Below, piece by piece: positions 1-64,000 of a stretch of DNA of 64,000 nt (its first letter is position 1; each line of letters opens with the position of its first letter). The notes below the pieces were generated by a model, which saw only the letters and a list, made by a program, of their open reading frames with translations, was not told where the DNA came from and made no database searches. Source of the stretch: Qipengyuania spongiae. Lineage in GTDB: Bacteria > Pseudomonadota > Alphaproteobacteria > Sphingomonadales > Sphingomonadaceae. The position numbers and the translations under genes are program-made. The stretch is from NCBI RefSeq assembly GCF_026168555.1, contig NZ_CP092471.1:1932501-1996500 (forward strand), in the 5' to 3' direction.

Positions 1-1
1 T

Positions 2-778
2 TGCGAGGCGGCGTTCGATCGCTCCGCGATCGTCGATCCGGACGGAGCGCGCCGGGCTTTGTGGGCGCACGCTCAGGGCGCGCTGTTGCCTTCGGGCATC
101 GTCCTCAACCCCGTGGCGAAACGCAATCTCGACTTCGCAACGACGCGGGTCGGGAACCGGAGCGCGAATGTCACTCTCGCTGCAATCGCACGGCCCACCG
201 AGGTCGAGAGCTTTCTGAAAGCGACAGCGCCGATCGCCGAGTTCTTTGCCGAACGGCTGATCGTTGTCGATGCCGAGAGCACGGCGGCGGCCCCGCCATC
301 CGCCGTGCGCGTGCTAGCTAGACCGCTGGCAGGGGATTTCGCAGCGCAACGCAATTTCCTCATGGACGCCGCCCACAGCGACTGGGTGCTGCAACTCGAC
401 ACGGACGAAAGCCTGACGCCGGACAACGCGCGACAAGCCTTGGCTCTTGCTGAACGGGCAAAGGCGCAGAAACTGCGGGCCTTGGGATTGCCGCGACGCA
501 ACTTTGTCGATGGCGTGCTGGCAAGCCTCTATCCCGATATCCAGTACCGCTTGCTGCGGAGCGACGTGCGCTTTTCGGGTGTCGTTCACGAGCGGCCCGT
601 GGTCGCTTTCGAGAATACCGCTCTCGGCCTGTCGTGCCCGATCGACCACGCGCTGAGCCGAGACCGGGTTCGGGAGCGAAGCGCGCAATACGCTGCCATG
701 GCCGCGGACGGCGAACGCCTTCAGGACGAAGCCGCGCTTCTCGAACCGATGCCGGAACGCTGGATGGCATTCCTGTAG
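2..778 (+). CDS. Family 2-like glycosyltransferase, 5' end cut by window edge
   Basis: The frame is open from base 2 and gives 258 visible residues, so the N-terminus lies outside the window. The visible part carries the tail of a GT-A fold: an acidic DTDES motif near base 400, after a segment ending HSDWVLQLD, resembles the nucleotide-sugar/metal-binding DxD of GT2 enzymes. The downstream RNFV...YPDIQYRLLRS stretch is typical of GT2 proteins of the WaaE/KdtX type. The acceptor cannot be told; polysaccharide or glycolipid assembly is an inference. Its last 58 bases overlap the 3' end of the opposite-strand glycosyltransferase. Confidence 0.7.
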   Translation, partial: CEAAFDRSAIVDPDGARRALWAHAQGALLPSGIVLNPVAKRNLDFATTRVGNRSANVTLAAIARPTEVESFLKATAPIAEFFAERLIVVDAESTAAAPPSAVRVLARPLAGDFAAQRNFLMDAAHSDWVLQLDTDESLTPDNARQALALAERAKAQKLRALGLPRRNFVDGVLASLYPDIQYRLLRSDVRFSGVVHERPVVAFENTALGLSCPIDHALSRDRVRERSAQYAAMAADGERLQDEAALLEPMPERWMAFL

Positions 779-1929
779 GCGGCCACGGTCTGCTTGGCGA
801 GCGAGCTGCGGTCGAACCGTCCGGAAGCAGCGAGCGCCTTGTCCCGCCAGGTGCTCAACAGGGAGCGGTCTGCCAGCAATTTCGCGAGCATGTCGGCGAT
901 GGCACTGCCCTCGCAACTCCCGACCAGCATTCCCCCATCAGTCTCTCCGACGAATTCTCGCGCGGAGGGGTCCTCGGCACAGGCGATTACGACGCGCCCG
1001 AACGCCAACGCTTCCTGATAGACCAGCCCGAAACTCTCGTAGCGTGAAGGGCAGAGAACCACATGAGCGCCTTCGAACGCCGCCAGAAGATCATCCTGAT
1101 CGAGCCGGTGATGGCAGTGCCAACTGGCGCCTGCCGGCGCGCCTGTTGCCGTCTCCACATCCTCCCGCGTGACGCCAACCAGTCGGAAATCGACCGGTTG
1201 GTCCTGAAGCAATTGCGTCGCCCGCGCGACTGCATCGAACCCCTTGCGCAATTCGGGACGTCCCACGAACAGCACTTCGATCCGTTCGGAGGCCGGGTCG
1301 GGGAACCGCGCACACCGTGCTCGCGCGAGGAATTCGGGCGCGAGGCTGAGGCCGATCAATGCGTGCTCGGCGCAAGGGGGCGTGGGGGCTTCGTAGAGCG
1401 CGGCGATCTTGCGCCCGTGCTCGCGGCTGTTCGAGATCAGTCCGGCAGAGCCCCGCGCGCTCGCAGCCTCAAGCCAACGGGCGACCATCCCGTCGAGACG
1501 ATTGCGCAGCGTGTCCGGCTGTTCGAGCGTTTCGGCGACCGGGCTGCTGCACCGCGTGACCAGCGGGATGCCAGGTTCCGCGGCGAGTGCGAGAGGTGCG
1601 TACCAATTGGTGCCTTCGATCACGTCGAAGGGGCGCCGCCGATGTTCGTGCCGGATTGTCCTGCGGAATGCCAGCGGCGCGGCGAGGTGACCGATCGCCG
1701 GACACTTGCGTATGATTTCCAGTGCAGGCGTAAGCGCGTCGGCAGCGCCTACCACTTCGACAGAGCCGTCCATGGCCCGGCCGTAACGGTCCAGCGTCAA
1801 AACGCGCACGTCGTGGCCCTGCTCTGCAAGCGATTGCGCAATTTCCCGCGCAGCGACGGCCAATCCGCTTTTTTCGGGCGGGTAAGTCCATGCGACGATG
1901 CCGACGGAAAGAGACGGCTGGTCGGGCAT
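721..1929 (-). CDS. Glycosyltransferase family 4 (GT-B fold)
   Basis: The product has 402 residues. The N-terminal half has the GIVAWTYPPEKSGLA glycine-rich acceptor-side motif. The C-terminal half has FVGRPELRKGFD and the EX7E signature ESFGLVYQE of retaining GT4 enzymes that use nucleotide sugars. It probably adds a sugar to a surface glycan or glycolipid at the cytoplasmic membrane; the substrate is unknown. An upstream in-frame ATG at 1974 would add 15 residues. I chose the second ATG because family homology begins there, although its GAGAGG is only 1 nt away. It lies 74 bp downstream of accC in the same direction and overlaps the neighbouring GT2 gene tail-to-tail. Confidence 0.8.
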   Translation of the reverse strand: MPDQPSLSVGIVAWTYPPEKSGLAVAAREIAQSLAEQGHDVRVLTLDRYGRAMDGSVEVVGAADALTPALEIIRKCPAIGHLAAPLAFRRTIRHEHRRRPFDVIEGTNWYAPLALAAEPGIPLVTRCSSPVAETLEQPDTLRNRLDGMVARWLEAASARGSAGLISNSREHGRKIAALYEAPTPPCAEHALIGLSLAPEFLARARCARFPDPASERIEVLFVGRPELRKGFDAVARATQLLQDQPVDFRLVGVTREDVETATGAPAGASWHCHHRLDQDDLLAAFEGAHVVLCPSRYESFGLVYQEALAFGRVVIACAEDPSAREFVGETDGGMLVGSCEGSAIADMLAKLLADRSLLSTWRDKALAASGRFDRSSLAKQTVAAYRNAIQRSGIGSRSAASS

Positions 1930-2003
1930 GCCTCTCACCACGGGCTTCGTGTCAGTATAGTTCCCGCCCAGCATCGCAGACCAGCCGGTGTCAGCGCGAG
2001 CAA

Positions 2004-3353
2004 TCAGGCGTCACGCTCCGCAAGCCATTCCTCGAGCCATTTGATCGAATAGTCGCCGCTGAGCACGTCGCCCTGACGGAGCAGTTCCTGATGCAACGGG
2101 ATCGAGGTCTTCACGCCCTCGACGACCATTTCCTCGAGCGCGCGGCGAAGGCGCATGATGCAGCGCTCGCGAGTGCGACCGTAGACGATCAGTTTCGCAA
2201 TCATCGAATCGTAATAGGGCGGAATGCGGTAACCGGCATAGAGTCCGCTATCGACGCGGACATGCATGCCGCCCGCCGCATGGTAATGCGTCACCTGTCC
2301 GGGGCTGGGTGCGAAGTTGAAGGGATCCTCGGCATTGATGCGGCATTCGATCGCGTGGCCTTCGAAGCGGATGTCCCTCTGCTGACAGGACAGGTCTTTC
2401 CCGTCGGCGATGCGGATCTGTTCGCGCACCAGATCGATGCCGGTGATCATCTCCGTCACCGGATGTTCGACTTGCAGACGGGTGTTCATCTCGATGAAAT
2501 AGAACTCGCCGTTTTCCCACAGGAACTCGATCGTGCCCGCGCCGCGATAGGCCATGTCGCGCATCGCCTGCGCGCAGATTTCGCCCATGCGATCGCGTTC
2601 TTCGCTGGAAAGGACCGGGGAGGGCGCTTCCTCGAGCACCTTCTGGTGGCGGCGCTGGAGCGAACAATCGCGTTCGCCCAGATGGATCGCACCACCGCGA
2701 CCGTCACCGAACACCTGGAATTCGATGTGACGCGGATTTCCGAGATATTTTTCGATATAGACGGTGGCGTCGCCGAAAGCGGCCTTCGCCTCGCTGCCCG
2801 CCTGTCGCATCAATGACTCGAGCTGGTCCTCGGCCTCGCACACCTTCATGCCGCGTCCGCCGCCACCGCTCGCCGCCTTGATGATGACGGGATAGCCGAT
2901 TCCGGCCGCAATCGCGCGCGCTTCGTCGAAATCGGAAACTGCGCCGTCGCTTCCCGGGACCAGTGGCAGGCCGAGCTTGCCGGCGGTCCGCTTCGCCTCG
3001 ACCTTGTCGCCCATCGTGCGGATATGCTCCGGCTTCGGGCCGATCCAGGCGATATCATGCGCCTCGACGATCTCGGCGAACTTGGCATTCTCGGAGAGAA
3101 AACCGTAGCCCGGATGGATTGCGTCGGCATGAGCGATCTCGGCGGCCGAGATGATGTTGGCGATGTTGAGGTAGCTTTCGCCTGCGGGCGGCGGTCCGAT
3201 GCAGACCGCGTGATCGGCGAGGCGGACATGCATGGCGTCGGCATCGGCGGTGGAATGCACCGCCACCGTCTCGATCCCCATCTCGTGCGCGGCGCGGTGG
3301 ATGCGGAGCGCGATCTCGCCGCGATTGGCAATCAGTATGCGTTCGATCGGCAT
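2004..3353 (-). CDS. accC: Acetyl-CoA carboxylase, biotin carboxylase subunit
   Basis: 449 residues, the normal length. It carboxylates the biotin on AccB with bicarbonate and ATP, the first half of malonyl-CoA synthesis. Visible motifs are the N-terminal [13 protein letters not shown], the ATP-grasp glycine loop [13 protein letters not shown], the HIEFQVFGD segment and the catalytic [16 protein letters not shown] region. It starts 7 bp after accB and is surely co-transcribed with it; aroQ precedes both on the same strand. This order is common in alphaproteobacteria. Confidence 0.97.
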
Positions 3354-3360
3354 GGGAGGC

Positions 3361-3855
3361 TCAGCCGATCACGACGAGCGGCTGGTCGAATTCCACCGGC
3401 TGGGCGTTGTCGACCAGGATGGACTTGACCGTGCCCGACTTGCCGGCGGTGATGGGGTTCATCACCTTCATCGCCTCGACGATCAGGATGGTTTGACCTT
3501 CCTTCACGCTGTCGCCGACTTTCACGAAATCGTCGGCACCCGGCTCGGGCGCAAGGTAGACGGTTCCCACCATCGGAGACTTGATCGCACCGGCCACATC
3601 AGCGCCGTCGGCGCCCGCCTCGGCAGGCTGCGCGGCGGGTGCGGCGGCAGGAGCCGCCGGTGCCATCGCCGGAGCGGCGGGCGCGGCCGCCGCCACGGCC
3701 AGGGCGCCGCGGGAAACGCGAATCTTGCGTTCCCCGTCCTCCACCTCGATTTCGGTCAGGCCGGTCTCGGCGAGCATGTCGGCGAGCTCGCGCACCAGTT
3801 TCGTATCCACATCCATGCCGGATTTGCGCTCGGCATCGCGCTTGGTATCAGCCAT
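3361..3855 (-). CDS. accB: Acetyl-CoA carboxylase biotin carboxyl carrier protein
   Basis: 164 residues. The C-terminal biotinyl domain has the EAMKVMN motif whose lysine is biotinylated. It is joined by a flexible Ala/Pro-rich linker (about residues 50-85) to an N-terminal segment of about 45 residues. It carries the carboxyl group between AccC and the AccAD carboxyltransferase (not in this window). It sits 7 bp upstream of accC and 73 bp downstream of aroQ. The linker is strongly biased to alanine and proline, as in other AccB proteins. Confidence 0.96.
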
Positions 3856-3928
3856 GCTGGTCCTTGAAATTGCGTGGCGCGCGCTATGCTACCGTGATTC
3901 GCAACTGGCAAGGGCAAGAGGGCGCCTT

Positions 3929-4363
3929 TTACAATGCCGCGGCCTTCTCGAGCGCTAGGATATAACCTTTCGGGCCCAATCCCTGCACGGTGTCGACCGC
4001 GCCCATTGCGACATAGGAAAGGTGCCGGAACGGTTCGCGCGTTCCCGGATCGGAGAGGTGAACCTCGATCACCGGAACCATGATCGCCTTGATCGCGTCG
4101 AGCAATGCGATCGAGGTATGGGTGTAGGCCGCAGCGTTCAGCAGCACAGCCTTGGCGCCTTCTCGGTGCGCTTCGTGCAGCCAGTCCACCAGAATGCCCT
4201 CGTAGTTCGACTGCCGGAATTCGATGCCGAGCCCGAGTTCGGCGGCCCGTTCGCGGACCATTGCCTCGATATCGCCCAGCGTGCGCGAACCGTAGATTTC
4301 CGGTTCGCGCGTGCCGAGCAGGTTAAGATTGGGTCCGTTGAGGACGAAGACTTTGTCGGTCAT
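3929..4363 (-). CDS. aroQ: 3-dehydroquinate dehydratase, type II
   Basis: 144 residues, the usual type II size. It dehydrates 3-dehydroquinate in the shikimate pathway as a cytoplasmic dodecamer. NGPNLNLLGTREPEIYG contains the catalytic Arg/Tyr lid, and NAAAYTHTSIALLDAI and EVHLSDPGTREPFRH supply substrate-binding residues. The second His motif reads HLSY where HS is usual, which keeps a histidine. It heads the aroQ-accB-accC group on the minus strand. The unrelated lone holin gene starts on the same strand just upstream, 25 bp away. Confidence 0.95.
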   Translation of the reverse strand: MTDKVFVLNGPNLNLLGTREPEIYGSRTLGDIEAMVRERAAELGLGIEFRQSNYEGILVDWLHEAHREGAKAVLLNAAAYTHTSIALLDAIKAIMVPVIEVHLSDPGTREPFRHLSYVAMGAVDTVQGLGPKGYILALEKAAAL

Positions 4364-4388
4364 TCCGGAGGGATAGCCCGGAGGCGGT

Positions 4389-4802
4389 TCAGGCGTCTAC
4401 GCCCTTGACCTTTCCCCACTGGCGCGCTGCCGTGTAGCCGAGATAACCCGTGCCAAAGAGCGCGTAGAGCGCTTCGGGCAGGGCGGCGAGATAGCTGGTC
4501 ATGCCATCACCGATCGCGCGCGCGGTGACAGGGTCGAAGGCCGCAATCACGCCCATCGGAACGGAGAACAGAATCAGCGCGTACATGACGTAAAGGAAGC
4601 TGGGGCGGGCACGGCTTGTCCAGGGATCGACTGCCTGCGCCTCGGCGACGATCGCAGAAAGGTGGGCCTCCACAAGCTTGAGTTCGTGCGTTCCCTCCAG
4701 TTCGAGCAGCGCGAGCTTGGCTTTGGCGCGCGCTTCGCGGTCCGGAATGATCTTGTCGATGATCGAGGCGATGGGTCCGATCAACGAATCGACGATAGCC
4801 AT
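4389..4802 (-). CDS. GTA-type three-transmembrane holin (PF11351-like)
   Basis: 137 residues. The ATG at 4802 is preceded by AGGAG at 7 nt; a more upstream ATG has no such site. An amphipathic N-terminal region (SIIDKIIPDREARAKAK) is followed by the WTSRARPSFLYVMYAL membrane segment. Two further hydrophobic stretches end in ALFGTGYLGYTAARQW. This pattern matches my recollection of the family 'holin of 3TMs, for gene-transfer release', the holin of Rhodobacter-type gene transfer agents. No endolysin or phage structural gene is nearby. A dyad in its promoter matches one at the XRE/DUF6456 locus. The family call is recalled, not searched. Confidence 0.75.
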   Translation of the reverse strand: MAIVDSLIGPIASIIDKIIPDREARAKAKLALLELEGTHELKLVEAHLSAIVAEAQAVDPWTSRARPSFLYVMYALILFSVPMGVIAAFDPVTARAIGDGMTSYLAALPEALYALFGTGYLGYTAARQWGKVKGVDA

Positions 4803-4830
4803 GGCAGTTCTCCTGATGAACCGCACAAGC

Positions 4831-4845
4831 TAACCAGATCGGTTA
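4831..4845 (-). promoter_or_regulatory. Operator-like dyad upstream of the holin gene
   Basis: Read on the minus strand this is TAACCGATCTGGTTA, with arms TAACC/GGTTA and a 5-nt centre. It lies 29-43 bp upstream of the holin ATG, just past a CTATAT sequence (about 4855) that could be the -10. The same 14-mer with one change occurs at 9985-9998. Binding by the XRE regulator is inferred. Confidence 0.5.
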
Positions 4846-4862
4846 AAGTAGGAAATATAGAA

Positions 4863-4881
4863 CGATCCGCCGAGCGGATCG
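4863..4881 (-). terminator. Probable tRNA-Pro terminator
   Basis: On the minus strand, CGATCCGC-TCG-GCGGATCG forms a perfect 8-bp stem followed by TTCTATATTT. It lies 36 bp after the tRNA-Pro CCA end and just upstream of the holin promoter. The T-run is interrupted, so efficiency is uncertain. Confidence 0.5.
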
Positions 4882-4916
4882 AGCTGCGAAGTCCTACGCT
4901 GCAAGGGTATTTCCAC

Positions 4917-4993
4917 TGGTCGGGACGACAGGATTCGAACCTGCGACCCCCACACCCCCAGTGTGATGCGCTACCAGGCTGCGCTACGTCCCG
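4917..4993 (-). tRNA. tRNA-Pro (anticodon GGG)
   Basis: 77 nt including the encoded CCA. On the minus strand the acceptor CGGGACG pairs with CGTCCCG, the D arm reads GCGCAGCCTGGTAGCGC, the anticodon stem TCACA/TGTGG encloses loop CTGGGGG, and the T arm has GGTTCGAATCC. The discriminator is A. The anticodon in the loop is GGG, so it reads CCC and CCU proline codons. Confidence 0.97.
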
Positions 4994-5219
4994 ATCCAGT
5001 GGAGGCCGGCCCTATAGGCACGGTCCTGGCTCATGGCAAGCGATGTGAAGCGATCGACCGGTGCGATCGGCCTGTACCGCGCAATTCATTGCCCCGCTCC
5101 CTCATTGCTGCTAGGCGCGCGCGGCTCTACCGGCGATGGGAGGATCGCATGGTGCCGCTACCCATGCGGCGCGGCCATTCCCTCTCGCTTCAACTCGGAT
5201 TTCTGGATCGTTTAACCCA

Positions 5220-5543
5220 ATGCTCGATATTCTCGCTGCCGCATCCGGCGCCGCGCCGCCCCCTTCGTGGATCAGCTGGCTGCCGATCGTCGGTATGATC
5301 GCGATCTTCTGGTTTCTCATCATCCGCCCGCAGATGCGACAGCAGAAGGCGCATCAGGAAAAGGTCTCCAATCTCAAGCGCGGCGACCAGGTGGTTACCG
5401 CCGGCGGTCTCGTCGGCAAGATCACGAAGGTCGAGGACGATTACGTCCATGTCGAACTCGCCAAGGGCGTTGTGGTGAAGGCGGTCCGCAGCACGATCGG
5501 GGACGTCGTGCCGCCGGCCGGAGCCCAGCCCGCGAACGACTGA
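5220..5543 (+). CDS. yajC: Preprotein translocase subunit YajC
   Basis: 107 residues from the ATG at 5220. A short N-terminal segment precedes one membrane helix (WLPIVGMIAIFWFLIIRPQ), whose FFLIIRPQ-like end is the YajC hallmark. A cytoplasmic domain follows with LKRGDQVVTAGGLVGKI. YajC joins SecDF and YidC around SecYEG. It stands 32 bp upstream of secD in a typical yajC-secD-secF operon. The 225 bp before it, back to tRNA-Pro, show no gene and no clear promoter. Confidence 0.95.
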   Translation: MLDILAAASGAAPPPSWISWLPIVGMIAIFWFLIIRPQMRQQKAHQEKVSNLKRGDQVVTAGGLVGKITKVEDDYVHVELAKGVVVKAVRSTIGDVVPPAGAQPAND

Positions 5544-5575
5544 CACGGCCCGCTATCTAGAGGCGACCTACCCAA

Positions 5576-7174
5576 ATGCTCGACTTTCCGACCTGGAAGA
5601 AAACCTGGCTCTGGCTGATAACCGCCATCGCCATATTCGCGGCCCTGCCATCGATCTTTTCGCTTTCGGGACAGCGCTGGCCCTCTGCATTGCCCGATCA
5701 GACTGTCAATCTCGGTCTCGACCTTGCCGGCGGCAGTCATATCCTGCTCGAGGCCGAAGTGTCGCAGGTGGCGACGCAGCGGCTGGAGAACATGGAAGAG
5801 GCGGTGCGCGGCGCGATGCGTCAGGCCGAACCGCGCATCCGTATCGGCGATGTGTCGACCGCGAATGGTCGTCTCAGCTTCATGCTCGACGATCCCGCCG
5901 ATATCGATCGGGCGCGCGAATTGCTTCTGCCACTGGTGAACGGCACGGGCCTCACCCGCGAATGGGATCTACAGGTGGTCGACGGCAATCGCGTCGTCCT
6001 CAGCCAGACGCAGGCCGGGCTCGACCAGGCAGTCAACGACGCGATGGACAGCGCAACCGAAGTCGTGCGCAAGCGCATCGACGCGCTCGGCACGCGCGAG
6101 CCGACGATCATCCGTCAGAGCGACACCCGCATCGTGGTTCAGGTGCCCGGGCTGGAGGATCCCGACGCGTTGAAGGAACTGCTGGGCCAGACCGCGCGGC
6201 TCGAATTCAAGCTGGTGGACGAGACCGCTCTCCCGAGCGACGTCGCGGAAGGCCGTGCCCCCCCGGGTAGCGAGATCGTGCCGTTCGCCGAAGGAAGCTC
6301 CGGCGAAGGTCAGTCCCTCGCGGTCCGGCGCCTGGGTGGCATTCGCGGTGACAATCTGGTCGGCGCGCAGCAGAGCTTCGATCCGCAGACAAACGAGCCG
6401 GTCGTTTCCATCACCTTCGACCAGCAGGGCGGAGCTCGATTCGCCCAGCTCACCACCGAGAACGTTCAGAAGCCCTTCGCCATCATTCTCGACGGCAAGG
6501 TGCTTTCGGCTCCGAACATAAACGAGCCGATCCTGGGCGGAACCGCGCAGATTTCAGGCGGGTTCACGGTGGATACGGCCAACAACCTCGCGATCTCGCT
6601 ACGTTCCGGCGCGCTGCCCATCGATCTCGCGGTGGTCGAGGAACGCACGGTCGGACCCGATCTCGGTGCGGATTCGATCCGCAAGGGCATTATCGCAATG
6701 GCGATCGGCTCGCTGGCCGTCGTCGTCCTGATGATCGCGACCTACGGCCGCTTCGGCGTCTATGCGACGATCGCTCTCGTCATCAACGTGCTGATGATCC
6801 TCGGCATCATGGCGGTTCTCAACTCCACCCTGACCCTGCCGGGCATTGCAGGTTTCGTTCTGACGATCGGTGCGGCGGTGGACGCGAATGTCCTCATCAA
6901 CGAACGCATTCGCGAAGAACGAAAACGTGGACGACGCGTCATCGCGGCAGTGGAGAACGGCTACAGCGAAGCCAGCCGCGCGATCTATGACGCCAATATC
7001 ACGAACTTCATTGCCGGCGTTCTGCTGTTCCTGTTCGGATCCGGCCCGGTTCGCGGCTTTGCGGTGGTGCTGGTGATCGGACTGTTCACCAGCGTGTTCA
7101 CCGCCGTCACGCTCACCCGGATGTGGGTGGCGGGATGGCTGCGCAAGACGAAACCAAAAGACATTCTTCTCTAA
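5576..7174 (+). CDS. secD: Protein translocase subunit SecD
   Basis: 532 residues. It has an N-terminal membrane helix, a large periplasmic P1 domain (LGLDLAGGSHILLE at its start, then repeated VVRKRIDALGTREPTI-type segments), and five C-terminal helices starting near residue 360. IAGFVLTIGAAVDANVLINERI is the conserved RND-like helix 4 with the Asp used in proton-driven translocation. With SecF it pulls exported proteins into the periplasm at the expense of the proton gradient. It lies between yajC and secF. Confidence 0.97.
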   Translation: MLDFPTWKKTWLWLITAIAIFAALPSIFSLSGQRWPSALPDQTVNLGLDLAGGSHILLEAEVSQVATQRLENMEEAVRGAMRQAEPRIRIGDVSTANGRLSFMLDDPADIDRARELLLPLVNGTGLTREWDLQVVDGNRVVLSQTQAGLDQAVNDAMDSATEVVRKRIDALGTREPTIIRQSDTRIVVQVPGLEDPDALKELLGQTARLEFKLVDETALPSDVAEGRAPPGSEIVPFAEGSSGEGQSLAVRRLGGIRGDNLVGAQQSFDPQTNEPVVSITFDQQGGARFAQLTTENVQKPFAIILDGKVLSAPNINEPILGGTAQISGGFTVDTANNLAISLRSGALPIDLAVVEERTVGPDLGADSIRKGIIAMAIGSLAVVVLMIATYGRFGVYATIALVINVLMILGIMAVLNSTLTLPGIAGFVLTIGAAVDANVLINERIREERKRGRRVIAAVENGYSEASRAIYDANITNFIAGVLLFLFGSGPVRGFAVVLVIGLFTSVFTAVTLTRMWVAGWLRKTKPKDILL

Positions 7175-7188
7175 AGGAGGCGAGACCG

Positions 7189-8169
7189 ATGAAACTGCTC
7201 AAGCTCGTCCCCGACGACACCAATCTTAAATTCCTGAAATACCGGATTCCGTTCTTCGTGGTCAGTATGATCCTGATCGCGGCGAGCTGGGCGCTGGTCT
7301 TCACTAAGGGGCTGAATTACGGAGTCGATTTCGCCGGCGGACAGGAAATCCGCGCGACTTTCGTCGGGGATGCGGAAGCGCCGGTGGCCGAAGTGCGCGA
7401 GAATGTGGCCGCGCTGCCGACGGTCGAGAACCCGACCATCCAGCGGTTCGGCGAAGCGAACCAGGTGTCGATCCGGATCAAGCTGCCGCCCGAAGCGGAA
7501 GGCGACAAGGAATTCGCCGACCGTATGACGGAAAGCATCACCGACGCCTTGCGCGAAGGTCATCCCAACGTCCGGATCGATGGGGTGGACTCGGTTTCCG
7601 GCAAGGTCTCGGGAGAATTCCGCAGCGATGCGACTCTTGCCCTGATTGCCGCGATGCTGGCCGTCGCACTTTACATCTGGATACGGTTCGAATGGCAGTT
7701 CGGCGCGAGCGGACTGTTCGCGCTGTTCCACGACGTGTCTCTGGCTCTGGGCATGTTCGCGTTGTTCCAGATGGAATTCAGCCTGCAGACCATCGCGGCG
7801 ATCCTGGCGATCATCGGATATTCGCTGAACGATACGATCGTAGTCTACGATCGCATCCGCGAAAACCTGAAGAAATACCGCAAGATGCCGTTGCCCGAAT
7901 TGCTCGACCTTTCGGTCAACGAGACGCTCGCGCGCACTGTGATGACCTCGCTGACCCTGCTGGTGGCGCTCATCCCGCTGCTCCTGTTCGGTCCGGAAAG
8001 CCTGTTCGGCCTGACCGCGGCTATCACGCTGGGCATTTTCGTAGGTACTTACAGCTCGATCTACATGGCCGCGCCGATTCTTGTCTGGCTCGGGGTGACG
8101 TCCAAGAGCTTCGTGCCCCAGGAAAGCGAGATCGATCGCCAGGAACGACGCGCGCGCGGCGAAGTCTGA
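7189..8169 (+). CDS. secF: Protein translocase subunit SecF
   Basis: 326 residues from the ATG at 7189, which has a strong AAAGGAGG 8 nt upstream; the longer upstream frame is ignored. The first helix leads into NYGVDFAGGQEIRATF. A short periplasmic domain follows, then five helices with AAILAIIGYSLNDTIVVYDRIREN, the SecF signature. It ends 24 bp before the stop of the convergent glycosyltransferase. A 7-bp inverted repeat (GCCGAAC/GTTCGGC, 8183-8204) lies between the two genes without a T-run. Confidence 0.97.
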   Translation: MKLLKLVPDDTNLKFLKYRIPFFVVSMILIAASWALVFTKGLNYGVDFAGGQEIRATFVGDAEAPVAEVRENVAALPTVENPTIQRFGEANQVSIRIKLPPEAEGDKEFADRMTESITDALREGHPNVRIDGVDSVSGKVSGEFRSDATLALIAAMLAVALYIWIRFEWQFGASGLFALFHDVSLALGMFALFQMEFSLQTIAAILAIIGYSLNDTIVVYDRIRENLKKYRKMPLPELLDLSVNETLARTVMTSLTLLVALIPLLLFGPESLFGLTAAITLGIFVGTYSSIYMAAPILVWLGVTSKSFVPQESEIDRQERRARGEV

Positions 8170-8193
8170 GCGTTTGGCAGGAGCCGAACGGGT

Positions 8194-9399
8194 TTAGGTT
8201 CGGCCGGATACGATCCGGTCGTAATGACGGCCGAGAGCGCGGCCGTTGGCGACCCAATCGAAACGGTTGGCCCTGGCAGCGACCGTCAGCGCATCACGAC
8301 TCTTTTCGAGCACCAGCCTGATGCCCCGCGCAATGGCGTCAGCATCCCGCGTCACGATGACGCCCGCACTCGGCCCGGTCACCACCTCGCGCGCGCCGCC
8401 GGCATCGGTGATGACGAGCGGCGTGCCGCAGGCGAGAGCTTCGATCCAGGCATTGGCAAGCCCTTCGCTGGCCGAGGGAAGCACCATCACATCGGCTGCC
8501 GACAGGATCGGGGGGAGAACATCGTGGTCGACCGAGCCGAGGAAATGCACTCGGTCGGCAACGCCCTCATCGGCAGCGAGCTGTCGCAGTCGACCTTCAT
8601 CGGGTCCTTGGCCTATCAGCAGGAGGCGCGCGCGGGGCAGGGTGGCGAGTGCGCGGATCACGAGTTCCTGACCCTTGCGCGGGATGAGCGCGCCGACCGT
8701 TGCCAGCAAGTGCTCGTCGCGCGCCAGCGGAAAGCCGAGTTCGGCTGAAAGGCACGCGCGCAAGCTAGTGTGCCCGAGCGGCCTGAACCGGTCGCGATCA
8801 AGGCCGGTGTAATGGACGGTGATCTTGTCGCGCGGCATACCGATCACGGCCATGTCGTCCGCCAGAGCCCCACAGACCGCGAGCAGTCCACCAGCCTGCT
8901 GCGCCGCAGCGATCATCATCCGGCGAGAGTAGGGCTTGGCGCCCCAAAGGTGAATGTCCCCGCCGCGTGCCTTAATCGAGACCGGGAGATCGAGTGCGCG
9001 CCCGATCTCCGCCACCGCCGGGCCGTCCGGCCAGAAGAACTGGGCGTCCACCAGATCGAACGGCTTTTCGGCATGGAGGCGGCGGGCAAGCGACAGGACG
9101 GCGCTGACAATAGCGCCGGGATTTAGGCGTGCGCCGACAGAGGGTATCAGGCGAAAGGTCGGTCGGTGAACGGCAATGCCTTCCTCTGAGCCGCTCGTCG
9201 CGGCGCCGGCGAGCGCCCGGTACTTCCCGAAAGCGATCGGAGGCAGGCCGATCGGATTGACGACTACCGGCTCCCACTCCGTCTCCTGCTGCAAGGCTCG
9301 GATCGAGCTTTCGACGAAAGTGCCGAAGCGCGGCTGCGCGGCATTGGGCCATAGCGTCGAGATGATCAGCACCCGCCGCTTTTTCGCAGGCGTACTCAC
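8194..9399 (-). CDS. Glycosyltransferase family 4
   Basis: 401 residues from a GTG whose GTGA overlaps the TGA of the upstream XRE gene. The N-terminus (RRVLIISTLWPNAAQPRFG) and the donor-site EX7E motif in EGLANAWIEALACGTPLVI define a GT4 enzyme. IPRKGQELVIRAL is the usual interdomain segment. The same frame stays open far upstream, through the XRE gene, but this is a high-GC artefact. The substrate is unknown. Translational coupling to a transcription factor is odd for a glycan enzyme and may be incidental. Confidence 0.8.
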   Translation of the reverse strand: MSTPAKKRRVLIISTLWPNAAQPRFGTFVESSIRALQQETEWEPVVVNPIGLPPIAFGKYRALAGAATSGSEEGIAVHRPTFRLIPSVGARLNPGAIVSAVLSLARRLHAEKPFDLVDAQFFWPDGPAVAEIGRALDLPVSIKARGGDIHLWGAKPYSRRMMIAAAQQAGGLLAVCGALADDMAVIGMPRDKITVHYTGLDRDRFRPLGHTSLRACLSAELGFPLARDEHLLATVGALIPRKGQELVIRALATLPRARLLLIGQGPDEGRLRQLAADEGVADRVHFLGSVDHDVLPPILSAADVMVLPSASEGLANAWIEALACGTPLVITDAGGAREVVTGPSAGVIVTRDADAIARGIRLVLEKSRDALTVAARANRFDWVANGRALGRHYDRIVSGRT

Positions 9400-9968
9400 A
9401 GTCGGCGGATCAGCATCTCGGCAACGGCGATCCAGGCGGGATCGCGCACCACGTCCTGCTTCTGGCCGTGGCCCGGCGGCAATATCCCGACGAGGTCGCC
9501 GCGCCGGTCGATCAGCCGGCCGAAGGCGAAGCGTCCGCCTTTTCGCGACACGAGAACGTCGCGGTTGAGCGCGCGGCTTGTATCCTCCACGGCTACTTGG
9601 CGCAGCCAGAGCTGGTCGCCGGGACGGTATTCGCCGTGCGGGTAATCGACCGTCATCACCAGCAGCGCGCCGTCGCCACCGAGATCGGTAGCCAAAATCG
9701 CGTCGCGGGTGTCCGCAAGCGGCTGCGCACCGCCTTGCGCAAGCGTCGCCACGATCTGCGGCTGCGCGGTCTTCTCCGACCGCACCAGCAGCTCGGGATC
9801 GACGTCGAGCGCGGCGGCGATCCGTTCCATCCATCTGAGCGAGAGGTTGCGCATTCCCGTTTCCAGCCGCCCTACCGTCTGCGGCGTGGTTGGGGGATCG
9901 CAAGCCTCGGCCAGGTCGGCGAGTGTCCAGCCTTTCTGCCTGCGAATATCGCGGATGCGGTTGATCAT
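9396..9968 (-). CDS. XRE-family regulator with S24-like C-terminal domain
   Basis: 190 residues. Residues 1-57 form a Cro/CI helix-turn-helix (RRQKGWTLADLAEACDPPTT...VGRLETG). The C-terminal half (GALLVMTVDYPHGEYRPGDQ...) resembles the S24/LexA-like beta fold, but I see no convincing Ser-Lys protease pair, so self-cleavage is unlikely. It is divergent from a DUF6456 gene. Its probable promoter (TTGGAC at 10014-10019; -10 about 9990-9996) overlaps the dyad at 9985-9998, which suggests autorepression. Because the dyad recurs at the GTA-type holin, a role like the GTA repressor RogA of Caulobacter is possible, but that is inference. Confidence 0.8.
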   Translation of the reverse strand: MINRIRDIRRQKGWTLADLAEACDPPTTPQTVGRLETGMRNLSLRWMERIAAALDVDPELLVRSEKTAQPQIVATLAQGGAQPLADTRDAILATDLGGDGALLVMTVDYPHGEYRPGDQLWLRQVAVEDTSRALNRDVLVSRKGGRFAFGRLIDRRGDLVGILPPGHGQKQDVVRDPAWIAVAEMLIRRL

Positions 9969-9984
9969 CTCGGTGCCTGTCGAA

Positions 9985-9998
9985 TAACCATATCGGTT
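9985..9998 (-). promoter_or_regulatory. Operator-like dyad between XRE and DUF6456 genes
   Basis: On the minus strand this reads AACCGATATGGTTA. It is 17-30 bp upstream of the XRE start codon and coincides with that gene's predicted -10. It could also cover the -10 of the divergent DUF6456 gene (TTGATC at 9961, 17-bp spacer). It differs at one base from the site at 4831-4845 upstream of the holin gene. Confidence 0.5.
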
Positions 9999-10059
9999 TT
10001 TTCTTTCCTACAGGTCCAACCATTTTGCAAGCATGGGGAATGCAGCGAAAGGGAATCGG

Positions 10060-10527
10060 ATGAAACGCAGGCTGGTGGAACGTGAATTGACCGGAGAAGG
10101 CCCGCTTCGGGGGTCCGCGGCCAAGCCTCGCAGGCGGAGCGTCACGGTAAATGTCGCCGAGTCGCCGCTCTCCTGGCTCCATGCGCGGGGTCATCTCGAG
10201 GACCGGCTTTTCGATGCGGGCGAGCGCCTTCGCTCTGATTACGAGCGCGCACAGATGGCCCCTTCGATTACCATGCGCTGGGATCCGGTCCGCGCCCGGA
10301 CCACCGGCGACGGTCTGGCGCCATCGGAACGTCAGCTTGCCGCCAAGGCGCGGTTCGACGGCGCGATGGCGGAGGCGGGCCGGGGGCTGGAGGACGTACT
10401 GTGGCGCGTGGTCTGCGCCTGCGAGAGCCTTCCAGACGCCGAAAAGGCGCTTCAATGGCCGGCTCGCAGCGGCAAGCTGGTCCTGCGTCTGGCTCTGGAC
10501 CGTGTGGCGGATTTCTACCGCTTGTGA
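10060..10527 (+). CDS. DUF6456 domain protein (possible GafA/GafZ-like GTA regulator)
   Basis: 155 residues from the ATG at 10060, which has AGGGA 6 nt upstream; an in-frame ATG at 10033 lacks a ribosome binding site. A basic N-terminus precedes the conserved SPLSWLHARGH motif, an RLRSDYERAQM helix, and a C-terminal GLEDVLWRVVCACESL...ALDRVADFY region. I recognise this as the alphaproteobacterial DUF6456 family. I recall that it corresponds to the C-terminal part of GafA, the gene-transfer-agent activator that contacts RNA polymerase. The DNA-binding partner domain is not present here. It is divergent from the XRE regulator over the shared operator. Confidence 0.65.
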   Translation: MKRRLVERELTGEGPLRGSAAKPRRRSVTVNVAESPLSWLHARGHLEDRLFDAGERLRSDYERAQMAPSITMRWDPVRARTTGDGLAPSERQLAAKARFDGAMAEAGRGLEDVLWRVVCACESLPDAEKALQWPARSGKLVLRLALDRVADFYRL

Positions 10528-10597
10528 GGCATTCGTCGGAGCTTTGTGAGCCTGGCGCCGTTGATTGGTCGACCCCCCGAACCGAAGGATCGACACC

Positions 10598-11179
10598 ATG
10601 AAGCTATACTACTCACCCGGCGCCTGCAGCCTCGCGAGCCATATCGCCCTGATCGACGAAGGGATCGAACACGAAACCGTCAAGGTCGATCTTGGCGAGC
10701 ACAAGACGGAGGATGGTGATGATTTCTACAAGATCAGCCCGCGTGGGTACGTGCCGGCGATCGAGACCGAGGAGCTTGGCCTGCTGACCGAGAATCCGGC
10801 GGTCCTCGCCTATATCGCGGAGAAGGGAGATGCCGCGCCGGGCGGCCAGGATCGCTACAAGATGCTCGAATGGATCGGCTTCACCGGCACCGAAGTCCAC
10901 GGCAGCTACGCCCCGCTGTTCGGCGGTGATTCCGATGATCGCAAGGCAAAGGCGAAGGACCAGCTCGTCGAGAAATACCGGCTTGCCGCGGAACTGATGG
11001 ACGGCAGCGAATGGCTGGTCGGCGACAGCCCGACGGTTGCGGACAATTACCTGTTCGTCACTCTGCTTTGGGCCGACAAGTTCGGCATCGAACTGCCTGC
11101 AAAGCTGAAGGAATATCGCCAACGCAACATGGAGCGCGACGCGGTGAAGAAAGCGATGGCCGATGAGGGGCTCAGCTAA
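10598..11179 (+). CDS. Glutathione S-transferase family protein
   Basis: 193 residues from an ATG with GAAGGA 8 nt upstream. The thioredoxin-like N-domain starts MKLYYSPGACSLASHIAL, a beta-class GST signature with the conserved Cys10/Ser11 region, and the GSH-site cis-proline is in RGYVPAIETE. The helical C-domain contains PTVADNYLFVTLLWAD. It likely conjugates or reduces with glutathione in the cytoplasm; the physiological substrate is unknown. Its stop overlaps by 4 nt that of the convergent uracil-DNA-glycosylase-like gene. Confidence 0.9.
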   Translation: MKLYYSPGACSLASHIALIDEGIEHETVKVDLGEHKTEDGDDFYKISPRGYVPAIETEELGLLTENPAVLAYIAEKGDAAPGGQDRYKMLEWIGFTGTEVHGSYAPLFGGDSDDRKAKAKDQLVEKYRLAAELMDGSEWLVGDSPTVADNYLFVTLLWADKFGIELPAKLKEYRQRNMERDAVKKAMADEGLS

Positions 11180-11753
11180 CCCAGCATCCTCGTGACCCGG
11201 TCGCGAAGCACCGGCAAAACCTCCTCCTCGAACCACGGGTTCTGGCGCATCCAGATGGTGCTGCGCCAGGCCGGGTGGGGAAGGGGGAGGTAGTGCGGCA
11301 GAAACTCGCGGAAGGTACGCACGCGATCGGTCATCGAACGCTTGCGCGCCTCCGGCAAATAATGCGCCTGCGCGTAGGTCCCGACCAGCAGCGTGAATTT
11401 GTCCTCGGGCAGGACATCGAGCACACGTTCATGCCATAGCGGCGCGCATTCCCGGCGGGGCGGCTTGTCCCCGCCGCTCGCCTTGCCGGGATAGCAGAAA
11501 CCCATGGGGACGAGCGCCACGCGCGCCGGATCGTACATCGTCTCTCGCGTCAGCCCGGTCCATTCGCGCAGACGGTCGCCGCTCTTGTCGTCCCACGGAA
11601 TGCCGGTCTGGTGGACCTTCGAGCCCGGCGCCTGCCCGATGATCAGCAGCCGTGCGGTGGGCGAGAAGCTCGCCACCGGGCGCACGCCGTGGGGCAGGTG
11701 AGCGGCGCAGGTGCGGCAATCCGCGATCTCGCGAGCAAGCGCCTCGGGCCCCG

Positions 11754-11757
<4 letters not shown>
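11176..11757 (-). CDS. Uracil-DNA glycosylase family protein
   Basis: 193 residues from a GTG that overlaps the TGA of the upstream ABC-F gene (GTGA). IGQAPGSKVHQTGIPWDD is the UDG-superfamily motif A (GQAPG), and HYLPLPHPAWRSTIW supplies the HP motif B used for base flipping. CRTCAAHLP near the N-terminus has a CxxC, but a complete iron-sulfur cysteine set as in family 4 UDG is not obvious. It belongs to the YqeK/DUF4918-like 'uracil-DNA glycosylase family' branch. Activity on uracil is assumed from the fold, not shown. Confidence 0.8.
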
Positions 11758-13565
<1,808 letters not shown>

Positions 13566-13645
13566 GTGCGGGCAGGTAGGCGCTGGCGGGCACGGGAACA
13601 AGCCGGTCCGGCCTGCTTTGAACCGCTGACCAGAGGGAGAACATC

Positions 13646-14371
13646 ATGAACACGCTCGCAGCCGCCCTGCTTTCCGCCACCGCCGTCCTGGCAGTGCCTG
13701 CCACGGCCGCCGAAGTGCAGGTGCAAACGCAAGGCCCGGTGGTCGAACTGTCGGTGTTCGAACAGATCGAGGTCGAACCCGATCTCGCGACAGTGGGCAC
13801 CGGCGTCACCACCAAGGCGCCCACGGCGGTCGAGGCGCTGCGGCGCAATTCCGCGGAGATGGAGCGGCTTGTCCAGATGATCCGCGCGCTCGGTATCGCG
13901 GCCGAGGATATCCAGACCGCGCGGATCAATCTCAACGCGCAGTACGATTATCGCAACAATCAGTCGCCCCGCTTTACCGGCTATCAGGCGAGCAATCAGG
14001 TGACGGTGAAGCTGCGCGAAGTCGAGAGAGTGGGCGAAGTGCTGGACGCCTTCGTTTCCGCCGGCGCGACCAATATCAACGGCCCCTATTTCTCGATCGA
14101 GAACGATGTCGAGGCCAAGGCCACCGCCCGCCGCCGCGCGCTGGAGCGTGGGCAGAAGCAGGCCGAGGACTACGCGCGGATCGCAGGCTATCGCGGGGTC
14201 CGGCTTGTGCAGGTGGCCGAGGCGATCCGCTCGAGCGGAGGCAGCGGCCCCGAAAGCGATGCTATCGTCGTAACTGGCGCACGGGTGCAGAGCGCCCCGC
14301 AGCCGCCGGTCGCACCGGGGGTGGTCAGCACCGGCGTGGCGATCGCGCTGACATACGAAATGACGCGCTGA
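13646..14371 (+). CDS. Periplasmic SIMPL (DUF541) domain protein
   Basis: 241 residues. A signal peptide (residues 1-22, ending ATAAEVQ) comes before a SIMPL domain with LSVFEQIEVEPDLATVGTGV and the typical YDYRNNQSPRFTGYQASNQV segment. The C-terminus carries ALTYEMTR. AGGGAGA lies 6 nt before the ATG. The family resembles YggE, linked to oxidative stress, and the protein is periplasmic or outer-membrane associated; the exact role is unknown. It is divergent from the ABC-F gene and 96 bp upstream of the PepSY-like gene and two-component operon. Confidence 0.85.
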   Translation: MNTLAAALLSATAVLAVPATAAEVQVQTQGPVVELSVFEQIEVEPDLATVGTGVTTKAPTAVEALRRNSAEMERLVQMIRALGIAAEDIQTARINLNAQYDYRNNQSPRFTGYQASNQVTVKLREVERVGEVLDAFVSAGATNINGPYFSIENDVEAKATARRRALERGQKQAEDYARIAGYRGVRLVQVAEAIRSSGGSGPESDAIVVTGARVQSAPQPPVAPGVVSTGVAIALTYEMTR

Positions 14372-14423
14372 AGACTAGAGGATTGCCGACGGGCAGACGG
14401 AGCGTGCGCCTCGATCCGCAGGT

Positions 14424-14457
14424 ATTCACACCTTGTTCAATGCCTTCATCCTAGGCA
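14424..14457 (+). promoter_or_regulatory. Direct-repeat promoter box before the PepSY-like gene
   Basis: Two TTCA repeats start at 14425 and 14436, 11 bp apart, inside TTCACACCTTGTTCAATGC. TAGGCA at 14452-14457 is a likely -10. The layout equals that at 17003-17036: same 11-bp period, same 16 bp from the second repeat to TAG, and shared GTTCAATGC and CAAG. This fits an OmpR/PhoP-type response regulator site, probably for the regulator encoded at 14889. Confidence 0.55.
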
Positions 14458-14467
14458 AGCAGCCATC

Positions 14468-14782
14468 ATGAAACTTCCCGTCGCAACCTTGCTCGCTGGC
14501 GCGCTTGCCGGGCTGATCGCTTTCGGCGCTGTCGAGGCGCCGGCTTCTGCGCAGTCGCGTTCCGATCAGGCCGATGCCCGCAAGGAAATGCGGGCTGGCA
14601 ACATCATGCGTTCGCGCGAGATCGAGGCGCGGATCCTGCCGACCATGCGCGACGCCGAATATCTCGGCTTCGCCTACGATCCCACGGCGATGGCCTATCG
14701 CCTGAAATTCATCCGCGAGGGGCGGGTGGTGTTCATTGACGTCGATGCGCGCACCGGTCGGGTAATCGGACGCAGCAACTGA
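14468..14782 (+). CDS. Small secreted PepSY-like protein
   Basis: 104 residues. A signal peptide of about 29 residues ends APASAQS. The mature part has EARILPTMRDAEYLGFAYDP...YRLKFIREGRVVFIDVDARTGRVIG, ending in the VDARTG motif that closes PepSY domains. PepSY proteins often sense or inhibit at the envelope next to two-component systems. Here it sits 106 bp upstream of the response regulator, probably in the same transcript. Its promoter contains the direct-repeat box at 14424-14457. I see only the C-terminal half of a PepSY fold. Confidence 0.65.
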   Translation: MKLPVATLLAGALAGLIAFGAVEAPASAQSRSDQADARKEMRAGNIMRSREIEARILPTMRDAEYLGFAYDPTAMAYRLKFIREGRVVFIDVDARTGRVIGRSN

Positions 14783-14888
14783 AGGGCCCCCAAACTCCGG
14801 GGGCAGGGAAACCCCGTCCGATTGACGCGTTTGCAACAAGAGACCAGAGCGGTCGCAGGCACGAGAACATGAGGGGACAGCCCGCACC

Positions 14889-15566
14889 ATGCGTATTCTG
14901 ATCGTCGAGGATGAACCGACACTCGGCAAGCAGCTTAAATCGACACTCGAGCAGAACGGCTATGCCGTCGATCTGTCCACCGATGGGGAGGACGGACACT
15001 TTCTCGGCAGCACCGAGGATTACGACGCGGTCATTCTCGACCTCGGCCTGCCGGAAATCGACGGGCTGACCGTGCTCGGCATGTGGCGCAAGGAAGGCCG
15101 GACCTTTCCGGTGCTGGTGCTCACCGCGCGCGACAGCTGGAGCGACAAGGTCGCAGGGCTCGACGCGGGCGCCGACGACTATCTTGCCAAGCCCTTCCAG
15201 ACCGAGGAGCTGATCGCCCGTTTGCGCGCGCTGATTCGCCGCGCCTCGGGCAACACCTCAAGCGAGCTGACCGCCGGCCCCGTGCGGCTCGACACCCGTT
15301 CGGGCCGCGTCACGCTCGAAGGCGAGCCGGTGAAACTGACGGCGCAGGAATACAAGCTGCTGTCCTACCTCATGCATCACAAGGGCAAGGTGGTCAGCCG
15401 CACCGAACTGATCGAGCATATCTACGATCAGGATTTCGACCGCGATTCGAACACGATCGAGGTCTTTGTCACCCGCATCCGCAAGAAGCTGGGTGCGGAT
15501 GTCATCACCACGATACGCGGCCTTGGCTACTCTCTCGACGACCCCGCCGACCAGCCGCGCGCCTGA
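14889..15566 (+). CDS. OmpR/PhoP-family response regulator
   Basis: 225 residues. The receiver domain has the acidic E7/D8 pair, phospho-acceptor D51 (VILDLGLPEIDG) and the switch Lys in YLAKPF. The winged-helix domain starts near residue 128 (ITL-type RSGRVTLEGEPVKLTAQEYKLL) and ends with the wing TIRGLGYSL. It is followed by the histidine kinase and likely regulates envelope genes. The two neighbouring small secreted proteins have matching 11-bp-repeat boxes that fit dimeric OmpR-family binding. Confidence 0.93.
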   Translation: MRILIVEDEPTLGKQLKSTLEQNGYAVDLSTDGEDGHFLGSTEDYDAVILDLGLPEIDGLTVLGMWRKEGRTFPVLVLTARDSWSDKVAGLDAGADDYLAKPFQTEELIARLRALIRRASGNTSSELTAGPVRLDTRSGRVTLEGEPVKLTAQEYKLLSYLMHHKGKVVSRTELIEHIYDQDFDRDSNTIEVFVTRIRKKLGADVITTIRGLGYSLDDPADQPRA

Positions 15567-15597
15567 CCCCGCTGCGCCTTCCGCTCCGGCGGACGCG

Positions 15598-16986
15598 GTG
15601 CGGGGCGTAGGCGCGCCGCCTCCGGCACCGGCCGCGACCCGCAGCCTTGCCGGGCGGATGATGGCGATCGCGGCGGGATGGATCTTTATCCTGCTGCTCG
15701 CCGGGGGCTTCGCGCTCGACCGCACGCTGACCAATCTGGTCGAGGACAATTTCGACGATCAGCTCGAATACATGCTGACCGCTATGATCTCCTCGGCCGA
15801 ACTCGATAATGCGGGCGATGTCTATTTCATTCGCCCGATGGGCGACCAGCGCTTCCTCGAGCCCAATTCCGGTCTGTATTGGCAGATCAGCGGCGAGGGA
15901 CGCGAGGACTATCCTTCACGTAGCCTGTGGGATCGCAGCCTCGAGATCCGCGAATATCGCGATGACGAGGTCCATCTCTACGATTCCCGCCAGATCGCTA
16001 CCGAACCGATGCGCATCGCCGAACGCTCGGTGATGCTTCCGGGCAGCGACACCCGCTGGTGGTTCGCCGTCGCCGCCAGCCGCGAGGAGATGGATTACCA
16101 GATCGCCCGCATCCGCTCGATCTTGATCTGGAGCTTCGCGGTGCTCGGCCTCGGCCTGTTCGGAATGGCGGTGCTTCAGAACTGGGTCGGTCTCGGCCCG
16201 TTGCGCCGGGTGCGCGCTGCGATCCAGAAAATGCGCTCGACCGGCGCCAACCGGATCGAGGAGCCGCTGCCGCTGGAAGTCGAGCCGCTGGTGGAGGAAA
16301 TCAACGCGCTGCTCGCCCATACCACCCGCCAGGCGGAAGAGGCGCGCACCCATGCCGGCAACCTCGCCCATGCGCTCAAGACCCCGCTAACCGTGCTGAC
16401 CAACGCCGCGACCGCCCATGCCGACGATCTGGCGGAAACCACGATCCGCGAAGCGCGCACCATGCAGCGTCATGTCGACCACCATCTTGCCCGCGCCCGC
16501 GCGGTCGGGAGGCGCGCGGTCGGCCATGCGCGCACCTCGGTCTGCGAGAGCGCGGAAGCCGTGCGGCGCGCGGTCGAGCGGCTCTATTCGGAAACCCGCT
16601 TCGACATTGCCGGCAATCGCGGCGCGACGGTCGCGATCGAGCGGCAGGACCTCGACGAAATCCTCGGCAATCTGATCGAGAACGCGGCCAAATATGGCGG
16701 CGGAAGCGTGTTCGTGACCGTCGACGCCGAACCGGGCTGCGAGCAATGCGTCATCTGGGTGGAGGATGACGGGATGGGCATTCCCGAGGAACAGCGCACC
16801 CGCATCTTCGACCGCGGGGCGCGGCTCGACACCGGCAAGCCCGGCACCGGCCTCGGCCTCGCCATCGTGCGCGACGTGGCGGAAATCTACGGTGGATCGG
16901 TCGAACTGACCGAGAGCGAGGATCTGGGCGGGCTGATGTCCGTGCTCAGCCTGCCTCGCGCCGATCAGCCGGCGGCATCGAGGTAA
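15598..16986 (+). CDS. Sensor histidine kinase of the PhoQ type
   Basis: 462 residues if the GTG at 15598 is used; ATG 15658 is an alternative just before the first membrane helix. The open frame extending into the regulator gene is a shadow. The first helix (AAGWIFILLLAGGFAL) and the second (SILIWSFAVLGLGLFG) bracket a periplasmic sensor of about 140 residues. The H box is LAHALKTPLTVL with H258. The ATPase has N (NLIENAAKYGG), G1 (EDDGMGIP) and G2 (GTGLGLAIV) boxes. It is paired with the regulator at 14889. Confidence 0.9.
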   Translation: MRGVGAPPPAPAATRSLAGRMMAIAAGWIFILLLAGGFALDRTLTNLVEDNFDDQLEYMLTAMISSAELDNAGDVYFIRPMGDQRFLEPNSGLYWQISGEGREDYPSRSLWDRSLEIREYRDDEVHLYDSRQIATEPMRIAERSVMLPGSDTRWWFAVAASREEMDYQIARIRSILIWSFAVLGLGLFGMAVLQNWVGLGPLRRVRAAIQKMRSTGANRIEEPLPLEVEPLVEEINALLAHTTRQAEEARTHAGNLAHALKTPLTVLTNAATAHADDLAETTIREARTMQRHVDHHLARARAVGRRAVGHARTSVCESAEAVRRAVERLYSETRFDIAGNRGATVAIERQDLDEILGNLIENAAKYGGGSVFVTVDAEPGCEQCVIWVEDDGMGIPEEQRTRIFDRGARLDTGKPGTGLGLAIVRDVAEIYGGSVELTESEDLGGLMSVLSLPRADQPAASR

Positions 16987-17002
16987 CGAAAGGTAACGCA
17001 AA

Positions 17003-17036
17003 GTTCAGACCCGGTTCAATGCGTCTGCCGTAGACA
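17003..17036 (+). promoter_or_regulatory. Direct-repeat promoter box before the Arg-rich lipoprotein gene
   Basis: GTTCAGACCCGGTTCAATGC has TTCA at 17004 and 17015, again 11 bp apart. TAGACA (17031-17036) starts 16 bp after the second repeat starts, exactly as at 14424-14457. It lies 34-67 bp before the lipoprotein ATG. The outer repeats also happen to spell GTTC-N7-GTTC, but the match to the other box explains them better than LexA. Confidence 0.55.
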
Positions 17037-17069
17037 AGGGCAACAAGACAGAGAGAACCGGAGAACAAG

Positions 17070-17642
17070 ATGCCGCTGCCCTTCCTGCGCACTGCTATCG
17101 TCGCGATAACCGCCATGGGGCTCGGCGCGTGTTCGACCTACGGAAACGACGGCTTCTACGGACCGGGCGTTTCGGTCGGTTACAATGCCGGAAACTATTC
17201 GCCCTATTACGGCTGGTACGATGATTTCTACTATCCGGGAACGGGCGCCTATGTCTGGGACCGGAGCGGCTATCGCCACGCCTGGTCCGATCGCCACCGG
17301 CGTTACTGGACCGCGCGCCGCGCCGGCCACCGGGCATATAGCGATCACTGGAACGACTATCGCTATGAACGCCGAGGCGATTACGTCCGGCGGGATCAGC
17401 GCCGCTATCGCGACCGGCAGGACGCGCGACGTTATCGCGAGCGACGCCGCGAATACCGGGAGGATCGTCGCGAATACCGCGAGCAACGTCGCGAACGGGT
17501 CGAACGGGCTCAGCGGCGCGACCGTCTCGAGCGAGGAGAGCGGCGTGGCCGTATCGAGCGAGGAGAGCGGCGGGCACGGCCCGATCGCTCGCGGGTTCGC
17601 AATCAGCGTTTCCGCACTCCGCGCACCGTTCCGCGCGACTGA
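17070..17642 (+). CDS. Lipoprotein with arginine-rich charged tail
   Basis: 190 residues. A lipobox (MGLGACSTYG) near residue 20 predicts lipidation at the cysteine. A Tyr/Gly-rich region (NYSPYYGWYDDFYYPG...YVWDRSGYRHAW) follows. From about residue 95 the chain is a low-complexity Arg/Glu/Asp/Tyr tail built from RRDYRE- and ERGERR-like units. CGGAGA precedes the ATG. The function is unknown; a highly charged surface lipoprotein regulated by the adjacent two-component system is the inference, supported by its promoter box. An RNA- or LPS-like polyanion partner would be speculation. Confidence 0.7.
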   Translation: MPLPFLRTAIVAITAMGLGACSTYGNDGFYGPGVSVGYNAGNYSPYYGWYDDFYYPGTGAYVWDRSGYRHAWSDRHRRYWTARRAGHRAYSDHWNDYRYERRGDYVRRDQRRYRDRQDARRYRERRREYREDRREYREQRRERVERAQRRDRLERGERRGRIERGERRARPDRSRVRNQRFRTPRTVPRD

Positions 17643-17654
17643 CCAGGTCCGAGG

Positions 17655-17954
17655 CTAGCGTTCCTGTGCGCGTTCGTGGTGGCGGATCACCTCGTCGATG
17701 ATGAAGCGCAGGAATTTCTCGCTGAAAGCCGGATCGAGCTCGGCGTCCTCGGCAAGGCGTCGCAACCGCGCGATCTGTTCGCGTTCGCGGCCCGGATCGG
17801 CCGGGGGCAGGGTCTGACGCGCCTTGTACTCGCCAACCGCCTTGGTGATCCGGAACCGTTCGGCGAGGATATGGACCAGCGCCGCGTCGATGTTGTCGAT
17901 GCTCTTGCGATAGGTCGCCAACGTCTGGTCGGGTTCGGAAGCCTGCTGCGTCAT
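17655..17954 (-). CDS. Chorismate mutase, AroQ class
   Basis: 99 residues, a stand-alone all-helical chorismate mutase. The first helix YRKSIDNIDAALVHILAERF contains the catalytic Arg and the conserved IDxxL pattern. K in ITKAVGEYKA and the R/E residues in DPGREREQIARLR complete the site. The third helix FSEKFLRFIIDEVIRHHER is typical. It converts chorismate to prephenate for Phe/Tyr synthesis in the cytoplasm. It is convergent with the lipoprotein gene and divergent from the polyprenyl synthase gene, with 65 bp between the divergent starts. Confidence 0.9.
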   Translation of the reverse strand: MTQQASEPDQTLATYRKSIDNIDAALVHILAERFRITKAVGEYKARQTLPPADPGREREQIARLRRLAEDAELDPAFSEKFLRFIIDEVIRHHERAQER

Positions 17955-18019
17955 GGACGAAGCCTATCAGCAATTGGACGCTTGCCAAGGTAGGTCGCGC
18001 GGCCCATGTCGGCCCCGCT

Positions 18020-19039
18020 ATGCCAGCCGACGTAATACCGCTTCCGCGCAAGGACAATGCGCCCGCTTCGCTCGAACCCATGCTGGGCCTCACCGCGCAG
18101 GGAATGAATGCGGTGAATTCCGTCATTCTGGCACGGATGCAGAGCGATATACCGCTCATCCCGGCGCTTGCGGGCCACCTCATTTCGGGCGGAGGCAAGC
18201 GGCTGCGGCCGATGCTGACGCTCGCCGGGGCGGAGCTGGTGGGCTATAACGGCACGCGCCATCACAAGCTGGCGACGGCGGTGGAGTTCATCCACACCGC
18301 CACCCTGCTGCATGACGACGTGGTCGACGGCAGCGATCTGCGGCGCGGCAAGGCGGCGGCCAACATCATCTTCGGCAATCCCGCCTCGATCCTGGTCGGC
18401 GATTTCCTGTTCAGTCGCGCCTTCGAGCTGATGGTCGAGGACGGCAGCCTCAAAGTGCTCAAGATCCTTTCGGGCGCAAGCGCGATCATCGCCGAGGGCG
18501 AGGTCGATCAGCTCACCGCCCAGCGCAAGATCGACACGAGCGAGGAGCATTACCTCCAGATCATTCGCGCCAAGACCGCCGCGCTGTTCGCCGCCGCCGC
18601 GCGCGTGGCGGCGGTGGTCGCCGAATGTTCGGACGAGCAGGAGCAGGCGCTCGATGAATACGGCCGCAATCTGGGCGTCGCCTTCCAGCTGGTCGACGAT
18701 GCCATCGATTACGATTCCGATGCTGCCGCCATGGGCAAGGACCGGGGCGACGATTTCCGCGAGGGCAAGATGACTCTGCCGGTGATCCTCGCCTATGCCC
18801 GGGGCAGCGAAGAGGAGCGCGCCTTCTGGAAGGCCGCGATCGCCGGACACCGGACCTCCGATGCCGATCTCGACCACGCGATCGCGCTGATCGGCAGCCA
18901 CAATGCCGTCGCCGACACGCGCGCCCGCGCCCGCCATTTCGCCCAGCGCGCGATCGACGCCCTGTCGATCTTTCCCGACGGGAAAGCACGGCAGGCGATG
19001 GTCCAGGCGGCGGAATTCTCGGTTTCGCGCGGGTATTAA
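18020..19039 (+). CDS. ispB: Long-chain polyprenyl diphosphate synthase (ubiquinone side chain)
   Basis: 339 residues, an all-alpha trans-prenyltransferase. The first Asp-rich motif is LLHDDVVDGSDLRRG and the second is FQLVDDAIDYDSD; GGGKRLRPML is the N-terminal substrate motif. Small residues rather than bulky aromatics precede the first DDxxD, which fits a long product such as octa- to decaprenyl diphosphate. It supplies the quinone tail. Sphingomonads use Q-10, so decaprenyl is likely. The gene stands alone, 43 bp before hrpB. Confidence 0.9.
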   Translation: MPADVIPLPRKDNAPASLEPMLGLTAQGMNAVNSVILARMQSDIPLIPALAGHLISGGGKRLRPMLTLAGAELVGYNGTRHHKLATAVEFIHTATLLHDDVVDGSDLRRGKAAANIIFGNPASILVGDFLFSRAFELMVEDGSLKVLKILSGASAIIAEGEVDQLTAQRKIDTSEEHYLQIIRAKTAALFAAAARVAAVVAECSDEQEQALDEYGRNLGVAFQLVDDAIDYDSDAAAMGKDRGDDFREGKMTLPVILAYARGSEEERAFWKAAIAGHRTSDADLDHAIALIGSHNAVADTRARARHFAQRAIDALSIFPDGKARQAMVQAAEFSVSRGY

Positions 19040-19082
19040 GGCGCCTCGCCCGTCGCTGGCCGGCCGCGCGCGTGTGACCTCA

Positions 19083-21506
19083 ATGATGGACAGCGACCTT
19101 CCGATATTCGCGGTCCTGCCCGACCTGCTCGGGGCCCTGCGCGAGCGGACTGGCGCGGTGCTCGTCGCTCCGCCGGGGGCGGGCAAGACGACCGCGGTCG
19201 CGCCGGCGCTGATCGGCGAGAGCTGGTGCGAAGGGCAGATCATCCTCACCTCGCCGCGCAGGGTGGCGGCGCGTGCGTCGGCGGAGCGAATGGCGGAAAT
19301 GCTCGGCGAAAAGCCGGGCGAGACGGTCGGCTACCTCACCCGCCTCGACAGCCGGACCTCAGCGAAGACCCGCATCCTCGTCATGACCGAAGCGATTTTC
19401 GTCAACCGCATCCTCGACGATCCCGAACTCGGCGGCGTTTGCGCCGTTCTGTTCGACGAGGCGCATGAGCGGCATCTCGACAGCGATCTCGGCCTCGCGC
19501 TCGCGCTGGAGACGCGCGCCGTGCTGCGCGAGGATTTGCGCGTGGTGGTCATGTCCGCGACGATCGACGGCGCGCGCTTTGCCCGGCTTCTGGGGCCGGA
19601 GACACCGGTGATCGAGAGCGCGGGCAGGGCGCATCCCCTGCGGATCGAATGGCTCGGTTCGCGGCCGGACCAGCGAATCGACGAGAGCGTGGCCGCCGCC
19701 ATCCTGACGGCATGGCGCGAGGAGGATGGCGACATTCTCGCCTTCCTTCCCGGCGTCGGCGAGATCGAGCGGGTGCGCGAGCGGCTGGAGGCGCGGCTGC
19801 CGGGCGTGCCGATCCTGCCGCTGCACGGTCAGGTCGAACCCGCAGCGCAGCGGCTGGCGATCCGGCGCGATGGCGATGGGCGTCGACGGATCGTGCTCGC
19901 CACCGCCATCGCCGAAACGTCGCTGACGCTCGACGGCGTCTCGGTGGTGGTCGACAGCGGCCTCTCTCGCCGCGCGGAATACGATCGGGCGGCGGGTACT
20001 ACGCATCTCGTGACAGAGCGCGCCAGTCAGGCCGCATCCGCCCAGCGTGCAGGCCGCGCGGCGCGGCAAGGGCCGGGCGTCGCCTATCGCCTGTGGGAGG
20101 AGGGCGGCCACAAGGGGCGCCCGCCCTACGATCCGCCCGAGATGGCCGTGGCCGACCTCTCGCCGCTGGTTCTGAAGGCGGCGCAGTGGGGCAGCCCGCC
20201 CGAGAGCCTGCCCTTCCTCGATCCCGCGCCCGAAGCCTCGCTGGCGGCGGCGCGCGGGCGGCTGGCGGCGCTCGGCGCGCTCGATGGCGATGATCGCCTG
20301 ACCGAAATCGGACGGAAGCTCGCACAATTGCCGCTTGATCCACGAGGCAGCGCGATGGTCCTGTTCGGAGCGCATTTCGAACAGGCGGAGCGCGCGGCAC
20401 GGCTCGCGCTGCTTTTGCAGGAGCGCAAGCTCGGCGGTCCCTCGGAGGATCTGGCAGCAAGGCTCGACCGCTGGAACGCGGACCGCTCGTCCCGCGCCGA
20501 AGCCTCGCGCAAGCTGGCGAAGGGCTGGGCCGTGCAGGCTGCGAAGCTGGTCGATCCCGAAGGCGCGCGCGATGTGCCGCTCGGCGCGATCCTTGCAGCC
20601 GGGAGTCCGGAATTCGTGGCGAAGCGCCGCGATGCGAGCGGCGAGGCGTGGCTGGCGGGGAGCGGACGCGGTTACGTGCTGGATCCGGCATCGCCTCTCG
20701 CGCGCAGCGAATTCCTTGTCATCGGAGATGCGCAGGGCCGGGCGAAAGGCGCGCGGATCACCGCTGCGCTTCCGCTCGAACGCAGCGAGGCCGAGGAATG
20801 GCTCGTCGATGCGATCGAGAGCCGAAGCACTATCGCGTGGAGCGAGGGCCGGGTGGTCGCCCGGCTCGAACGACGACTGGGCGCGATCCGTCTGGCCAGC
20901 GTCCCCGATCCAGCTCCCGATGTCGGCAAAGTGCGCGATCTCCTTCGCGATGCGGCGCTAGCGCAGATCGACGCGCTGTTACCCGCTGACCTACTGGCGC
21001 GGGCGCGGTTTACCGGCATCGATGCGCTGGAACCGGGCACCCTGCGCAAGAACGCGGAACTCTGGCTCGATCCCCTGCTCGAGAACCGTCGCGACCTCGA
21101 AATTCCGCGCGCCGCGCTGATCGAGGCGCTGCTGGGCCTGCTCGACTGGGACGCGAGGCAGCGGCTCGATCGGCTCGCCCCGCGCGACTTCGCCTCGCCC
21201 GCCGGAACATCCCACGCGATCGACTATACCGGCGACGATGCGCCCAGCGTCGAGGTGCGCGCGCAGGCGCTTTTCGGCCTCGACCGGCATCCGATGGTCG
21301 GCGATACCCCGCTGCTGCTCAAGCTGACGAGCCCGGCAGGACGCCCGGTGCAGGCGACGCGCGACCTGCCCGGTTTCTGGCGCGGCAGCTGGGCCGATGT
21401 GCGCAAGGACATGAAGGGCCGCTATCCCAAGCATCGCTGGCCCGAGGAACCCTGGGCCGAAAAGCCGAGTCTGAAGACGAAGAACGCCTTTCAACGCTCT
21501 CAGTAA
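19083..21506 (+). CDS. hrpB: ATP-dependent helicase HrpB
   Basis: 807 residues from the ATG at 19083 (a second ATG follows directly). It is a DEAH-box helicase: Walker A VAPPGAGKTTAVAP, motif II LFDEAHERHLDSD, motif III VVMSATIDG, motif V ATAIAETSLTLDGV and motif VI QRAGRAAR. The helicase-associated and HrpB C-terminal domains follow, ending near PGFWRGSWADVRKDMKGRYPKHRWPEEP, the family signature. Its cellular role is poorly known, with RNA remodelling or mRNA processing proposed. Length is normal (about 800). Confidence 0.95.
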   Translation: MMDSDLPIFAVLPDLLGALRERTGAVLVAPPGAGKTTAVAPALIGESWCEGQIILTSPRRVAARASAERMAEMLGEKPGETVGYLTRLDSRTSAKTRILVMTEAIFVNRILDDPELGGVCAVLFDEAHERHLDSDLGLALALETRAVLREDLRVVVMSATIDGARFARLLGPETPVIESAGRAHPLRIEWLGSRPDQRIDESVAAAILTAWREEDGDILAFLPGVGEIERVRERLEARLPGVPILPLHGQVEPAAQRLAIRRDGDGRRRIVLATAIAETSLTLDGVSVVVDSGLSRRAEYDRAAGTTHLVTERASQAASAQRAGRAARQGPGVAYRLWEEGGHKGRPPYDPPEMAVADLSPLVLKAAQWGSPPESLPFLDPAPEASLAAARGRLAALGALDGDDRLTEIGRKLAQLPLDPRGSAMVLFGAHFEQAERAARLALLLQERKLGGPSEDLAARLDRWNADRSSRAEASRKLAKGWAVQAAKLVDPEGARDVPLGAILAAGSPEFVAKRRDASGEAWLAGSGRGYVLDPASPLARSEFLVIGDAQGRAKGARITAALPLERSEAEEWLVDAIESRSTIAWSEGRVVARLERRLGAIRLASVPDPAPDVGKVRDLLRDAALAQIDALLPADLLARARFTGIDALEPGTLRKNAELWLDPLLENRRDLEIPRAALIEALLGLLDWDARQRLDRLAPRDFASPAGTSHAIDYTGDDAPSVEVRAQALFGLDRHPMVGDTPLLLKLTSPAGRPVQATRDLPGFWRGSWADVRKDMKGRYPKHRWPEEPWAEKPSLKTKNAFQRSQ

Positions 21507-21616
21507 TTGTCTACCGAGCCATGGCGAGGCAAGGGCGACCGCCCGCCCGAGCTTTTGCGAGGAAGCCAAGCGAGCCGAACGGCTCGCGCCCGGCGTTTGA
21601 GGGACTCGAACACGAA

Positions 21617-21895
21617 ATGACCGCGCGAATCTATCAGCGACCGAAATCGGCGATGCAGTCTGGCCGCGCCCGGACAGACGAGTGGGTGCTCGAATTCGAG
21701 CAGTCGGAGGCGCGGCGTGCCGATCCTCTCATGGGATGGACGGGCAGCGGCGATACGCAGGCGCAGGTCCAGCTCCGCTTCGAGAGCAAGGATGCCGCGA
21801 AGGCCTATGCCGAAAAGCACGGCATTGCCGCTCGTGTGCACGCGACTCCCCCGAAAACGCTGAAGCTTCAGGCCTACGCCGACAACTTTCGTTGA
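21617..21895 (+). CDS. NDUFS4-like complex I accessory subunit (ETC complex I family)
   Basis: 92 residues from MTARIYQRPKSAMQSGRA, preceded in frame by an unlikely 32-residue extension. The chain matches the 'ETC complex I subunit conserved region' family: WVLEFEQSEARRADPLMGWTGSGDT, then QVQLRFESKDAAKAYAEKHGI and a final LKLQAYADNF. In alphaproteobacteria and mitochondria this is the 18-kDa accessory subunit near the flavin module of NADH:quinone oxidoreductase. The nuo operon itself is elsewhere. It lies 110 bp after hrpB and 32 bp before the SRP RNA. Confidence 0.9.
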   Translation: MTARIYQRPKSAMQSGRARTDEWVLEFEQSEARRADPLMGWTGSGDTQAQVQLRFESKDAAKAYAEKHGIAARVHATPPKTLKLQAYADNFR

Positions 21896-21927
21896 TTTTC
21901 CTCTCCGGCCCCGCCATATGGCGCGTC

Positions 21928-22015
21928 GGGAGTCGGGTGGACGTTTGCGTTCGCTCACCGGGTCAGGTCCGGAAGGAAGCAGCCCAGGTGAATTGCGACG
22001 GGTCGCTCGGCTCCT
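21928..22015 (+). ncRNA. ffs: Signal recognition particle RNA (4.5S, bacterial small type)
   Basis: The invariant domain IV GGTCAGGTCCGGAAGGAAGCAGCC lies at 21961-21984 (quoted only as landmark GGTCAGG/GGAAGGAAGCAGCC). Outside it, GGGAGTCGGGTGG (from 21928) pairs with the segment ending GGTCGCTCGGCTCC (22001-22014) through Watson-Crick and G-U pairs, giving one long hairpin of about 87 nt. TTTT follows at 22015. It works with Ffh and FtsY (ftsY at 56.6 kb) in co-translational targeting. The ends are estimated from base pairing. Confidence 0.93.
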
Positions 22016-22065
22016 TTTCGATTCGCTCTCATGACTTTTGATCCCCCAGCCACTAGCTAGGGCGC

Positions 22066-23913
22066 ATGGGTGATTCACCGGACAGTTCCGACACGCTTCC
22101 CTGGGAAACGGACGATGCCGACGACAACGGCATCGCGGGACCGTCGGCCGCCGAACTCGAGGAAGCGGGTCAGTCCGCGCTGTTCGGCGGGGTCGAGCCT
22201 CCACGCCATCCCCAGCCGGAACCTCCCGCCGTCACTCCGGCCGAAACGCCACCTGCTAAGCCGTCCGCTTCTCCTCCGGAAGCCGCGCAGCCCTATCGCG
22301 TGCTGGCGCGCAAATACCGGCCGCAGACCTTTTCGGAGCTGATCGGACAGGATGCGATGGTCCGTACGCTGGCCAACGCCATCGCGCGCGACCGGCTGGC
22401 CCACGCCTTCTTGATGACCGGCGTGCGCGGAGTGGGTAAGACTTCGACCGCGCGGCTGATTGCCAAGGCGCTCAACTGCATCGGGCCTGACGGGAAGGGC
22501 GGCCCCACGATCGATCCCTGCGGGGTGTGCGAACCCTGCGTCGCCATTGCTGAAGGGCGCCATATCGACGTAATCGAGATGGACGCGGCCAGCCATACCG
22601 GCGTCGACGACGTGCGCGAGATCATCGAGGCGGTGCGCTATTCCGCCGTTTCCGCGCGCTACAAAATCTACATCATCGACGAAGTTCACATGCTGTCGCG
22701 CAATGCCTTCAATGCCTTGCTCAAGACGCTGGAGGAACCGCCCGCGCATGTGAAGTTCCTGTTCGCGACGACCGAGGTCGACAAGCTGCCGGTCACGGTG
22801 CTGAGCCGCACCCAGCGCTTCGACCTGCGCCGCATTCCGGTGGAACTGCTCGAGCGGCACTTCGCCGAAATCTGCGCGAAAGAAGGCGTCGAGGCCGAAG
22901 ACGAGGCGATCCATATCGTCGCAAACGCAGCGGAAGGATCGGTGCGCGACGGTCTCTCGATTCTCGATCAGGCGATCGCCCACGCCGACATGGGCGCCGA
23001 AGAAGAGGGCGGCAACAAGGTCACCGCCGAGCGGGTGCGCGACATGCTCGGCCTCGCCGACAAGGGCGCGCAACGGCGATTGCTCGGGCATCTGCTGGGC
23101 GGCGATGCGAAGGCCCTCCTCGCGGGAGTGGACGACCAGTACGCGCTCGGCGTCGAACCGCTCGCGATGATGCGCGCGCTGATGGACGTCACCCACCGCA
23201 TCACCGTGGCGCAGGTCGCCAATGGCGAGGCGGAGGGGACCTCGGCCGAAGAACGCGAGCAGATTTCACAATGGTCGCGCGAGCTCACTGCCGGGCAGCT
23301 CCACCGGCTGTGGCAATTGCTGCTGAAGGGGCACGAGGAAGTGCGCCAGGCGCCCGATCCGCTGGTCTCGGCCCGGATGGCGCTGCTCCGCGCGCTTCAC
23401 GCCGCCGACCTGCCCGATCCCGGAAAGCTGGCGAAGACGCTGGAGACGATCGCCGCCAACCCGCCGGTGCAGTCATCCTCCGCCGCCGGGGGTGGCGAGA
23501 GCACGACCGCCCAGGCAAGCCCCGCCGAAGCCTGGGCACAGCTGGTCGACAAGGTCGAGGCGGCGGGCCAGCATCTCGCCGCCAGCATCATGAAACTCCA
23601 GATCCGCCCGGTCTGGGTCGAGCCCGGCACGCTTCGCTACAGCCGTGATGCGAAATATCGGGACGATATCGGCCCGGTTCTGCGCGACGCGTTGCTCGCC
23701 GCCACGGGTATGCGCTGGGTGCTCGAAACCTCCGAGGCCGAAGCGGAACCCTCCATTGCGGAGCGCGAGCAGGAGGCGCGCGAGGCCGAGGAAACCGAAG
23801 CGCGCGAGCATCCGTTGGTGAAGGCGACGCTCGCCGCCTTTCCGGGTGCCGAGATCATCGAGGACAGCGACGCGCCGCCGACCGGCGAGCGCAAATGGAG
23901 ACGAAACGCATGA
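22066..23913 (+). CDS. dnaX: DNA polymerase III subunits gamma/tau
   Basis: 615 residues. About 75 N-terminal residues are acidic and disordered, an extension before the conserved YRVLARKYRPQTFSELIGQD. The AAA+ clamp-loader core has Walker A GVRGVGKTSTARL, a zinc module (C at LNCIGP, then PCGVCEPC), Walker B YIIDEVHMLS and the sensor segment LFATTEVDKLPVTVLSRTQRFD. The C-terminal region (LVDKVEAAGQHLAASIMKLQ...) is the tau part. It loads the sliding clamp in the replisome. Its TGA overlaps the ybaB ATG (ATGA). Confidence 0.97.
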   Translation: MGDSPDSSDTLPWETDDADDNGIAGPSAAELEEAGQSALFGGVEPPRHPQPEPPAVTPAETPPAKPSASPPEAAQPYRVLARKYRPQTFSELIGQDAMVRTLANAIARDRLAHAFLMTGVRGVGKTSTARLIAKALNCIGPDGKGGPTIDPCGVCEPCVAIAEGRHIDVIEMDAASHTGVDDVREIIEAVRYSAVSARYKIYIIDEVHMLSRNAFNALLKTLEEPPAHVKFLFATTEVDKLPVTVLSRTQRFDLRRIPVELLERHFAEICAKEGVEAEDEAIHIVANAAEGSVRDGLSILDQAIAHADMGAEEEGGNKVTAERVRDMLGLADKGAQRRLLGHLLGGDAKALLAGVDDQYALGVEPLAMMRALMDVTHRITVAQVANGEAEGTSAEEREQISQWSRELTAGQLHRLWQLLLKGHEEVRQAPDPLVSARMALLRALHAADLPDPGKLAKTLETIAANPPVQSSSAAGGGESTTAQASPAEAWAQLVDKVEAAGQHLAASIMKLQIRPVWVEPGTLRYSRDAKYRDDIGPVLRDALLAATGMRWVLETSEAEAEPSIAEREQEAREAEETEAREHPLVKATLAAFPGAEIIEDSDAPPTGERKWRRNA

Positions 23914-24245
23914 ACATGGAAGAAATGCTGGCGCAGGCGCAGAAGGCCGCCGAGACGATCCAGAGCCAGATGGGCGAGGCGCAGGCCAAGCTCGACAATA
24001 TCGAGGTCGAGGGCAATGCCGGCGGCGGCATCGTCAAGGTGCGCGCCACCGCGCGCGGCCGGATCATCGGCGTCCATATCGACGAGAGCCTGATGAAGCC
24101 CGAAGAAAAGCAGATGGTCGAGGATCTCGTCGCTGCCGCCTTCAACGATGCGCGCGACAAGGCTGATCGCAAGTCGGGCGAGGAAATGCAGAAGATACAG
24201 GGCGGGATGGGCCTGCCGCCAGGTTTCAAGCTGCCGGGCATGTAA
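23910..24245 (+). CDS. ybaB: YbaB/EbfC nucleoid-associated protein
   Basis: 111 residues from the ATG that overlaps the dnaX stop. The helix MNMEEMLAQAQKAAETIQSQM is followed by the central GGGIVKVRATARGRIIGVHID strand region and the C-terminal DARDKADRKSGEEMQKIQGGMGLPPGFKLPGM tail, the standard family layout. It binds DNA as a dimer. dnaX-ybaB is normally followed by recR; here a 2OG-Fe(II) oxygenase follows instead. Confidence 0.95.
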   Translation: MNMEEMLAQAQKAAETIQSQMGEAQAKLDNIEVEGNAGGGIVKVRATARGRIIGVHIDESLMKPEEKQMVEDLVAAAFNDARDKADRKSGEEMQKIQGGMGLPPGFKLPGM

Positions 24246-24272
24246 CTCGTGCTGCCGACCGGCCAGCGGAGC

Positions 24273-24890
24273 ATGAGCGCGGCGGATCCCGCACCCCACG
24301 GGATGCGCGACGCACGCTCGCTGGTCGGCCAACCGGTCGGCCTCGAATACGATTTCATCACCGAGGGCGAACGCAAGCAGCTGCTGCATTTCGCCCGCTC
24401 GCCCGATGCGCCGTGGGAAACCTATCTGCCGCCGACCAACGTGTGGCACGGGCGGATGATCAATCCCCGCTCCATGCCGCCCAAGACCTTGAAGCTCATG
24501 GAGAAGATCCGGCGGCGCACTGCGCGGCACATCGCCCGCCATTATTCCATCGAAGAGCCAATCTACGCCGATACGCTTCAGCTGGTGCGCTGGCGTCCGG
24601 GCGATGATCAGGTCGCCCATGCCGATTGTGAGGAACCGGACGGCCGGCCCAACCAGACGCCGTGGCGCGCCTTCGCCTCGATCATCTATCTGAACGAGGA
24701 ATATGAGGGCGGACAGATTTACTTTCCCAAGCTGGGCCTGAGGCCGGAGCTGAAGCCGCGCCTGCTCGCTTACTTTCCCTCCACTGCGGATTATCTCCAT
24801 GGCGTGGAGCCGATCACCTCGGGCATCCGCTACACGTTCAGCTGCTTCTACACCTTCGATCCGCGGCGGCGCGACGGGCACTCGGTGTAG
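24273..24890 (+). CDS. 2-oxoglutarate/Fe(II)-dependent oxygenase, prolyl 4-hydroxylase type
   Basis: 205 residues from the ATG at 24273; an in-frame GTG at 24249 is possible. The double-stranded beta-helix core has the metal HxD in DDQVAHADCEEP, the distal His in DYLHGVEPITSG and the 2OG-binding Arg in GIRYTFSCFYTF. FASIIYLNEEYEGGQIYFP is the conserved P4H strand. The DUF family 'putative 2OG-Fe(II) oxygenase, P4Hc' fits. Substrate unknown: a protein or small-molecule proline is possible. A second member of the superfamily is encoded at 46008-46643. Confidence 0.85.
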   Translation: MSAADPAPHGMRDARSLVGQPVGLEYDFITEGERKQLLHFARSPDAPWETYLPPTNVWHGRMINPRSMPPKTLKLMEKIRRRTARHIARHYSIEEPIYADTLQLVRWRPGDDQVAHADCEEPDGRPNQTPWRAFASIIYLNEEYEGGQIYFPKLGLRPELKPRLLAYFPSTADYLHGVEPITSGIRYTFSCFYTFDPRRRDGHSV

Positions 24891-24949
24891 CGGCTCTTGC
24901 CAGACCGGGCGGGTTGGTGCGACACTGCCGGGCAAGAGGAGATGATGCC

Positions 24950-25744
24950 ATGGCCACCATGATGAACGACAATGGAAGCGGATCGGACGCGGACATTCGC
25001 GCGCAGGTCAGCGACGAGGAATGGGCGGTCCGTGTCGATCTCGCCGCGGCATACCGGCTGGTGGCGCTTTACGGCTGGGACGACCTGATCTTCACGCATC
25101 TTTCGGCGCGGGTACCGGGGCCGGAGCATCATTTCCTCATCAACCCCTACGACATGATGTTCGAGGAGATCACCGCCTCCAGTCTTGTTAAGATCGACGT
25201 CGAGGGCCAGCCGGTCCTGGCGACGAGCCATCCGGTCAATCCGGCGGGCTTCACCATCCATTCGGCGCTGCACATGAATTGCGATGACGCGCATTCGGTG
25301 ATGCATCTGCACACGCCGAACGGCCAGGCGGTGAGCGCGATGGAATGGGGCCTGCTCGAACACACCCAGACCGGCATGATCGCGCGCAGCGACATTGCCT
25401 ATCACGACTACGAAGGCATCGCGACCGATCTGGAAGAACGCGAGCGGCTGGTCGAGGACATGGGCGACCGCCACGCCATGATCCTGCGCAATCACGGCAC
25501 GCTGGCGATCGGCAAGAGCGTGGGAGAATGCTTCCTGCGCCTCTATTTCATCGAGCGCGCCTGCGAAGCGCAGGTCAAGATGCTCAGCGCAGGCCGTGAG
25601 AACCTCAACAACCCGCCACAGGGCACACCGGAAAAAGTCAAGGCGCAGACCCCGCCCGCCGGCATCGGCATGGTCGCCAATGCGCTCGCCTGGCCCGCGC
25701 TTCTGAGAAAGCTCGACCGGATCGATCCCGGCTTCCGGGACTGA
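24950..25744 (+). CDS. Class II aldolase/adducin family protein
   Basis: 264 residues; AGAGGAG precedes the ATG by about 8 nt. The zinc site is visible as HSVMHLHTPNG (two His) and the later ILRNHGTLAIG His. LYGWDDLIFTHLSARVPG is the N-terminal motif. LYFIERACEAQVK closes the domain. Related proteins include fuculose-phosphate aldolase and adducin-like bacterial proteins of uncertain function; the family in proteobacteria is often annotated only as class II aldolase. Substrate unknown. It stands alone 105 bp upstream of lon. Confidence 0.88.
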   Translation: MATMMNDNGSGSDADIRAQVSDEEWAVRVDLAAAYRLVALYGWDDLIFTHLSARVPGPEHHFLINPYDMMFEEITASSLVKIDVEGQPVLATSHPVNPAGFTIHSALHMNCDDAHSVMHLHTPNGQAVSAMEWGLLEHTQTGMIARSDIAYHDYEGIATDLEERERLVEDMGDRHAMILRNHGTLAIGKSVGECFLRLYFIERACEAQVKMLSAGRENLNNPPQGTPEKVKAQTPPAGIGMVANALAWPALLRKLDRIDPGFRD

Positions 25745-25848
25745 CGGGAGCGATTGTCGGCTCGCACCTAGAGCGATAGCTTCTGCTTCCCACAGGCAAT
25801 CGCCGCGAGCCCGTTGCGCGCTGCCATGGTGCTTCCCATATTCGCGGC

Positions 25849-28248
25849 ATGACCGAGACACTTCCGCTTCTGCCCCTCCGTGATATCGTAGTTTTCCCCG
25901 GCATGGTCGTTCCGCTCTTCGTCGGGCGCGACAAGTCGGTGGCGGCGCTCGAGGCCGCAATGGAGGGGGACAAGGACATCTTCCTGCTCGCACAGCTCGA
26001 TCCGGGTTGCGACGATCCTGAGCGCGAGGATCTCTACGAGATGGGCGTCGTCGCCCAGGTCCTCCAGATGCTCAAACTGCCCGATGGCACGGTCCGCGTG
26101 CTGGTGGAGGGCAACAGCCGCGCCAGCCTCGACAGCCTCGAGGCGAAGGACGATTACGTTGCCGCTACGCTGACTGTCCGCGAGCCGGACACCGCCGCCG
26201 GGAGCGAGGTCACCGCGATGATGCGCCAGGTGATCGAGCAATTCGGCGAATACGCCAAGCTTAACAAGAAGCTGGGCGAGGGCGCGGCCGAGGAACTGGC
26301 CGAGATCGACGATGCCGGCGAACTCGCCGACACGATCGCCGCCGCGATCGCCGCAAAGGTCTCGGACAAGCAGACCCTGCTTAGCGAATTCGATCCGCTG
26401 AAGCGGCTCGAAATGGTCATGTCCTTCATGGACGGGGAACTGTCGGTCCTCCAGGTGGAGAAGAAGATTCGCGGTCGTGTTAAGCGCCAGATGGAGAAGA
26501 CCCAGCGCGAATATTACCTCAACGAGCAGTTGAAGGCGATCCAGAACGAGCTCGGCGATGGCGATGAGGACGGCGGTAACGAGATCGCCGAACTGACCGA
26601 GAAGATCGCCAAGACCAAGCTCAGCAAGGAAGCGCGCGCCAAGGCCGAGGGCGAGCTCAAGAAGCTCAAGGCGATGCAGCCGATGAGCGCAGAGGCGACC
26701 GTCATCCGCAACTATCTCGACGTGCTGCTTGGCCTGCCCTGGGGCAAGAAGAGCAAGGTCAAGAAGGACATAACCGAGGCGCAGGACGTCCTCGATGCCG
26801 ATCACTACGCGCTGGAAAAGGTGAAGGACCGGATCGTCGAATATCTTGCGGTGCAGGCGCGGACCAACAAGCTGAAGGGCCCGATCCTCTGCCTCGTCGG
26901 CCCGCCCGGCGTCGGCAAGACCAGCCTCGGCAAGTCGATCGCCCGCGCGACGGGCCGCGAATTCGTGCGCCAGTCGCTGGGCGGCGTGCGCGACGAGGCG
27001 GAAATCCGCGGTCATCGGCGCACCTATATCGGCTCGCTGCCGGGCAAGATCGTCACCAATCTGAAGAAGGCGGGCAAGAGCAATCCGCTCTTCCTGCTCG
27101 ACGAGATCGACAAGCTGGGCCAGGATTTCCGCGGCGACCCCGCCTCGGCTCTGCTGGAGGTCCTCGATCCCGAACAGAACGGCAAGTTCCAAGACCATTA
27201 TCTCGAGCTCGATCTCGACCTGTCCGACATCATGTTCGTGACCACCGCGAACAGCCTCAACCTGCCGCAACCGCTGCTCGACCGGATGGAGATCATCCGT
27301 CTCGAAGGCTACACCGAGGATGAGAAGGTCGAGATCGCGACCCGCCACTTGCTGCCGAAGCAGGTGAAGGATCACGGGCTGAAGAACGGCGAATTCGAGC
27401 TGACCGAAGAGGGCCTGCGCGATCTCATCCGCTACTACACGCGCGAGGCGGGTGTCCGCACGCTGGAGCGCGAGTTGGCGCGATTGGCACGCAAGTCGCT
27501 GCGGCGCATCCTCGAAGGCAAGGAAACGAGCGTGACTGTCACGCCCGACAACCTTTCCGATTTCGCCGGGGTGCGCAAGTTCAAGCACGGCATGGGCGAG
27601 GAAGAGGCTCAGATCGGCGCGGTCACCGGGCTTGCCTGGACCGAGGTCGGCGGCGAGCTGCTGACGATCGAGAGCGTTACGACGCCCGGCAAGGGCGAAG
27701 TCAAGACCACCGGCAAGCTGGGCGACGTGATGAACGAGAGCGTCGCCGCCGCTTTCAGCTTTGTAAAGGCGCGCGCCCCCCATTACGGGATCAAGCCGAG
27801 CATCTTCCAGCGCAAGAACATCCATATCCACCTGCCCGAAGGCGCGGTGCCCAAGGACGGGCCGAGCGCAGGCGTCGGCATGGTCACCTCGATCGTCTCG
27901 ACCCTTTCCGGCGTACCGGTGCGGCCCGATGTCGCGATGACCGGAGAGGTCACGCTGCGCGGCCGGGTGCTGGCGATCGGCGGTCTCAAGGAAAAGCTGC
28001 TCGCGGCACTGCGCGGAGGGATCAAGACGGTTCTGATTCCCGAGGAGAATGTGAAGGATCTCGCCGAGATACCTTCCAACGTAAAGGAGGGGCTGGAGAT
28101 CATTCCGGTTTCGCATGTCGACGAGGTGCTCGAGATCGCGCTGTCGACGCCGCTCGAAGCGATCGAATGGACCGAGGCGGACGATCTGGCGAGCCAGCCG
28201 GTATCGGTGGTCGCAGCATCGCAGGTGGCAACGCCGACGGCGCACTGA
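25849..28248 (+). CDS. lon: ATP-dependent protease La (Lon)
   Basis: 799 residues, LonA type. The N-terminal substrate domain starts [15 protein letters not shown]. The AAA+ core has Walker [15 protein letters not shown] and Walker [12 protein letters not shown]. The protease domain has the Ser-Lys dyad, S673 in [11 protein letters not shown] and K716 in [10 protein letters not shown], 43 residues apart as in E. coli. It degrades damaged and regulatory proteins in the cytoplasm. A clear heat-shock promoter was not identified in the 104 bp upstream. A long opposite-strand frame (849 codons) is a GC artefact. Confidence 0.98.
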
Positions 28249-28395
28249 CGCGACGCGGGCGGGCGCTCGGTCGCCTCGGAGCGGTTCGGGCATGATCATC
28301 GCAACGGTCGGCTGCAATTCGCGCGTCGGGCATCTGCGCCGAGGTTCGTTGACGTGATTTCGGCCAATTTCGCGCTGAACTACGCCGATTTCACT

Positions 28396-28424
28396 TTGAC
28401 ACCTCGGGCATCTCCGCCCAACTT
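28396..28424 (+). promoter_or_regulatory. Probable HU gene promoter
   Basis: TTGACA (28396-28401), a 17-bp spacer and CAACTT (28419-28424) lie about 65 bp before the HU start codon, in the 240-bp lon-HU gap. The -35 is perfect and the -10 is weak but of alphaproteobacterial type. The rest of the gap shows no gene. Confidence 0.4.
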
Positions 28425-28488
28425 GCCGCCCTTCCGCAGATCGATTCCCGATCGCCGATTCAAAAATTCCATGAGGGGACCCGAAATA

Positions 28489-28761
28489 ATGAACAAGAAC
28501 GACCTGATCAGCGCCGTCGCCGACACCAGCGGTCTTTCCAAGAACGATGCGTCGAGCGCCGTCGAGGCGGTGTTCGATTCGATCCAGAAGGCTCTTTCGA
28601 ATGGCGATGAAGTACGCTTGGTCGGCTTCGGCTCGTTCTCCGTGGCGAAGCGCAAGGCCTCGACCGGCCGCAATCCGCGTACCGGCGAACCGATGACGAT
28701 CAAGGCGTCGAATCAGCCCAAGTTCAAGGCCGGCAAGGGCCTCAAGGACGCGGTGAACTAA
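28489..28761 (+). CDS. hup: HU-family DNA-binding protein
   Basis: 90 residues from MNKNDLISAVADTSGLSK. The dimerisation helices are followed by GDEVRLVGFGSFSVAKRKA and the DNA-binding arm ASTGRNPRTGEPMTIKAS, ending FKAGKGLKDAVN. It bends and compacts DNA as a dimer. The order lon-hup is widely conserved. A strong terminator follows at 28785. Confidence 0.96.
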   Translation: MNKNDLISAVADTSGLSKNDASSAVEAVFDSIQKALSNGDEVRLVGFGSFSVAKRKASTGRNPRTGEPMTIKASNQPKFKAGKGLKDAVN

Positions 28762-28784
28762 ACCACGGTCTCATCGAAATAAGG

Positions 28785-28824
28785 CGCCGCCCGGTCCCAT
28801 CGGATCGGGCGGCGTTTTGTTTTT
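28785..28824 (+). terminator. Rho-independent terminator of the HU gene
   Basis: CGCCGCCCGGTCC (28785-28797) pairs over 13 positions, with one G-U, with GGATCGGGCGGCG (28802-28814) across a 4-nt loop. TTTTGTTTTT follows. It lies 24 bp after the HU stop and borders the stop codon of the convergent lipoprotein gene. Confidence 0.92.
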
Positions 28825-29690
28825 CAGGGCACAAGCTGCACGAGGGCGGTCGGCGCCCGGTCGGTGCGCTTATCGATCGCCCAGGACAGGCTCTTGCCAC
28901 CCGCCACCGCCGTCGGTCCCTCGTCGGTGTTGTTGGCGAGGATCTCGCCATCGGTGGTCAGAGTGAAGGTTCCGGACACCTCTGGCAGGAAGGGCGGCTC
29001 TTCCCCGTCTTCCGACATTTGCGCCATCGCTGTCATCATGCCCGCCATTCCGCTCATCATGCTCTGGAACGGGTTTCCGGTGGTTTGCGCTGCGAAACCG
29101 GGCGCATCCACACGCACCGTATCGCCATCGCGCAGCACCGCGAGGACGAAGAGGTTCGACATGGGGAAGCGTTCCATGGTCGGAAAAGCGAAATCGTGCG
29201 TCATCCGGCCGGCAAGGCGGAATTCCACGTTGAACAGGCCGTCGCCTGCATACTCGACCTTGTCCCAGCCCGCCTGTCGTTCCAGCCGCCTGGCCAGATC
29301 GGCCGCCGCATCGGGATCGGCGGGGTCGATTCCGCCGAGCATCGCCTTGACCATCTCGGCTTCGCGTTCCGCGTCTGCCTTGCGGGCTTCGGCGGCACTG
29401 TCCCAGTTGCGCCGCTGCTCGGCGATTTCTTCCTCGGTGCAGGCGCGTTCTTCGAACGCTTCCTCGTCGTAGCAAGGCTGCTCGACGAACTCTTCCTCGA
29501 TGTTCTCGAAACGCTGGCCCATCTCGGCAAGCTTGCTCAAGGCGAGCAGATAGATTTCTCCGGAATAGGAAAAGCTGAACGCTCCGTCCTTGCGGATGTC
29601 CATTGCAGAGGCGAACTTGCCCGGCGTCAGAAAACAGCCGGTCAGCAGAAAAGGTACGGCACACACCGCGAGCAGCCGAGCAAATTTCAT
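28824..29690 (-). CDS. Lipoprotein of unknown function
   Basis: 288 residues. The signal sequence (MKFARLLAVCAVPFLLTGC) ends in a lipobox with the acceptor Cys at residue 19. The mature part has a short beta-like segment (DIRKDGAFSFSYSGEIYLLAL), an acidic region with PCYDEEAFEERACTEEE (two Cys that could pair), a helical region rich in Ala/Glu/Arg and a C-terminal beta region with GTFTLTTDGEILANN. Met-rich GNPFQSMMSGMAGMMTAMAQM may be a hydrophobic hairpin. Similar proteins occur in other Erythrobacteraceae as far as I recall; no function is known. Confidence 0.75.
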   Translation of the reverse strand: MKFARLLAVCAVPFLLTGCFLTPGKFASAMDIRKDGAFSFSYSGEIYLLALSKLAEMGQRFENIEEEFVEQPCYDEEAFEERACTEEEIAEQRRNWDSAAEARKADAEREAEMVKAMLGGIDPADPDAAADLARRLERQAGWDKVEYAGDGLFNVEFRLAGRMTHDFAFPTMERFPMSNLFVLAVLRDGDTVRVDAPGFAAQTTGNPFQSMMSGMAGMMTAMAQMSEDGEEPPFLPEVSGTFTLTTDGEILANNTDEGPTAVAGGKSLSWAIDKRTDRAPTALVQLVP

Positions 29691-29714
29691 CGATTCCCCC
29701 CTTGATCGGTGGTG

Positions 29715-30509
29715 TCAGTCTACCTCTCTCGCGGCGACTGCGTAAAGCGCGACTGCGGCGGCGTTCGAAACATTGAGGCTTTCCACCGTGCTGGTGATCG
29801 GAAGCCGGGCAAGAGCGTCGCAATGGCCGGCGATATTGTGTCGCATCCCCGGCCCTTCGGCGCCGAGAACGAGCGCGACGGGACCGGCGGGGAGCGCTTC
29901 CGTCAGCGAACTCTCCGCCTCTCCGGCGAGGCCAATGCGCCAGTAGCCGGCGTCGGCCATCTCCTCGAGCGCGCGGGCGAGGTTCACCACCCGGACCCAG
30001 GGCAGCGCTTCCAGCGCGCCACTCGCCGCCTTGGCCAGTACGCCGCCTTCCGGCGGTGCGTGCCGGTCCTGCGTGACGATCGCGCTCGCGCCGAATGCCG
30101 CTGCGGAGCGCATGATCGCGCCGACATTGTGGGGATCGGTCACCTGATCGAGGACCACCAGCGGGCGCTGCCGATCGCCGTCCAACACGTCGGCCAGAAA
30201 CACGTCTTCCAGCGCCGCGCATTCGAGCACCAGCCCCTGATGCGGCGCATCGCGCGTCACCAGGCGGTCGAGGTCGGGATTGTCGGCATATTCGACGGGA
30301 AAGTCGGGCGGAAGCTCGCCGTCGAGCCCAGCGATCGCCTCTCGCGTCGCCCACAGCTTGTGGTGGTTGCGGTCAGGGTTCTTCAGCGCCGCCTCAACGG
30401 CATGGTGCCCCCAGAGGCGCACCTGACCGGTGCTCGCCCGCCCGCTCCCGCGGCCGCCCTGCATTCTGCCCGCACGTCCGCGCAGGGCCTTCTTACGGTT
30501 CTTCGACAT
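29715..30509 (-). CDS. rlmB: 23S rRNA (guanosine-2'-O)-methyltransferase RlmB-type (SpoU family)
   Basis: 264 residues from the ATG at 30509; the longer frame runs through tRNA-Tyr and is not coding. A basic N-terminus (SKNRKKALRGRAGRMQGGRG) precedes the RNA-binding LWGHHAVEAALKNPDR domain. The knotted SPOUT domain has PLVVLDQVTDPHNVGAIMRSAAAFG, GPVALVLGAEGPGMR and TSTVESLNVSNAAAVALY, the three SpoU motifs. It probably methylates G2251 of 23S rRNA, although other TrmH targets are possible. It is oriented like, and 100 bp downstream of, tRNA-Tyr. Confidence 0.9.
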   Translation of the reverse strand: MSKNRKKALRGRAGRMQGGRGSGRASTGQVRLWGHHAVEAALKNPDRNHHKLWATREAIAGLDGELPPDFPVEYADNPDLDRLVTRDAPHQGLVLECAALEDVFLADVLDGDRQRPLVVLDQVTDPHNVGAIMRSAAAFGASAIVTQDRHAPPEGGVLAKAASGALEALPWVRVVNLARALEEMADAGYWRIGLAGEAESSLTEALPAGPVALVLGAEGPGMRHNIAGHCDALARLPITSTVESLNVSNAAAVALYAVAAREVD

Positions 30510-30609
30510 CGCTGCGCTCTGCCAGCGGAGGATGGAAAGGGGAAGGGCGGGGATGGATCGAACGCGCGAATTTCTCGTCGTTTCGACCGCTTCGATGAAG
30601 AGGAGCCGG

Positions 30610-30695
30610 TGGTGGACAGGGCTGGATTCGAACCAGCGTACGCTTGCACGGGCAGATTTACAGTCTGCTGCCTTTAACCACTCGGCCACCTGTCC
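30610..30695 (-). tRNA. tRNA-Tyr (anticodon GTA)
   Basis: 86 nt with encoded CCA, class II with a long variable arm. On the minus strand GGACAGG pairs with CCTGTCC, the D arm is GGCCGAGTGGTTAAAGGC, the anticodon loop is CTGTAAA within GCAGA/TCTGC, and the T arm is CTGGTTCGAATCCAG. The discriminator is A. The GTA anticodon reads UAC and UAU. Confidence 0.97.
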
Positions 30696-30852
30696 ACGAA
30701 CCGGCTTTCAAGGGCGGCGGAACCGCCCGGGCTGTGCGGGCGGATGCGATCCGCCGACTGCCGAGAGGCGCCCCTTTGGCGAAGGGCTTCGGCACTGTCA
30801 ACATGGCTGCGCGACCAGTTGCTCCCGAACGGCCTTGGGTTTAGGCGAGGGC

Positions 30853-31983
30853 ATGGAACCGACCCACCGCCCCGTCATCTCCGCCACCGGCCTGTTCACG
30901 CCCGAGGAAAGCATTTCGAACGAGGAGCTGGTGGCAAGCTTCAACGAGTTCGTGCGCCGCCACAACGCCGCCAATTCCGATGCGATCGCGGCGGGCGAGA
31001 CGGCGGCGCTGGAGCCGAGCTCGGTCGAATTCATCGAGAAGGCGAGCGGGATCAAGGCGCGCCACGTGATGGCGAAGGCACCCGTGCTCGATCCCGAGAT
31101 CATGGCCCCGCGCTGGCCTGAGCGGAGCAACGAGGATCTCTCGCTTCTCGCCGAGATCGGGGTCAAAGCGGCGCGTCAGGCACTCGACTAGGCGGAGCGC
31201 GATCCGGCGGATGTCGACGCAGTGCTGTGCGCGGCTTCGAACATGGAGCGCCCTTATCCCGCCATGGCGATCGAGATCCAGCAGGCTCTCGGCATCGAGG
31301 GGTTCGGCTTCGACATGAACGTCGCCTGCTCCAGCGCGACCTTCGGCATCCAGACCGCGGCCGATTACGTGCGGTCCGGCAATGCGCGCAGCGTGCTGGT
31401 TGTCAGCCCGGAGATCACCAGCGGCCACCTCAACTGGCGCGACCGGGACAGCCACTTCATCTTCGGCGACGTGGCGACGGCGGTGCTGGTCGAAGATGCC
31501 GCGATGGCGCCGGCCGCGCATTGGGACATTCTCGGCACCAAGCTGAAGACCGTGTTCTCGAACAATATCCGCAACAATTTCGGCTTCCTCAACCGCGCCC
31601 ATCCCGACAGCGCGGGCGCCGCCGACAAGCTCTTCGTTCAGGAGGGGCGCAAGGTGTTCAAGGAAGTCGTTCCCATGGTGGCGCAGATGATTCTGGACGA
31701 GGCGGAGCGGCTCGATATCGAACCGACCGCGCTGCGCCGCCTGTGGCTGCATCAGGCCAATGCCGGCATGAACCGGCTGATCGCGCACAAGGTCCTGGGC
31801 CACGAAGCGAGCGACGACGAGAGCCCGACGGTTCTCGATACCTACGGTAACACGTCGAGCGCAGGCTCGATCATTGCCTTCCACCTCCACCACGAGGATC
31901 TGGTGGAGGGCGATACCGGCCTCATCTGCAGTTTTGGCGCGGGTTATTCGGCCGGTACGGTCTTCGTGCGCAAGGCGGCCTGA
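30853..31983 (+). pseudogene. Ketoacyl-ACP synthase III (FabH-like), interrupted by an in-frame amber codon
   Basis: One reading frame encodes a full KAS III of 376 codons, except that codon 113 (31189-31191) is TAG. Upstream lies the N-terminal part (PVISATGLFTPEESISNEEL...GVKAARQALD). Downstream, without frame change, come the active-site Cys in VACSSATFGIQ, the His in LWLHQANAG and the Asn in DTYGNTSSAGS, so the catalytic triad is entirely after the stop. It would condense acyl-CoA with malonyl-ACP. It is either a recent nonsense mutation, a base-calling error (CAG, GAG or AAG would each restore it) or suppressed. psd follows 51 bp downstream. Confidence 0.85.
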
Positions 31984-32034
31984 GGCAGCGGGCCGCGCTT
32001 GTCGTCGCGGCTGGGCGCGCCTAAGCCTTGGTTC

Positions 32035-32787
32035 ATGGCTGGTGAACTTCTCGACAATCGGGGCCGCGGCGATGTTGCCTGGTCCTTTCCCTCGATCCAT
32101 CCGGAGGGGCGAAAGTTCGGCCTGATCGCTGTAGGCGTCAGTCTGCTCTTTCTTCTTGTATTCGGTTGGGAAATTATCGGCTGGCCGCTACTGATGCTGT
32201 CGGCGGGCGTCTTCGCCTTCTTCCGCGATCCGGAACGCGTGGTCCCTCATTCCGATCTGGCCGTCGTTGCCCCTGCGGACGGGCTGGTCTCGCTGATCGC
32301 ACAGGTCGAGCCGCCGGAGGAACTCAAGATTGACGACGGCAGCGGGATCGCGGGCCTCCCGGCCGGGCCGGTGACGCGCATCTCCATTTTCATGAGCGTA
32401 TTCGACGTGCACATCAATCGCGCTCCGATCGGGGGGGTCATCAGGCGGCTGGTCTATATTCCCGGCAAGTTTCTCAACGCCGATCTCGACAAGGCAAGCG
32501 AGGAGAACGAACGCCAGCACATCCTGGTAGAGCGGGCGGATGGCGCGCGGATCGGCTTCACGCAGATCGCCGGGCTCGTGGCGAGGCGGATCGTCCCCTT
32601 CGTGAAAGAGGGTGACACGGTGGGCAGCGGGCAGCGGGTGGGACTGATCCGTTTCGGCAGCCGGGTCGACGTCTATCTTCCGGCGGGGACAGGTTCGAAC
32701 GTACTGCTGGGTCAGCGAGTAATCGCAGGCGAAACGGTGCTCGCCGAGATGGGCGTGCAAAAACACATCGAAGGCATCGCGCAATGA
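32035..32787 (+). CDS. psd: Phosphatidylserine decarboxylase proenzyme
   Basis: 250 residues, the short 'PSD-A' type. There are two membrane segments near residues 28-60 ([21 protein letters not shown]), then [10 protein letters not shown] and the [13 protein letters not shown] motif. [11 protein letters not shown] contains the Gly-Ser cleavage site at which the pyruvoyl cofactor forms. It turns phosphatidylserine into phosphatidylethanolamine. Its stop overlaps the pssA start by 4 nt (ATGA), so the two enzymes of PE synthesis are translationally coupled. Confidence 0.95.
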
Positions 32788-33644
32788 TCCAGCGTAAGGG
32801 AAAGACTCCGGCCGACAATCGGCCGCGCATAGGCCCCAAGGCTTCCGAGGACGAAGACGATTTCGCAGCCGGAGGCGTGAAGGGCGGGCTTGCGTTGCGG
32901 ACCCTTGCCCCCAACGCCGTCACCACGGCAGCGATGTGTTCCGGGCTGACCGGAATACTCTTCGCGATATCCGGGACATGGCCGCTGGCGGTGGGGGCGA
33001 TCATTCTGGCGGGCGTGCTTGACGGGATGGACGGACGCATCGCGCGGATGCTCAATGGCCAGTCGCGCTTCGGCGCGGAACTGGATAGCCTGGCGGATTC
33101 GCTCTCTTTCGGCACAGCGCCGGCGATCGTTATCTATCTCTGGTCGCTGTCCGCCACGCCTCGGATTGGATGGATCGCCGCGCTGGCATTCGCCGTGTGC
33201 GCCGCGCTTCGACTGGCCCGCTTCAACGCCCGGATCGATGCTACCGACCAGCCGCACAAATCGGCCGGTTTTCTGACTGGTATTCCGGCGCCCGTCGGGG
33301 CAGGGCTAGCCTTCCTGCCGTTCTACCTCTGGACCACCACCGGCATCGAGACGTTTCGCAACCCATTGCTGGTGGGGCCATGGGTCGCGCTGATGGCGTT
33401 GCTGATGATCTCCAACCTGGCGACGTTGAGCTGGGCATCGATCAAGCCGCGCAGGGATATTCGACTGTGGTTGCTGGCGCTGGCGGGTCTGCTGTTTGCA
33501 GGCTTGCTGCTGGAGCCGTGGTGGACGCTGGCGACGATCAGCCTCGTCTATCTCGCGCTGCTGCCACTGGGCTGGGCGCGTTATGCGAGGGTCAAGCGGC
33601 AGCGCGCACGGCGGGCCGCGGTAGGGACTGGCGAGACGCCGTAA
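32784..33644 (+). CDS. pssA: CDP-diacylglycerol-serine O-phosphatidyltransferase
   Basis: 286 residues. The CDP-alcohol phosphatidyltransferase signature is complete: [20 protein letters not shown]...D, which gives DGxxAR-x8-G-x3-D-x3-D. Six to eight membrane helices follow. A basic/acidic tail of about 40 residues precedes the first helix. It makes phosphatidylserine from CDP-DAG and serine, feeding Psd encoded directly upstream. Its last 53 bases overlap the 3' end of the convergent small gene at 33592. Confidence 0.95.
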
Positions 33645-33921
33645 CTCGACCGAAGCCCGAAAAACCACCATGAACGATCTCGGCGCGGCGACCCTGGACG
33701 AGTGATGTGGCCACGCTCGCGGCTGCACCCTTGTTGCAAAGCTGAGTGTATGCCGACCACCATCGCAGGGCGCTGTCGGCAAGCGTCGCTGCGCTGACAA
33801 AACCGATAAAAACGAAGAAGGCTGTCAGAAGGATTGCAAACATCGAACCGGTCTCTTTCTTGCCGCTCCGCCTGTTGACAGGCTGTGGAGAACGAGTTGA
33901 AAACTTTTCATTCCGGGACAT
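33592..33921 (-). CDS. Small single-pass membrane protein behind a LexA-type promoter
   Basis: 109 residues from the ATG at 33921, or 83 from the ATG at 33843. A polar, basic N-terminus (STRSPQPVNRRSGKKETGS) leads into one strong membrane helix (MFAILLTAFFVFIGFVSAA), then ALRWWSAYTQLCNKG and a basic, low-complexity tail. I do not recognise the family. The promoter on this strand has TTGACA with a GTTC-N7-GTTC box in the spacer, so it is probably SOS-controlled. By analogy with SidA, DidA, YneA and SulA, all small LexA-controlled division inhibitors, a checkpoint role is conceivable but unproven. The start is uncertain: 33921 would leave a leader of only about 10 nt. Confidence 0.5.
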   Translation of the reverse strand: MSRNEKFSTRSPQPVNRRSGKKETGSMFAILLTAFFVFIGFVSAATLADSALRWWSAYTQLCNKGAAASVATSLVQGRRAEIVHGGFSGFGRVTASRQSLPRPAVRAAA

Positions 33922-33942
33922 GTTCCCGATCTGACATCATAT

Positions 33943-33968
33943 GTTCCCTATTTGTTCGCGCTTGTCAA
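33943..33968 (-). promoter_or_regulatory. LexA-type SOS box inside a minus-strand promoter
   Basis: On the minus strand TTGACA (33963-33968) is followed by GAACAAATAGGGAAC (33943-33957), which is the alphaproteobacterial LexA site GTTC-N7-GTTC read from the other side. ACATAT, at the -10 distance (17-18 bp), follows directly. A repressor here would occlude the promoter. A second GGGAACAT lies 19 bp further on (about 33919-33926). Confidence 0.6.
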
Positions 33969-34115
33969 TCGCTTTCCGCGCCCATCCGACCGCGGATTAC
34001 GGCGAATTGAGTCTGGATTTCCGTCCGCAAGTGCGCTAGAGCGCCGCCGCTTCCGCAAACCAAAGATCTTTCGATCCTGGTTGGGCGGGGCAAATCCACA
34101 TGGAAGGCGCATCAT

Positions 34116-34145
34116 ACCGGTGCCCGATTGCGGGAAGCTCCGCAT
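34116..34145 (+). repeat. Two-block leader motif upstream of rpsB
   Basis: ACCGGTGCCCG (34116-34126) and AAGCTCCGCAT (34135-34145) occur here and again, in the same order, upstream of pyrH (36154-36196). The second block sits in a potential hairpin TGCGG-GAAGCT-CCGCA. It lies 46-75 bp before the rpsB start. The 269-bp region before rpsB otherwise holds only the LexA-type promoter of the opposite strand. Confidence 0.45.
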
Positions 34146-34190
34146 CCGGGTCCCAGCCTTCCAGAGGTCCAACCGGAAAGGAATATGATT

Positions 34191-34946
34191 ATGGCGGCTC
34201 CTACCGTCACGATGCAGCAATTGATCGAGGCCGGATCGCATTTCGGCCACCAGACCCACCGCTGGAACCCGCGGATGAAGCCGTATATCTTCGGCGCCCG
34301 CAACGGCATCCACATCATCGACCTGTCGCAGACCGTGCCGCTATTCGCGCGCGCGCTCGACTTCGTCGCCCAGACCGCGCGTTCGGGCGGCAAGGTGCTG
34401 TTCGTCGGCACCAAGCGTCAGGCGCAGGATGCGATCCGCGATGCGGCGCGCGCCAGCGGCCAGCACTTCGTCAACCACCGCTGGCTCGGCGGCATGCTCA
34501 CCAACTGGAAGACCATTTCCGGTTCGATCAAGCGCCTCAAGACGCTCGAGGAACAACTTTCGGGCGACACTTCTGGTCTCACGAAGAAGGAAGTCCTTCA
34601 GCTGACGCGCGAGCGTGACAAGCTCGAACTGTCGCTCGGCGGCATTCGCGACATGGGGGGCATCCCGGACGTGATGTTCGTGATCGACGCCAACAAGGAA
34701 GACCTCGCGATCAAGGAAGCCAACGTGCTCGGCATTCCCGTGGTCGCGGTGCTCGATACCAATGTCGATCCTTCGGGCATTGCCTTCCCGATCCCGGGCA
34801 ATGACGACGCCGCCCGCGCGGTGCGCCTCTATTGCGACGCGATCGGTCAGGCGGCCATGTCAGGCCGCAACGAAGGCGTCCAGGACAGCGGCCGCGATGT
34901 CGGCGCGATGGAAAATCCGCCGACCGAGGCCGAAGCTTCCGCCTGA
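34191..34946 (+). CDS. rpsB: 30S ribosomal protein S2
   Basis: 251 residues from [21 protein letters not shown]; the AAGGA 8 nt upstream favours 34191 over the ATG at 34185. Signatures are [33 protein letters not shown] and [19 protein letters not shown]. It binds the 30S head-platform junction and helps bS1 docking. rpsB-tsf is the conserved order. The usual S2 autoregulation on its own leader could involve the repeated motif at 34116. Confidence 0.98.
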
Positions 34947-35054
34947 TTTCGCGATGACGGGCGCGTCACGCCTCCGTCACGCAAGACGACTAAGCGCCGG
35001 GCCGCTCTCTAGCGGTCCGGCCGCATATCCATTCAGAACAAGGACACACGAACC

Positions 35055-35981
35055 ATGGCGAACTTCACCACCGCCGACATCAAGGCCCTGCGCGAGCGCA
35101 CCGGCGCAGGCATGATGGATGCCAAGAAGGCGCTCGTCGAAACCGATGGCGATCTCGAAGCCGCAGTCGATGCGCTGCGCGCCAAGGGCCTCGCCACCGC
35201 CCAGAAGAAATCGAGCCGCACTGCGGCCGAAGGTCTCGTCGGCGTGGCTGTCGAAGGCACCAGGGGCGTCGCCGTCGAGGTCAATTCCGAGACCGATTTC
35301 GTCGCCAAGAATGACAAATTCCAGGACTTCGTCCGCAAGGTCACCGAGACCGCGCTCAGCTCCGACGGCGACGATGTCGAATCGCTCAAGGGCATGGACT
35401 ATCCCGACGGCGGCAGCGTCTCGGACAAGCTGACCGACAATGTCGCAACGATCGGCGAGAACCAGCAGATCCGCCGCATGAAGACCGTCTCGGTCACCAA
35501 CGGCATGGTCGTCCCCTACATGCACAACGCCGTCGCGCCGAACCTCGGCAAGATCGGCGTCCTCGTGGCGCTCGAGAGTGAAGCGGGCCAGGATGTGCTC
35601 GAGCCGCTCGGCAAGCAGATCGCGATGCACATCGCCGCCGCGTTCCCGCAGGCGCTGAACGCCGAAGGCCTCGATGCCGAACTGATCGAGCGCGAGCGCG
35701 CCATCGCCAAGGAGAAGGCGTCGGAAAGCGGCAAGCCCGAGAACGTTCAGGAAAAGATGGTCGAAGGCGCCGTGTCCAAGTTCGCCAAGGAAAACGCGCT
35801 GCTCAGCCAGGTTTTCGTGATCGACAACAAGACCCCGATCTCCGAGGTCGTCGCCAAGGCGGCCAAGGATGCCGGCAAGCCGATCGAACTGACGGATTAT
35901 GTCCGCTATCAGCTCGGCGAAGGCATCGAGAAGGAAGAGAGCGACTTCGCCGCGGAAGTCGCGGCTGCGGTCAAGGGCTGA
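35055..35981 (+). CDS. tsf: Elongation factor Ts
   Basis: 308 residues. The N-terminal UBA-like module is [21 protein letters not shown]. The core has [13 protein letters not shown], and the TDFV motif inserts into EF-Tu to expel [28 protein letters not shown] is the conserved subdomain N. It is the guanine nucleotide exchange factor for EF-Tu. It lies 108 bp after rpsB in the same transcript and ends before the hairpin at 36006. Confidence 0.98.
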
Positions 35982-36005
35982 GCCCTCCTTCCTCGCAGAC
36001 TTTCT

Positions 36006-36048
36006 GAAACGGCTGTCGGACTTCGGTTCGGCAGCCGTTTCCGTTTCT
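36006..36048 (+). terminator. Probable terminator after tsf
   Basis: GAAACGGCTG (36006-36015) pairs perfectly with CAGCCGTTTC (36032-36041), with further partial pairing inside, followed by CGTTTCT. It lies 25 bp after the tsf stop. The T-run is short, so it may attenuate rather than fully stop readthrough into pyrH. Confidence 0.55.
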
Positions 36049-36153
36049 ATCGGATGCTTGGACGATGCTGCGAACGAAGCGGGGCTTTCCCTTTGCGCGC
36101 ATCGAGCATCGTGGCTAAGGAGCCGCGATCCAATCGATATTTGCGCGAGTGCC

Positions 36154-36196
36154 ACCGGTGCCCGCGCGGCCAGCAATCCGACGGAAAGCTCCGCAT
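36154..36196 (+). repeat. Two-block leader motif upstream of pyrH
   Basis: ACCGGTGCCCG (36154-36164) and AAGCTCCGCAT (36186-36196) repeat the rpsB leader blocks, separated here by 21 nt instead of 8. The second block contains most of the pyrH ribosome binding site (GGAAAG) and its first two start-codon bases, so any structure formed would affect initiation. Confidence 0.45.
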
Positions 36197-36917
36197 GTCC
36201 ATGCCCCCGATGAAACGCGTGCTTCTCAAGCTTTCGGGCGAGGTGCTGATGGGCGACGGGCCGTTCGGTATCGATCCCGATTTCGTCATGGAGCTGGCGC
36301 AGGAGGTAAAGCGCGCTCAGGAAACCGGCCTGGAGATCTGCCTCGTCATCGGCGGTGGCAATATCTTCCGGGGCATGGCGGGCGCGGCGCGGGGCATGGA
36401 CCGCGCCCAGGCCGACTACATGGGCATGCTCGCGACCGTGATGAACGCTCTGGCGATGCAGAACGCGCTCGAACAACTCGGCGTGCCGACGCGGGTCCAG
36501 TCCGCGATCCAGATGGATCAGGTGTGCGAGCCGGTCATCCGCCGCCGTGCCGAACGCCATCTGGAAAAGGGCCGAGTGGTCATCTTCGCCGCCGGCGTGG
36601 GCGCCCCCTATTTCACCACCGACAGCGGCGCGGCGCTGCGCGCGGCGGAGATGCGCTGCGACGCGTTGCTCAAGGGCACCAGTGTCGACGGGGTCTATGA
36701 CAGCGACCCCAAGAAGAACAGCGCCGCCCAGCGTTTCGAAACCGTGGGTTACGACCGGGTGCTGGCGGACAACCTCAAGGTCATGGACGCGTCCGCCGTG
36801 GCGCTGTGCCGTGACAACGACATTCCCATCGTGGTCTTCTCGATCCGCGAAAAGGGCAACCTCGCGCGCGTGCTGGCGGGCGAGGGGGTGCAGACCATCG
36901 TCAAAGGAGAGGCCTGA
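36195..36917 (+). CDS. pyrH: Uridylate kinase (UMP kinase)
   Basis: 240 residues from the ATG at 36195 (GGAAAG 8 nt before); ATGs at 36201 and 36210 are alternatives. It is an amino-acid-kinase fold: [49 protein letters not shown] and [14 protein letters not shown]. It phosphorylates UMP with ATP and is allosterically controlled by GTP/UTP in this family. Its TGA overlaps the frr ATG by one base. Confidence 0.97.
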
Positions 36918-37474
36918 TGGCCAAATACGACAAGACCGATATCGAACGCCGGATGCAGGGCGCCGTCGACAGCCTCAAGGGCGATCTGTCCGGCCTGCGC
37001 ACGGGCCGTGCCAACACGAGCCTGCTCGATCCCGTGACGGTCGAGGTCTATGGCTCGATCATGCCGCTCAGCCAGGTGGCGACGGTCAATGCGCCGGAAC
37101 CGCGGATGCTGGCGGTGCAGGTGTGGGACAAGGCCAACGTCATCGCTGTCGAGAAGGGGATCGCCCGCGCCAATCTCGGCCTCAACCCGATGATCGACGG
37201 GCAGACCCTGCGCCTGCCGCTGCCCGACCTGACCGAGGAGCGCCGCAAGGATCTCGCCAAGCTCGCCGGGCAGTATGGCGAGAACGCCAAGATCGCCATC
37301 CGCAACGTGCGGCGCGACGGCATGGAAGCGCTGAAGGACGACGAAAAGAAGAAGGAAATCTCCGAGGACGATCGCAAGCGGTCGGAAGACGAGGTCCAGA
37401 AGCTGACCGACAAATATGTCGGCGACATCGACAATGCGGTCGCGCAGAAGGAAAAGGAAATCCTTACCCAATAA
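36917..37474 (+). CDS. frr: Ribosome recycling factor
   Basis: 185 residues, the standard size. It is an L-shaped tRNA mimic: the long helices of domain I with [20 protein letters not shown], a domain II beta core ([18 protein letters not shown]...), and the C-terminal helix with [23 protein letters not shown]. It splits post-termination ribosomes with EF-G. It overlaps pyrH by 1 nt and lies 18 bp before uppS. Confidence 0.98.
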
Positions 37475-37492
37475 GGGCATAGGTGGCCGAGG

Positions 37493-38176
37493 ATGGACAG
37501 GGGCGACAATCAGGCACGGCACGTCGCCATCATCATGGACGGCAACGGCCGCTGGGCGAAGCGGCGCGGGTTGCCGCGCGCGCTTGGCCATCGGCGCGGG
37601 GTCGAGGCGGTGCGAAATCTCGTGCGATCCCTGGAGGATACGGGGATCGAGTGCCTGACGCTCTACGCGTTCAGTTCGGAGAACTGGAAGCGGCCGGAAG
37701 ACGAGGTCGACGATTTGATGAACCTCATGAGGAAGTTCATCCGCTCGGACCTTCCCGAGTTCATCGAGAACGGCGTCAGGCTGAAGATTGTCGGCGATTG
37801 GCAGGCGCTTGCGCCTGACATCGTGGAAATGCTCGAGGATGCGCTGGAGCGAACCGCAGACGGCCAGCGGACCGTCGCAGTGGCGCTGAATTACGGGGCG
37901 CAGCAGGAGATCGTCCATGCTGCTCGGGCCGCCGCGGCCGAGGGCGAGATCAGCGAACGGACACTTGAACGGCACCTGTTCACCGCCGGACTGCCGCCGC
38001 TCGACCTCCTGATCCGCACGAGCGGGGAGGTGCGCCTGTCGAATTTCCTCTTGTGGCAGGCCGCTTATGCGGAGATGCTGTTTCTCGACGTGCTGTGGCC
38101 CGATTTCACTCCCGACCATCTGAAGCAGGCGCTCGGCCAGTTCGCTTCGCGTGACCGGCGCTATGGTGGCCGCTGA
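37493..38176 (+). CDS. uppS: Isoprenyl (undecaprenyl) diphosphate synthase
   Basis: 227 residues, a cis-prenyltransferase. The catalytic Asp is in HVAIIMDGNGRWAKRRG; the H and R of GHRRGVEAV, the YAFSSENWKRP motif and the C-terminal DLLIRTSGEVRLSNFLLWQ are all present. The usual GEQRLSNF is GEVRLSNF here (one substitution in the IPP-binding motif). It makes C55-PP, the lipid carrier for peptidoglycan and surface glycans. It overlaps the cdsA start by 14 nt. Confidence 0.96.
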   Translation: MDRGDNQARHVAIIMDGNGRWAKRRGLPRALGHRRGVEAVRNLVRSLEDTGIECLTLYAFSSENWKRPEDEVDDLMNLMRKFIRSDLPEFIENGVRLKIVGDWQALAPDIVEMLEDALERTADGQRTVAVALNYGAQQEIVHAARAAAAEGEISERTLERHLFTAGLPPLDLLIRTSGEVRLSNFLLWQAAYAEMLFLDVLWPDFTPDHLKQALGQFASRDRRYGGR

Positions 38177-38930
38177 GCCTGCTCCCCAACGCAAGCGCGA
38201 CCGCTTCAAGGCGCGGATGCGGCGCTATGTCGACGTTCCGCTGTCGGTCCGCACCTCGGACCTGCCCAAGCGGGTCGCGTCGGCCGTGGTGATGCTCGCC
38301 GCCGCCGGAACCGCGATCTGGATCGGCGGTGTGGTGCTGCGCGCGTTCATCTATTTGGTCGCGCTGGCGGCTTTCGGGGAGTTCGTCCGCTTGGTCTGGC
38401 GTGCGACCCAGAGCCTGTCGATCCGCGCGATCGGTCTTCTACTCGGGGCGGCCTATATCGGCTTGGCGGCGTACGGGCTGGCGGGGCTCGATCTCTATCA
38501 TATCGTCGCCGTTCTCGGCATCGTGATCTTTACCGACACCTGCGCCTATTTCAGCGGGCGGTCGATCGGCGGGCGGAAAATCGCGCCGACGATCAGTCCG
38601 TCCAAGACCTGGGCTGGGCTGATCGGCGGGATGGCGGGCAGCGCGCTGTGGCTCGTCATCTTCATGGCGATGATGCACAATACCGGCGATTTCCTGCGCC
38701 TTGCCGACGATTATTCGATCGCTCCGCTCGAAGCGGCGATGTGGGCGCTGGCGGGCGCCTTGCTCGCCGTGGCGGCGCAGGCGGGCGATTTCTTCGAAAG
38801 CTGGCTCAAGCGTCGGGCGAAGATGAAGGATTCGTCCAATCTCATTCCCGGCCATGGAGGCGTGTTCGACCGGATCGACGGGATGCTGCCAGTGGCGCTG
38901 ATCCTCGGCCTGCTCGCGGGGTCGTTGTGA
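38163..38930 (+). CDS. cdsA: Phosphatidate cytidylyltransferase
   Basis: 255 residues from the ATG at 38163, within the uppS tail. About six to seven membrane helices are present. The CDP-DAG synthase signature SWLKRRAKMKDSSNLIPGHGGVFDRID is complete (landmarks KRRAKMKD and HGGVFDRID). It makes CDP-diacylglycerol, the substrate of PssA encoded 5 kb upstream. The TGA is followed immediately by the dxr ATG (1-nt gap). Confidence 0.95.
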   Translation: MVAAEPAPQRKRDRFKARMRRYVDVPLSVRTSDLPKRVASAVVMLAAAGTAIWIGGVVLRAFIYLVALAAFGEFVRLVWRATQSLSIRAIGLLLGAAYIGLAAYGLAGLDLYHIVAVLGIVIFTDTCAYFSGRSIGGRKIAPTISPSKTWAGLIGGMAGSALWLVIFMAMMHNTGDFLRLADDYSIAPLEAAMWALAGALLAVAAQAGDFFESWLKRRAKMKDSSNLIPGHGGVFDRIDGMLPVALILGLLAGSL

Positions 38931-38931
38931 C

Positions 38932-40083
38932 ATGACCCGCTCCATCTCCGTCCTCGGCGCGACCGGTTCGATCGGCGCTTCGACCCTCGACCTCGTCCGC
39001 CGCAACCGGGCCGACTGGCGGGTGGTGGCGCTGACCGCCAATTGCCGGGCGGACGCGCTGGCGAAGCTCGCGCGCGAGTTCGGGGCCGAGATCGCGGTCG
39101 TCGCCGACGAGACCTGCCTCGACGATCTGCGCGCGGCGCTGGCGGGCAGCGGGATCGAGGCGGCGGGCGGCCGCGCGGCGCTGGTCGAGGCGGCGGCGCG
39201 CGAGGCCGATCTGACAGTAGCGGCGATCGTCGGCTGCGCGGGGCTCGCCCCCGTCATGGCCGCGGTCGAACGCGGCGGCACGATCGCGCTCGCGAACAAG
39301 GAAGCGCTGGTTAGCGCGGGCGATGTGCTGACCGCCGCGGTCGAACGCCACGGCGCGACGTTGCTACCGACCGATTCGGAACACAACGCGATCTTTCAGT
39401 GTCTCGCCGGGAACGACATCGCCGATGTCCGCTCGATCACGCTGACCGCCAGCGGCGGGCCGCTGCGCACGGTCGCGGACCTGTCGGCGGTCACTCCGGC
39501 CCAGGCAGTGGCACATCCTAACTGGGACATGGGCGCCAAGATCAGCGTCGATTCGGCGACGATGATGAACAAGGGGCTCGAACTGATCGAGGCTTTTCAT
39601 CTCTTCCCCGTCGGGCTCGATCGGCTCAAGATTGTTGTCCACCCGCAGAGTGTCATCCATTCGATGGTCGAATATCGCGACGGCTCAACGCTGGCGCAGC
39701 TCGGCCCGTCGGACATGCGCGTGCCGATCGCATCCTGTCTCGCCTGGCCGGAACGGATGGACACGCCCTGCGCCCCGCTCGATCTTGCCGCGATGGGCGA
39801 GCTGACCTTCTTCGCACCGGACGAGGCGCGCTTTCCCGCGACCCGACTTGCGCGCGAGGCGCTGGAGGCGGGCGGGGCGGCGCCCGCCGTGCTGAACGCC
39901 GCCAACGAAATCGCGGTCGCTGCCTTTCTCGATGGTCAGATCGCGTTCACCCGCATCGCGGCAGTGGTGGAAGATACGCTGGCGGGCGGGAACATGCCGC
40001 CACCGCCGCGTTCTCTCGAAGAGGTGCTGCAAGTGGACGCCGATGTGCGCGTTTGGACGCAGGAATTGCTGGAGAAAGCCTGA
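38932..40083 (+). CDS. dxr: 1-deoxy-D-xylulose 5-phosphate reductoisomerase
   Basis: 383 residues. The NADPH-binding SVLGATGSIGASTLDL is followed by ALANKEALVSAGD, LPTDSEHNAIFQCL (metal/substrate residues) and TASGGPLRT...NWDMGAKISVDSATMMNKGLE. It commits DXP to MEP in the non-mevalonate isoprenoid pathway, supplying UppS and the polyprenyl synthase encoded here. It sits between cdsA and rseP in the conserved envelope cluster. Confidence 0.97.
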   Translation: MTRSISVLGATGSIGASTLDLVRRNRADWRVVALTANCRADALAKLAREFGAEIAVVADETCLDDLRAALAGSGIEAAGGRAALVEAAAREADLTVAAIVGCAGLAPVMAAVERGGTIALANKEALVSAGDVLTAAVERHGATLLPTDSEHNAIFQCLAGNDIADVRSITLTASGGPLRTVADLSAVTPAQAVAHPNWDMGAKISVDSATMMNKGLELIEAFHLFPVGLDRLKIVVHPQSVIHSMVEYRDGSTLAQLGPSDMRVPIASCLAWPERMDTPCAPLDLAAMGELTFFAPDEARFPATRLAREALEAGGAAPAVLNAANEIAVAAFLDGQIAFTRIAAVVEDTLAGGNMPPPPRSLEEVLQVDADVRVWTQELLEKA

Positions 40084-40084
40084 C

Positions 40085-41263
40085 TTGGACGGTTCGATAC
40101 CCTTCTGGATGTACATCATCGGCTTCCCGCTGCTGCTGGGGCCGCTGGTGACGTTGCACGAACTGGGTCACTATCTCGTAGGGCGCTGGTTCGGCGTCGG
40201 CGCCAAGGCCTTTTCCATCGGTTTCGGCAAGGAAATCGCCGGCTGGACCGACAGCCGCGGCACGCGCTGGAAGCTCTCCGCCCTGCCGCTCGGCGGCTAT
40301 GTCCAGTTCAAGGGCGACATGAACCCTGCGAGCGTTCCGCAACAGCAGAGTGCGGTCGAGGATGCCAATTTCGGCGTCGCGACCGAAGCGGACCTTGCCG
40401 AGGCAGAGGATCGGGCGGTCGTGGGCGCCCCGTTCCATCAGGCCGATCTGTGGAAGCGAGCGCTGATCGTCTTCGCCGGTCCGGCGATGAATATCCTGAT
40501 CACGCTGGCGATCTTCGCGGCTTTCTTCTCGATCCTCGGTCGGCCCGTGACGGCCGATCCGGAGGGGACCAATGTCGTTCAGAGCTTCGCCGAGAACTCG
40601 GTGGCCGAGGCGGCAGGAATCGAGGCGGGCGACCGCATCGTCGCCATCGACGGCGCGCCGGTGCGCGAATTCGGCGACATTACCGACCGGGTGGTCATGT
40701 ATCCCGGCAAGGACATCATCCTGTCGGTCGAGCGCGACGGCGCGCGGCGGACGGTGCCCGTGACGATCGGCGAGAGCGTGGAGACCGACCGCTTCGGCAA
40801 CAGCTCCAAGGTGGGGCGGCTGGGAATATACTCCTCGCCCTTCGAATGGGAACGGGTGGGCGTGCTCTCGTCCATCCCGCTCGCGGCCGAGCAGAGCGTC
40901 AACATGATGCGCATGATGATCGTCGGCATCAAGCAGATCCTGATCGGCGACCGTTCGGTCCGCGAGCTGGGCGGACCGGTCAAGATCGCCAAGTTCTCGG
41001 GCGAGCAGTTGAGCCTCGGTCCCATCGCCTTCGTCAATTTCGTGGCGTTGATCTCGCTTAACTTGGCATTCATCAACCTGCTGCCAATTCCCGCCCTCGA
41101 CGGCGGGCACCTGGCTTTCTACGCGGCTGAAGCGGTCCGCCGGAAGCCCGTGGGCCCGCGCGGTCAGGAGGTGGCGTATCGCACCGGCATGGCGCTTGTC
41201 CTGATGCTGATGATATTCGTCACGATAAACGATCTGGTCAGCCTGCCGATCTTCGGAAGCTGA
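40085..41263 (+). CDS. rseP: RIP zinc metalloprotease RseP (site-2 protease)
   Basis: 392 residues if started at TTG 40085, which has GGAG about 10 nt upstream; the first ATG (40109) lacks such a site and leaves only 16 residues before the active site. HELGH in the first helix binds zinc, and NLLPIPALDGGH in the third provides the Asp ligand. One PDZ domain (about residues 150-240: ENSVAEAAGIEAGDRIVAIDG) lies in the periplasm. It cleaves anti-sigma factors or signal-peptide remnants in the membrane. The TTG start is a judgement. Confidence 0.93.
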   Translation: MDGSIPFWMYIIGFPLLLGPLVTLHELGHYLVGRWFGVGAKAFSIGFGKEIAGWTDSRGTRWKLSALPLGGYVQFKGDMNPASVPQQQSAVEDANFGVATEADLAEAEDRAVVGAPFHQADLWKRALIVFAGPAMNILITLAIFAAFFSILGRPVTADPEGTNVVQSFAENSVAEAAGIEAGDRIVAIDGAPVREFGDITDRVVMYPGKDIILSVERDGARRTVPVTIGESVETDRFGNSSKVGRLGIYSSPFEWERVGVLSSIPLAAEQSVNMMRMMIVGIKQILIGDRSVRELGGPVKIAKFSGEQLSLGPIAFVNFVALISLNLAFINLLPIPALDGGHLAFYAAEAVRRKPVGPRGQEVAYRTGMALVLMLMIFVTINDLVSLPIFGS

Positions 41264-41480
41264 GCGGGCGCGATCCGATCCATCTGGCGGGAAGCGGCAG
41301 AGGACCGGGGATAGGGAAGGGTCGGAACCGGGAATTGCAGCCACACTGCTTGATTGCCCTTGCCGCTTGAGGCATGGGCTGCTCCGCTTCGCCAGGGGGC
41401 GTTCCCCAGCTTCGCCGGGAGCTGACGGAACAGGTGGCAGAAAGCCGGGACCGACGGTTATTTGAAGGACGGGAATTTCC

Positions 41481-44225
41481 TTGTCGACGACGAACATTGC
41501 CATTGCCGCAAAGCGTAGCGCCACGCGGCTGACCGGGACGCTGCTGGCCGGCACGATCCTCACCGGAATGCCCGCCGCCGCGATGGCGCAGGATGCCGAT
41601 GTTCCGGCAGCGCAGGCGCCGACGACGGCACAGCCGGCACCGACGCCAACCTCTGCGCCACCGGGAACGGCCAACGCGCCCCAGCAGACCGAGACCGTGC
41701 GCACGATCTCGGTTTCCGGCGCACAGCGGCTCGAGCCCCAGACGATCCTGTCCTACATCCGCCTGCGCCCCGGCGATGCGTGGAGCCAAGTGGTCGGCGA
41801 CGAGGTGCTGAAGGATCTCTACGCGACCGAACTGTTCGCGAATGCGAGCGTCGCGTTCGAAAACGGTAATGTCACGATCACGATCACCGAGAACCCGGTG
41901 ATCAACCGCATCATCCTGGAAGGCAACAGCCGCATCAAGGATGACAAGATCCTGCCCGAGATCAGGCTCGCCCCGCGCCAGATCTTCACGCGGTCCAAGG
42001 TCCGCGCGGACGTCGCGCGCATCATCGAGCTCTACAAGCGGCAGGGCCGGTTCGCCGCGACGGTAGAGCCGCAATCGGTGCAGCTCGCGCAGAACCGCGT
42101 CGATATCGTGTTCGAGATCGAGGAAGGGCCAAAGTCCAAGATCCGCTCGATCAACATCATCGGCAACGAAGCCTTCTCGGACGGCGAGTTGCGCGGCGAG
42201 ATGGTGACGAAGCAGACCGGCGGTCTGTTTAGCTTCCTCAGCTCCAACACCAGTTACGATCCGGACCGTCTGGCCTTCGACCAGCAGAACCTGCGTCGTT
42301 TCTACCTGACCCAAGGGTACGCCGATTTCCGCGTCGTGTCTGCCGTCGCCGAGCTGACGCCCGACAAGCAGGACTTCATCATCACTTACGTCGTCGAGGA
42401 AGGCGAGCGCTACAAGTTCGGCGATGTGGACGTGGAGAGCCAGCTGCGCGACTTCGACAGCTCGCAGCTTTCGGTCCTCCTCCCGATGCAGAGCGGTGAC
42501 TGGTACGACGCGAAGCTGGTCGAGGATACGGTCGAGCAGATATCCGAGCTCGCCGGCACCTTCGGTTATGCCTTCGCCGATGTCGAGCCGCAGTTCTCGC
42601 GAAACCGCGATACGCTGACGATGGACGTGACCTTCCGTCTCGCCGAAGCGCCGCGCGTCTATGTCGAGCGGATCGACGTCAACGGGAACACGCTGACGCA
42701 GGACAAGGTCGTGCGCCGCGAATTCCGCTTGTCGGAAGGCGATGCCTTCAACTCGCTTGCTGTCCAGCGGTCGACCGCGCGCATCAACTCGCTCGGATTT
42801 TTCCAGGAGAATTTCGAGATCAACCAGGTCGACGGCAGCGCCCCCGACCGTATTGTCCTCGAAGCGAATGTGGAGGAGCAGGCGACCGGCGAGCTGCAAT
42901 TGTCGGCAGGCTTCTCCTCGATCGAGAATTTCATCCTGCAGGGCGCGATCCGCCAGCGTAATTTTCGCGGGCGCGGCCAGACGATCGGGCTCAGCGTCAA
43001 TTATTCGCGCTTCTCGCGTTCGGCGCAGGCGAGCTTCACCGAGCCTTATCTGTTCGACCGCAATATCTCGGCGGGGATCGACGTCTACCGGCGCGACTTC
43101 AACAATTTCAATTTCAGCGGTGGCGATCGCAACACCACGTTCGAGCAGGCGACCACCGGTCTCTCGCTACGCGCGGGCGTGCCTTTGACCGAATACCTGT
43201 CGCTGATCGGCAGCTACACGCTCAATTACGACGACGTCTCGCTGGACGAGAACCAGTTCTTCGCCGACTTTGATGGGGACGGCATCCGCACCTGCGAACC
43301 GCTGCTCGCCGGGCGTTTCCTGTGCGACGCGATCGGGGAGCGGACCAGCTCGATCCTGGGCCTGACCCTGTCGCTCGACAATACCAACAGCCGCCTGCGC
43401 CCGACGCGTGGCCGCAATATGTCGGTCAGCGCCGAATATGCCGGCCTGGGCGGATCGGTGAACTTCCTGCGCATCCGTGGGCGCGCGGCCCAGTATTTCT
43501 CGCTGCCCGCCGGGTTTATCGGCTCGCTCTCTGTCGAGGGCGGGGCGATCCGCAGCTTCGAGGATCGCAACATACCCGGCACCGACGACGTACGTCTGAC
43601 GGACCGCTTCTTCCTTGGCGAACCGCAGATCCGCGGCTTCGACATCCGGGGCGTCGGCCCGCGCGTACTGCGCCAGTCGATCGTCGCCGACGAGGACGGC
43701 AATCCCGTTGTCATCACCGACCGCGACCGGATCAACGACGACGCGATCGGGGGCACCGCCTACTATCTCGGCCGGGCCGAGGTCGAGATTCCGCTGGGTA
43801 GCGGTGCACGCGAGCTCGGCCTTCGTCCGTCGGTATTCGTCGATGTGGGCGCGCTGTTCAACGTGACCAACCCCGCGCTCATCCAGAACCCGCTGGGCAA
43901 CGAGATTTTCATTCCGCTGCGCGACAATGCGGGCAATCCGGTGTTCCTGAACCCCGGAAATCCCGACGATGCCACCGATGACGTGGTCGTGGGCATCCCG
44001 GCCGGCGATCCCATCCCGGATGGCTTCGTGCGCCAGGGCAACATCATTCCGGCCTTCCAGGAAGTTTTCCTGGGCGACAGTCCGGCTCCGCGCGTTTCGG
44101 TCGGCATCGGCGTCAACTGGAACTCGCCCTTCGGTCCGTTCCGGATCGACCTCGCCCATGTGCTGAAAAAGCAGCCGGGTGACGACACCAAACTCCTCAC
44201 CTTCAACGTAGGGACGCAATTCTGA
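41481..44225 (+). CDS. bamA: Outer membrane assembly factor BamA
   Basis: 914 residues from TTG 41481, the first start that gives a full signal peptide (LTGTLLAGTILTGMPAAAMAQ, cleaved near residue 36). A Pro/Ala/Thr/Gln-rich linker precedes POTRA 1 (TVRTISVSGAQRLEPQTILSYI). Five POTRA domains run to about residue 455. The beta-barrel contains the L6 VRGF-like element as IRGFDIRGVGPR. It folds barrel proteins into the outer membrane. The 217 bp upstream show no gene or certain promoter. Its TGA overlaps the skp ATG by 1 nt. Confidence 0.96.
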   Translation: MSTTNIAIAAKRSATRLTGTLLAGTILTGMPAAAMAQDADVPAAQAPTTAQPAPTPTSAPPGTANAPQQTETVRTISVSGAQRLEPQTILSYIRLRPGDAWSQVVGDEVLKDLYATELFANASVAFENGNVTITITENPVINRIILEGNSRIKDDKILPEIRLAPRQIFTRSKVRADVARIIELYKRQGRFAATVEPQSVQLAQNRVDIVFEIEEGPKSKIRSINIIGNEAFSDGELRGEMVTKQTGGLFSFLSSNTSYDPDRLAFDQQNLRRFYLTQGYADFRVVSAVAELTPDKQDFIITYVVEEGERYKFGDVDVESQLRDFDSSQLSVLLPMQSGDWYDAKLVEDTVEQISELAGTFGYAFADVEPQFSRNRDTLTMDVTFRLAEAPRVYVERIDVNGNTLTQDKVVRREFRLSEGDAFNSLAVQRSTARINSLGFFQENFEINQVDGSAPDRIVLEANVEEQATGELQLSAGFSSIENFILQGAIRQRNFRGRGQTIGLSVNYSRFSRSAQASFTEPYLFDRNISAGIDVYRRDFNNFNFSGGDRNTTFEQATTGLSLRAGVPLTEYLSLIGSYTLNYDDVSLDENQFFADFDGDGIRTCEPLLAGRFLCDAIGERTSSILGLTLSLDNTNSRLRPTRGRNMSVSAEYAGLGGSVNFLRIRGRAAQYFSLPAGFIGSLSVEGGAIRSFEDRNIPGTDDVRLTDRFFLGEPQIRGFDIRGVGPRVLRQSIVADEDGNPVVITDRDRINDDAIGGTAYYLGRAEVEIPLGSGARELGLRPSVFVDVGALFNVTNPALIQNPLGNEIFIPLRDNAGNPVFLNPGNPDDATDDVVVGIPAGDPIPDGFVRQGNIIPAFQEVFLGDSPAPRVSVGIGVNWNSPFGPFRIDLAHVLKKQPGDDTKLLTFNVGTQF

Positions 44226-44899
44226 TGAAGACCATTACCAAGACGCTCGTCGCCGCAGGTCTTGCCGGCGCGACCTTTGCCGCCATGCCCGCCACCGCGC
44301 AGGTCAACGGCATCGCCACCAGCAGCCCCGAGGCGGTGATCGTCCGCGCGGCTGCGCGTCAGACCGGCTACCAACAGATCGGCCAGACCTATTCGGCGCA
44401 AATTCAGCAGCTCAACCAGCTTCGCCAGCAGAACCAGCAGGCGCAGCAGAGCCTCGACACCAATGGCGATGGCCAGCTGACCGAAGCCGAGGTCAATGCG
44501 AACCCGTCCGCGGTTCAGCAGATCCAGCAGCGCGAACAGCAGATCGCCCAGACCAGCCAACCGATAGTCTTGGCCCAGGCCTATGTCATCGAGCAGCTCG
44601 TCAACGATTACCAGAACGCGCAGAATCAGGTGATTCAGAGCAAGGGCATCCAGATGATGCTTTCGCCCGACGCGATCCAGTACGCGCCTGACAATGTCGA
44701 TGTGACGACCGATATCGTCGCCGCTCTCGACGCGCGCATTCCCACTGTCCAGACGACGCCACCGGCCGGCTGGCAGCCGCGTCAGCAGACGCTCCAGCTT
44801 CAGCAGGCGGTCCAGCAGATCCTGCTCGCAGCGGCGCAGCAGCAAGCGGCTCAGCAGCAGCAACAGCAGGCCACACAGCAGCAGCCGAGCGGCCGCTAA
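44225..44899 (+). CDS. skp: Periplasmic OmpH/Skp-like chaperone with glutamine-rich tail
   Basis: 224 residues. A signal peptide (to about residue 25, ATAQV) is followed by a Skp-like coiled coil: SAQIQQLNQLRQQNQQAQQ and QQIQQREQQIAQTSQ. An EF-hand-like DTNGDGQLTEAEVN sits inside the coil. The last 30 residues are almost all Gln/Ala. Skp shields unfolded outer-membrane proteins. The position after bamA supports the call, although similarity to classical Skp is weak. Glutamine content is far above its neighbours. Confidence 0.8.
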   Translation: MKTITKTLVAAGLAGATFAAMPATAQVNGIATSSPEAVIVRAAARQTGYQQIGQTYSAQIQQLNQLRQQNQQAQQSLDTNGDGQLTEAEVNANPSAVQQIQQREQQIAQTSQPIVLAQAYVIEQLVNDYQNAQNQVIQSKGIQMMLSPDAIQYAPDNVDVTTDIVAALDARIPTVQTTPPAGWQPRQQTLQLQQAVQQILLAAAQQQAAQQQQQQATQQQPSGR

Positions 44900-44920
44900 G
44901 GCCAGCGCGGACAAGCGGCG

Positions 44921-45394
44921 ATGACGGAAGAAACGGCGAAAGCGGCGGAGCTCGATATCCGGCAGGTGCTGAAGGCCCTGCCGCATCGCTATCCGCTGCT
45001 TCTGGTCGACCGGGTGCGCAGCCTCGAAAAGGGCGAGCGCATCCATGCGGTGAAGGCGGTGACCTTCAACGAGGACTATTTCCAGGGCCATTTCCCCGGC
45101 GCGCCGATCATGCCGGGCGTTCTCCAGATCGAGGCACTGGCGCAGGCCGCCGCGATCCTGGGGATTGAGACGCTCGACCTCGCCGGGAGTGGCAAGCTCG
45201 TCTATTTCATGGGGATTGACGGGGCGAAGTTCCGCTCCCCGGTGATGCCGGGCTGCCTGCTCGACTTGGAGGTGGAATTCCTCCAGAAGCGCAGCCGGGT
45301 CTACAAGTTCAAGGGCCGCGCCAGCGTGGAGGGGAAGACCACCACCGAATGCGAGTTCACCGCGATGATCGCCGACCCGCCGGCCGACGACTGA
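44921..45394 (+). CDS. fabZ: 3-hydroxyacyl-ACP dehydratase FabZ
   Basis: 157 residues, a hot-dog fold. [17 protein letters not shown] contains the catalytic His, and [19 protein letters not shown] the Glu. [17 protein letters not shown] and [15 protein letters not shown] are typical. It dehydrates 3-hydroxyacyl-ACP in fatty-acid elongation. In most Gram-negatives lpxD precedes and lpxA/lpxB follow; here skp precedes directly and rpmE follows, so the lipid A genes are missing from the block. Confidence 0.96.
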
Positions 45395-45502
45395 CATTGC
45401 ACGACTGACCCTTGCAATCCGGGCGCTTCGCGTTATGTGGCGCGCTCTCATTCAATCAGCTGGATCGGTCGGAACCGCTCCGAAGCTCGAAGGATTTTGA
45501 TC

Positions 45503-45727
45503 ATGAAAGCCGAAGGTCACCCCGCTTACCACACCATCACGGTCAAGATGACCGATGGCACCGAATTCCAGACGCGCTCCACTTGGGGCAGCGAGGGCGA
45601 TACGCTGACGCTCGACATCGATCCGACGAGCCACCCGGCCTGGACCGGCGGCAAGCAGCAGATTCAGGAAGGCGGCCGCGTCGCAGCCTTCAACAAGCGT
45701 TTCGGCGGGCTCAGCCTCAAGAAGTAA
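45503..45727 (+). CDS. rpmE: 50S ribosomal protein L31
   Basis: 74 residues from [20 protein letters not shown]. The [24 protein letters not shown] segment and the ending [10 protein letters not shown] are standard alphaproteobacterial bL31. There is no cysteine, so this is the zinc-free form. It bridges the subunits at the central protuberance. A terminator follows at 45764. Confidence 0.96.
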
Positions 45728-45763
45728 CGGCTTTATCGGCCACGCGGGTTTCGGCCCGTATGG

Positions 45764-45795
45764 AAGGGCGGTCCGACGGGGCCGCCCTTTTCGTT
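45764..45795 (+). terminator. Rho-independent terminator of rpmE
   Basis: AAGGGCGGTCC (45764-45774) pairs with GGGGCCGCCCTT (45778-45789), ending in TTTTCGTTT. It lies 37 bp after the rpmE stop. Confidence 0.85.
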
Positions 45796-45802
45796 TCTGG
45801 GC

Positions 45803-46045
45803 TTGCAGCGGTTTCGGGTTCCTGCCCCCGGCAGTAAGGGTTCTGCCGGTCGGGTCTATGCGATCCAGGCGAGTCCCGGGATCGTCGCGGCGACGATCAT
45901 CGGCATCTTCGCCTTTCAGGCGGCGCCGGATGCATTGCAGACGGTGTTCATCGCGCTGATCCCGATCGGAGCGGTCGGGCTGGACCTCGCGACGAAGCAA
46001 TTATCCGCTACCACCCCCAAACCTTCTCGCGATACCATTTCGTGA
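45803..46045 (+). CDS. Possible small membrane protein (weak)
   Basis: 80 residues, but only from TTG, with no ribosome binding site and no internal ATG. The region GIVAATIIGIFAFQAAPDALQTVFIALIPIGAVGLDLATK reads like two short membrane helices and is too orderly for a random shadow. It overlaps the 3' end of the oxygenase gene by 38 bp. It may be a real small gene, a decayed remnant or a chance frame. No family recognised. Confidence 0.3.
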   Translation: MQRFRVPAPGSKGSAGRVYAIQASPGIVAATIIGIFAFQAAPDALQTVFIALIPIGAVGLDLATKQLSATTPKPSRDTIS

Positions 46046-46643
46046 GCACGTATTTCATGCCGCCGCGCACTTTCATGCCGTGGTGGATCGCGTTCGGATT
46101 GGGCGAGCCGTCGGGTCGCATGTTGTTCCAGCAGACAAGCTTTCCGGTTTCGGGCTGAAAGGTCTTGCCCACTGCCTTGAAACGCGTCGCACCGCCCGCT
46201 TCGGGTTCGTTGAGATAGATCATGAACGTCCAGGTGCGCTGGCCGGCGACCGAGCAGTATGTCTCGAAATCCGCGCCGTCGGGGCTAAACCAGTCGCAAT
46301 GCGGCTTGAACTCCTGCCCGACATCGTAGCGCTGGCCTTGCAACGGTTCGCCGTAGGCCGGATCGATCCCGTTCAGGCTTTCCAGCAGCGCTTCGGTTTC
46401 GCGCACCGCCGGCTCTCCCGGGGCAAGATCGCAGGTCTCGCTGGTGCGGAAATACCTGTCGCCATTGTCGTCGGCGAGAGTCGAGGGCCGGCGATCGGCG
46501 TCGATCAGGGCAATCAGCCGTTCGCACAGCGACGCCGGGATGAAGCTTTTCATCTGAAACAGTTCGATGCTAGGGGAGGGCACGCGTTGCACGCCGCGCA
46601 TGGCCAGCAGGCGCTGACGGGAAGATTCGCCGGGATTGGTCAT
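46008..46643 (-). CDS. 2OG-Fe(II) oxygenase, prolyl 4-hydroxylase family
   Basis: 211 residues from the ATG at 46643; the ATG 12 codons earlier is less likely. The metal HxD is in EFKPHCDWFSP; the second His and the 2OG residue lie in NAIHHGMKVRGGMKYVLTKWYRE. RTWTFMIYLNEPEAGGATRF and FRTSETCDL are P4H-alpha signatures. The target is unknown; bacterial members modify EF-Tu, small peptides or metabolites. It is distinct in sequence from the oxygenase at 24273. It is followed on the other strand by a weak small ORF. Confidence 0.87.
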   Translation of the reverse strand: MTNPGESSRQRLLAMRGVQRVPSPSIELFQMKSFIPASLCERLIALIDADRRPSTLADDNGDRYFRTSETCDLAPGEPAVRETEALLESLNGIDPAYGEPLQGQRYDVGQEFKPHCDWFSPDGADFETYCSVAGQRTWTFMIYLNEPEAGGATRFKAVGKTFQPETGKLVCWNNMRPDGSPNPNAIHHGMKVRGGMKYVLTKWYREKVWGW

Positions 46644-46844
46644 CGCGCACCAGCATAATCGGCCGGGGCGGGGAAACAACGGTAAGGATATTGCGCAAAG
46701 TCAGCGTGTTTCGACTTTTCCCTTCCATGCGGAAGGGCATTGTGCAACAGGCGCCTTTCGCCCGCAGGGATCGCTTGACGGCATCACGCGGAGCGCTAAC
46801 AGGCCCACGCATTGCGCGGGATTTGACCCGTGCAAGGGGCTTGT

Positions 46845-46922
46845 GGCGATCGTAGCTCAGTCGGTTAGAGCGCCGGTTTGTGGTACCGGAGGTCGCGGGT
46901 TCGGATCCCGTCGATCGCCCCA
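46845..46922 (+). tRNA. tRNA-His (anticodon GTG)
   Basis: 78 nt counting the encoded extra G(-1), which faces C73; CCA is encoded. The acceptor GCGATCG pairs with CGATCGC, the D arm is GCTCAGTCGGTTAGAGC, the anticodon stem CCGGT/ACCGG encloses TTGTGGT, and the T arm is GCGGGTTCGGATCCCGT. A possible promoter is TTGACG near 46784 with a weak -10 about 16-17 bp later. Confidence 0.97.
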
Positions 46923-46985
46923 TCTTCCCCATTCACGATGGGCGTCGTTCGCGAAGCCCGAGGCGATGAAGGAATCGAGCGCGCG

Positions 46986-48050
46986 ATGACGGCTTTCTGG
47001 ACCGAAGCGGATTACGACGACCACGAGCTGGTGCAGCTTGTCCGGGATCCTGCGAGTGGCCTGACGGCGATTATCGCGATCCATTCCACCCATCTCGGCC
47101 CGGCGGCAGGCGGCACGCGCTTCTGGCACTATGCCGAATCGAAGGACGCGATGCGCGATGCGCTGCGTCTGAGCCGCGGGATGAGCTACAAGAACGCCAT
47201 GGCCGGTCTGCCCATGGGCGGCGGCAAGGCCGTGATCCTGGCCGACGAAGCGAAGACCAAGACCCCGCAAATGATCCATGCCTTCGCCGACGCGGTCGAG
47301 CGGCTCGGCGGGCGATACGTCACCGCCGAGGATGTCGGCATCAGCGAAGCGGACATGACGCTGGTAGCTGAACGCACGCAATACGTCTCCGGCCTGCCGG
47401 TCGACGGCGACGATACGGCCGGCGGCGATCCAGGTCCGTTCACCGCCATGGGCATCTTCCACGGCATCAAGGCCGCGGTCCGCCACAAGCTCGGCAAGGA
47501 CAGCCTCGAAGGCGTGCGCATCGCGATCCAGGGCACCGGCAGCGTCGGTGGCGGGGTGGCGCGTCTTGCCGCCAAGGAAGGCGCGATCCTGACGCTGTCG
47601 GACATCAACGAGGACCGCGCACAGGAACTCGCCGAGGAGCTGGGTGCCGATACGGCCGCGGCGGATGCCATCATGTCGGTCGCCTGCGACGTGTTCAGCC
47701 CGAACGCGCTTGGCGCCACTCTCGACGACGAAGGCATCGCACGGCTCGATTGCGCGATTGTGGCGGGCGGTGCGAACAACCAGCTCGCCCGCGAACATCA
47801 TGGACCGATGCTGGCCGAACGCGGCATTCTTTACGCGCCGGATTACGTCATCAACGCCGGCGGCATCATCAGCGTCACCCTGGAATATCTCGCCCGCAAC
47901 GAGGGCAAGCCCTGCGATATCAACGAGGTCCGCAAGGGTCTTGCGCAGATTCCGGGCCGGCTCGAGGAAATCTGGCGCGAGAGCGAGGCGAGCGGCGTCT
48001 CGCCCAATCGTGTGGCCGATGCCATGGCGCAAAGGCTGATCGGACGCTGA
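46986..48050 (+). CDS. Leucine dehydrogenase-type amino acid dehydrogenase
   Basis: 354 residues from MTAFWTEADYDDHE; the frame upstream reads through tRNA-His. HSTHLGPAAGGTRFW and MSYKNAMAGLPMGGGKAVI carry the catalytic Lys pair of the Glu/Leu/Phe/Val dehydrogenase family, and VRIAIQGTGSVGGGVARLA is the NAD-binding loop. FALNARG-like residues are replaced by ALGATLDDEGI. It deaminates branched-chain (or other) amino acids with NAD. The length and first motif point to Leu/Val dehydrogenase rather than GDH, but specificity is not certain. Confidence 0.85.
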   Translation: MTAFWTEADYDDHELVQLVRDPASGLTAIIAIHSTHLGPAAGGTRFWHYAESKDAMRDALRLSRGMSYKNAMAGLPMGGGKAVILADEAKTKTPQMIHAFADAVERLGGRYVTAEDVGISEADMTLVAERTQYVSGLPVDGDDTAGGDPGPFTAMGIFHGIKAAVRHKLGKDSLEGVRIAIQGTGSVGGGVARLAAKEGAILTLSDINEDRAQELAEELGADTAAADAIMSVACDVFSPNALGATLDDEGIARLDCAIVAGGANNQLAREHHGPMLAERGILYAPDYVINAGGIISVTLEYLARNEGKPCDINEVRKGLAQIPGRLEEIWRESEASGVSPNRVADAMAQRLIGR

Positions 48051-48112
48051 TAAACCTTGCGGCACTCTGCCGGGACTGTCAGAACCCGAGGCCGACGGGA
48101 CTTTTCTAGCGC

Positions 48113-48862
48113 ATGCACGGCTTCGCAAACCCGAAACGATTTCTCTCTCTGGCGTCCTGGCTGACTCCGCTTCTGCTGGTTGGCGGCCTGCTGATCGCGG
48201 GCGGCGCGCTGGCGTGGGGCCTGCTGTTCGTTCCGCCCGACCGGCTCATGGGGGAGACGGTGCGTATCCTCTTCCTCCACGTGCCCGCCGCATGGCTCGG
48301 CATGGGGGGATGGACGGCCATCGCGATTTCCAGCCTTGCCTTTCTTGTCTGGCGCCATCCGCTGGCCGCGCTCGCCGCCCGCGCGGCGGCCGCGCCGGGC
48401 GCCGGATTCACGGCGATCTGTCTTGCGACCGGCTCGATCTGGGGCCGGCCGACCTGGGGCACCTGGTGGGTGTGGGACGGACGGCTGACCAGCATGCTGG
48501 TGCTGCTGTTCCTGTTCTTTGCCTATATCGCGCTGGCCCAGGCTGCCGAGCGCGAGGGCGTGAGCGAGCGGATTCCCGCGATCTTCGGCCTGCTCGGCGC
48601 GGTGAATATTCCGATCATCAATCGCAGTGTGGTGTGGTGGAATTCGCTTCACCAACCGCCCAGCCTGACCATGGGCAAGAGCGCGATCGACGCGGCCTTC
48701 CTCGTCCCGCTGTTGTTCGCCGTACTCGGGTTTTCTCTCCTGTTCGGCGGAGTGATGCTGGCACGGATGCGTGCGCTTCTCGCGGACCGTCAGGCCGAGG
48801 CGCGGCTGCGGCGCAAGGCGATGGAAGCGCTTGCTTTCGAACAGGTGCGAGGGGCTTCGTGA
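48113..48862 (+). CDS. ccmC: Heme exporter protein CcmC
   Basis: 249 residues, six membrane helices. The tryptophan-rich heme-handling loop GSIWGRPTWGTWWVWDGRLTS is unmistakable, and conserved His residues flank it (LFLHVPAAW and VVWWNSLHQPPS). It presents heme to CcmE in the periplasm. It heads ccmCDEFGHI. ccmA and ccmB, which complete the CcmABCD complex, are not in the adjacent sequence. Its TGA overlaps the ccmD GTG. Confidence 0.96.
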   Translation: MHGFANPKRFLSLASWLTPLLLVGGLLIAGGALAWGLLFVPPDRLMGETVRILFLHVPAAWLGMGGWTAIAISSLAFLVWRHPLAALAARAAAAPGAGFTAICLATGSIWGRPTWGTWWVWDGRLTSMLVLLFLFFAYIALAQAAEREGVSERIPAIFGLLGAVNIPIINRSVVWWNSLHQPPSLTMGKSAIDAAFLVPLLFAVLGFSLLFGGVMLARMRALLADRQAEARLRRKAMEALAFEQVRGAS

Positions 48863-48999
48863 GAGAAGCGCTTGATCAGTGGGATTTCGTGATCGCCGCC
48901 TATGCTTTGGGCGTGGGCGGGACGCTGGCGATGGCCGGCTGGGCCTGGGCGGCAATGGTCCGCGCCGAACGCCGGCGCGACGCGGCGAAGCGCAAGTGA
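48859..48999 (+). CDS. ccmD: Heme exporter protein CcmD
   Basis: 46 residues, starting at a GTG that overlaps the ccmC stop (GTGA). One membrane helix (FVIAAYALGVGGTLAMAGWAW) is followed by a basic tail (RAERRRDAAKRK), the normal CcmD layout. It helps release holo-CcmE from CcmC. Its stop overlaps the ccmE GTG by 4 nt. Confidence 0.9.
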   Translation: MREALDQWDFVIAAYALGVGGTLAMAGWAWAAMVRAERRRDAAKRK

Positions 49000-49487
49000 G
49001 CACTGTGTCGTCCTCCGGATCGCCGTTGAAGCCCAAGCATCAGAGGCTGGTGCTCGTGCTTCTCGCGCTGGTCGCGCTGATCGCGGCGGGACTGCTCGCG
49101 GCCTATGCGCTGCGCAATCAGGCGAGCTATTTCTACCTGCCCGAACAGATGCGCGACGATCCGCCCGCGATCGGCCAAGCCGTCCGGCTCGGCGGCATGG
49201 TCGAGGACGGATCACTGCGTACGTTGGGCGACGGCGTGACCATCGCCTTCAACGTCACCGGGCTCGACAATTCGGTGATCCCCGTGCGTTTTTCCGGGAT
49301 CGTGCCGGACCTTTTCGTCGAGGGTTCGGGCGTCGTGGCCGAGGGGGCCCTGGAAGCCGACGGAACTTTCGTGGCCGACAATCTCCTCGCCAAGCATGAT
49401 GAGAATTATGTCCCCCGCGAATTGCAGGAGATGAGCGAGCATCAGGCGGCCGAGATGGCCGAAGAGACGACGGTCGGCATCCCATGA
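48996..49487 (+). CDS. ccmE: Cytochrome c heme chaperone CcmE
   Basis: 163 residues from a GTG overlapping ccmD. A membrane anchor (RLVLVLLALVALIAAGLLAAYAL) is followed by an OB-fold with RLGGMVEDGSL. The heme-binding His is in LLAKHDENYVPRE (HxxxY). It carries heme covalently to CcmF in the periplasm. It overlaps ccmF by ATGA. Confidence 0.95.
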   Translation: MSTVSSSGSPLKPKHQRLVLVLLALVALIAAGLLAAYALRNQASYFYLPEQMRDDPPAIGQAVRLGGMVEDGSLRTLGDGVTIAFNVTGLDNSVIPVRFSGIVPDLFVEGSGVVAEGALEADGTFVADNLLAKHDENYVPRELQEMSEHQAAEMAEETTVGIP

Positions 49488-51436
49488 TAGCCGAACTCGG
49501 CCTTGCCGCGCTGTGGCTCGCCGCCGCGCTGGCCGCGCTGCAATTGCTGACCGGAGCGCTGGCGGTGCGCGCGGGCGAGGATGGTGCGGAGATCGCTGCC
49601 CTGACCCGGCCGGCCGCGGTCCTGCAGGGCGTGCTGGCCGGGTTCGCCTTCGCGATGCTGCTGTGGGTGTTCGCGGTCACCGATCTGTCGGTGAAGCTCG
49701 TCGCCAGCAATTCGCACTCGATGAAGCCACTGATCTACAAGCTGTCGGGCGCCTGGGGCAATCACGAGGGCTCGATGCTGCTCTGGGTAACGGTGATGGC
49801 ACTGGCGGGCGGGCTGATTGCGCTCATCGAGCGACGGCTGCCCGAGCGCACGATGCAGGCGACCCTGTCGGCGCAAGGCTTCGTCGCACTCGGCTTCTAC
49901 GCCTTCCTGCTGCTGAGTTCGAATCCGTTCGAACGGCTGCCCGTGCCCGCGGTGGAGGGGTTGGGCCTCAACCCGCTGCTCCAGGACATCGGCCTCGCCT
50001 TCCATCCCCCGACGCTCTATTTCGGCTATGTCGGGCTTTCGATCGCGTTCAGCTTCGCGGTCGGCGCGCTGGTAACCCGGCAGGTGACGCCCGATTTCGC
50101 CAGTGCCATGCGCCCGTGGGTGCTCGGTGCCTGGGTGTTCCTGACGCTCGGGATAACGGCGGGCAGCTACTGGGCCTATTACGAGCTCGGCTGGGGCGGC
50201 TGGTGGTTCTGGGACCCGGTGGAGAATGCCTCGCTGATGCCGTGGCTCGCGGCGACCGCGCTGCTCCACTCCGCAAGCGTCCTGGCTGCGCGCGATGCCC
50301 TGCGCGCCTGGACGATCATGCTCGGCGTTGTGGCCTTCTCGATGAGCATGGTCGGAACCTTCCTCGTCCGCTCGGGCATTCTCACCAGCGTTCACGCTTT
50401 CGCCGTCGATCCGGAGCGTGGAACCTTCATCCTTTTCCTGCTGATGCTGTATATCGGCGGAGCATTGCTGCTCTTCGCCCTGCGAGCGGGCACGGTGACC
50501 GAGGGCACACGCTTTGCAGTCGCCAGCCGCGAGGGCGCGCTGGTGTTCAACAACGTGATGCTGAGCGCGACGCTCGCCATCGTGCTGCTCGGCACGCTCT
50601 ATCCGCTGCTGACCGAGGCGTTCGACGTGCGGGTTTCGGTGGGGCCGCCCTATTTCAACCCGGTCGGCGCGATCTTCGTCATCCCGATGCTGCTGGTGAT
50701 GGCGGTGGGCCCGCTGCTCCGTTGGCGGCAGGACGGGTTCGGGCGGATCTCGCGCGAACTGGCCTTGATCGGTGCCCTGATCCTGGCAGGGCTGATCTTG
50801 TTCGCCTTGATCGGAGAGATCGACCTGCTGCCGCTGCTTGGCCTTGCCCTGTCGGGCGCGCTGGCGGTGACGAGTTTCCTGCCGCTGAAGGGCCGCAAGC
50901 TGCGCCGAACGCCTATCGCGATCTGGGGCATGGTGGTCGCGCATTTCGGTATCGCGGTCGCGTTGTTCGGCATGGCGAGCGAAAGTGCTTTCTCGCAAGA
51001 GCGGCTCGCAGCCGTCAGGATAGGCGAAGAGACGCAGGTCGGCCCGTGGACGATAACGCTGGCCGGTGTCGCGCCGGTCGCCGGGCCGAACTGGACGGCG
51101 ATCGAGGGGCGTATCGCTGCAAGCTATGACGGGGGCGAGCCCCGCATCCTGCGGCCGCAGGCGCGCAATTTCTGGGCGCCCCCGCAGGAAACGACCGAAA
51201 GCGAGCTGGCGACCCGCTGGAACGGCCAGCTTTACGCCGTGATCGGCAACGAGTCTGGCGACGGGCGCTGGCAGTTGCGCCTGTGGTGGAAGCCTTTCGT
51301 CACGCTCATCTGGTATGGCGGCGTTCTCGTCGCGCTGGGCGGCGTGCTCGCGCTGGTCGGGCGGGTGCTTGGCGATATCCGCCGGCGTGCTTTTCGTCGG
51401 CGACTCGCGGACCGACGGGCAGAGGGGCTGGCATGA
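49484..51436 (+). CDS. ccmF: Heme lyase CcmF
   Basis: 650 residues, about 15 membrane helices. The tryptophan-rich motif YELGWGGWWFWDPVEN and histidines such as IGLAFHPPTLYFG and SNSHSMKPLIYK are present. It ligates heme to apocytochrome c with CcmH/CcmI. Length is normal. It overlaps ccmE and ccmG by 4 nt each. Confidence 0.97.
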   Translation: MIAELGLAALWLAAALAALQLLTGALAVRAGEDGAEIAALTRPAAVLQGVLAGFAFAMLLWVFAVTDLSVKLVASNSHSMKPLIYKLSGAWGNHEGSMLLWVTVMALAGGLIALIERRLPERTMQATLSAQGFVALGFYAFLLLSSNPFERLPVPAVEGLGLNPLLQDIGLAFHPPTLYFGYVGLSIAFSFAVGALVTRQVTPDFASAMRPWVLGAWVFLTLGITAGSYWAYYELGWGGWWFWDPVENASLMPWLAATALLHSASVLAARDALRAWTIMLGVVAFSMSMVGTFLVRSGILTSVHAFAVDPERGTFILFLLMLYIGGALLLFALRAGTVTEGTRFAVASREGALVFNNVMLSATLAIVLLGTLYPLLTEAFDVRVSVGPPYFNPVGAIFVIPMLLVMAVGPLLRWRQDGFGRISRELALIGALILAGLILFALIGEIDLLPLLGLALSGALAVTSFLPLKGRKLRRTPIAIWGMVVAHFGIAVALFGMASESAFSQERLAAVRIGEETQVGPWTITLAGVAPVAGPNWTAIEGRIAASYDGGEPRILRPQARNFWAPPQETTESELATRWNGQLYAVIGNESGDGRWQLRLWWKPFVTLIWYGGVLVALGGVLALVGRVLGDIRRRAFRRRLADRRAEGLA

Positions 51437-51960
51437 GCTGGCGTCTGTGGGTCCCGCTGCTGCTGTTCGCCGGTTTTCTCGGCCTTGCGGGCTATCAGCT
51501 CAGCCGGCCGAGAAACGATTTCGTCGAGAGCCGGATGATCGGCGAGAAACTGCCCTTTTTCGAGCTGCGGCCTGCCACCTCCGATCTACCCGGCGTCGCC
51601 AGTGCGCAATTCGCGGACGGCAAGCCGCGCCTGCTCAACATCTGGGCGAGCTGGTGCCTGCCCTGCATCGCGGAGGCGCCGCAGCTCGAGCGGCTCCGGG
51701 AAGCCGGTGCCGAGATCGTCGGCGTCGCGATCCGCGACCGGCCCGAGGATGTCGCGCGGTTTCTCGAACGGCACGGCAATCCTTACACCGCAATCGGACT
51801 GGATGATCTCTCCGAAGTCCAGCTCGGCATTGGCTCGTCCGGCGTGCCCGAGACCTTCGTGATCGATGGGCAGGGGCGCATCGTCTACCAGCATATCGGC
51901 GACATCCGCGCGAAAGACGTGCCGATCCTGGTCGAAAAACTGGGAAAGTTGGGCGGATGA
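51433..51960 (+). CDS. ccmG: Thiol:disulfide interchange protein CcmG/DsbE
   Basis: 175 residues from the ATG overlapping ccmF (ATGA). An N-terminal membrane anchor (LWVPLLLFAGFLGLAGYQL) is followed by a periplasmic thioredoxin fold with WASWCLPCIAEAP (CxxC active site) and GSSGVPETFVIDG (cis-Pro loop). It reduces apocytochrome c or CcmH cysteines before heme attachment. It overlaps ccmH by 4 nt. Confidence 0.95.
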   Translation: MSWRLWVPLLLFAGFLGLAGYQLSRPRNDFVESRMIGEKLPFFELRPATSDLPGVASAQFADGKPRLLNIWASWCLPCIAEAPQLERLREAGAEIVGVAIRDRPEDVARFLERHGNPYTAIGLDDLSEVQLGIGSSGVPETFVIDGQGRIVYQHIGDIRAKDVPILVEKLGKLGG

Positions 51961-52361
51961 GAGCGCTTTTCGCGTCTTTTGCCGTGCTGATTGCGTTTCC
52001 CCTGCTTGCCCAGCAGACGCTGCCGCCGGCACCCTACGCCTATCGCCAGCTCGACGATCCCGCGCAGGAGCAGACCGCGCAGGACCTCATGGAAACCCTG
52101 CGCTGCCTCACCTGCCAGTCGCAGTCGATCGCCGACAGCGACGCGCCGATGGCGGGCGACATGCGCCATCAGGTGCGCATTCGCATCGCTTCCGGCGAAA
52201 GCCCGGACGACATCCGCAATTGGCTGGTCGAACGTTATGGCGACTATGTCAGCTACAAACCTGAAGTCGGCGCTGCCACCTGGCCGCTCTTCGCGGTGCC
52301 GGTGCTGCTGCTGGTGCTGGCGGCCGCGCTGTTGCTGCGCCGGTACAGGCGCCGCGCGTGA
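51957..52361 (+). CDS. ccmH: Cytochrome c maturation protein CcmH
   Basis: 134 residues with a signal peptide (residues 1-20, FPLLAQQ). The redox motif is LRCLTCQSQSIADSDA, the LRCxxC of CcmH/NrfF, followed by AGDMRHQVR and a C-terminal membrane helix (LFAVPVLLLVLAAALLL). It holds apocytochrome thiols reduced for CcmF. It overlaps ccmI by GTGA. Confidence 0.95.
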   Translation: MRALFASFAVLIAFPLLAQQTLPPAPYAYRQLDDPAQEQTAQDLMETLRCLTCQSQSIADSDAPMAGDMRHQVRIRIASGESPDDIRNWLVERYGDYVSYKPEVGAATWPLFAVPVLLLVLAAALLLRRYRRRA

Positions 52362-53023
52362 GCTGGCTGCCGATCCTCGCGCTGGCCGGGCTGGCGTTCG
52401 TGCTCGCCGCTTTCGTGCTGAAGCTGCCGCGCAATGTGTGGGCGCTGTTCGGCGCGGCGCTGCTGTTCGGCCTGGCTGGCTATGCGATGCAGGGAATGCC
52501 CGGCGTTCCCTCCGCGCCGAGACAGCCGACCCCGCCACCGGCCGAAACCGGAGAGTTGCTGGTCGAGGCGCGACGCGAATTCTTTCCCGACAACGAGCTC
52601 CCTTCGCGCTTCGTCATAACGGCGGACGCCTTCGCACGCCGGGGCGATTATGCGCAGGCGGCGCAATTCCTGCGCAATGCGGTGGAGGAGAACCCGGCCG
52701 ATACCGAAGCCTGGGTCGCGCTGGGCAATGCGTTGACCGAACACGCAGAGGGGCGGCTGACCCAAGCTGCGCTCCACGCTTATTCCCGCGCCGAACAGGC
52801 AGCGCCGGACAACCCGGCCGCCGGCTATTTCGCCGGCTTCGGCTTCCTTCGTTCGGGAGAGGCTGAGCGGGCTCGGGAAATCTGGGCCGGACTGGTCGAG
52901 GATGCGCCAGAAGATGCACCGTGGCGTCCGGTGATCGCGGACCGGCTCGCGCGGCTCGACGCGCTGCTCGGACAGTCCGCCGCCCAGAATCCAGTAGCAC
53001 CCGGGGCCGGGGTGGCGCCTTGA
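52358..53023 (+). CDS. ccmI: CcmI-like TPR protein of cytochrome c maturation
   Basis: 221 residues from a GTG overlapping ccmH. Two N-terminal membrane helices (LPILALAGLAFVLAAFVL and VWALFGAALLFGLAGYAM) are followed by TPR repeats (ARRGDYAQAAQFLRNAVEENPADTEAW and later) and a Pro/Ala-rich end. CcmI-type TPR domains bind the C-terminus of apocytochrome c. Shorter than E. coli CcmH's fused module, but its position at the operon end supports the role. Confidence 0.85.
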   Translation: MSWLPILALAGLAFVLAAFVLKLPRNVWALFGAALLFGLAGYAMQGMPGVPSAPRQPTPPPAETGELLVEARREFFPDNELPSRFVITADAFARRGDYAQAAQFLRNAVEENPADTEAWVALGNALTEHAEGRLTQAALHAYSRAEQAAPDNPAAGYFAGFGFLRSGEAERAREIWAGLVEDAPEDAPWRPVIADRLARLDALLGQSAAQNPVAPGAGVAP

Positions 53024-53152
53024 TAGCGGCAGGTCCGCTCGCCGCACGCCATATTGCGGGTGCGAAGCGGCAGTGCTAAGCGCGCGCCCTTCGCGTGAAG
53101 GCTGCGCTCAAGTCTTCGGGAAGACGACCATGGCAGCGAGCTTACTCCTTCT

Positions 53153-55105
53153 ATGACAGAAACCCCGCCACCAGCCGAAGGGACGGTGCCGCAGAAGCAT
53201 CCATCCAGCGAGGGACTGCACGGCGCTCACGGATCGTCCGCGACGAAGACCACGCTCGCCATCGGGGCGATCGGGATCGTCTTCGGCGATATCGGCACCA
53301 GCCCGCTCTACGCCTTCCGCGAGACCTTTCTCGGCGAGCACTCGCTGGCGATCGACCGCCTGCATATCTACGGCGTAGTCAGCCTGATCTTCTGGTCGAT
53401 GACGTTGATCGTCTCGATCCAGTACGTCTCGATCCTGATGCGCGCCGACAACAAGGGGCAGGGCGGAACGCTTGCGCTCGTCGCGCTGCTCACCCGCCAT
53501 ATCGGCGGTTCGTCCTATGGCTGGCTGACGATCCTGCTGGGCGTCTTCGCGACTGCGCTGTTCTACGGCGACAGCATGATCACGCCCGCAATCTCCGTCC
53601 TGTCGGCGGTGGAAGGGCTGACCGTCGTCAATTCGCAGCTGAAGCCGCTCGTCATCCCGATCGCGCTGATGCTGCTGATCTTCCTGTTCCTGATCCAGCG
53701 GCGGGGCACGGCCTCGGTCGGCAAGCTCTTCGCCCCGATCATGATCGTGTATTTCCTGACGATCGCCATTCTGGGCGTGATCCACATCGTCGACAATCCG
53801 TATATCCTCCAGGCGCTGAACCCCTGGTACGCGGTGCAGTTCTTCATCGCTGACGGGACAGTGGCCTTCCTCGCGCTCGGCTCGGTGGTGCTGGCGGTGA
53901 CGGGGTCCGAGGCACTCTATTCCGACATGGGCCATTTCGGGCGCGGACCGATGCGCCTGTCGTGGTTCGGCTTCGTCATGCCCTGCCTGCTGCTCAATTA
54001 TTTCGGGCAGGGGGCAATGATCGCAGCGATGGATCCGACGGAAACCTTCGTCGCGATGCAGAACCCGTTCTTTAACATGGCGCCCGAGGCGCTGCGCTTC
54101 CCATTGGTGCTCCTGGCCACGGCGGCGACCTTCATCGCCAGCCAAGCGGTTATTTCGGGCGCGTTCTCGGTCACCCATCAGGCGGTGCAGCTGGGCTTCA
54201 TCCCGCGCCTCTCGACCGCACACACCAGCGCCTCCGAACAGGGGCAAATCTACATCCCCTTCGTCAATTACGCGTTGATGGTCGCGGTCATCCTGCTGGT
54301 GCTGATGTTCCAGAGCTCGAGCAATCTCGCCTCGGCCTATGGCATCGCGGTGACCGGCGCCATGTTCATCGACACGCTGCTGATGGGCGTGCTGCTGTTC
54401 GCGGTGTGGAAATGGAAATTGTGGTTCGCGCTGCCCGTGACGCTGCTCTTCATCTTCGTCGACGGGGCCTATTTCGCCGCCAACTTGCCAAAGGTGCCCG
54501 ATGGCGGCTGGTTCCCGCTGGTGATAGGTCTGGTCGCCTTTACCCTGCTGACGACCTGGGCCAAGGGCCGCAAGCTGATGCGCGAGCGCATGACCGAAGT
54601 CGCGCTGCCGATCGAGATCTTTGCCAAGTCGGCCAAGAACTCCGCCACCCGCGTACCAGGCACGGCGATCTTCATGGCGAGCCAGACGGCGGGCGTACCG
54701 AGCGCGCTGCTTCACAACATCAAGCACAACAAAGTGCTGCACGAGCGCGTAGTCATCCTCACCGTGCAGATTGCCGACGAGCCTTACGTCGATGCCGAGA
54801 ATCGGTGCGAGATGCACGATCTGGGCGACGGCTTCTACAAGGCGATCCTCAATTACGGTTTCATGGAGGAAACCGACGTGCCGCAAGGCCTCCAGTCGAT
54901 GCAGCGCTGCGGCGGCAAGTTCGACATGATGACCACCAGCTTCTTCCTCAGTCGGCAGACCCTGCTCACCAGCGACAATCCGGGCATGGCGATCTGGCGC
55001 GAGAAGGTGTTCGCCTGGATGCTGCGCAACGCGGCGACGGCGATGGAGTTCTTCCGCCTGCCGACCAATCGCGTGGTCGAGCTGGGAAGCCAGATCGAAA
55101 TCTGA
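53153..55105 (+). CDS. kup: Kup-family potassium transporter
   Basis: 650 residues. A polar N-terminus of about 35 residues precedes about 12 membrane helices: [20 protein letters not shown] (helix 1, the Kup signature), [41 protein letters not shown] cytoplasmic C-terminal domain of about 170 residues follows. It couples K+ uptake to H+ import. It stands alone, 129 bp after ccmI. Confidence 0.96.
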
Positions 55106-55183
55106 GGGCCTGAAGATTCGGGGCGGATTGCGGGCGGCCGTTGGGCCTTGCCCGCTCCGCCGCCCGCTGATAGGCCTGCAACC

Positions 55184-55303
55184 GTCATCTGGGGAGTAGC
55201 CCGCCGCGCCTTCACGCGAAGCGCGGTTCCCTCGCGTCAACACACTCGGCCGAGAGGTCGTGGCGCAGGCGGGACGGTTCGCCGTCCGGGCAAGACCAAT
55301 GAC
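55184..55303 (+). promoter_or_regulatory. yybP-ykoY manganese riboswitch aptamer
   Basis: The two invariant segments are present: GGGGAGTAGCC (about 55191-55201) and GGGCAAGACC (55288-55297), as in B. subtilis yybP. P1 is closed by GTCAT (55184-55188) and ATGAC (55299-55303). A GACGG-TTCG-CCGTC hairpin (55273-55286) lies in between. It controls the UPF0016 gene that starts 74 nt later, a usual partner of this riboswitch. Confidence 0.88.
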
Positions 55304-55368
55304 ACCTGCTTTCGTCCGACCGGGCGGAAGGCATGGTGTCGTTGCCGTCTTGTCGCCCGGTCCCGGAG
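55297..55368 (+). promoter_or_regulatory. Riboswitch expression platform
   Basis: CAATGACACC (55297-55306), which includes the 3' strand of P1, can pair with GGTGTCGTTG (55335-55344). That excludes a second helix, GACCGGGCG (55318-55326) with CGCCCGGTC (55354-55362), which ends 2 nt before the GGAG ribosome binding site (55365-55368). No T-run follows, so control is probably translational. Confidence 0.6.
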
Positions 55369-55376
55369 ATATATCC

Positions 55377-55952
55377 ATGGAAGCCGTTCTTACCTCGACC
55401 TTCGTGGTCGCGCTCGCCGAAATCGGCGACAAGACGATGCTGCTCGCGATCGTGCTCGCCACCCGGTTCCGCAAGCCGCTGCCGATCGTGCTGGGCATTC
55501 TGGTCGCGACTCTCGCCAACCACGGACTTGCCGCCCTGCTCGGCCAGACCATCGCCGACCTGCTCGAAGGGGTGTGGTTCCGCTATGCCGTGGGGCTCAG
55601 CTTCGTCGCCATGGCGCTGTGGACGCTGGTGCCCGACAAGCTGGACGAGGAGGAGAAGCCGAAGCCGGCGCGTTTCGGCGCCTTCGCCACGACGGCGATC
55701 GCCTTCTTCATCGTCGAGATTGGTGACAAGACGCAGATCGCGACCATCGCGCTCGGCGCGCAGTTCCAGAACGTGCTAACCGTCACCATCGGCACCACAC
55801 TCGGCATGATGCTGGCAAACGTGCCGGCGGTCTATCTCGGCAATGCGATCGTCGAGCGGGTGTCGCTCGTCTGGGTCCGCCGTATCGCGGCGCTGCTGTT
55901 CCTGGCGATCGGCCTCTGGGTGATCGCGAGCGCGGCCGGGATGGGAGGCTGA
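55377..55952 (+). CDS. UPF0016/TMEM165-GDT1 family manganese transporter
   Basis: 191 residues from the ATG at 55377 (GGAGA 8 nt upstream). Six membrane helices form two inverted halves, each with the family motif E-x-G-D-K-[ST]: ALAEIGDKTMLLAIVLATRF and FIVEIGDKTQIATIALGAQF. Members export Mn2+ (or exchange Ca2+/Mn2+ for H+). The upstream yybP-ykoY riboswitch strongly supports manganese homeostasis. It is convergent with yciB. Confidence 0.93.
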   Translation: MEAVLTSTFVVALAEIGDKTMLLAIVLATRFRKPLPIVLGILVATLANHGLAALLGQTIADLLEGVWFRYAVGLSFVAMALWTLVPDKLDEEEKPKPARFGAFATTAIAFFIVEIGDKTQIATIALGAQFQNVLTVTIGTTLGMMLANVPAVYLGNAIVERVSLVWVRRIAALLFLAIGLWVIASAAGMGG

Positions 55953-55961
55953 GCCCTCGGA

Positions 55962-56612
55962 TCAAGCGGTCGGCGGTTCGTCCTTCACCACATCGTCCTT
56001 CTCCTCGAGGGCGAGGCCGTGGCGCATCAGCATCGGCAGCTGGCTGAAAGTAAACAGGAAGCTCAGCGGCATAAACACCCAGAGCTTCGCCCACAGCCAG
56101 CTCTCAAAAGCGAGCTGGGCGCGAAGAACCTCGTTAAGCCCGGCGAGGAACAGGAAGAAGACGCCCCAATTGCGCGACAGCTTGAGCCAGCCCTCGCGAT
56201 CGAGACCCTCGAAGGCGGCTTCGAGCAGGGTCTGGAGCAGGGCCTTGCCGCGGGCATAGCCGATCAGGAGGACGATGCCGAAGAAGAGGTAGATCGCGGT
56301 CGGCTTGATCTGGATGAAGCTCTCGTCACGCAGCCAGATGGTGAGCGCGCCGAAGCCAACGATTAGTGCGGTGCTGAGCATCAGCATCGGTGAGATGCGC
56401 CCGAACTTCCACTTGCTGAAGACGAGAGCGATGACCGCCGAGACCATGAAGGCAATCGTGCCCTGAATAACCGCAGTGATCTCGCCGAAAGTCCCGCCCT
56501 CATCGGGCGCGGCGAACTTGTATACTGCCAGAAAGACCAGCAGCGGGCCGTAATCGACGAGGATGTTGAGCCACCCGCTCTTGGGGGGCTTGTCGGTCTT
56601 AGGCTCGCTCAT
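55962..56612 (-). CDS. yciB: Inner membrane-spanning protein YciB (septation protein A)
   Basis: 216 residues with five to six membrane helices: LNILVDYGPLLVFLAVYKF, then KPTAIYLFFGIVLLIGY, and the conserved LSRNWGVFFLFLAGLNEVLR. The C-terminal tail is acidic (EEKDDVVKDEPP). It affects envelope synthesis and cell shape. It starts 1 nt into the ftsY stop and is the last gene of the dapF-mtaB-ftsY-yciB operon. Confidence 0.93.
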   Translation of the reverse strand: MSEPKTDKPPKSGWLNILVDYGPLLVFLAVYKFAAPDEGGTFGEITAVIQGTIAFMVSAVIALVFSKWKFGRISPMLMLSTALIVGFGALTIWLRDESFIQIKPTAIYLFFGIVLLIGYARGKALLQTLLEAAFEGLDREGWLKLSRNWGVFFLFLAGLNEVLRAQLAFESWLWAKLWVFMPLSFLFTFSQLPMLMRHGLALEEKDDVVKDEPPTA

Positions 56613-57535
56613 CAGGCTACCCCCGCAATGACCCGTGCGACGAGGTCGGGGTCGAAGGGGCGCAGATCGTCGATCTTCTCGCCGACGCCGATGGCGTGGA
56701 TCGGCAGGCCGTATTGCTCGGCCGCCTGCACCAGCACGCCGCCGCGCGCGGTCCCGTCGAGCTTGGTCATGACGAGGCCGGTGACGCCCGCGACCTCGCG
56801 GAAGACGTCGATCTGGGCGAGGGCGTTCTGTCCGTTGGTCGCGTCGAGCACCAGCACCACGTCGTGCGGCGCCTCGGGGTTGAGGCGGCCGAGAACCTTC
56901 CGGATCTTGGACAGCTCGTCCATCAGCTCGCGCTTGTTCTGGAGGCGCCCGGCGGTGTCGACCACCAGCGCGTCGATCCCGGTGGCGGTGGCTTCCTTGA
57001 CCGCGTCGAACACCACGCTCGCCGGATCGCCGCCCTCCGCCCCGCGGATCAGCGGCACGCCGATCCGGTCGGCCCAGGTCTGGAGCTGGCCGATCGCAGC
57101 CGCGCGGAAAGTGTCGCCGGCCGCCAGCATGACGCCGTAATCGTCCTCCTGGAACAGGTGGGCGAGCTTGGCGATGGTGGTTGTCTTCCCGCTACCATTG
57201 ACGCCGATCACAAGGATCACTTGCGGGCGGGGGAAGGCGACGATGTCGAGCGGCTTGGCCACCGGGCGCAGGATCTCCGCGATCTCCTCGGCCATGGCGA
57301 GGCGCAGCTCGTCCATGGTGATCTCCAGCCCGAAGCGCTTCTCGGCGAGCTTGCCGCGGATGCGGGCTGCGGCGCTGGGGCCGAGATCGGACATAATCAG
57401 CGCGTCCTCGACATCGTCGAGCGTGGCATCGTCGAGCTTCGCCGTGCCGACCACGCCGGTGAGGTTGGAGGACAGGCGTTCCGATGTCTTGCGGAAACCG
57501 CCGAACAGCCGCTGCGACCAGCTCGTCTCGCTCAT
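56612..57535 (-). CDS. ftsY: Signal recognition particle receptor FtsY
   Basis: 307 residues from MSETSWSQRLFGGFRKTSERL; the longer same-frame ORF upstream is the shadow of mtaB. The N domain leads to the G domain: G1 GVNGSGKTTTIAKL, DTFRAAAIGQLQTW, DTAGRLQNKRELMDEL, TKLDGTARGG. The long acidic A domain of E. coli FtsY is absent, as usual in alphaproteobacteria. It docks Ffh-SRP RNA complexes (SRP RNA at 21.9 kb) on the membrane. Its ATG overlaps the mtaB TGA. Confidence 0.96.
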   Translation of the reverse strand: MSETSWSQRLFGGFRKTSERLSSNLTGVVGTAKLDDATLDDVEDALIMSDLGPSAAARIRGKLAEKRFGLEITMDELRLAMAEEIAEILRPVAKPLDIVAFPRPQVILVIGVNGSGKTTTIAKLAHLFQEDDYGVMLAAGDTFRAAAIGQLQTWADRIGVPLIRGAEGGDPASVVFDAVKEATATGIDALVVDTAGRLQNKRELMDELSKIRKVLGRLNPEAPHDVVLVLDATNGQNALAQIDVFREVAGVTGLVMTKLDGTARGGVLVQAAEQYGLPIHAIGVGEKIDDLRPFDPDLVARVIAGVA

Positions 57536-58719
57536 TGCAGGAGACCTTCCTCGAATTTGGTTGGTGTGACTGTGACGATCGCCCCGCGCGGCGTGCCTTG
57601 GGGCAGCTTTACGCGGGCGAGGTTGGGGGCATAGCCGGTTCCGTCGCTCTCGGCGAGCGCGGCGAGCGGAGTGTCGATAAGGCTCGCGAGCCAGCGATCG
57701 CGCAGCTCGGCTACGGCGGCGCGCAGTTCGGCGGCGCGGCTCTTGATCGCGGGCCGATCGATCTGCGGCATTCGCGCGGCGGGTGTGCCAGGGCGCGGGG
57801 AATAGGGAAAGACGTGCCCGTGGACGATGCCGAGCTCGCGTATGATCGAGAGATTGGCCTCGTGATGCGCCTCGCTTTCGGTCGGAAAACCGGCGATCAG
57901 GTCGGCGCCTACGGCGAGTTCCGGTCGCCGCTCGCGCAGGGCCTCGATCAGCGCCACCGCATCGCGGCGCAGATGGCGGCGCTTCATGCGCTTCAGGATC
58001 AGATCGTGGCCGTGCTGGAGCGAGAGGTGAAGATGCGGCATCAGCCGCGCCTCGCTCGCCAGCATCTCGAACAGCAGCGGATCGATCTCGATCCCGTCGA
58101 CCGAGGACATGCGCAGGCGCCGGAGGCCGGGGAATGCGTCGAGGATCGCGCGGACAAGCTCGCCAAGCGGTGGACTGCCGGGCAGATCGTGACCCCAGGA
58201 CGTTATGTCCACGCCGGTCAGCACGACCTCGCCCGCGCCGAGGGCGAGGTGATACTCTATCTCGGTCAGCACCTGCGGAACGGTTAGCGACCGGCTGGCG
58301 CCACGCCCCTGCGGAATGACGCAGAAAGTGCAGGCGTGGTCGCACCCGTTCTGCACCGCCACGAAGGCGCGGGTGTGCCTAACCGGCGCCGCGGGTCGGG
58401 GGGCGGGGACGTTCCAGGCGCGGGCGTCGAGCTTGTCGGCATTGGCGACGAAGCCGTCGACTTCGGGCATGGCGGCGATCTGCTCGCGCTCGATTTCGGC
58501 AGCACAGCCGGTGACCAGCAGGCGGGCCTCGGGACGCTCGCGCCGCGCCCGGCGGATCGCCTGCCGTGTCTGGCGCACCGCCTCGCTCGTCACCGCGCAG
58601 CTGTTCACGACCACGATTTCGGGCTCGTCGACCAGCAGCGCGCGGATGCGCTCGCTCTCGGAAAGATTGAGGCGGCAGCCGAGCGAGATCACCTCCGCGC
58701 CGAGGCTCGCGGCATTCAT
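57532..58719 (-). CDS. mtaB: tRNA t6A37 methylthiotransferase MtaB
   Basis: 395 residues from the ATG overlapping the dapF stop (ATGA). The N-terminal cluster domain has Cys in ISLGCRLNLSE, VVNSCAVTSEA and LVTGCAAEIE. The radical-SAM triad is CDHACTFC in VQNGCDHACTFCVIPQGRG. The HVFPYSPRPGTPA region precedes a short C-terminus. It adds a methylthio group to t6A in tRNAs reading ANN codons. dapF-mtaB-ftsY is a conserved alphaproteobacterial order. Confidence 0.93.
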   Translation of the reverse strand: MNAASLGAEVISLGCRLNLSESERIRALLVDEPEIVVVNSCAVTSEAVRQTRQAIRRARRERPEARLLVTGCAAEIEREQIAAMPEVDGFVANADKLDARAWNVPAPRPAAPVRHTRAFVAVQNGCDHACTFCVIPQGRGASRSLTVPQVLTEIEYHLALGAGEVVLTGVDITSWGHDLPGSPPLGELVRAILDAFPGLRRLRMSSVDGIEIDPLLFEMLASEARLMPHLHLSLQHGHDLILKRMKRRHLRRDAVALIEALRERRPELAVGADLIAGFPTESEAHHEANLSIIRELGIVHGHVFPYSPRPGTPAARMPQIDRPAIKSRAAELRAAVAELRDRWLASLIDTPLAALAESDGTGYAPNLARVKLPQGTPRGAIVTVTPTKFEEGLLQ

Positions 58720-59525
58720 GCGAAGTCGTCCCATTCGAACTCGCCGCGGAAGCTCTCGGTTGCCGGGCCGGTCATGGTGATCCGGCCGTCCTCGCCCCAG
58801 TCAATCTGCAATTCGCCGCCGGGAAGAGCGACCGTCACGCTGCGGCCGACGCGCTTGCGGCGTATGGCGACGACTGCGGCCGCGCAGGCGCCGGTGCCAC
58901 AAGCGCGGGTCAGCCCCGCGCCGCGCTCCCACACGCGCAATCGCAACCGGGTGCGGCTCTCGATGGTGGCGACATTGACGTTGACGGCTTGCGGAAACAG
59001 CGCGTCGGTCTCGACCAGCGGACCGAGCGTTTCGAGCGGAACCGCGTCGCAATCCTCGATGAAGAACACGACATGCGGATTGCCGACATTCGCCGCGCCC
59101 GGTTCCTCCAGCATGTCCCAGCCGACCGGCATGGTCAGCGTGTCCATCGGATAGGCGAGCGGGATATCTTCCCAGCCGAAGCGCGGGACACCCATGTCGA
59201 CGCTTGCGCCGCCGTCGGCCGGACGCAGGTCGATTAGGCCACCGCCGGTTTCGACCCGCGCCGGGGCCGCGTGAAGCAAGGCAACCGCTCGCGATGCGTT
59301 GCCGCAGGCTTCAACCTCGCCGCCATCGTGATTGAATATCCGCATCCGGAAATCGGCCTGCTCGCTCGGCTGGAGCAAGATAAGCTGGTCGCAGCCGATC
59401 CCGGTGTGGCGATCGGCCAGCGCGCGCGCGACATCCGCATCCACCGGTGGCAGGGGCGCATCCCGCGCATCGAGCACGATGAAATCGTTGCCGAGGCCAT
59501 GCATCTTGATGAAGGGAACGCGCAT
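58716..59525 (-). CDS. dapF: Diaminopimelate epimerase
   Basis: 269 residues from MRVPFIKMHGLGNDFIVLD; an ATG four codons upstream is possible. The two catalytic cysteines are in VEACGNASRAVALLH and TRACGTGACAAAVVA. It interconverts LL- and meso-diaminopimelate for lysine and peptidoglycan. First gene of the minus-strand operon running to yciB. Confidence 0.95.
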   Translation of the reverse strand: MRVPFIKMHGLGNDFIVLDARDAPLPPVDADVARALADRHTGIGCDQLILLQPSEQADFRMRIFNHDGGEVEACGNASRAVALLHAAPARVETGGGLIDLRPADGGASVDMGVPRFGWEDIPLAYPMDTLTMPVGWDMLEEPGAANVGNPHVVFFIEDCDAVPLETLGPLVETDALFPQAVNVNVATIESRTRLRLRVWERGAGLTRACGTGACAAAVVAIRRKRVGRSVTVALPGGELQIDWGEDGRITMTGPATESFRGEFEWDDFA

Positions 59526-59588
59526 CGTCGCGCGCATCTAGGCAGCGGCTGCCCTTGCGTCCAGTGCGAGGACGGTCCGCCCGCGCCG

Positions 59589-61256
59589 TCAGGCCAGCCC
59601 GGCCGCCGAGTGCCGTTCCGCAGGGGCGGGCGCTGGGTCCGCATCCTCGGCCAGCAGCGAGGCCTCGGCGAGCCGCTTCGTGACCTCCTCGGCCGGTTCG
59701 GGGCGTCCGTAATGATAGCCCTGCCCCTTGAGCCGTCCGACGCGTTTCAGCGCGGCGAGGATTTCCCCGCTTTCGATCCCTTCGGCGGTGATCGGCATGT
59801 CCAGCCCGTCACCCATCGAGACGATCGCGTCGACGAGCTTGCTGCTCGCCTGAGACTTGTGCACCTCGCGGATGAAGCTGCGGTCGATCTTGAGCCGGTC
59901 GAAAGGCAGCGAGCGCAGCTGGGCGAGGCTCGAATAGCCCGTGCCGAAATCGTCGAGGCTGATCCGCATCCCCTGATTGCGCAGCGAGGAGATCATCGTG
60001 CGGACGAGACCGATATCGTCGTGCAGGCAGCTCTCGGTGATCTCGATCTCCAGCCGCGAGGGCGGGAAATTGTGCTGCACGAGGATCTTGAGCAATTTCT
60101 GCGAGAACCATGGATCGCGCAATTGCACCGGCGAGATGTTGACCGAAATGGTGAGGCTGGGATGCCATTGTTTCGCATCCTCGATCGTCTGCGCGATCAG
60201 GCTTTCCGACAATTGGGCGATAACACCGATGTCCTCGGCCACGGGAATGAAGATATCGGGATTGACCGTGCCGAGGTCAGGCGAATGCCAGCGCGCCAGC
60301 ATCTCGAAACCGACGAGCTTGCCGGTGTCAAGATCGATCTGCTGTTCGTAGTAGGGCACGAATTCGCCCTTCGCGATACCGCGCCGGATGCCGCTTTCCA
60401 GCTCGTTGCGGAAGCGCAGTTCATATTCCATGGACGGTTCGAACCAGAACTGTCGGTTCTTGCCCGCTTTCTTGGCCTGATACATCGCGATATCGGCCTT
60501 TTGCATGATCTGCTGCGGCGAGGCGGGCGCGCCCTGTTCCCTATCGACGATGTCGCTACTGGCTATGCCGACCGAAATGGTCACGTCGATCGACAGGTCG
60601 TCGGTATCGATCGGCTTGCCGACCCTGTCGATGAGCCGCGCGGCGAGACGTTCGATGCCGTCCCGGTTGGACGGGGCATGGAACACCGAACAGGCGAACT
60701 CGTCGCCGCCAAGCCGCGCGAGCAGGGCATCGGCGGGAAGAGTGTCCGCCATGCGTTCCGCCGCCGTTTGCAGCACCCGGTCGCCCACAGAATGACCGTT
60801 GATGTCGTTGACCTGCTTGAAATTGTCGAGATCGACCAGAATGACGGACACGGCGCGGCCGTTCTCGCGTGCGGCTGCGAGTTGTCGCTCCATTGCCGGT
60901 CCGAAGCTGCGTCGGTTGTAGCAATTGGTCAGCGGATCGATGTCGGCCAGCCGGCGTGCTTCCTCTTCGGACACGCGGCGGGCCAGCAGTTCGCGATGCA
61001 GGCTGCGATAGCGATTGCAGCCGAGAATGATCAGCGCGACGTTCAGGATGAGGGCATTGGTCAGGAGCAGGTCGGGCTGAACCGCAATCCCCCGCCATGC
61101 GGCGACCAGTTGAGGAATGACCTTGCCGCCGGTGCCGACGAAAAGGATCATCGCCGCGAAGGCGATGCCCAGAGCGACGACATCCCGTTCCGGCTTGCGC
61201 GAGCGCGAGAATTTCTCGCTGACAGCTTCGCGGAATGTCTTTGACCCCTCGGACAC
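59589..61256 (-). CDS. Membrane-anchored GGDEF-EAL protein (c-di-GMP turnover)
   Basis: 555 residues from GTG 61256, which has GGGAGGG 6 nt upstream; a TTG at 61277 also exists. Two membrane helices (VALGIAFAAMILFVGTGG and LLLTNALILNVALIILGC) precede a GGDEF domain (ADIDPLTNCYNRRSF ... LARLGGDEFACSVF, catalytic motif intact). The EAL domain has EML in VGFEMLARWHSP instead of EAL, but keeps the other metal and catalytic residues: SVNISPVQL, LEIEITES, ISLDDFGTGYSSLAQL, LKIDRSF and AEGIES. It may synthesise and degrade c-di-GMP; net direction unknown. Confidence 0.9.
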   Translation of the reverse strand: MSEGSKTFREAVSEKFSRSRKPERDVVALGIAFAAMILFVGTGGKVIPQLVAAWRGIAVQPDLLLTNALILNVALIILGCNRYRSLHRELLARRVSEEEARRLADIDPLTNCYNRRSFGPAMERQLAAARENGRAVSVILVDLDNFKQVNDINGHSVGDRVLQTAAERMADTLPADALLARLGGDEFACSVFHAPSNRDGIERLAARLIDRVGKPIDTDDLSIDVTISVGIASSDIVDREQGAPASPQQIMQKADIAMYQAKKAGKNRQFWFEPSMEYELRFRNELESGIRRGIAKGEFVPYYEQQIDLDTGKLVGFEMLARWHSPDLGTVNPDIFIPVAEDIGVIAQLSESLIAQTIEDAKQWHPSLTISVNISPVQLRDPWFSQKLLKILVQHNFPPSRLEIEITESCLHDDIGLVRTMISSLRNQGMRISLDDFGTGYSSLAQLRSLPFDRLKIDRSFIREVHKSQASSKLVDAIVSMGDGLDMPITAEGIESGEILAALKRVGRLKGQGYHYGRPEPAEEVTKRLAEASLLAEDADPAPAPAERHSAAGLA

Positions 61257-61424
61257 GATCGCCCTCCCAGTGTGCAATCGGGGCCTTATCGAAGGTCATG
61301 ATAAAGAAGCCGTTAAAGCATCGGCCCCGACCAGACGCGATCCACGGGGGAGTGCGGGCGGTTGGCAGCGGCGCGGGCGGGGGTTATCGCCGCTTCGCAA
61401 ACATCCGATGGAGGACGATCCCGC

Positions 61425-61835
61425 GTGGCACGATACTGGCTGATGAAATCCGAACCGTTCAAGTACAGCTGGGACGATCTCGTCGCGGAAGGGGAAGGGA
61501 CGTGGGACGGGGTGCGCAACCACCGGGCCAAAAACAATCTGGCCGCAATGGAAGTGGGCGACGAGGCGTTCTTCTACCACTCTCGCGAGGGACTGGAGAT
61601 CGTCGGAATCTGCGAGGTGAGCGTGGCCGGTATCACCGACCCGACCGATCCCGAGGGAAAGTGGGCAGCAGTCAAGGTAAAGCCGAAGCGAAAATTGCCG
61701 GTTTTCGTGACATTGAAGCAGATCAAGGCCGAACCGCGGCTGGCCGAATGCGAACTCGTCAGGCTGTCGCGACTGTCGGTAGCCGAGATCACTGCGGAGG
61801 AATGGGAAATCATCTGCGAGATGGGCGGCCTCTGA
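61425..61835 (+). CDS. EVE domain protein
   Basis: 136 residues from GTG 61425 with GGAGG 10 nt upstream. The start RYWLMKSEPFKYSWDDL, GVRNHRAKNNLAAMEVGDEAFFYHS and DPEGKWAAVKVKP are the EVE/thymocyte nuclear protein 1 signatures. The PUA-like fold binds modified bases in nucleic acids (5-methylcytosine or similar). The cellular role in bacteria is uncertain. It is divergent from the GGDEF-EAL gene. Confidence 0.9.
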   Translation: MARYWLMKSEPFKYSWDDLVAEGEGTWDGVRNHRAKNNLAAMEVGDEAFFYHSREGLEIVGICEVSVAGITDPTDPEGKWAAVKVKPKRKLPVFVTLKQIKAEPRLAECELVRLSRLSVAEITAEEWEIICEMGGL

Positions 61836-61873
61836 CCGGCAGCCAGAGCCTATCCGCACAGCCGTCCGTTCGC

Positions 61874-61898
61874 GGAACTGTTCGAGCCGGCGATCATT
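61874..61898 (+). promoter_or_regulatory. Likely EcfG general-stress promoter of csbD
   Basis: GGAAC (61874-61878), a 16-bp spacer and CATT (61895-61898) fit the alphaproteobacterial EcfG pattern GGAAC-N16/17-CGTT with one mismatch in the -10. It is 51 bp before the csbD ATG. CsbD is a stress-induced family, which supports the call. Confidence 0.5.
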
Positions 61899-61910
61899 GA
61901 TTTTCTATAA

Positions 61911-61927
61911 GGAAGCGAAACGCTTCC
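61911..61927. repeat. Perfect inverted repeat in the csbD leader
   Basis: GGAAGCG-AAA-CGCTTCC has 7-bp arms with a 3-nt centre, placed just after the predicted transcription start and 22 bp before the start codon. It can act as a leader hairpin or as an operator; there is no T-run after it. Confidence 0.5.
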
Positions 61928-61948
61928 GCCGAATAGAAAGGAACGATC

Positions 61949-62119
61949 ATGGGTGAACTTACGGACAAGGCCAAGGGCAACGTCAACGAAGCCATCGGCA
62001 AGGCAAAGCAGCAGTCGAACAACCCGGATACCCGCGCAGAGGGCAGTGCTCAGGAAGCAAAGGGCAAGGGCCAGCAGCTTAAAGGCGAAGTCAAAGGCAA
62101 GCTCGGCGACGACATCTGA
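61949..62119 (+). CDS. CsbD-family stress protein
   Basis: 56 residues. The start MGELTDKAKGNVNEAIGKAK and the later EAKGKGQQLKGEVKGKLGDDI are the CsbD signature: Lys/Gly-rich, no Cys, Trp or Phe. AAAGGA stands 8 nt before the ATG. It is a small abundant cytoplasmic protein induced by general stress; its molecular role is unknown. A likely EcfG promoter and a strong terminator frame it as a single-gene unit. Confidence 0.93.
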   Translation: MGELTDKAKGNVNEAIGKAKQQSNNPDTRAEGSAQEAKGKGQQLKGEVKGKLGDDI

Positions 62120-62140
62120 TCGTTTCTGACTGATTTCGAG

Positions 62141-62174
62141 AGGGGCCGTTCCGATTGAGCGGCCCCTTTTTCGT
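62141..62174 (+). terminator. Rho-independent terminator of csbD
   Basis: GGGGCCG (62142-62148) pairs with CGGCCCC (62160-62166), extended by partial pairs, and TTTTT follows. It lies 22 bp after the stop codon. Confidence 0.9.
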
Positions 62175-62206
62175 GCCTTCGTTCGAGGTTTTGCCGGTCC
62201 GGAGTT

Positions 62207-63883
62207 CTAGCCACCGCGCACCGACGTCAGGGTTGCGCCGCTGGCCGCGAGTTGTTCGATACCGATCCGGCCATGGATAAGCCGGAGACCGCTGCGGCCC
62301 TTCGCTTCCGTCAGCGCGTCACGGAACCCCTGCGTCGTATCGGTCATCGTCGACCATCCGCCATAAGCCTCGCCCAGCTTGGCGAAGTCAGGATTGTGCA
62401 GATCGGTCGCCGAGGTGCGGCCGGGAAATTCGCGCTCCTGATGCATCCGGATCGTCCCGTAGGCGCCGTTGTCGACTACGATCACGATCATGTTGCAGCC
62501 ATGCTGTGCGGCAGTGGCAAGCTCCTGACCGTTCATCAGGAAATCCCCGTCCCCTGCCACGGCAACCACGGTTCGCTCGGGAAACCGCCGCGATGCTGCC
62601 ACTGCTGCAGGAACACCGTAGCCCATAGCGCCGGCCGTCGGCGCGAGCTGGGAGGGGAAACCTTCGTATCGCCAGTAGCGATGCCACCAGCCGGAGAAAT
62701 TGCCCGCGCCGTTGCAGATGATCGTATCGGCGGGAAGCGCGCCGCGCATGAACTGGACGCATGAGGCCATGTCGAGCTGCCATTCGTCTTTCGGATGCGC
62801 GGTTGCCCATTCCTCCCACTCGGCATGGGCCTGCGCCCCCGCATCGAAGGGGATCACTTCGCTTTCGTCCCACAGGGCGGCGCTTTCGGCGAACTCGTCC
62901 ATGCTGGCGCAGATGGGGAGATCGGTCTGGTAGACCCGGTTCAGTTCCTCGGGGTCGGGATGGATGTGGACGAGCTTGCGGTCGCGGTCGGTCGGTGCTG
63001 GAACGGTGTAGCCGTCGGTCGTCGCCTCGCCCAGCCGGGCGCCCACCGCGATGACGAGATCGGCCTCCTTCACCCGCTGCACCAGCTTCGGGTTGGGGCC
63101 GTAGCCGAGATTGCCCGCATAGACGGCGCTCGACGGGCTGATCGCGTCCTGCCGGCGGAACGCGGAGGCAACCGGCAGGCCGAGCCGTTCGGCGAAGAGC
63201 TGGAAATACTCGCGCGCTTTGGCATTCCATCCCGCGCCGCCGACGATCGCGACCGGGCTTGCGGCATCTGCGATCAGCGCCATCAATGTCTGCATGGCAT
63301 CGGGGCACGGGGCCTGAGCCGGACGTTCGACGCGTGGGCGCGGCCTTCCCTCGGCTTCCTTGCCCAGCATATCCTCCGGCAAGGCGAGAACCACCGGTCC
63401 GGGTCGCCCGGAAATCGCGGTGGCGTAAGCGCGGGCAATGTATTCAGGAATGCGCGCCGCGCCGTCGATCCGCGCGGCCCATTTGCAGGCAGGGCCGAAG
63501 AACGCCGCGAAATCGAGCTCCTGAAACCCCTCCCGGTCGCGCATTCGCGAATCGACGTCGCCGACGAAGAGAATCATAGGCTGCGAGTCCTGCATCGCCA
63601 CGTGGACGCCGATGCTCGCATTCGTCGCCCCGGGGCCGCGCGTGACGAAGCATATGCCCGGACGTTGCGTCATCGCTCCGTCCGCGCAGGCCATGAACGC
63701 AGCCCCGCCTTCCTGCCGGCAGGTGACGACATCGATGCGGGTCTCGCCATGCAGCGCGTCGAGCACCGGCAGGAAGCTTTCCCCCGGCACGGTAAAGATG
63801 CGGTCGCATCCCTGTTCGATAAGGCAATCGACCAGCAGGCGGGCGGCGGTCGGGGTGGGGCGGGGTGCGCGCGTCTGGCTCAT
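62207..63883 (-). CDS. Acetolactate-synthase-like thiamine pyrophosphate enzyme
   Basis: 558 residues. The PYR domain has the catalytic Glu in FTVPGESFLPVLDAL and FVTRGPGATNASIGVHVA. A central domain follows (SPVAIVGGAGWNAKAREYF). The PP domain has the cofactor motif GDGDFLMNGQELATA...VVDNGAYG. It belongs to the ALS/benzoylformate decarboxylase group, but there is no small subunit gene (ilvN) or biosynthetic operon here, and ilvBN would be expected elsewhere. The true substrate is open: an oxo-acid decarboxylase is as likely as catabolic acetolactate synthase. The 117 bp up to the window end hold no clear gene. Confidence 0.88.
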   Translation of the reverse strand: MSQTRAPRPTPTAARLLVDCLIEQGCDRIFTVPGESFLPVLDALHGETRIDVVTCRQEGGAAFMACADGAMTQRPGICFVTRGPGATNASIGVHVAMQDSQPMILFVGDVDSRMRDREGFQELDFAAFFGPACKWAARIDGAARIPEYIARAYATAISGRPGPVVLALPEDMLGKEAEGRPRPRVERPAQAPCPDAMQTLMALIADAASPVAIVGGAGWNAKAREYFQLFAERLGLPVASAFRRQDAISPSSAVYAGNLGYGPNPKLVQRVKEADLVIAVGARLGEATTDGYTVPAPTDRDRKLVHIHPDPEELNRVYQTDLPICASMDEFAESAALWDESEVIPFDAGAQAHAEWEEWATAHPKDEWQLDMASCVQFMRGALPADTIICNGAGNFSGWWHRYWRYEGFPSQLAPTAGAMGYGVPAAVAASRRFPERTVVAVAGDGDFLMNGQELATAAQHGCNMIVIVVDNGAYGTIRMHQEREFPGRTSATDLHNPDFAKLGEAYGGWSTMTDTTQGFRDALTEAKGRSGLRLIHGRIGIEQLAASGATLTSVRGG

Positions 63884-64000
63884 GATCCTGCGGGGTAATG
63901 ACAGGGCCGGTCCGTGGCAATCGCGAGCTTGCCGCTTTCGATTTTCCGCCGCCGGATATGACCGCGTCCCGCTTCGCGACAGGCGCGGATTGCACGGGAG

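Follow-up and report, generated by a model that had tools for sequence, protein, structure and literature searches.

Control of GTA production has been worked out chiefly in Rhodobacter and Caulobacter. In the available sections of the work on C. crescentus, RogA is an XRE repressor which binds the core promoter of gafYZ at two inverted repeats of the form GGAA-N4-TTCC; it was found only there and at one other promoter, and neither the GTA cluster nor any lysis gene is among its reported sites (PMC9632790). Lysis in this species is ascribed to LypABC, and no holin-endolysin pair was found in it (PMC13236601). For R. capsulatus, the sections at hand describe GafA as an activator with three targets, namely its own promoter, the lysis cassette and, around the -10/TSS, the GTA promoter; GafA has a DnaA-like domain, its gene is controlled by CtrA and GtaR, and no XRE repressor is described beside it there (PMC6363796). 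According to the accessible parts of two further sources, GafA homologues carry the annotation DUF6456 (PMC9638019) and the GTA genes of Sphingomonadales are under strong selection (PMC9765227). In the literature searched, no regulatory site was found described for GTAs of this order, in agreement with the earlier note, which knew of no such operator.

The window, i.e., the whole stretch of 64,000 nucleotides analysed here, contains the same control site in front of a holin gene and of a divergent XRE/DUF6456 regulator pair, and in relatives a variant precedes the GTA genes. Because the site is common to the holin, the regulator pair and the GTA promoter of relatives, particle making and cell bursting are probably governed by one switch. 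The features are as follows.

4389..4802, minus strand: GTA_holin_3TM (PF11351) gene (Pfam, PHROG)
4831..4845: proposed operator of the holin promoter, the dyad TAACC-N5-GGTTA
4848..4855, minus strand: TTTCCTAC element facing the holin, at the -35 position of its promoter (by eye)
4917..4993, minus strand: tRNA-Pro(ggg), next to the holin promoter on its upstream side
9396..9968, minus strand: XRE-family HTH regulator of 190 aa, RogA-like by position and HTH class
9985..9998: proposed operator between the XRE and DUF6456 genes, the dyad TAACC-N5-GGTT
10004..10011, plus strand: TTTCCTAC element facing DUF6456
10018..10021, plus strand: AACC 3′ of TTTCCTAC (window sequence compared with relatives)
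10025..10031, plus strand: conserved TTGCAAG element (window sequence, genus comparison)
10060..10527, plus strand: DUF6456 gene (PF20057; published gafA family), from Pfam and homologue lengths

The holin matches PF11351 with 93.8 bits (E 1.5e-26, cut-off 24.8) as well as phrog_3427 (holin). Its start is likelier the ATG at 4802 than the GTG at 4826, where the longest ORF begins, because homologues align from 4802. The XRE protein has an N-terminal HTH of the XRE/Cro-CI type (PF01381, E 3.9e-11); beyond it, where RogA has a LexA/CI-like S24 domain lacking the catalytic residues, there is no Pfam match and the structure model has low confidence. The DUF6456 protein matches PF20057 (E 1.4e-40), and its start at 10060 agrees with homologues of about 155 aa, the longest ORF starting at 10033. 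The two genes adjoin each other across the genus, and in 80 of 80 loci of named relatives they lie in the same locus on opposite strands. The pair resembles RogA-GafYZ, where, in the available sections, an XRE repressor is likewise combined with a gaf-family activator and an inverted-repeat pair lies at the gaf core promoter, but the operator sequence differs; the structure model of DUF6456 predicts one sigma-4-like HTH, which may correspond to the sigma region 4 likeness reported for GafZ (PMC9632790, PMC11150451). The DnaA-like domain of R. capsulatus GafA was not detected here. A search with PF08299 for the DnaA-IV-like GafY half gave one match per genome, as DnaA itself predicts, in nearly all genomes of the genus (exceptions: two in G007, none in G029), GafY being possibly too divergent for this model.

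Exact matches to AACCGATMTGGTTA were found on the minus strand at 4831-4844 and 9985-9998, which confirms the two dyad copies reported in the earlier note. AACC-N5-GGTT occurs twice in the 64 kb, only in the holin promoter and the XRE/DUF6456 intergenic region, and allowing up to two mismatches to AACCGATMTGGTTA adds one window match (41227-41240), where 0.12 matches per shuffled window are expected. A third copy, though absent from the window as the earlier note stated, does exist in the genome, in which a copy with one mismatch lies at C1:2702485, 5′ of a GGDEF gene, and a variant at a GTA-type promoter. With up to two mismatches allowed, the genome has 20 matches vs 14 for the reversed pattern; those with two mismatches are mostly chance. 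The same orientation toward the holin and XRE genes, which had also been claimed, was not borne out: the dyad is nearly symmetric, and the directional part common to relatives, TTTCCTACA-NN-AACC, faces the holin and DUF6456, not XRE.

TTTCCTAC, too, occurs exactly twice in the 64 kb, once at each of the two promoters and nowhere else. If one mismatch is allowed, it is found in 35/36 holin promoters and 37/37 XRE/DUF6456 loci of the genus. In the genome of the window both copies are exact, the bases that follow differ from the composite of the relatives, and the exact composite TTTCCTACA-NN-AACC does not occur. The AACC follows TTTCCTAC after six bases here vs three in relatives, and because of this shifted register the role of the AACC at 10018..10021 is doubtful.

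Both the dyad and TTTCCTAC are kept at the two promoters in the genus and in named relatives. All eight fixed positions of AACC-N5-GGTT are intact in 29/37 XRE/DUF6456 regions of the genus (0.3% in resampled sequence) and in 24/36 holin promoters (0.2%); for the named relatives the numbers are 64/80 and 36/45, respectively. The pattern TTTCCTACANNAACC gave 51 sites in 35/41 genus genomes, with at most two per genome and two for the reversed control. Among 67 fetched TTTCCTACANNAACC loci, in which some sites are counted twice, 56 lie at the holin or XRE/DUF6456 and two more at an endolysin-holin operon. At the level of the family the reversed control of the composite element gave about 27 hits. 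Exact dyads elsewhere in the genus are few: of 33, 26 lie at three promoters, two in a single genome, G064, and five in a sucA-like gene (two checked in frame, one of them also by Pfam; three judged from the same ORF start).

The third of these promoters is that of the GTA structural cluster. The dyad variant AACCTATNTGG lies directly upstream of its -35 in 140/397 family genomes, as detected by AACCTATNTGG-N10-TTGACATCGT with up to two mismatches (45/96 genera; reversed control 0), and g1/terminase follows downstream at 26 of 30 fetched family loci. Sites 5′ of the GTA cluster, which the earlier note had named as support, exist in relatives as a variant, but the full dyad with the right half GGTT is present at only 10/17 genus and 3/30 family loci. 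In 13 of 14 GTA loci hand-picked from these, TTGACA and GGTTAG are 20 bases apart, and in the consensus of the holin promoters GGTTAG follows TTTCCT at an equal offset. A site upstream of the -35 is the usual position of an activator, so this placement counts against a repressor.

In three other families, six of six regions show the order XRE, DUF6456, g1-like gene and terminase/portal, with XRE/DUF6456 at the cluster head and a capsid gene seen in five. Tandem dyads over the -35 (TTTACC) and -10 (TATAAC) of DUF6456 are clear, by eye, in 5/13 genomes of the order, a layout which suits a repressor; the dyad with eight of eight positions is found in only 6/13 genomes outside the family. The recognition-helix region of XRE reads T(A/P/I)QTIGRLE in 12/13 genomes, all with a dyad-like site (counted by eye), and TIARLE in G038, which has none.

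The locus is best read as a GTA switch of the RogA/GafA type, with an operator common to the switch, the lysis gene and, as a variant, the particle cluster. The computation shows that the sites at switch and holin are conserved, that the GTA promoter has a conserved variant and that XRE/DUF6456 is linked to the GTA cluster in other families; which protein binds, whether it represses or activates and what triggers it we infer. With somewhat better than even confidence, the dyad would be the operator of this switch, bound by XRE, which would act as a repressor at all three kinds of target. In growing cells, an XRE dimer on the dyad would repress the divergent DUF6456 gene and XRE itself, the separately placed holin and, where a GTA is present, the structural-cluster promoter via the variant site. 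If XRE were lost or inactivated, DUF6456, as a gafA-family activator or antiterminator, would be made and turn on GTA transcription, the holin being derepressed simultaneously.

Judged from the sequences, XRE is the likeliest binder, though the chances are only a little above even, and DUF6456 is the main rival. Besides the often lost right half at the GTA promoter, the 12/36 genus holin promoters without an intact dyad, the low share of full dyads outside the family, the few reported RogA targets and their different repeats speak against XRE, as do the lack of an exact composite in this genome and the family-level hits of its reversed control. The three reported GafA targets in R. capsulatus are, by analogy, the same three as here (PMC6363796, available sections), which suits the alternative that DUF6456 binds the dyad and turns on its own gene together with the holin and GTA cluster, with XRE acting elsewhere, perhaps at TTTCCTAC. 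The GTA-cluster site upstream of the -35 and the presence of TTTCCTAC at gafA and the holin but not in the aligned GTA main promoters also fit. However, the tandem dyads spanning the -35 and -10 in other families and the holin dyad between a -35-like element and the -10 (promoter elements assigned by eye) suit a repressor better, and the single sigma-4-like HTH of the structure model may be a further point against; the repressor argument is tempered by the report that GafA also binds at a -10 (PMC6363796, same sections). This alternative is a serious one but less probable than binding by XRE. It is improbable that the dyad serves a global regulator such as CtrA, whose sites contain TTAAC halves, with only an indirect link to the switch: CtrA is described at the R. 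capsulatus gafA promoter (PMC6363796, in part) and the holin copy in the window reads TTTAACC, but the cited site, TTAAC-N6-GTAAC, is a direct repeat and the dyad an inverted one, and only 7/33 exact genus-wide dyads lie outside the three promoters. A chance likeness, conceivable for a short motif with two copies in one window, is ruled out by the conservation at orthologous promoters in tens of genomes of the genus and named relatives, and by the low expectation per window.

Of the proposal in the earlier note, the conserved site joining holin and XRE/DUF6456 is supported, as is the variant at the GTA cluster of relatives; XRE as the binder is only likely, and the module for GTA release fails in this genome. 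Its GTA-type promoter (C1:808323-808353) carries the variant AACCTATTTGGCAC, with GGCA as right half, and is followed by an intact small-terminase-like gene and a truncated terminase fused to most of the last GTA gene. No capsid gene lies at this locus (a genome-wide search, made for the capsid family, gave two hits, both elsewhere), nor do intact terminase, portal or tail genes follow the promoter. We call ORFs of the GTA cluster small terminase, terminase or portal by their order and motifs, Pfam runs on GTA clusters covering capsid, DUF2793 and g1 only, with g1 hits below the cut-off. XRE/DUF6456 is unlinked to the GTA cluster here. The cluster is deleted to a remnant, while switch, holin and GTA promoter persist without a particle; with the capsid gone, no GTA particles are left for the holin to set free.

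If the reading is correct, switch and lysis gene have a defined operator of 13 bases in common and the particle cluster carries a variant of it, so that GTA regulation would be predictable from sequence in many species. Genomes without a GTA raise the question why a controlled holin is retained with no particle to release. Only tentatively, and with slightly less confidence than for DUF6456 as the binder, we suggest that in Sphingomonadales one repressor operator was copied to, or preserved at, all the scattered parts of a GTA (master switch, particle cluster, lysis gene). Switch and holin would then have survived the loss of the particle in several lineages, the present one among them, as a module for programmed lysis that is under selection and independent of the GTA. 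The holin in the window is, like the holins of GTA lysis genes (GTA_holin_3TM plus endolysin), a PF11351 member, but stands alone beside tRNA-Pro without an endolysin partner. In two genomes of genus g75 the same promoter element precedes a GH108 endolysin gene, which is followed by the holin.

The earlier note had proposed a dyad (AACC-N5-GGTT) as an operator common to a gene transfer agent (GTA) holin and to a control locus with an XRE-type regulator and a DUF6456 protein. Both copies were found where the note placed them, at 4831-4844 in the holin promoter and at 9985-9998 between the XRE and DUF6456 genes. The three genes were assigned by profile matches:

ORF at 4389, minus strand: GTA holin (PF11351)
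9396-9968: XRE-type HTH protein
ORF ending at 10527, plus strand: DUF6456 protein (PF20057)

The dyad has two matches in the 64-kb window, both at these two promoters only, as does a second element, TTTCCTAC; 0.12 matches per shuffled window are expected by chance at up to two mismatches. The absence of a third copy holds within the window, but genome-wide a third copy with one mismatch was found (C1:2702485, locus L003), upstream of a gene encoding a 7TM GGDEF diguanylate cyclase. The dyad observation is real, conserved and wider in reach than first described. As judged from sequence, the switch would be of a kind already known, its operator and wiring would be new, and its binder is only a candidate.

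The GTA activator gene gafA is listed as encoding a DUF6456 protein and as present in 196 of 208 alphaproteobacterial genomes (mSystems 2022, PMC9765227), and DUF6456 proteins were retrieved with R. capsulatus GafA as query (PMC9638019). On the basis of these listings, the control locus is therefore a gafA-family gene with an XRE gene as its neighbour, functionally comparable to the Caulobacter genes rogA and gafYZ.

The genome was placed in Qipengyuania/Erythrobacter by the names of close homologues. In the relatives set, XRE and DUF6456 are present in all 37 own or same-genus genomes and the holin in 36, the exception being an assembly of 420 contigs (G029); the holin gene of G023 has an internal stop codon. 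The best dyad score within 110 bases of the XRE/DUF6456 region is 8/8 in 29 genomes and 7 in eight, and the 36 holin promoters score 8 (24), 7 (6), 6 (4) or 5 (2). In resampled sequence, a score of 8 is reached in 0.27% (XRE/DUF6456) and 0.17% (holin). TTTCCTAC with at most one mismatch anchors 35/36 holin and 37/37 XRE/DUF6456 promoters. Downstream of it towards DUF6456, TTGCAAG (window 10025-10031) is nearly invariant in the genus.

Among the best 80 of 104 loci from named relatives (Qipengyuania, Erythrobacter, Tsuneonella, Pontixanthobacter, Novosphingobium, Citromicrobium and others), which overlap with the relatives set and do not count as independent evidence, DUF6456 is always on the strand opposite XRE, and the dyad between them is 8/8 in 64 and 7/8 in 11. 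For the holin, the count covers the 45 loci whose stored stretch holds the gene and its upstream region, the other 35 being left out; here the dyad is 8/8 in 36 and 7/8 in six.

The composite of the second element with the following bases, TTTCCTACANNAACC, was matched exactly at 51 sites, spread over 35 of the 41 genus genomes with at most two in any one (reversed pattern: 2); a scan of the whole own genome gave no exact match. In the family it occurs in 131/397 genomes and 46/96 genera (reversed pattern: about 27, counted from the table). Of the 67 loci fetched, which include a few sites fetched twice, 31 belong to the holin and 25 to XRE/DUF6456, leaving 11 elsewhere. In two of these 11 (L165, L166), the site lies in the promoter of a GH108 endolysin gene, with the holin gene next in line. 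Two others, L220 (G254) and L168 (G418), carry the composite 63-65 bases before related HTH genes that resemble g1, a gene of the GTA structural cluster; a dyad-like site is present at L220, not at L168, and the L220 gene, the only one run, had no Pfam match. The remaining seven (five distinct sites) are probably chance matches. A further pattern, AACCNATNTGGTTA, has 33 exact sites in the 41 genomes (reversed pattern: 4), assigned by coordinates and inspected loci to the holin (14), XRE/DUF6456 (8), the GTA promoter (4), a 2-oxoglutarate dehydrogenase-like gene (5; in-frame INNQIGF in the two checked) and a single genome, G064 (2).

The promoter of the GTA structural cluster was examined in 20 genus loci, 19 whose capsid match had an E-value below 1e-77, plus G036. 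A clear common promoter, AACCTATNTGG-N10-TTGACATCGT, is present in 17; it is degenerate in G004 and was not found within the stretch fetched for G063 and G030. The left half, AACCTAT, does not vary among the 17, and the right half reads GGTT in 10 of them and GGCA, GGTA, GGTG or GGCT in the rest. With up to two mismatches, the pattern occurs in 140/397 family genomes and 45/96 genera (reversed pattern: 0), and in 26 of 30 fetched family loci g1/terminase genes follow in the same direction. Since most of these 30 loci read GGCAC and GGTT is kept in only three, the GTA site is a variant of constant form, not the full dyad. The earlier note had named sites upstream of the GTA capsid cluster as support for its idea; they are present in this form. 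Two genomes of another family (G041, G047) share the GGCAC ending at their DUF6456 promoters, and outside the genus the spacer of the GTA promoter ends in TTTGGTTAG. GGTTAG lies 20 bases after TTGACA in 13 of 14 chosen GTA loci, an offset equal to that in the holin consensus (TTTCCT...GGTTAG). In both promoters the presumed -10 is therefore overlapped by a right half site.

In the own genome, the GTA promoter (C1:808323-808353) matches the family pattern without mismatch. Behind it lies a deletion remnant of the GTA cluster: an intact small-terminase-like gene (222 codons), a terminase truncated at RGPQHSHA and, from about its residue 21, the last GTA gene (DUF2793 family). The genome-wide search, which covered the capsid family only, gave two matches, both outside the GTA locus; in those two regions, the only resemblance to a GTA cluster ORF is a single match at 35%. 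The junction of the terminase with the last gene is identical to the codon in G028, another species, and could reflect an old shared event, repeated deletion or transfer of a deleted allele. G011 has a different junction, G031 retains tail-end genes only, and the HK97 capsid was not found in 16/41 genus genomes. In 8/8 pairs tested, dN/dS values of 0.03-0.21 (one DUF6456 value missing) indicate purifying selection on XRE, DUF6456 and holin; the pairs include G011-G034, both without capsid match. Because recent GTA loss would give the same picture, a GTA-independent role of the three genes is only possible.

On balance, the XRE protein is predicted to bind the dyad. Tandem dyads cover both core-promoter boxes of DUF6456, the gafYZ core promoter bound by RogA in C. 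crescentus is described as having two inverted repeats (PMC9632790), and G038 combines a missing dyad with an altered XRE recognition helix. The alternative binder is DUF6456 itself. The same set of targets is reported for R. capsulatus GafA (PMC6363796), which binds the gafA promoter, the -10/TSS region of the GTA promoter and the promoter of the lysis cassette; in the genomes examined here, the GTA site is upstream of the -35 and asymmetric. The DUF6456 model appears similar to sigma region 4, which would agree with the description of GafZ (PMC11150451), and has a weaker likeness to the AlpA antiterminator; the model comparison does not decide the matter.

XRE (31-38% identical) and DUF6456 (39-52%) are divergent neighbours in other families as well. 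The order XRE, DUF6456, g1-like gene, terminase/portal was found in 6/6 long regions from three families (G050; G051, G039; G041, G058, G047), with the capsid next in five (52-56% identical to that of Qipengyuania). At the DUF6456 promoter, one dyad (TTTACC-N5-GGTTA) covers the presumed -35 and another (TATAACC-N5-GGTTA) the -10, at a distance of 24-25 bases. By eye, such paired dyads are clear in 5 of 13 genomes outside the family (G037, G042, G044, G050, G055), the AACC-N5-GG core or better is present in 12 and the 8/8 dyad in six; G038 has neither. The simplest candidate history would be one XRE-controlled GTA operon that came apart in the own family; the switch, the particle cluster and the lysis gene would each carry a form of the operator.

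GTA-type promoters showed further features. In G332 and G362 (genus g91; L294-L301), both less than 80% complete, four and five matches per genome lie upstream of apparently unrelated genes, one encoding an Exo_endo_phos protein, which is possibly an enlarged GTA regulon. A leader around GGAACATCGCGATAGTG, conserved in many genera downstream of the GTA -10 (e.g., L197, L290), is a candidate antitermination or activator element. Finally, a transposase gene replaces g1, at the same position behind the promoter, in three loci from different genera, L264 (G257), L277 (G398) and L283 (G345); the first is of the IS1595/ISXO2 type by Pfam, and the other two were assigned by the same protein start.
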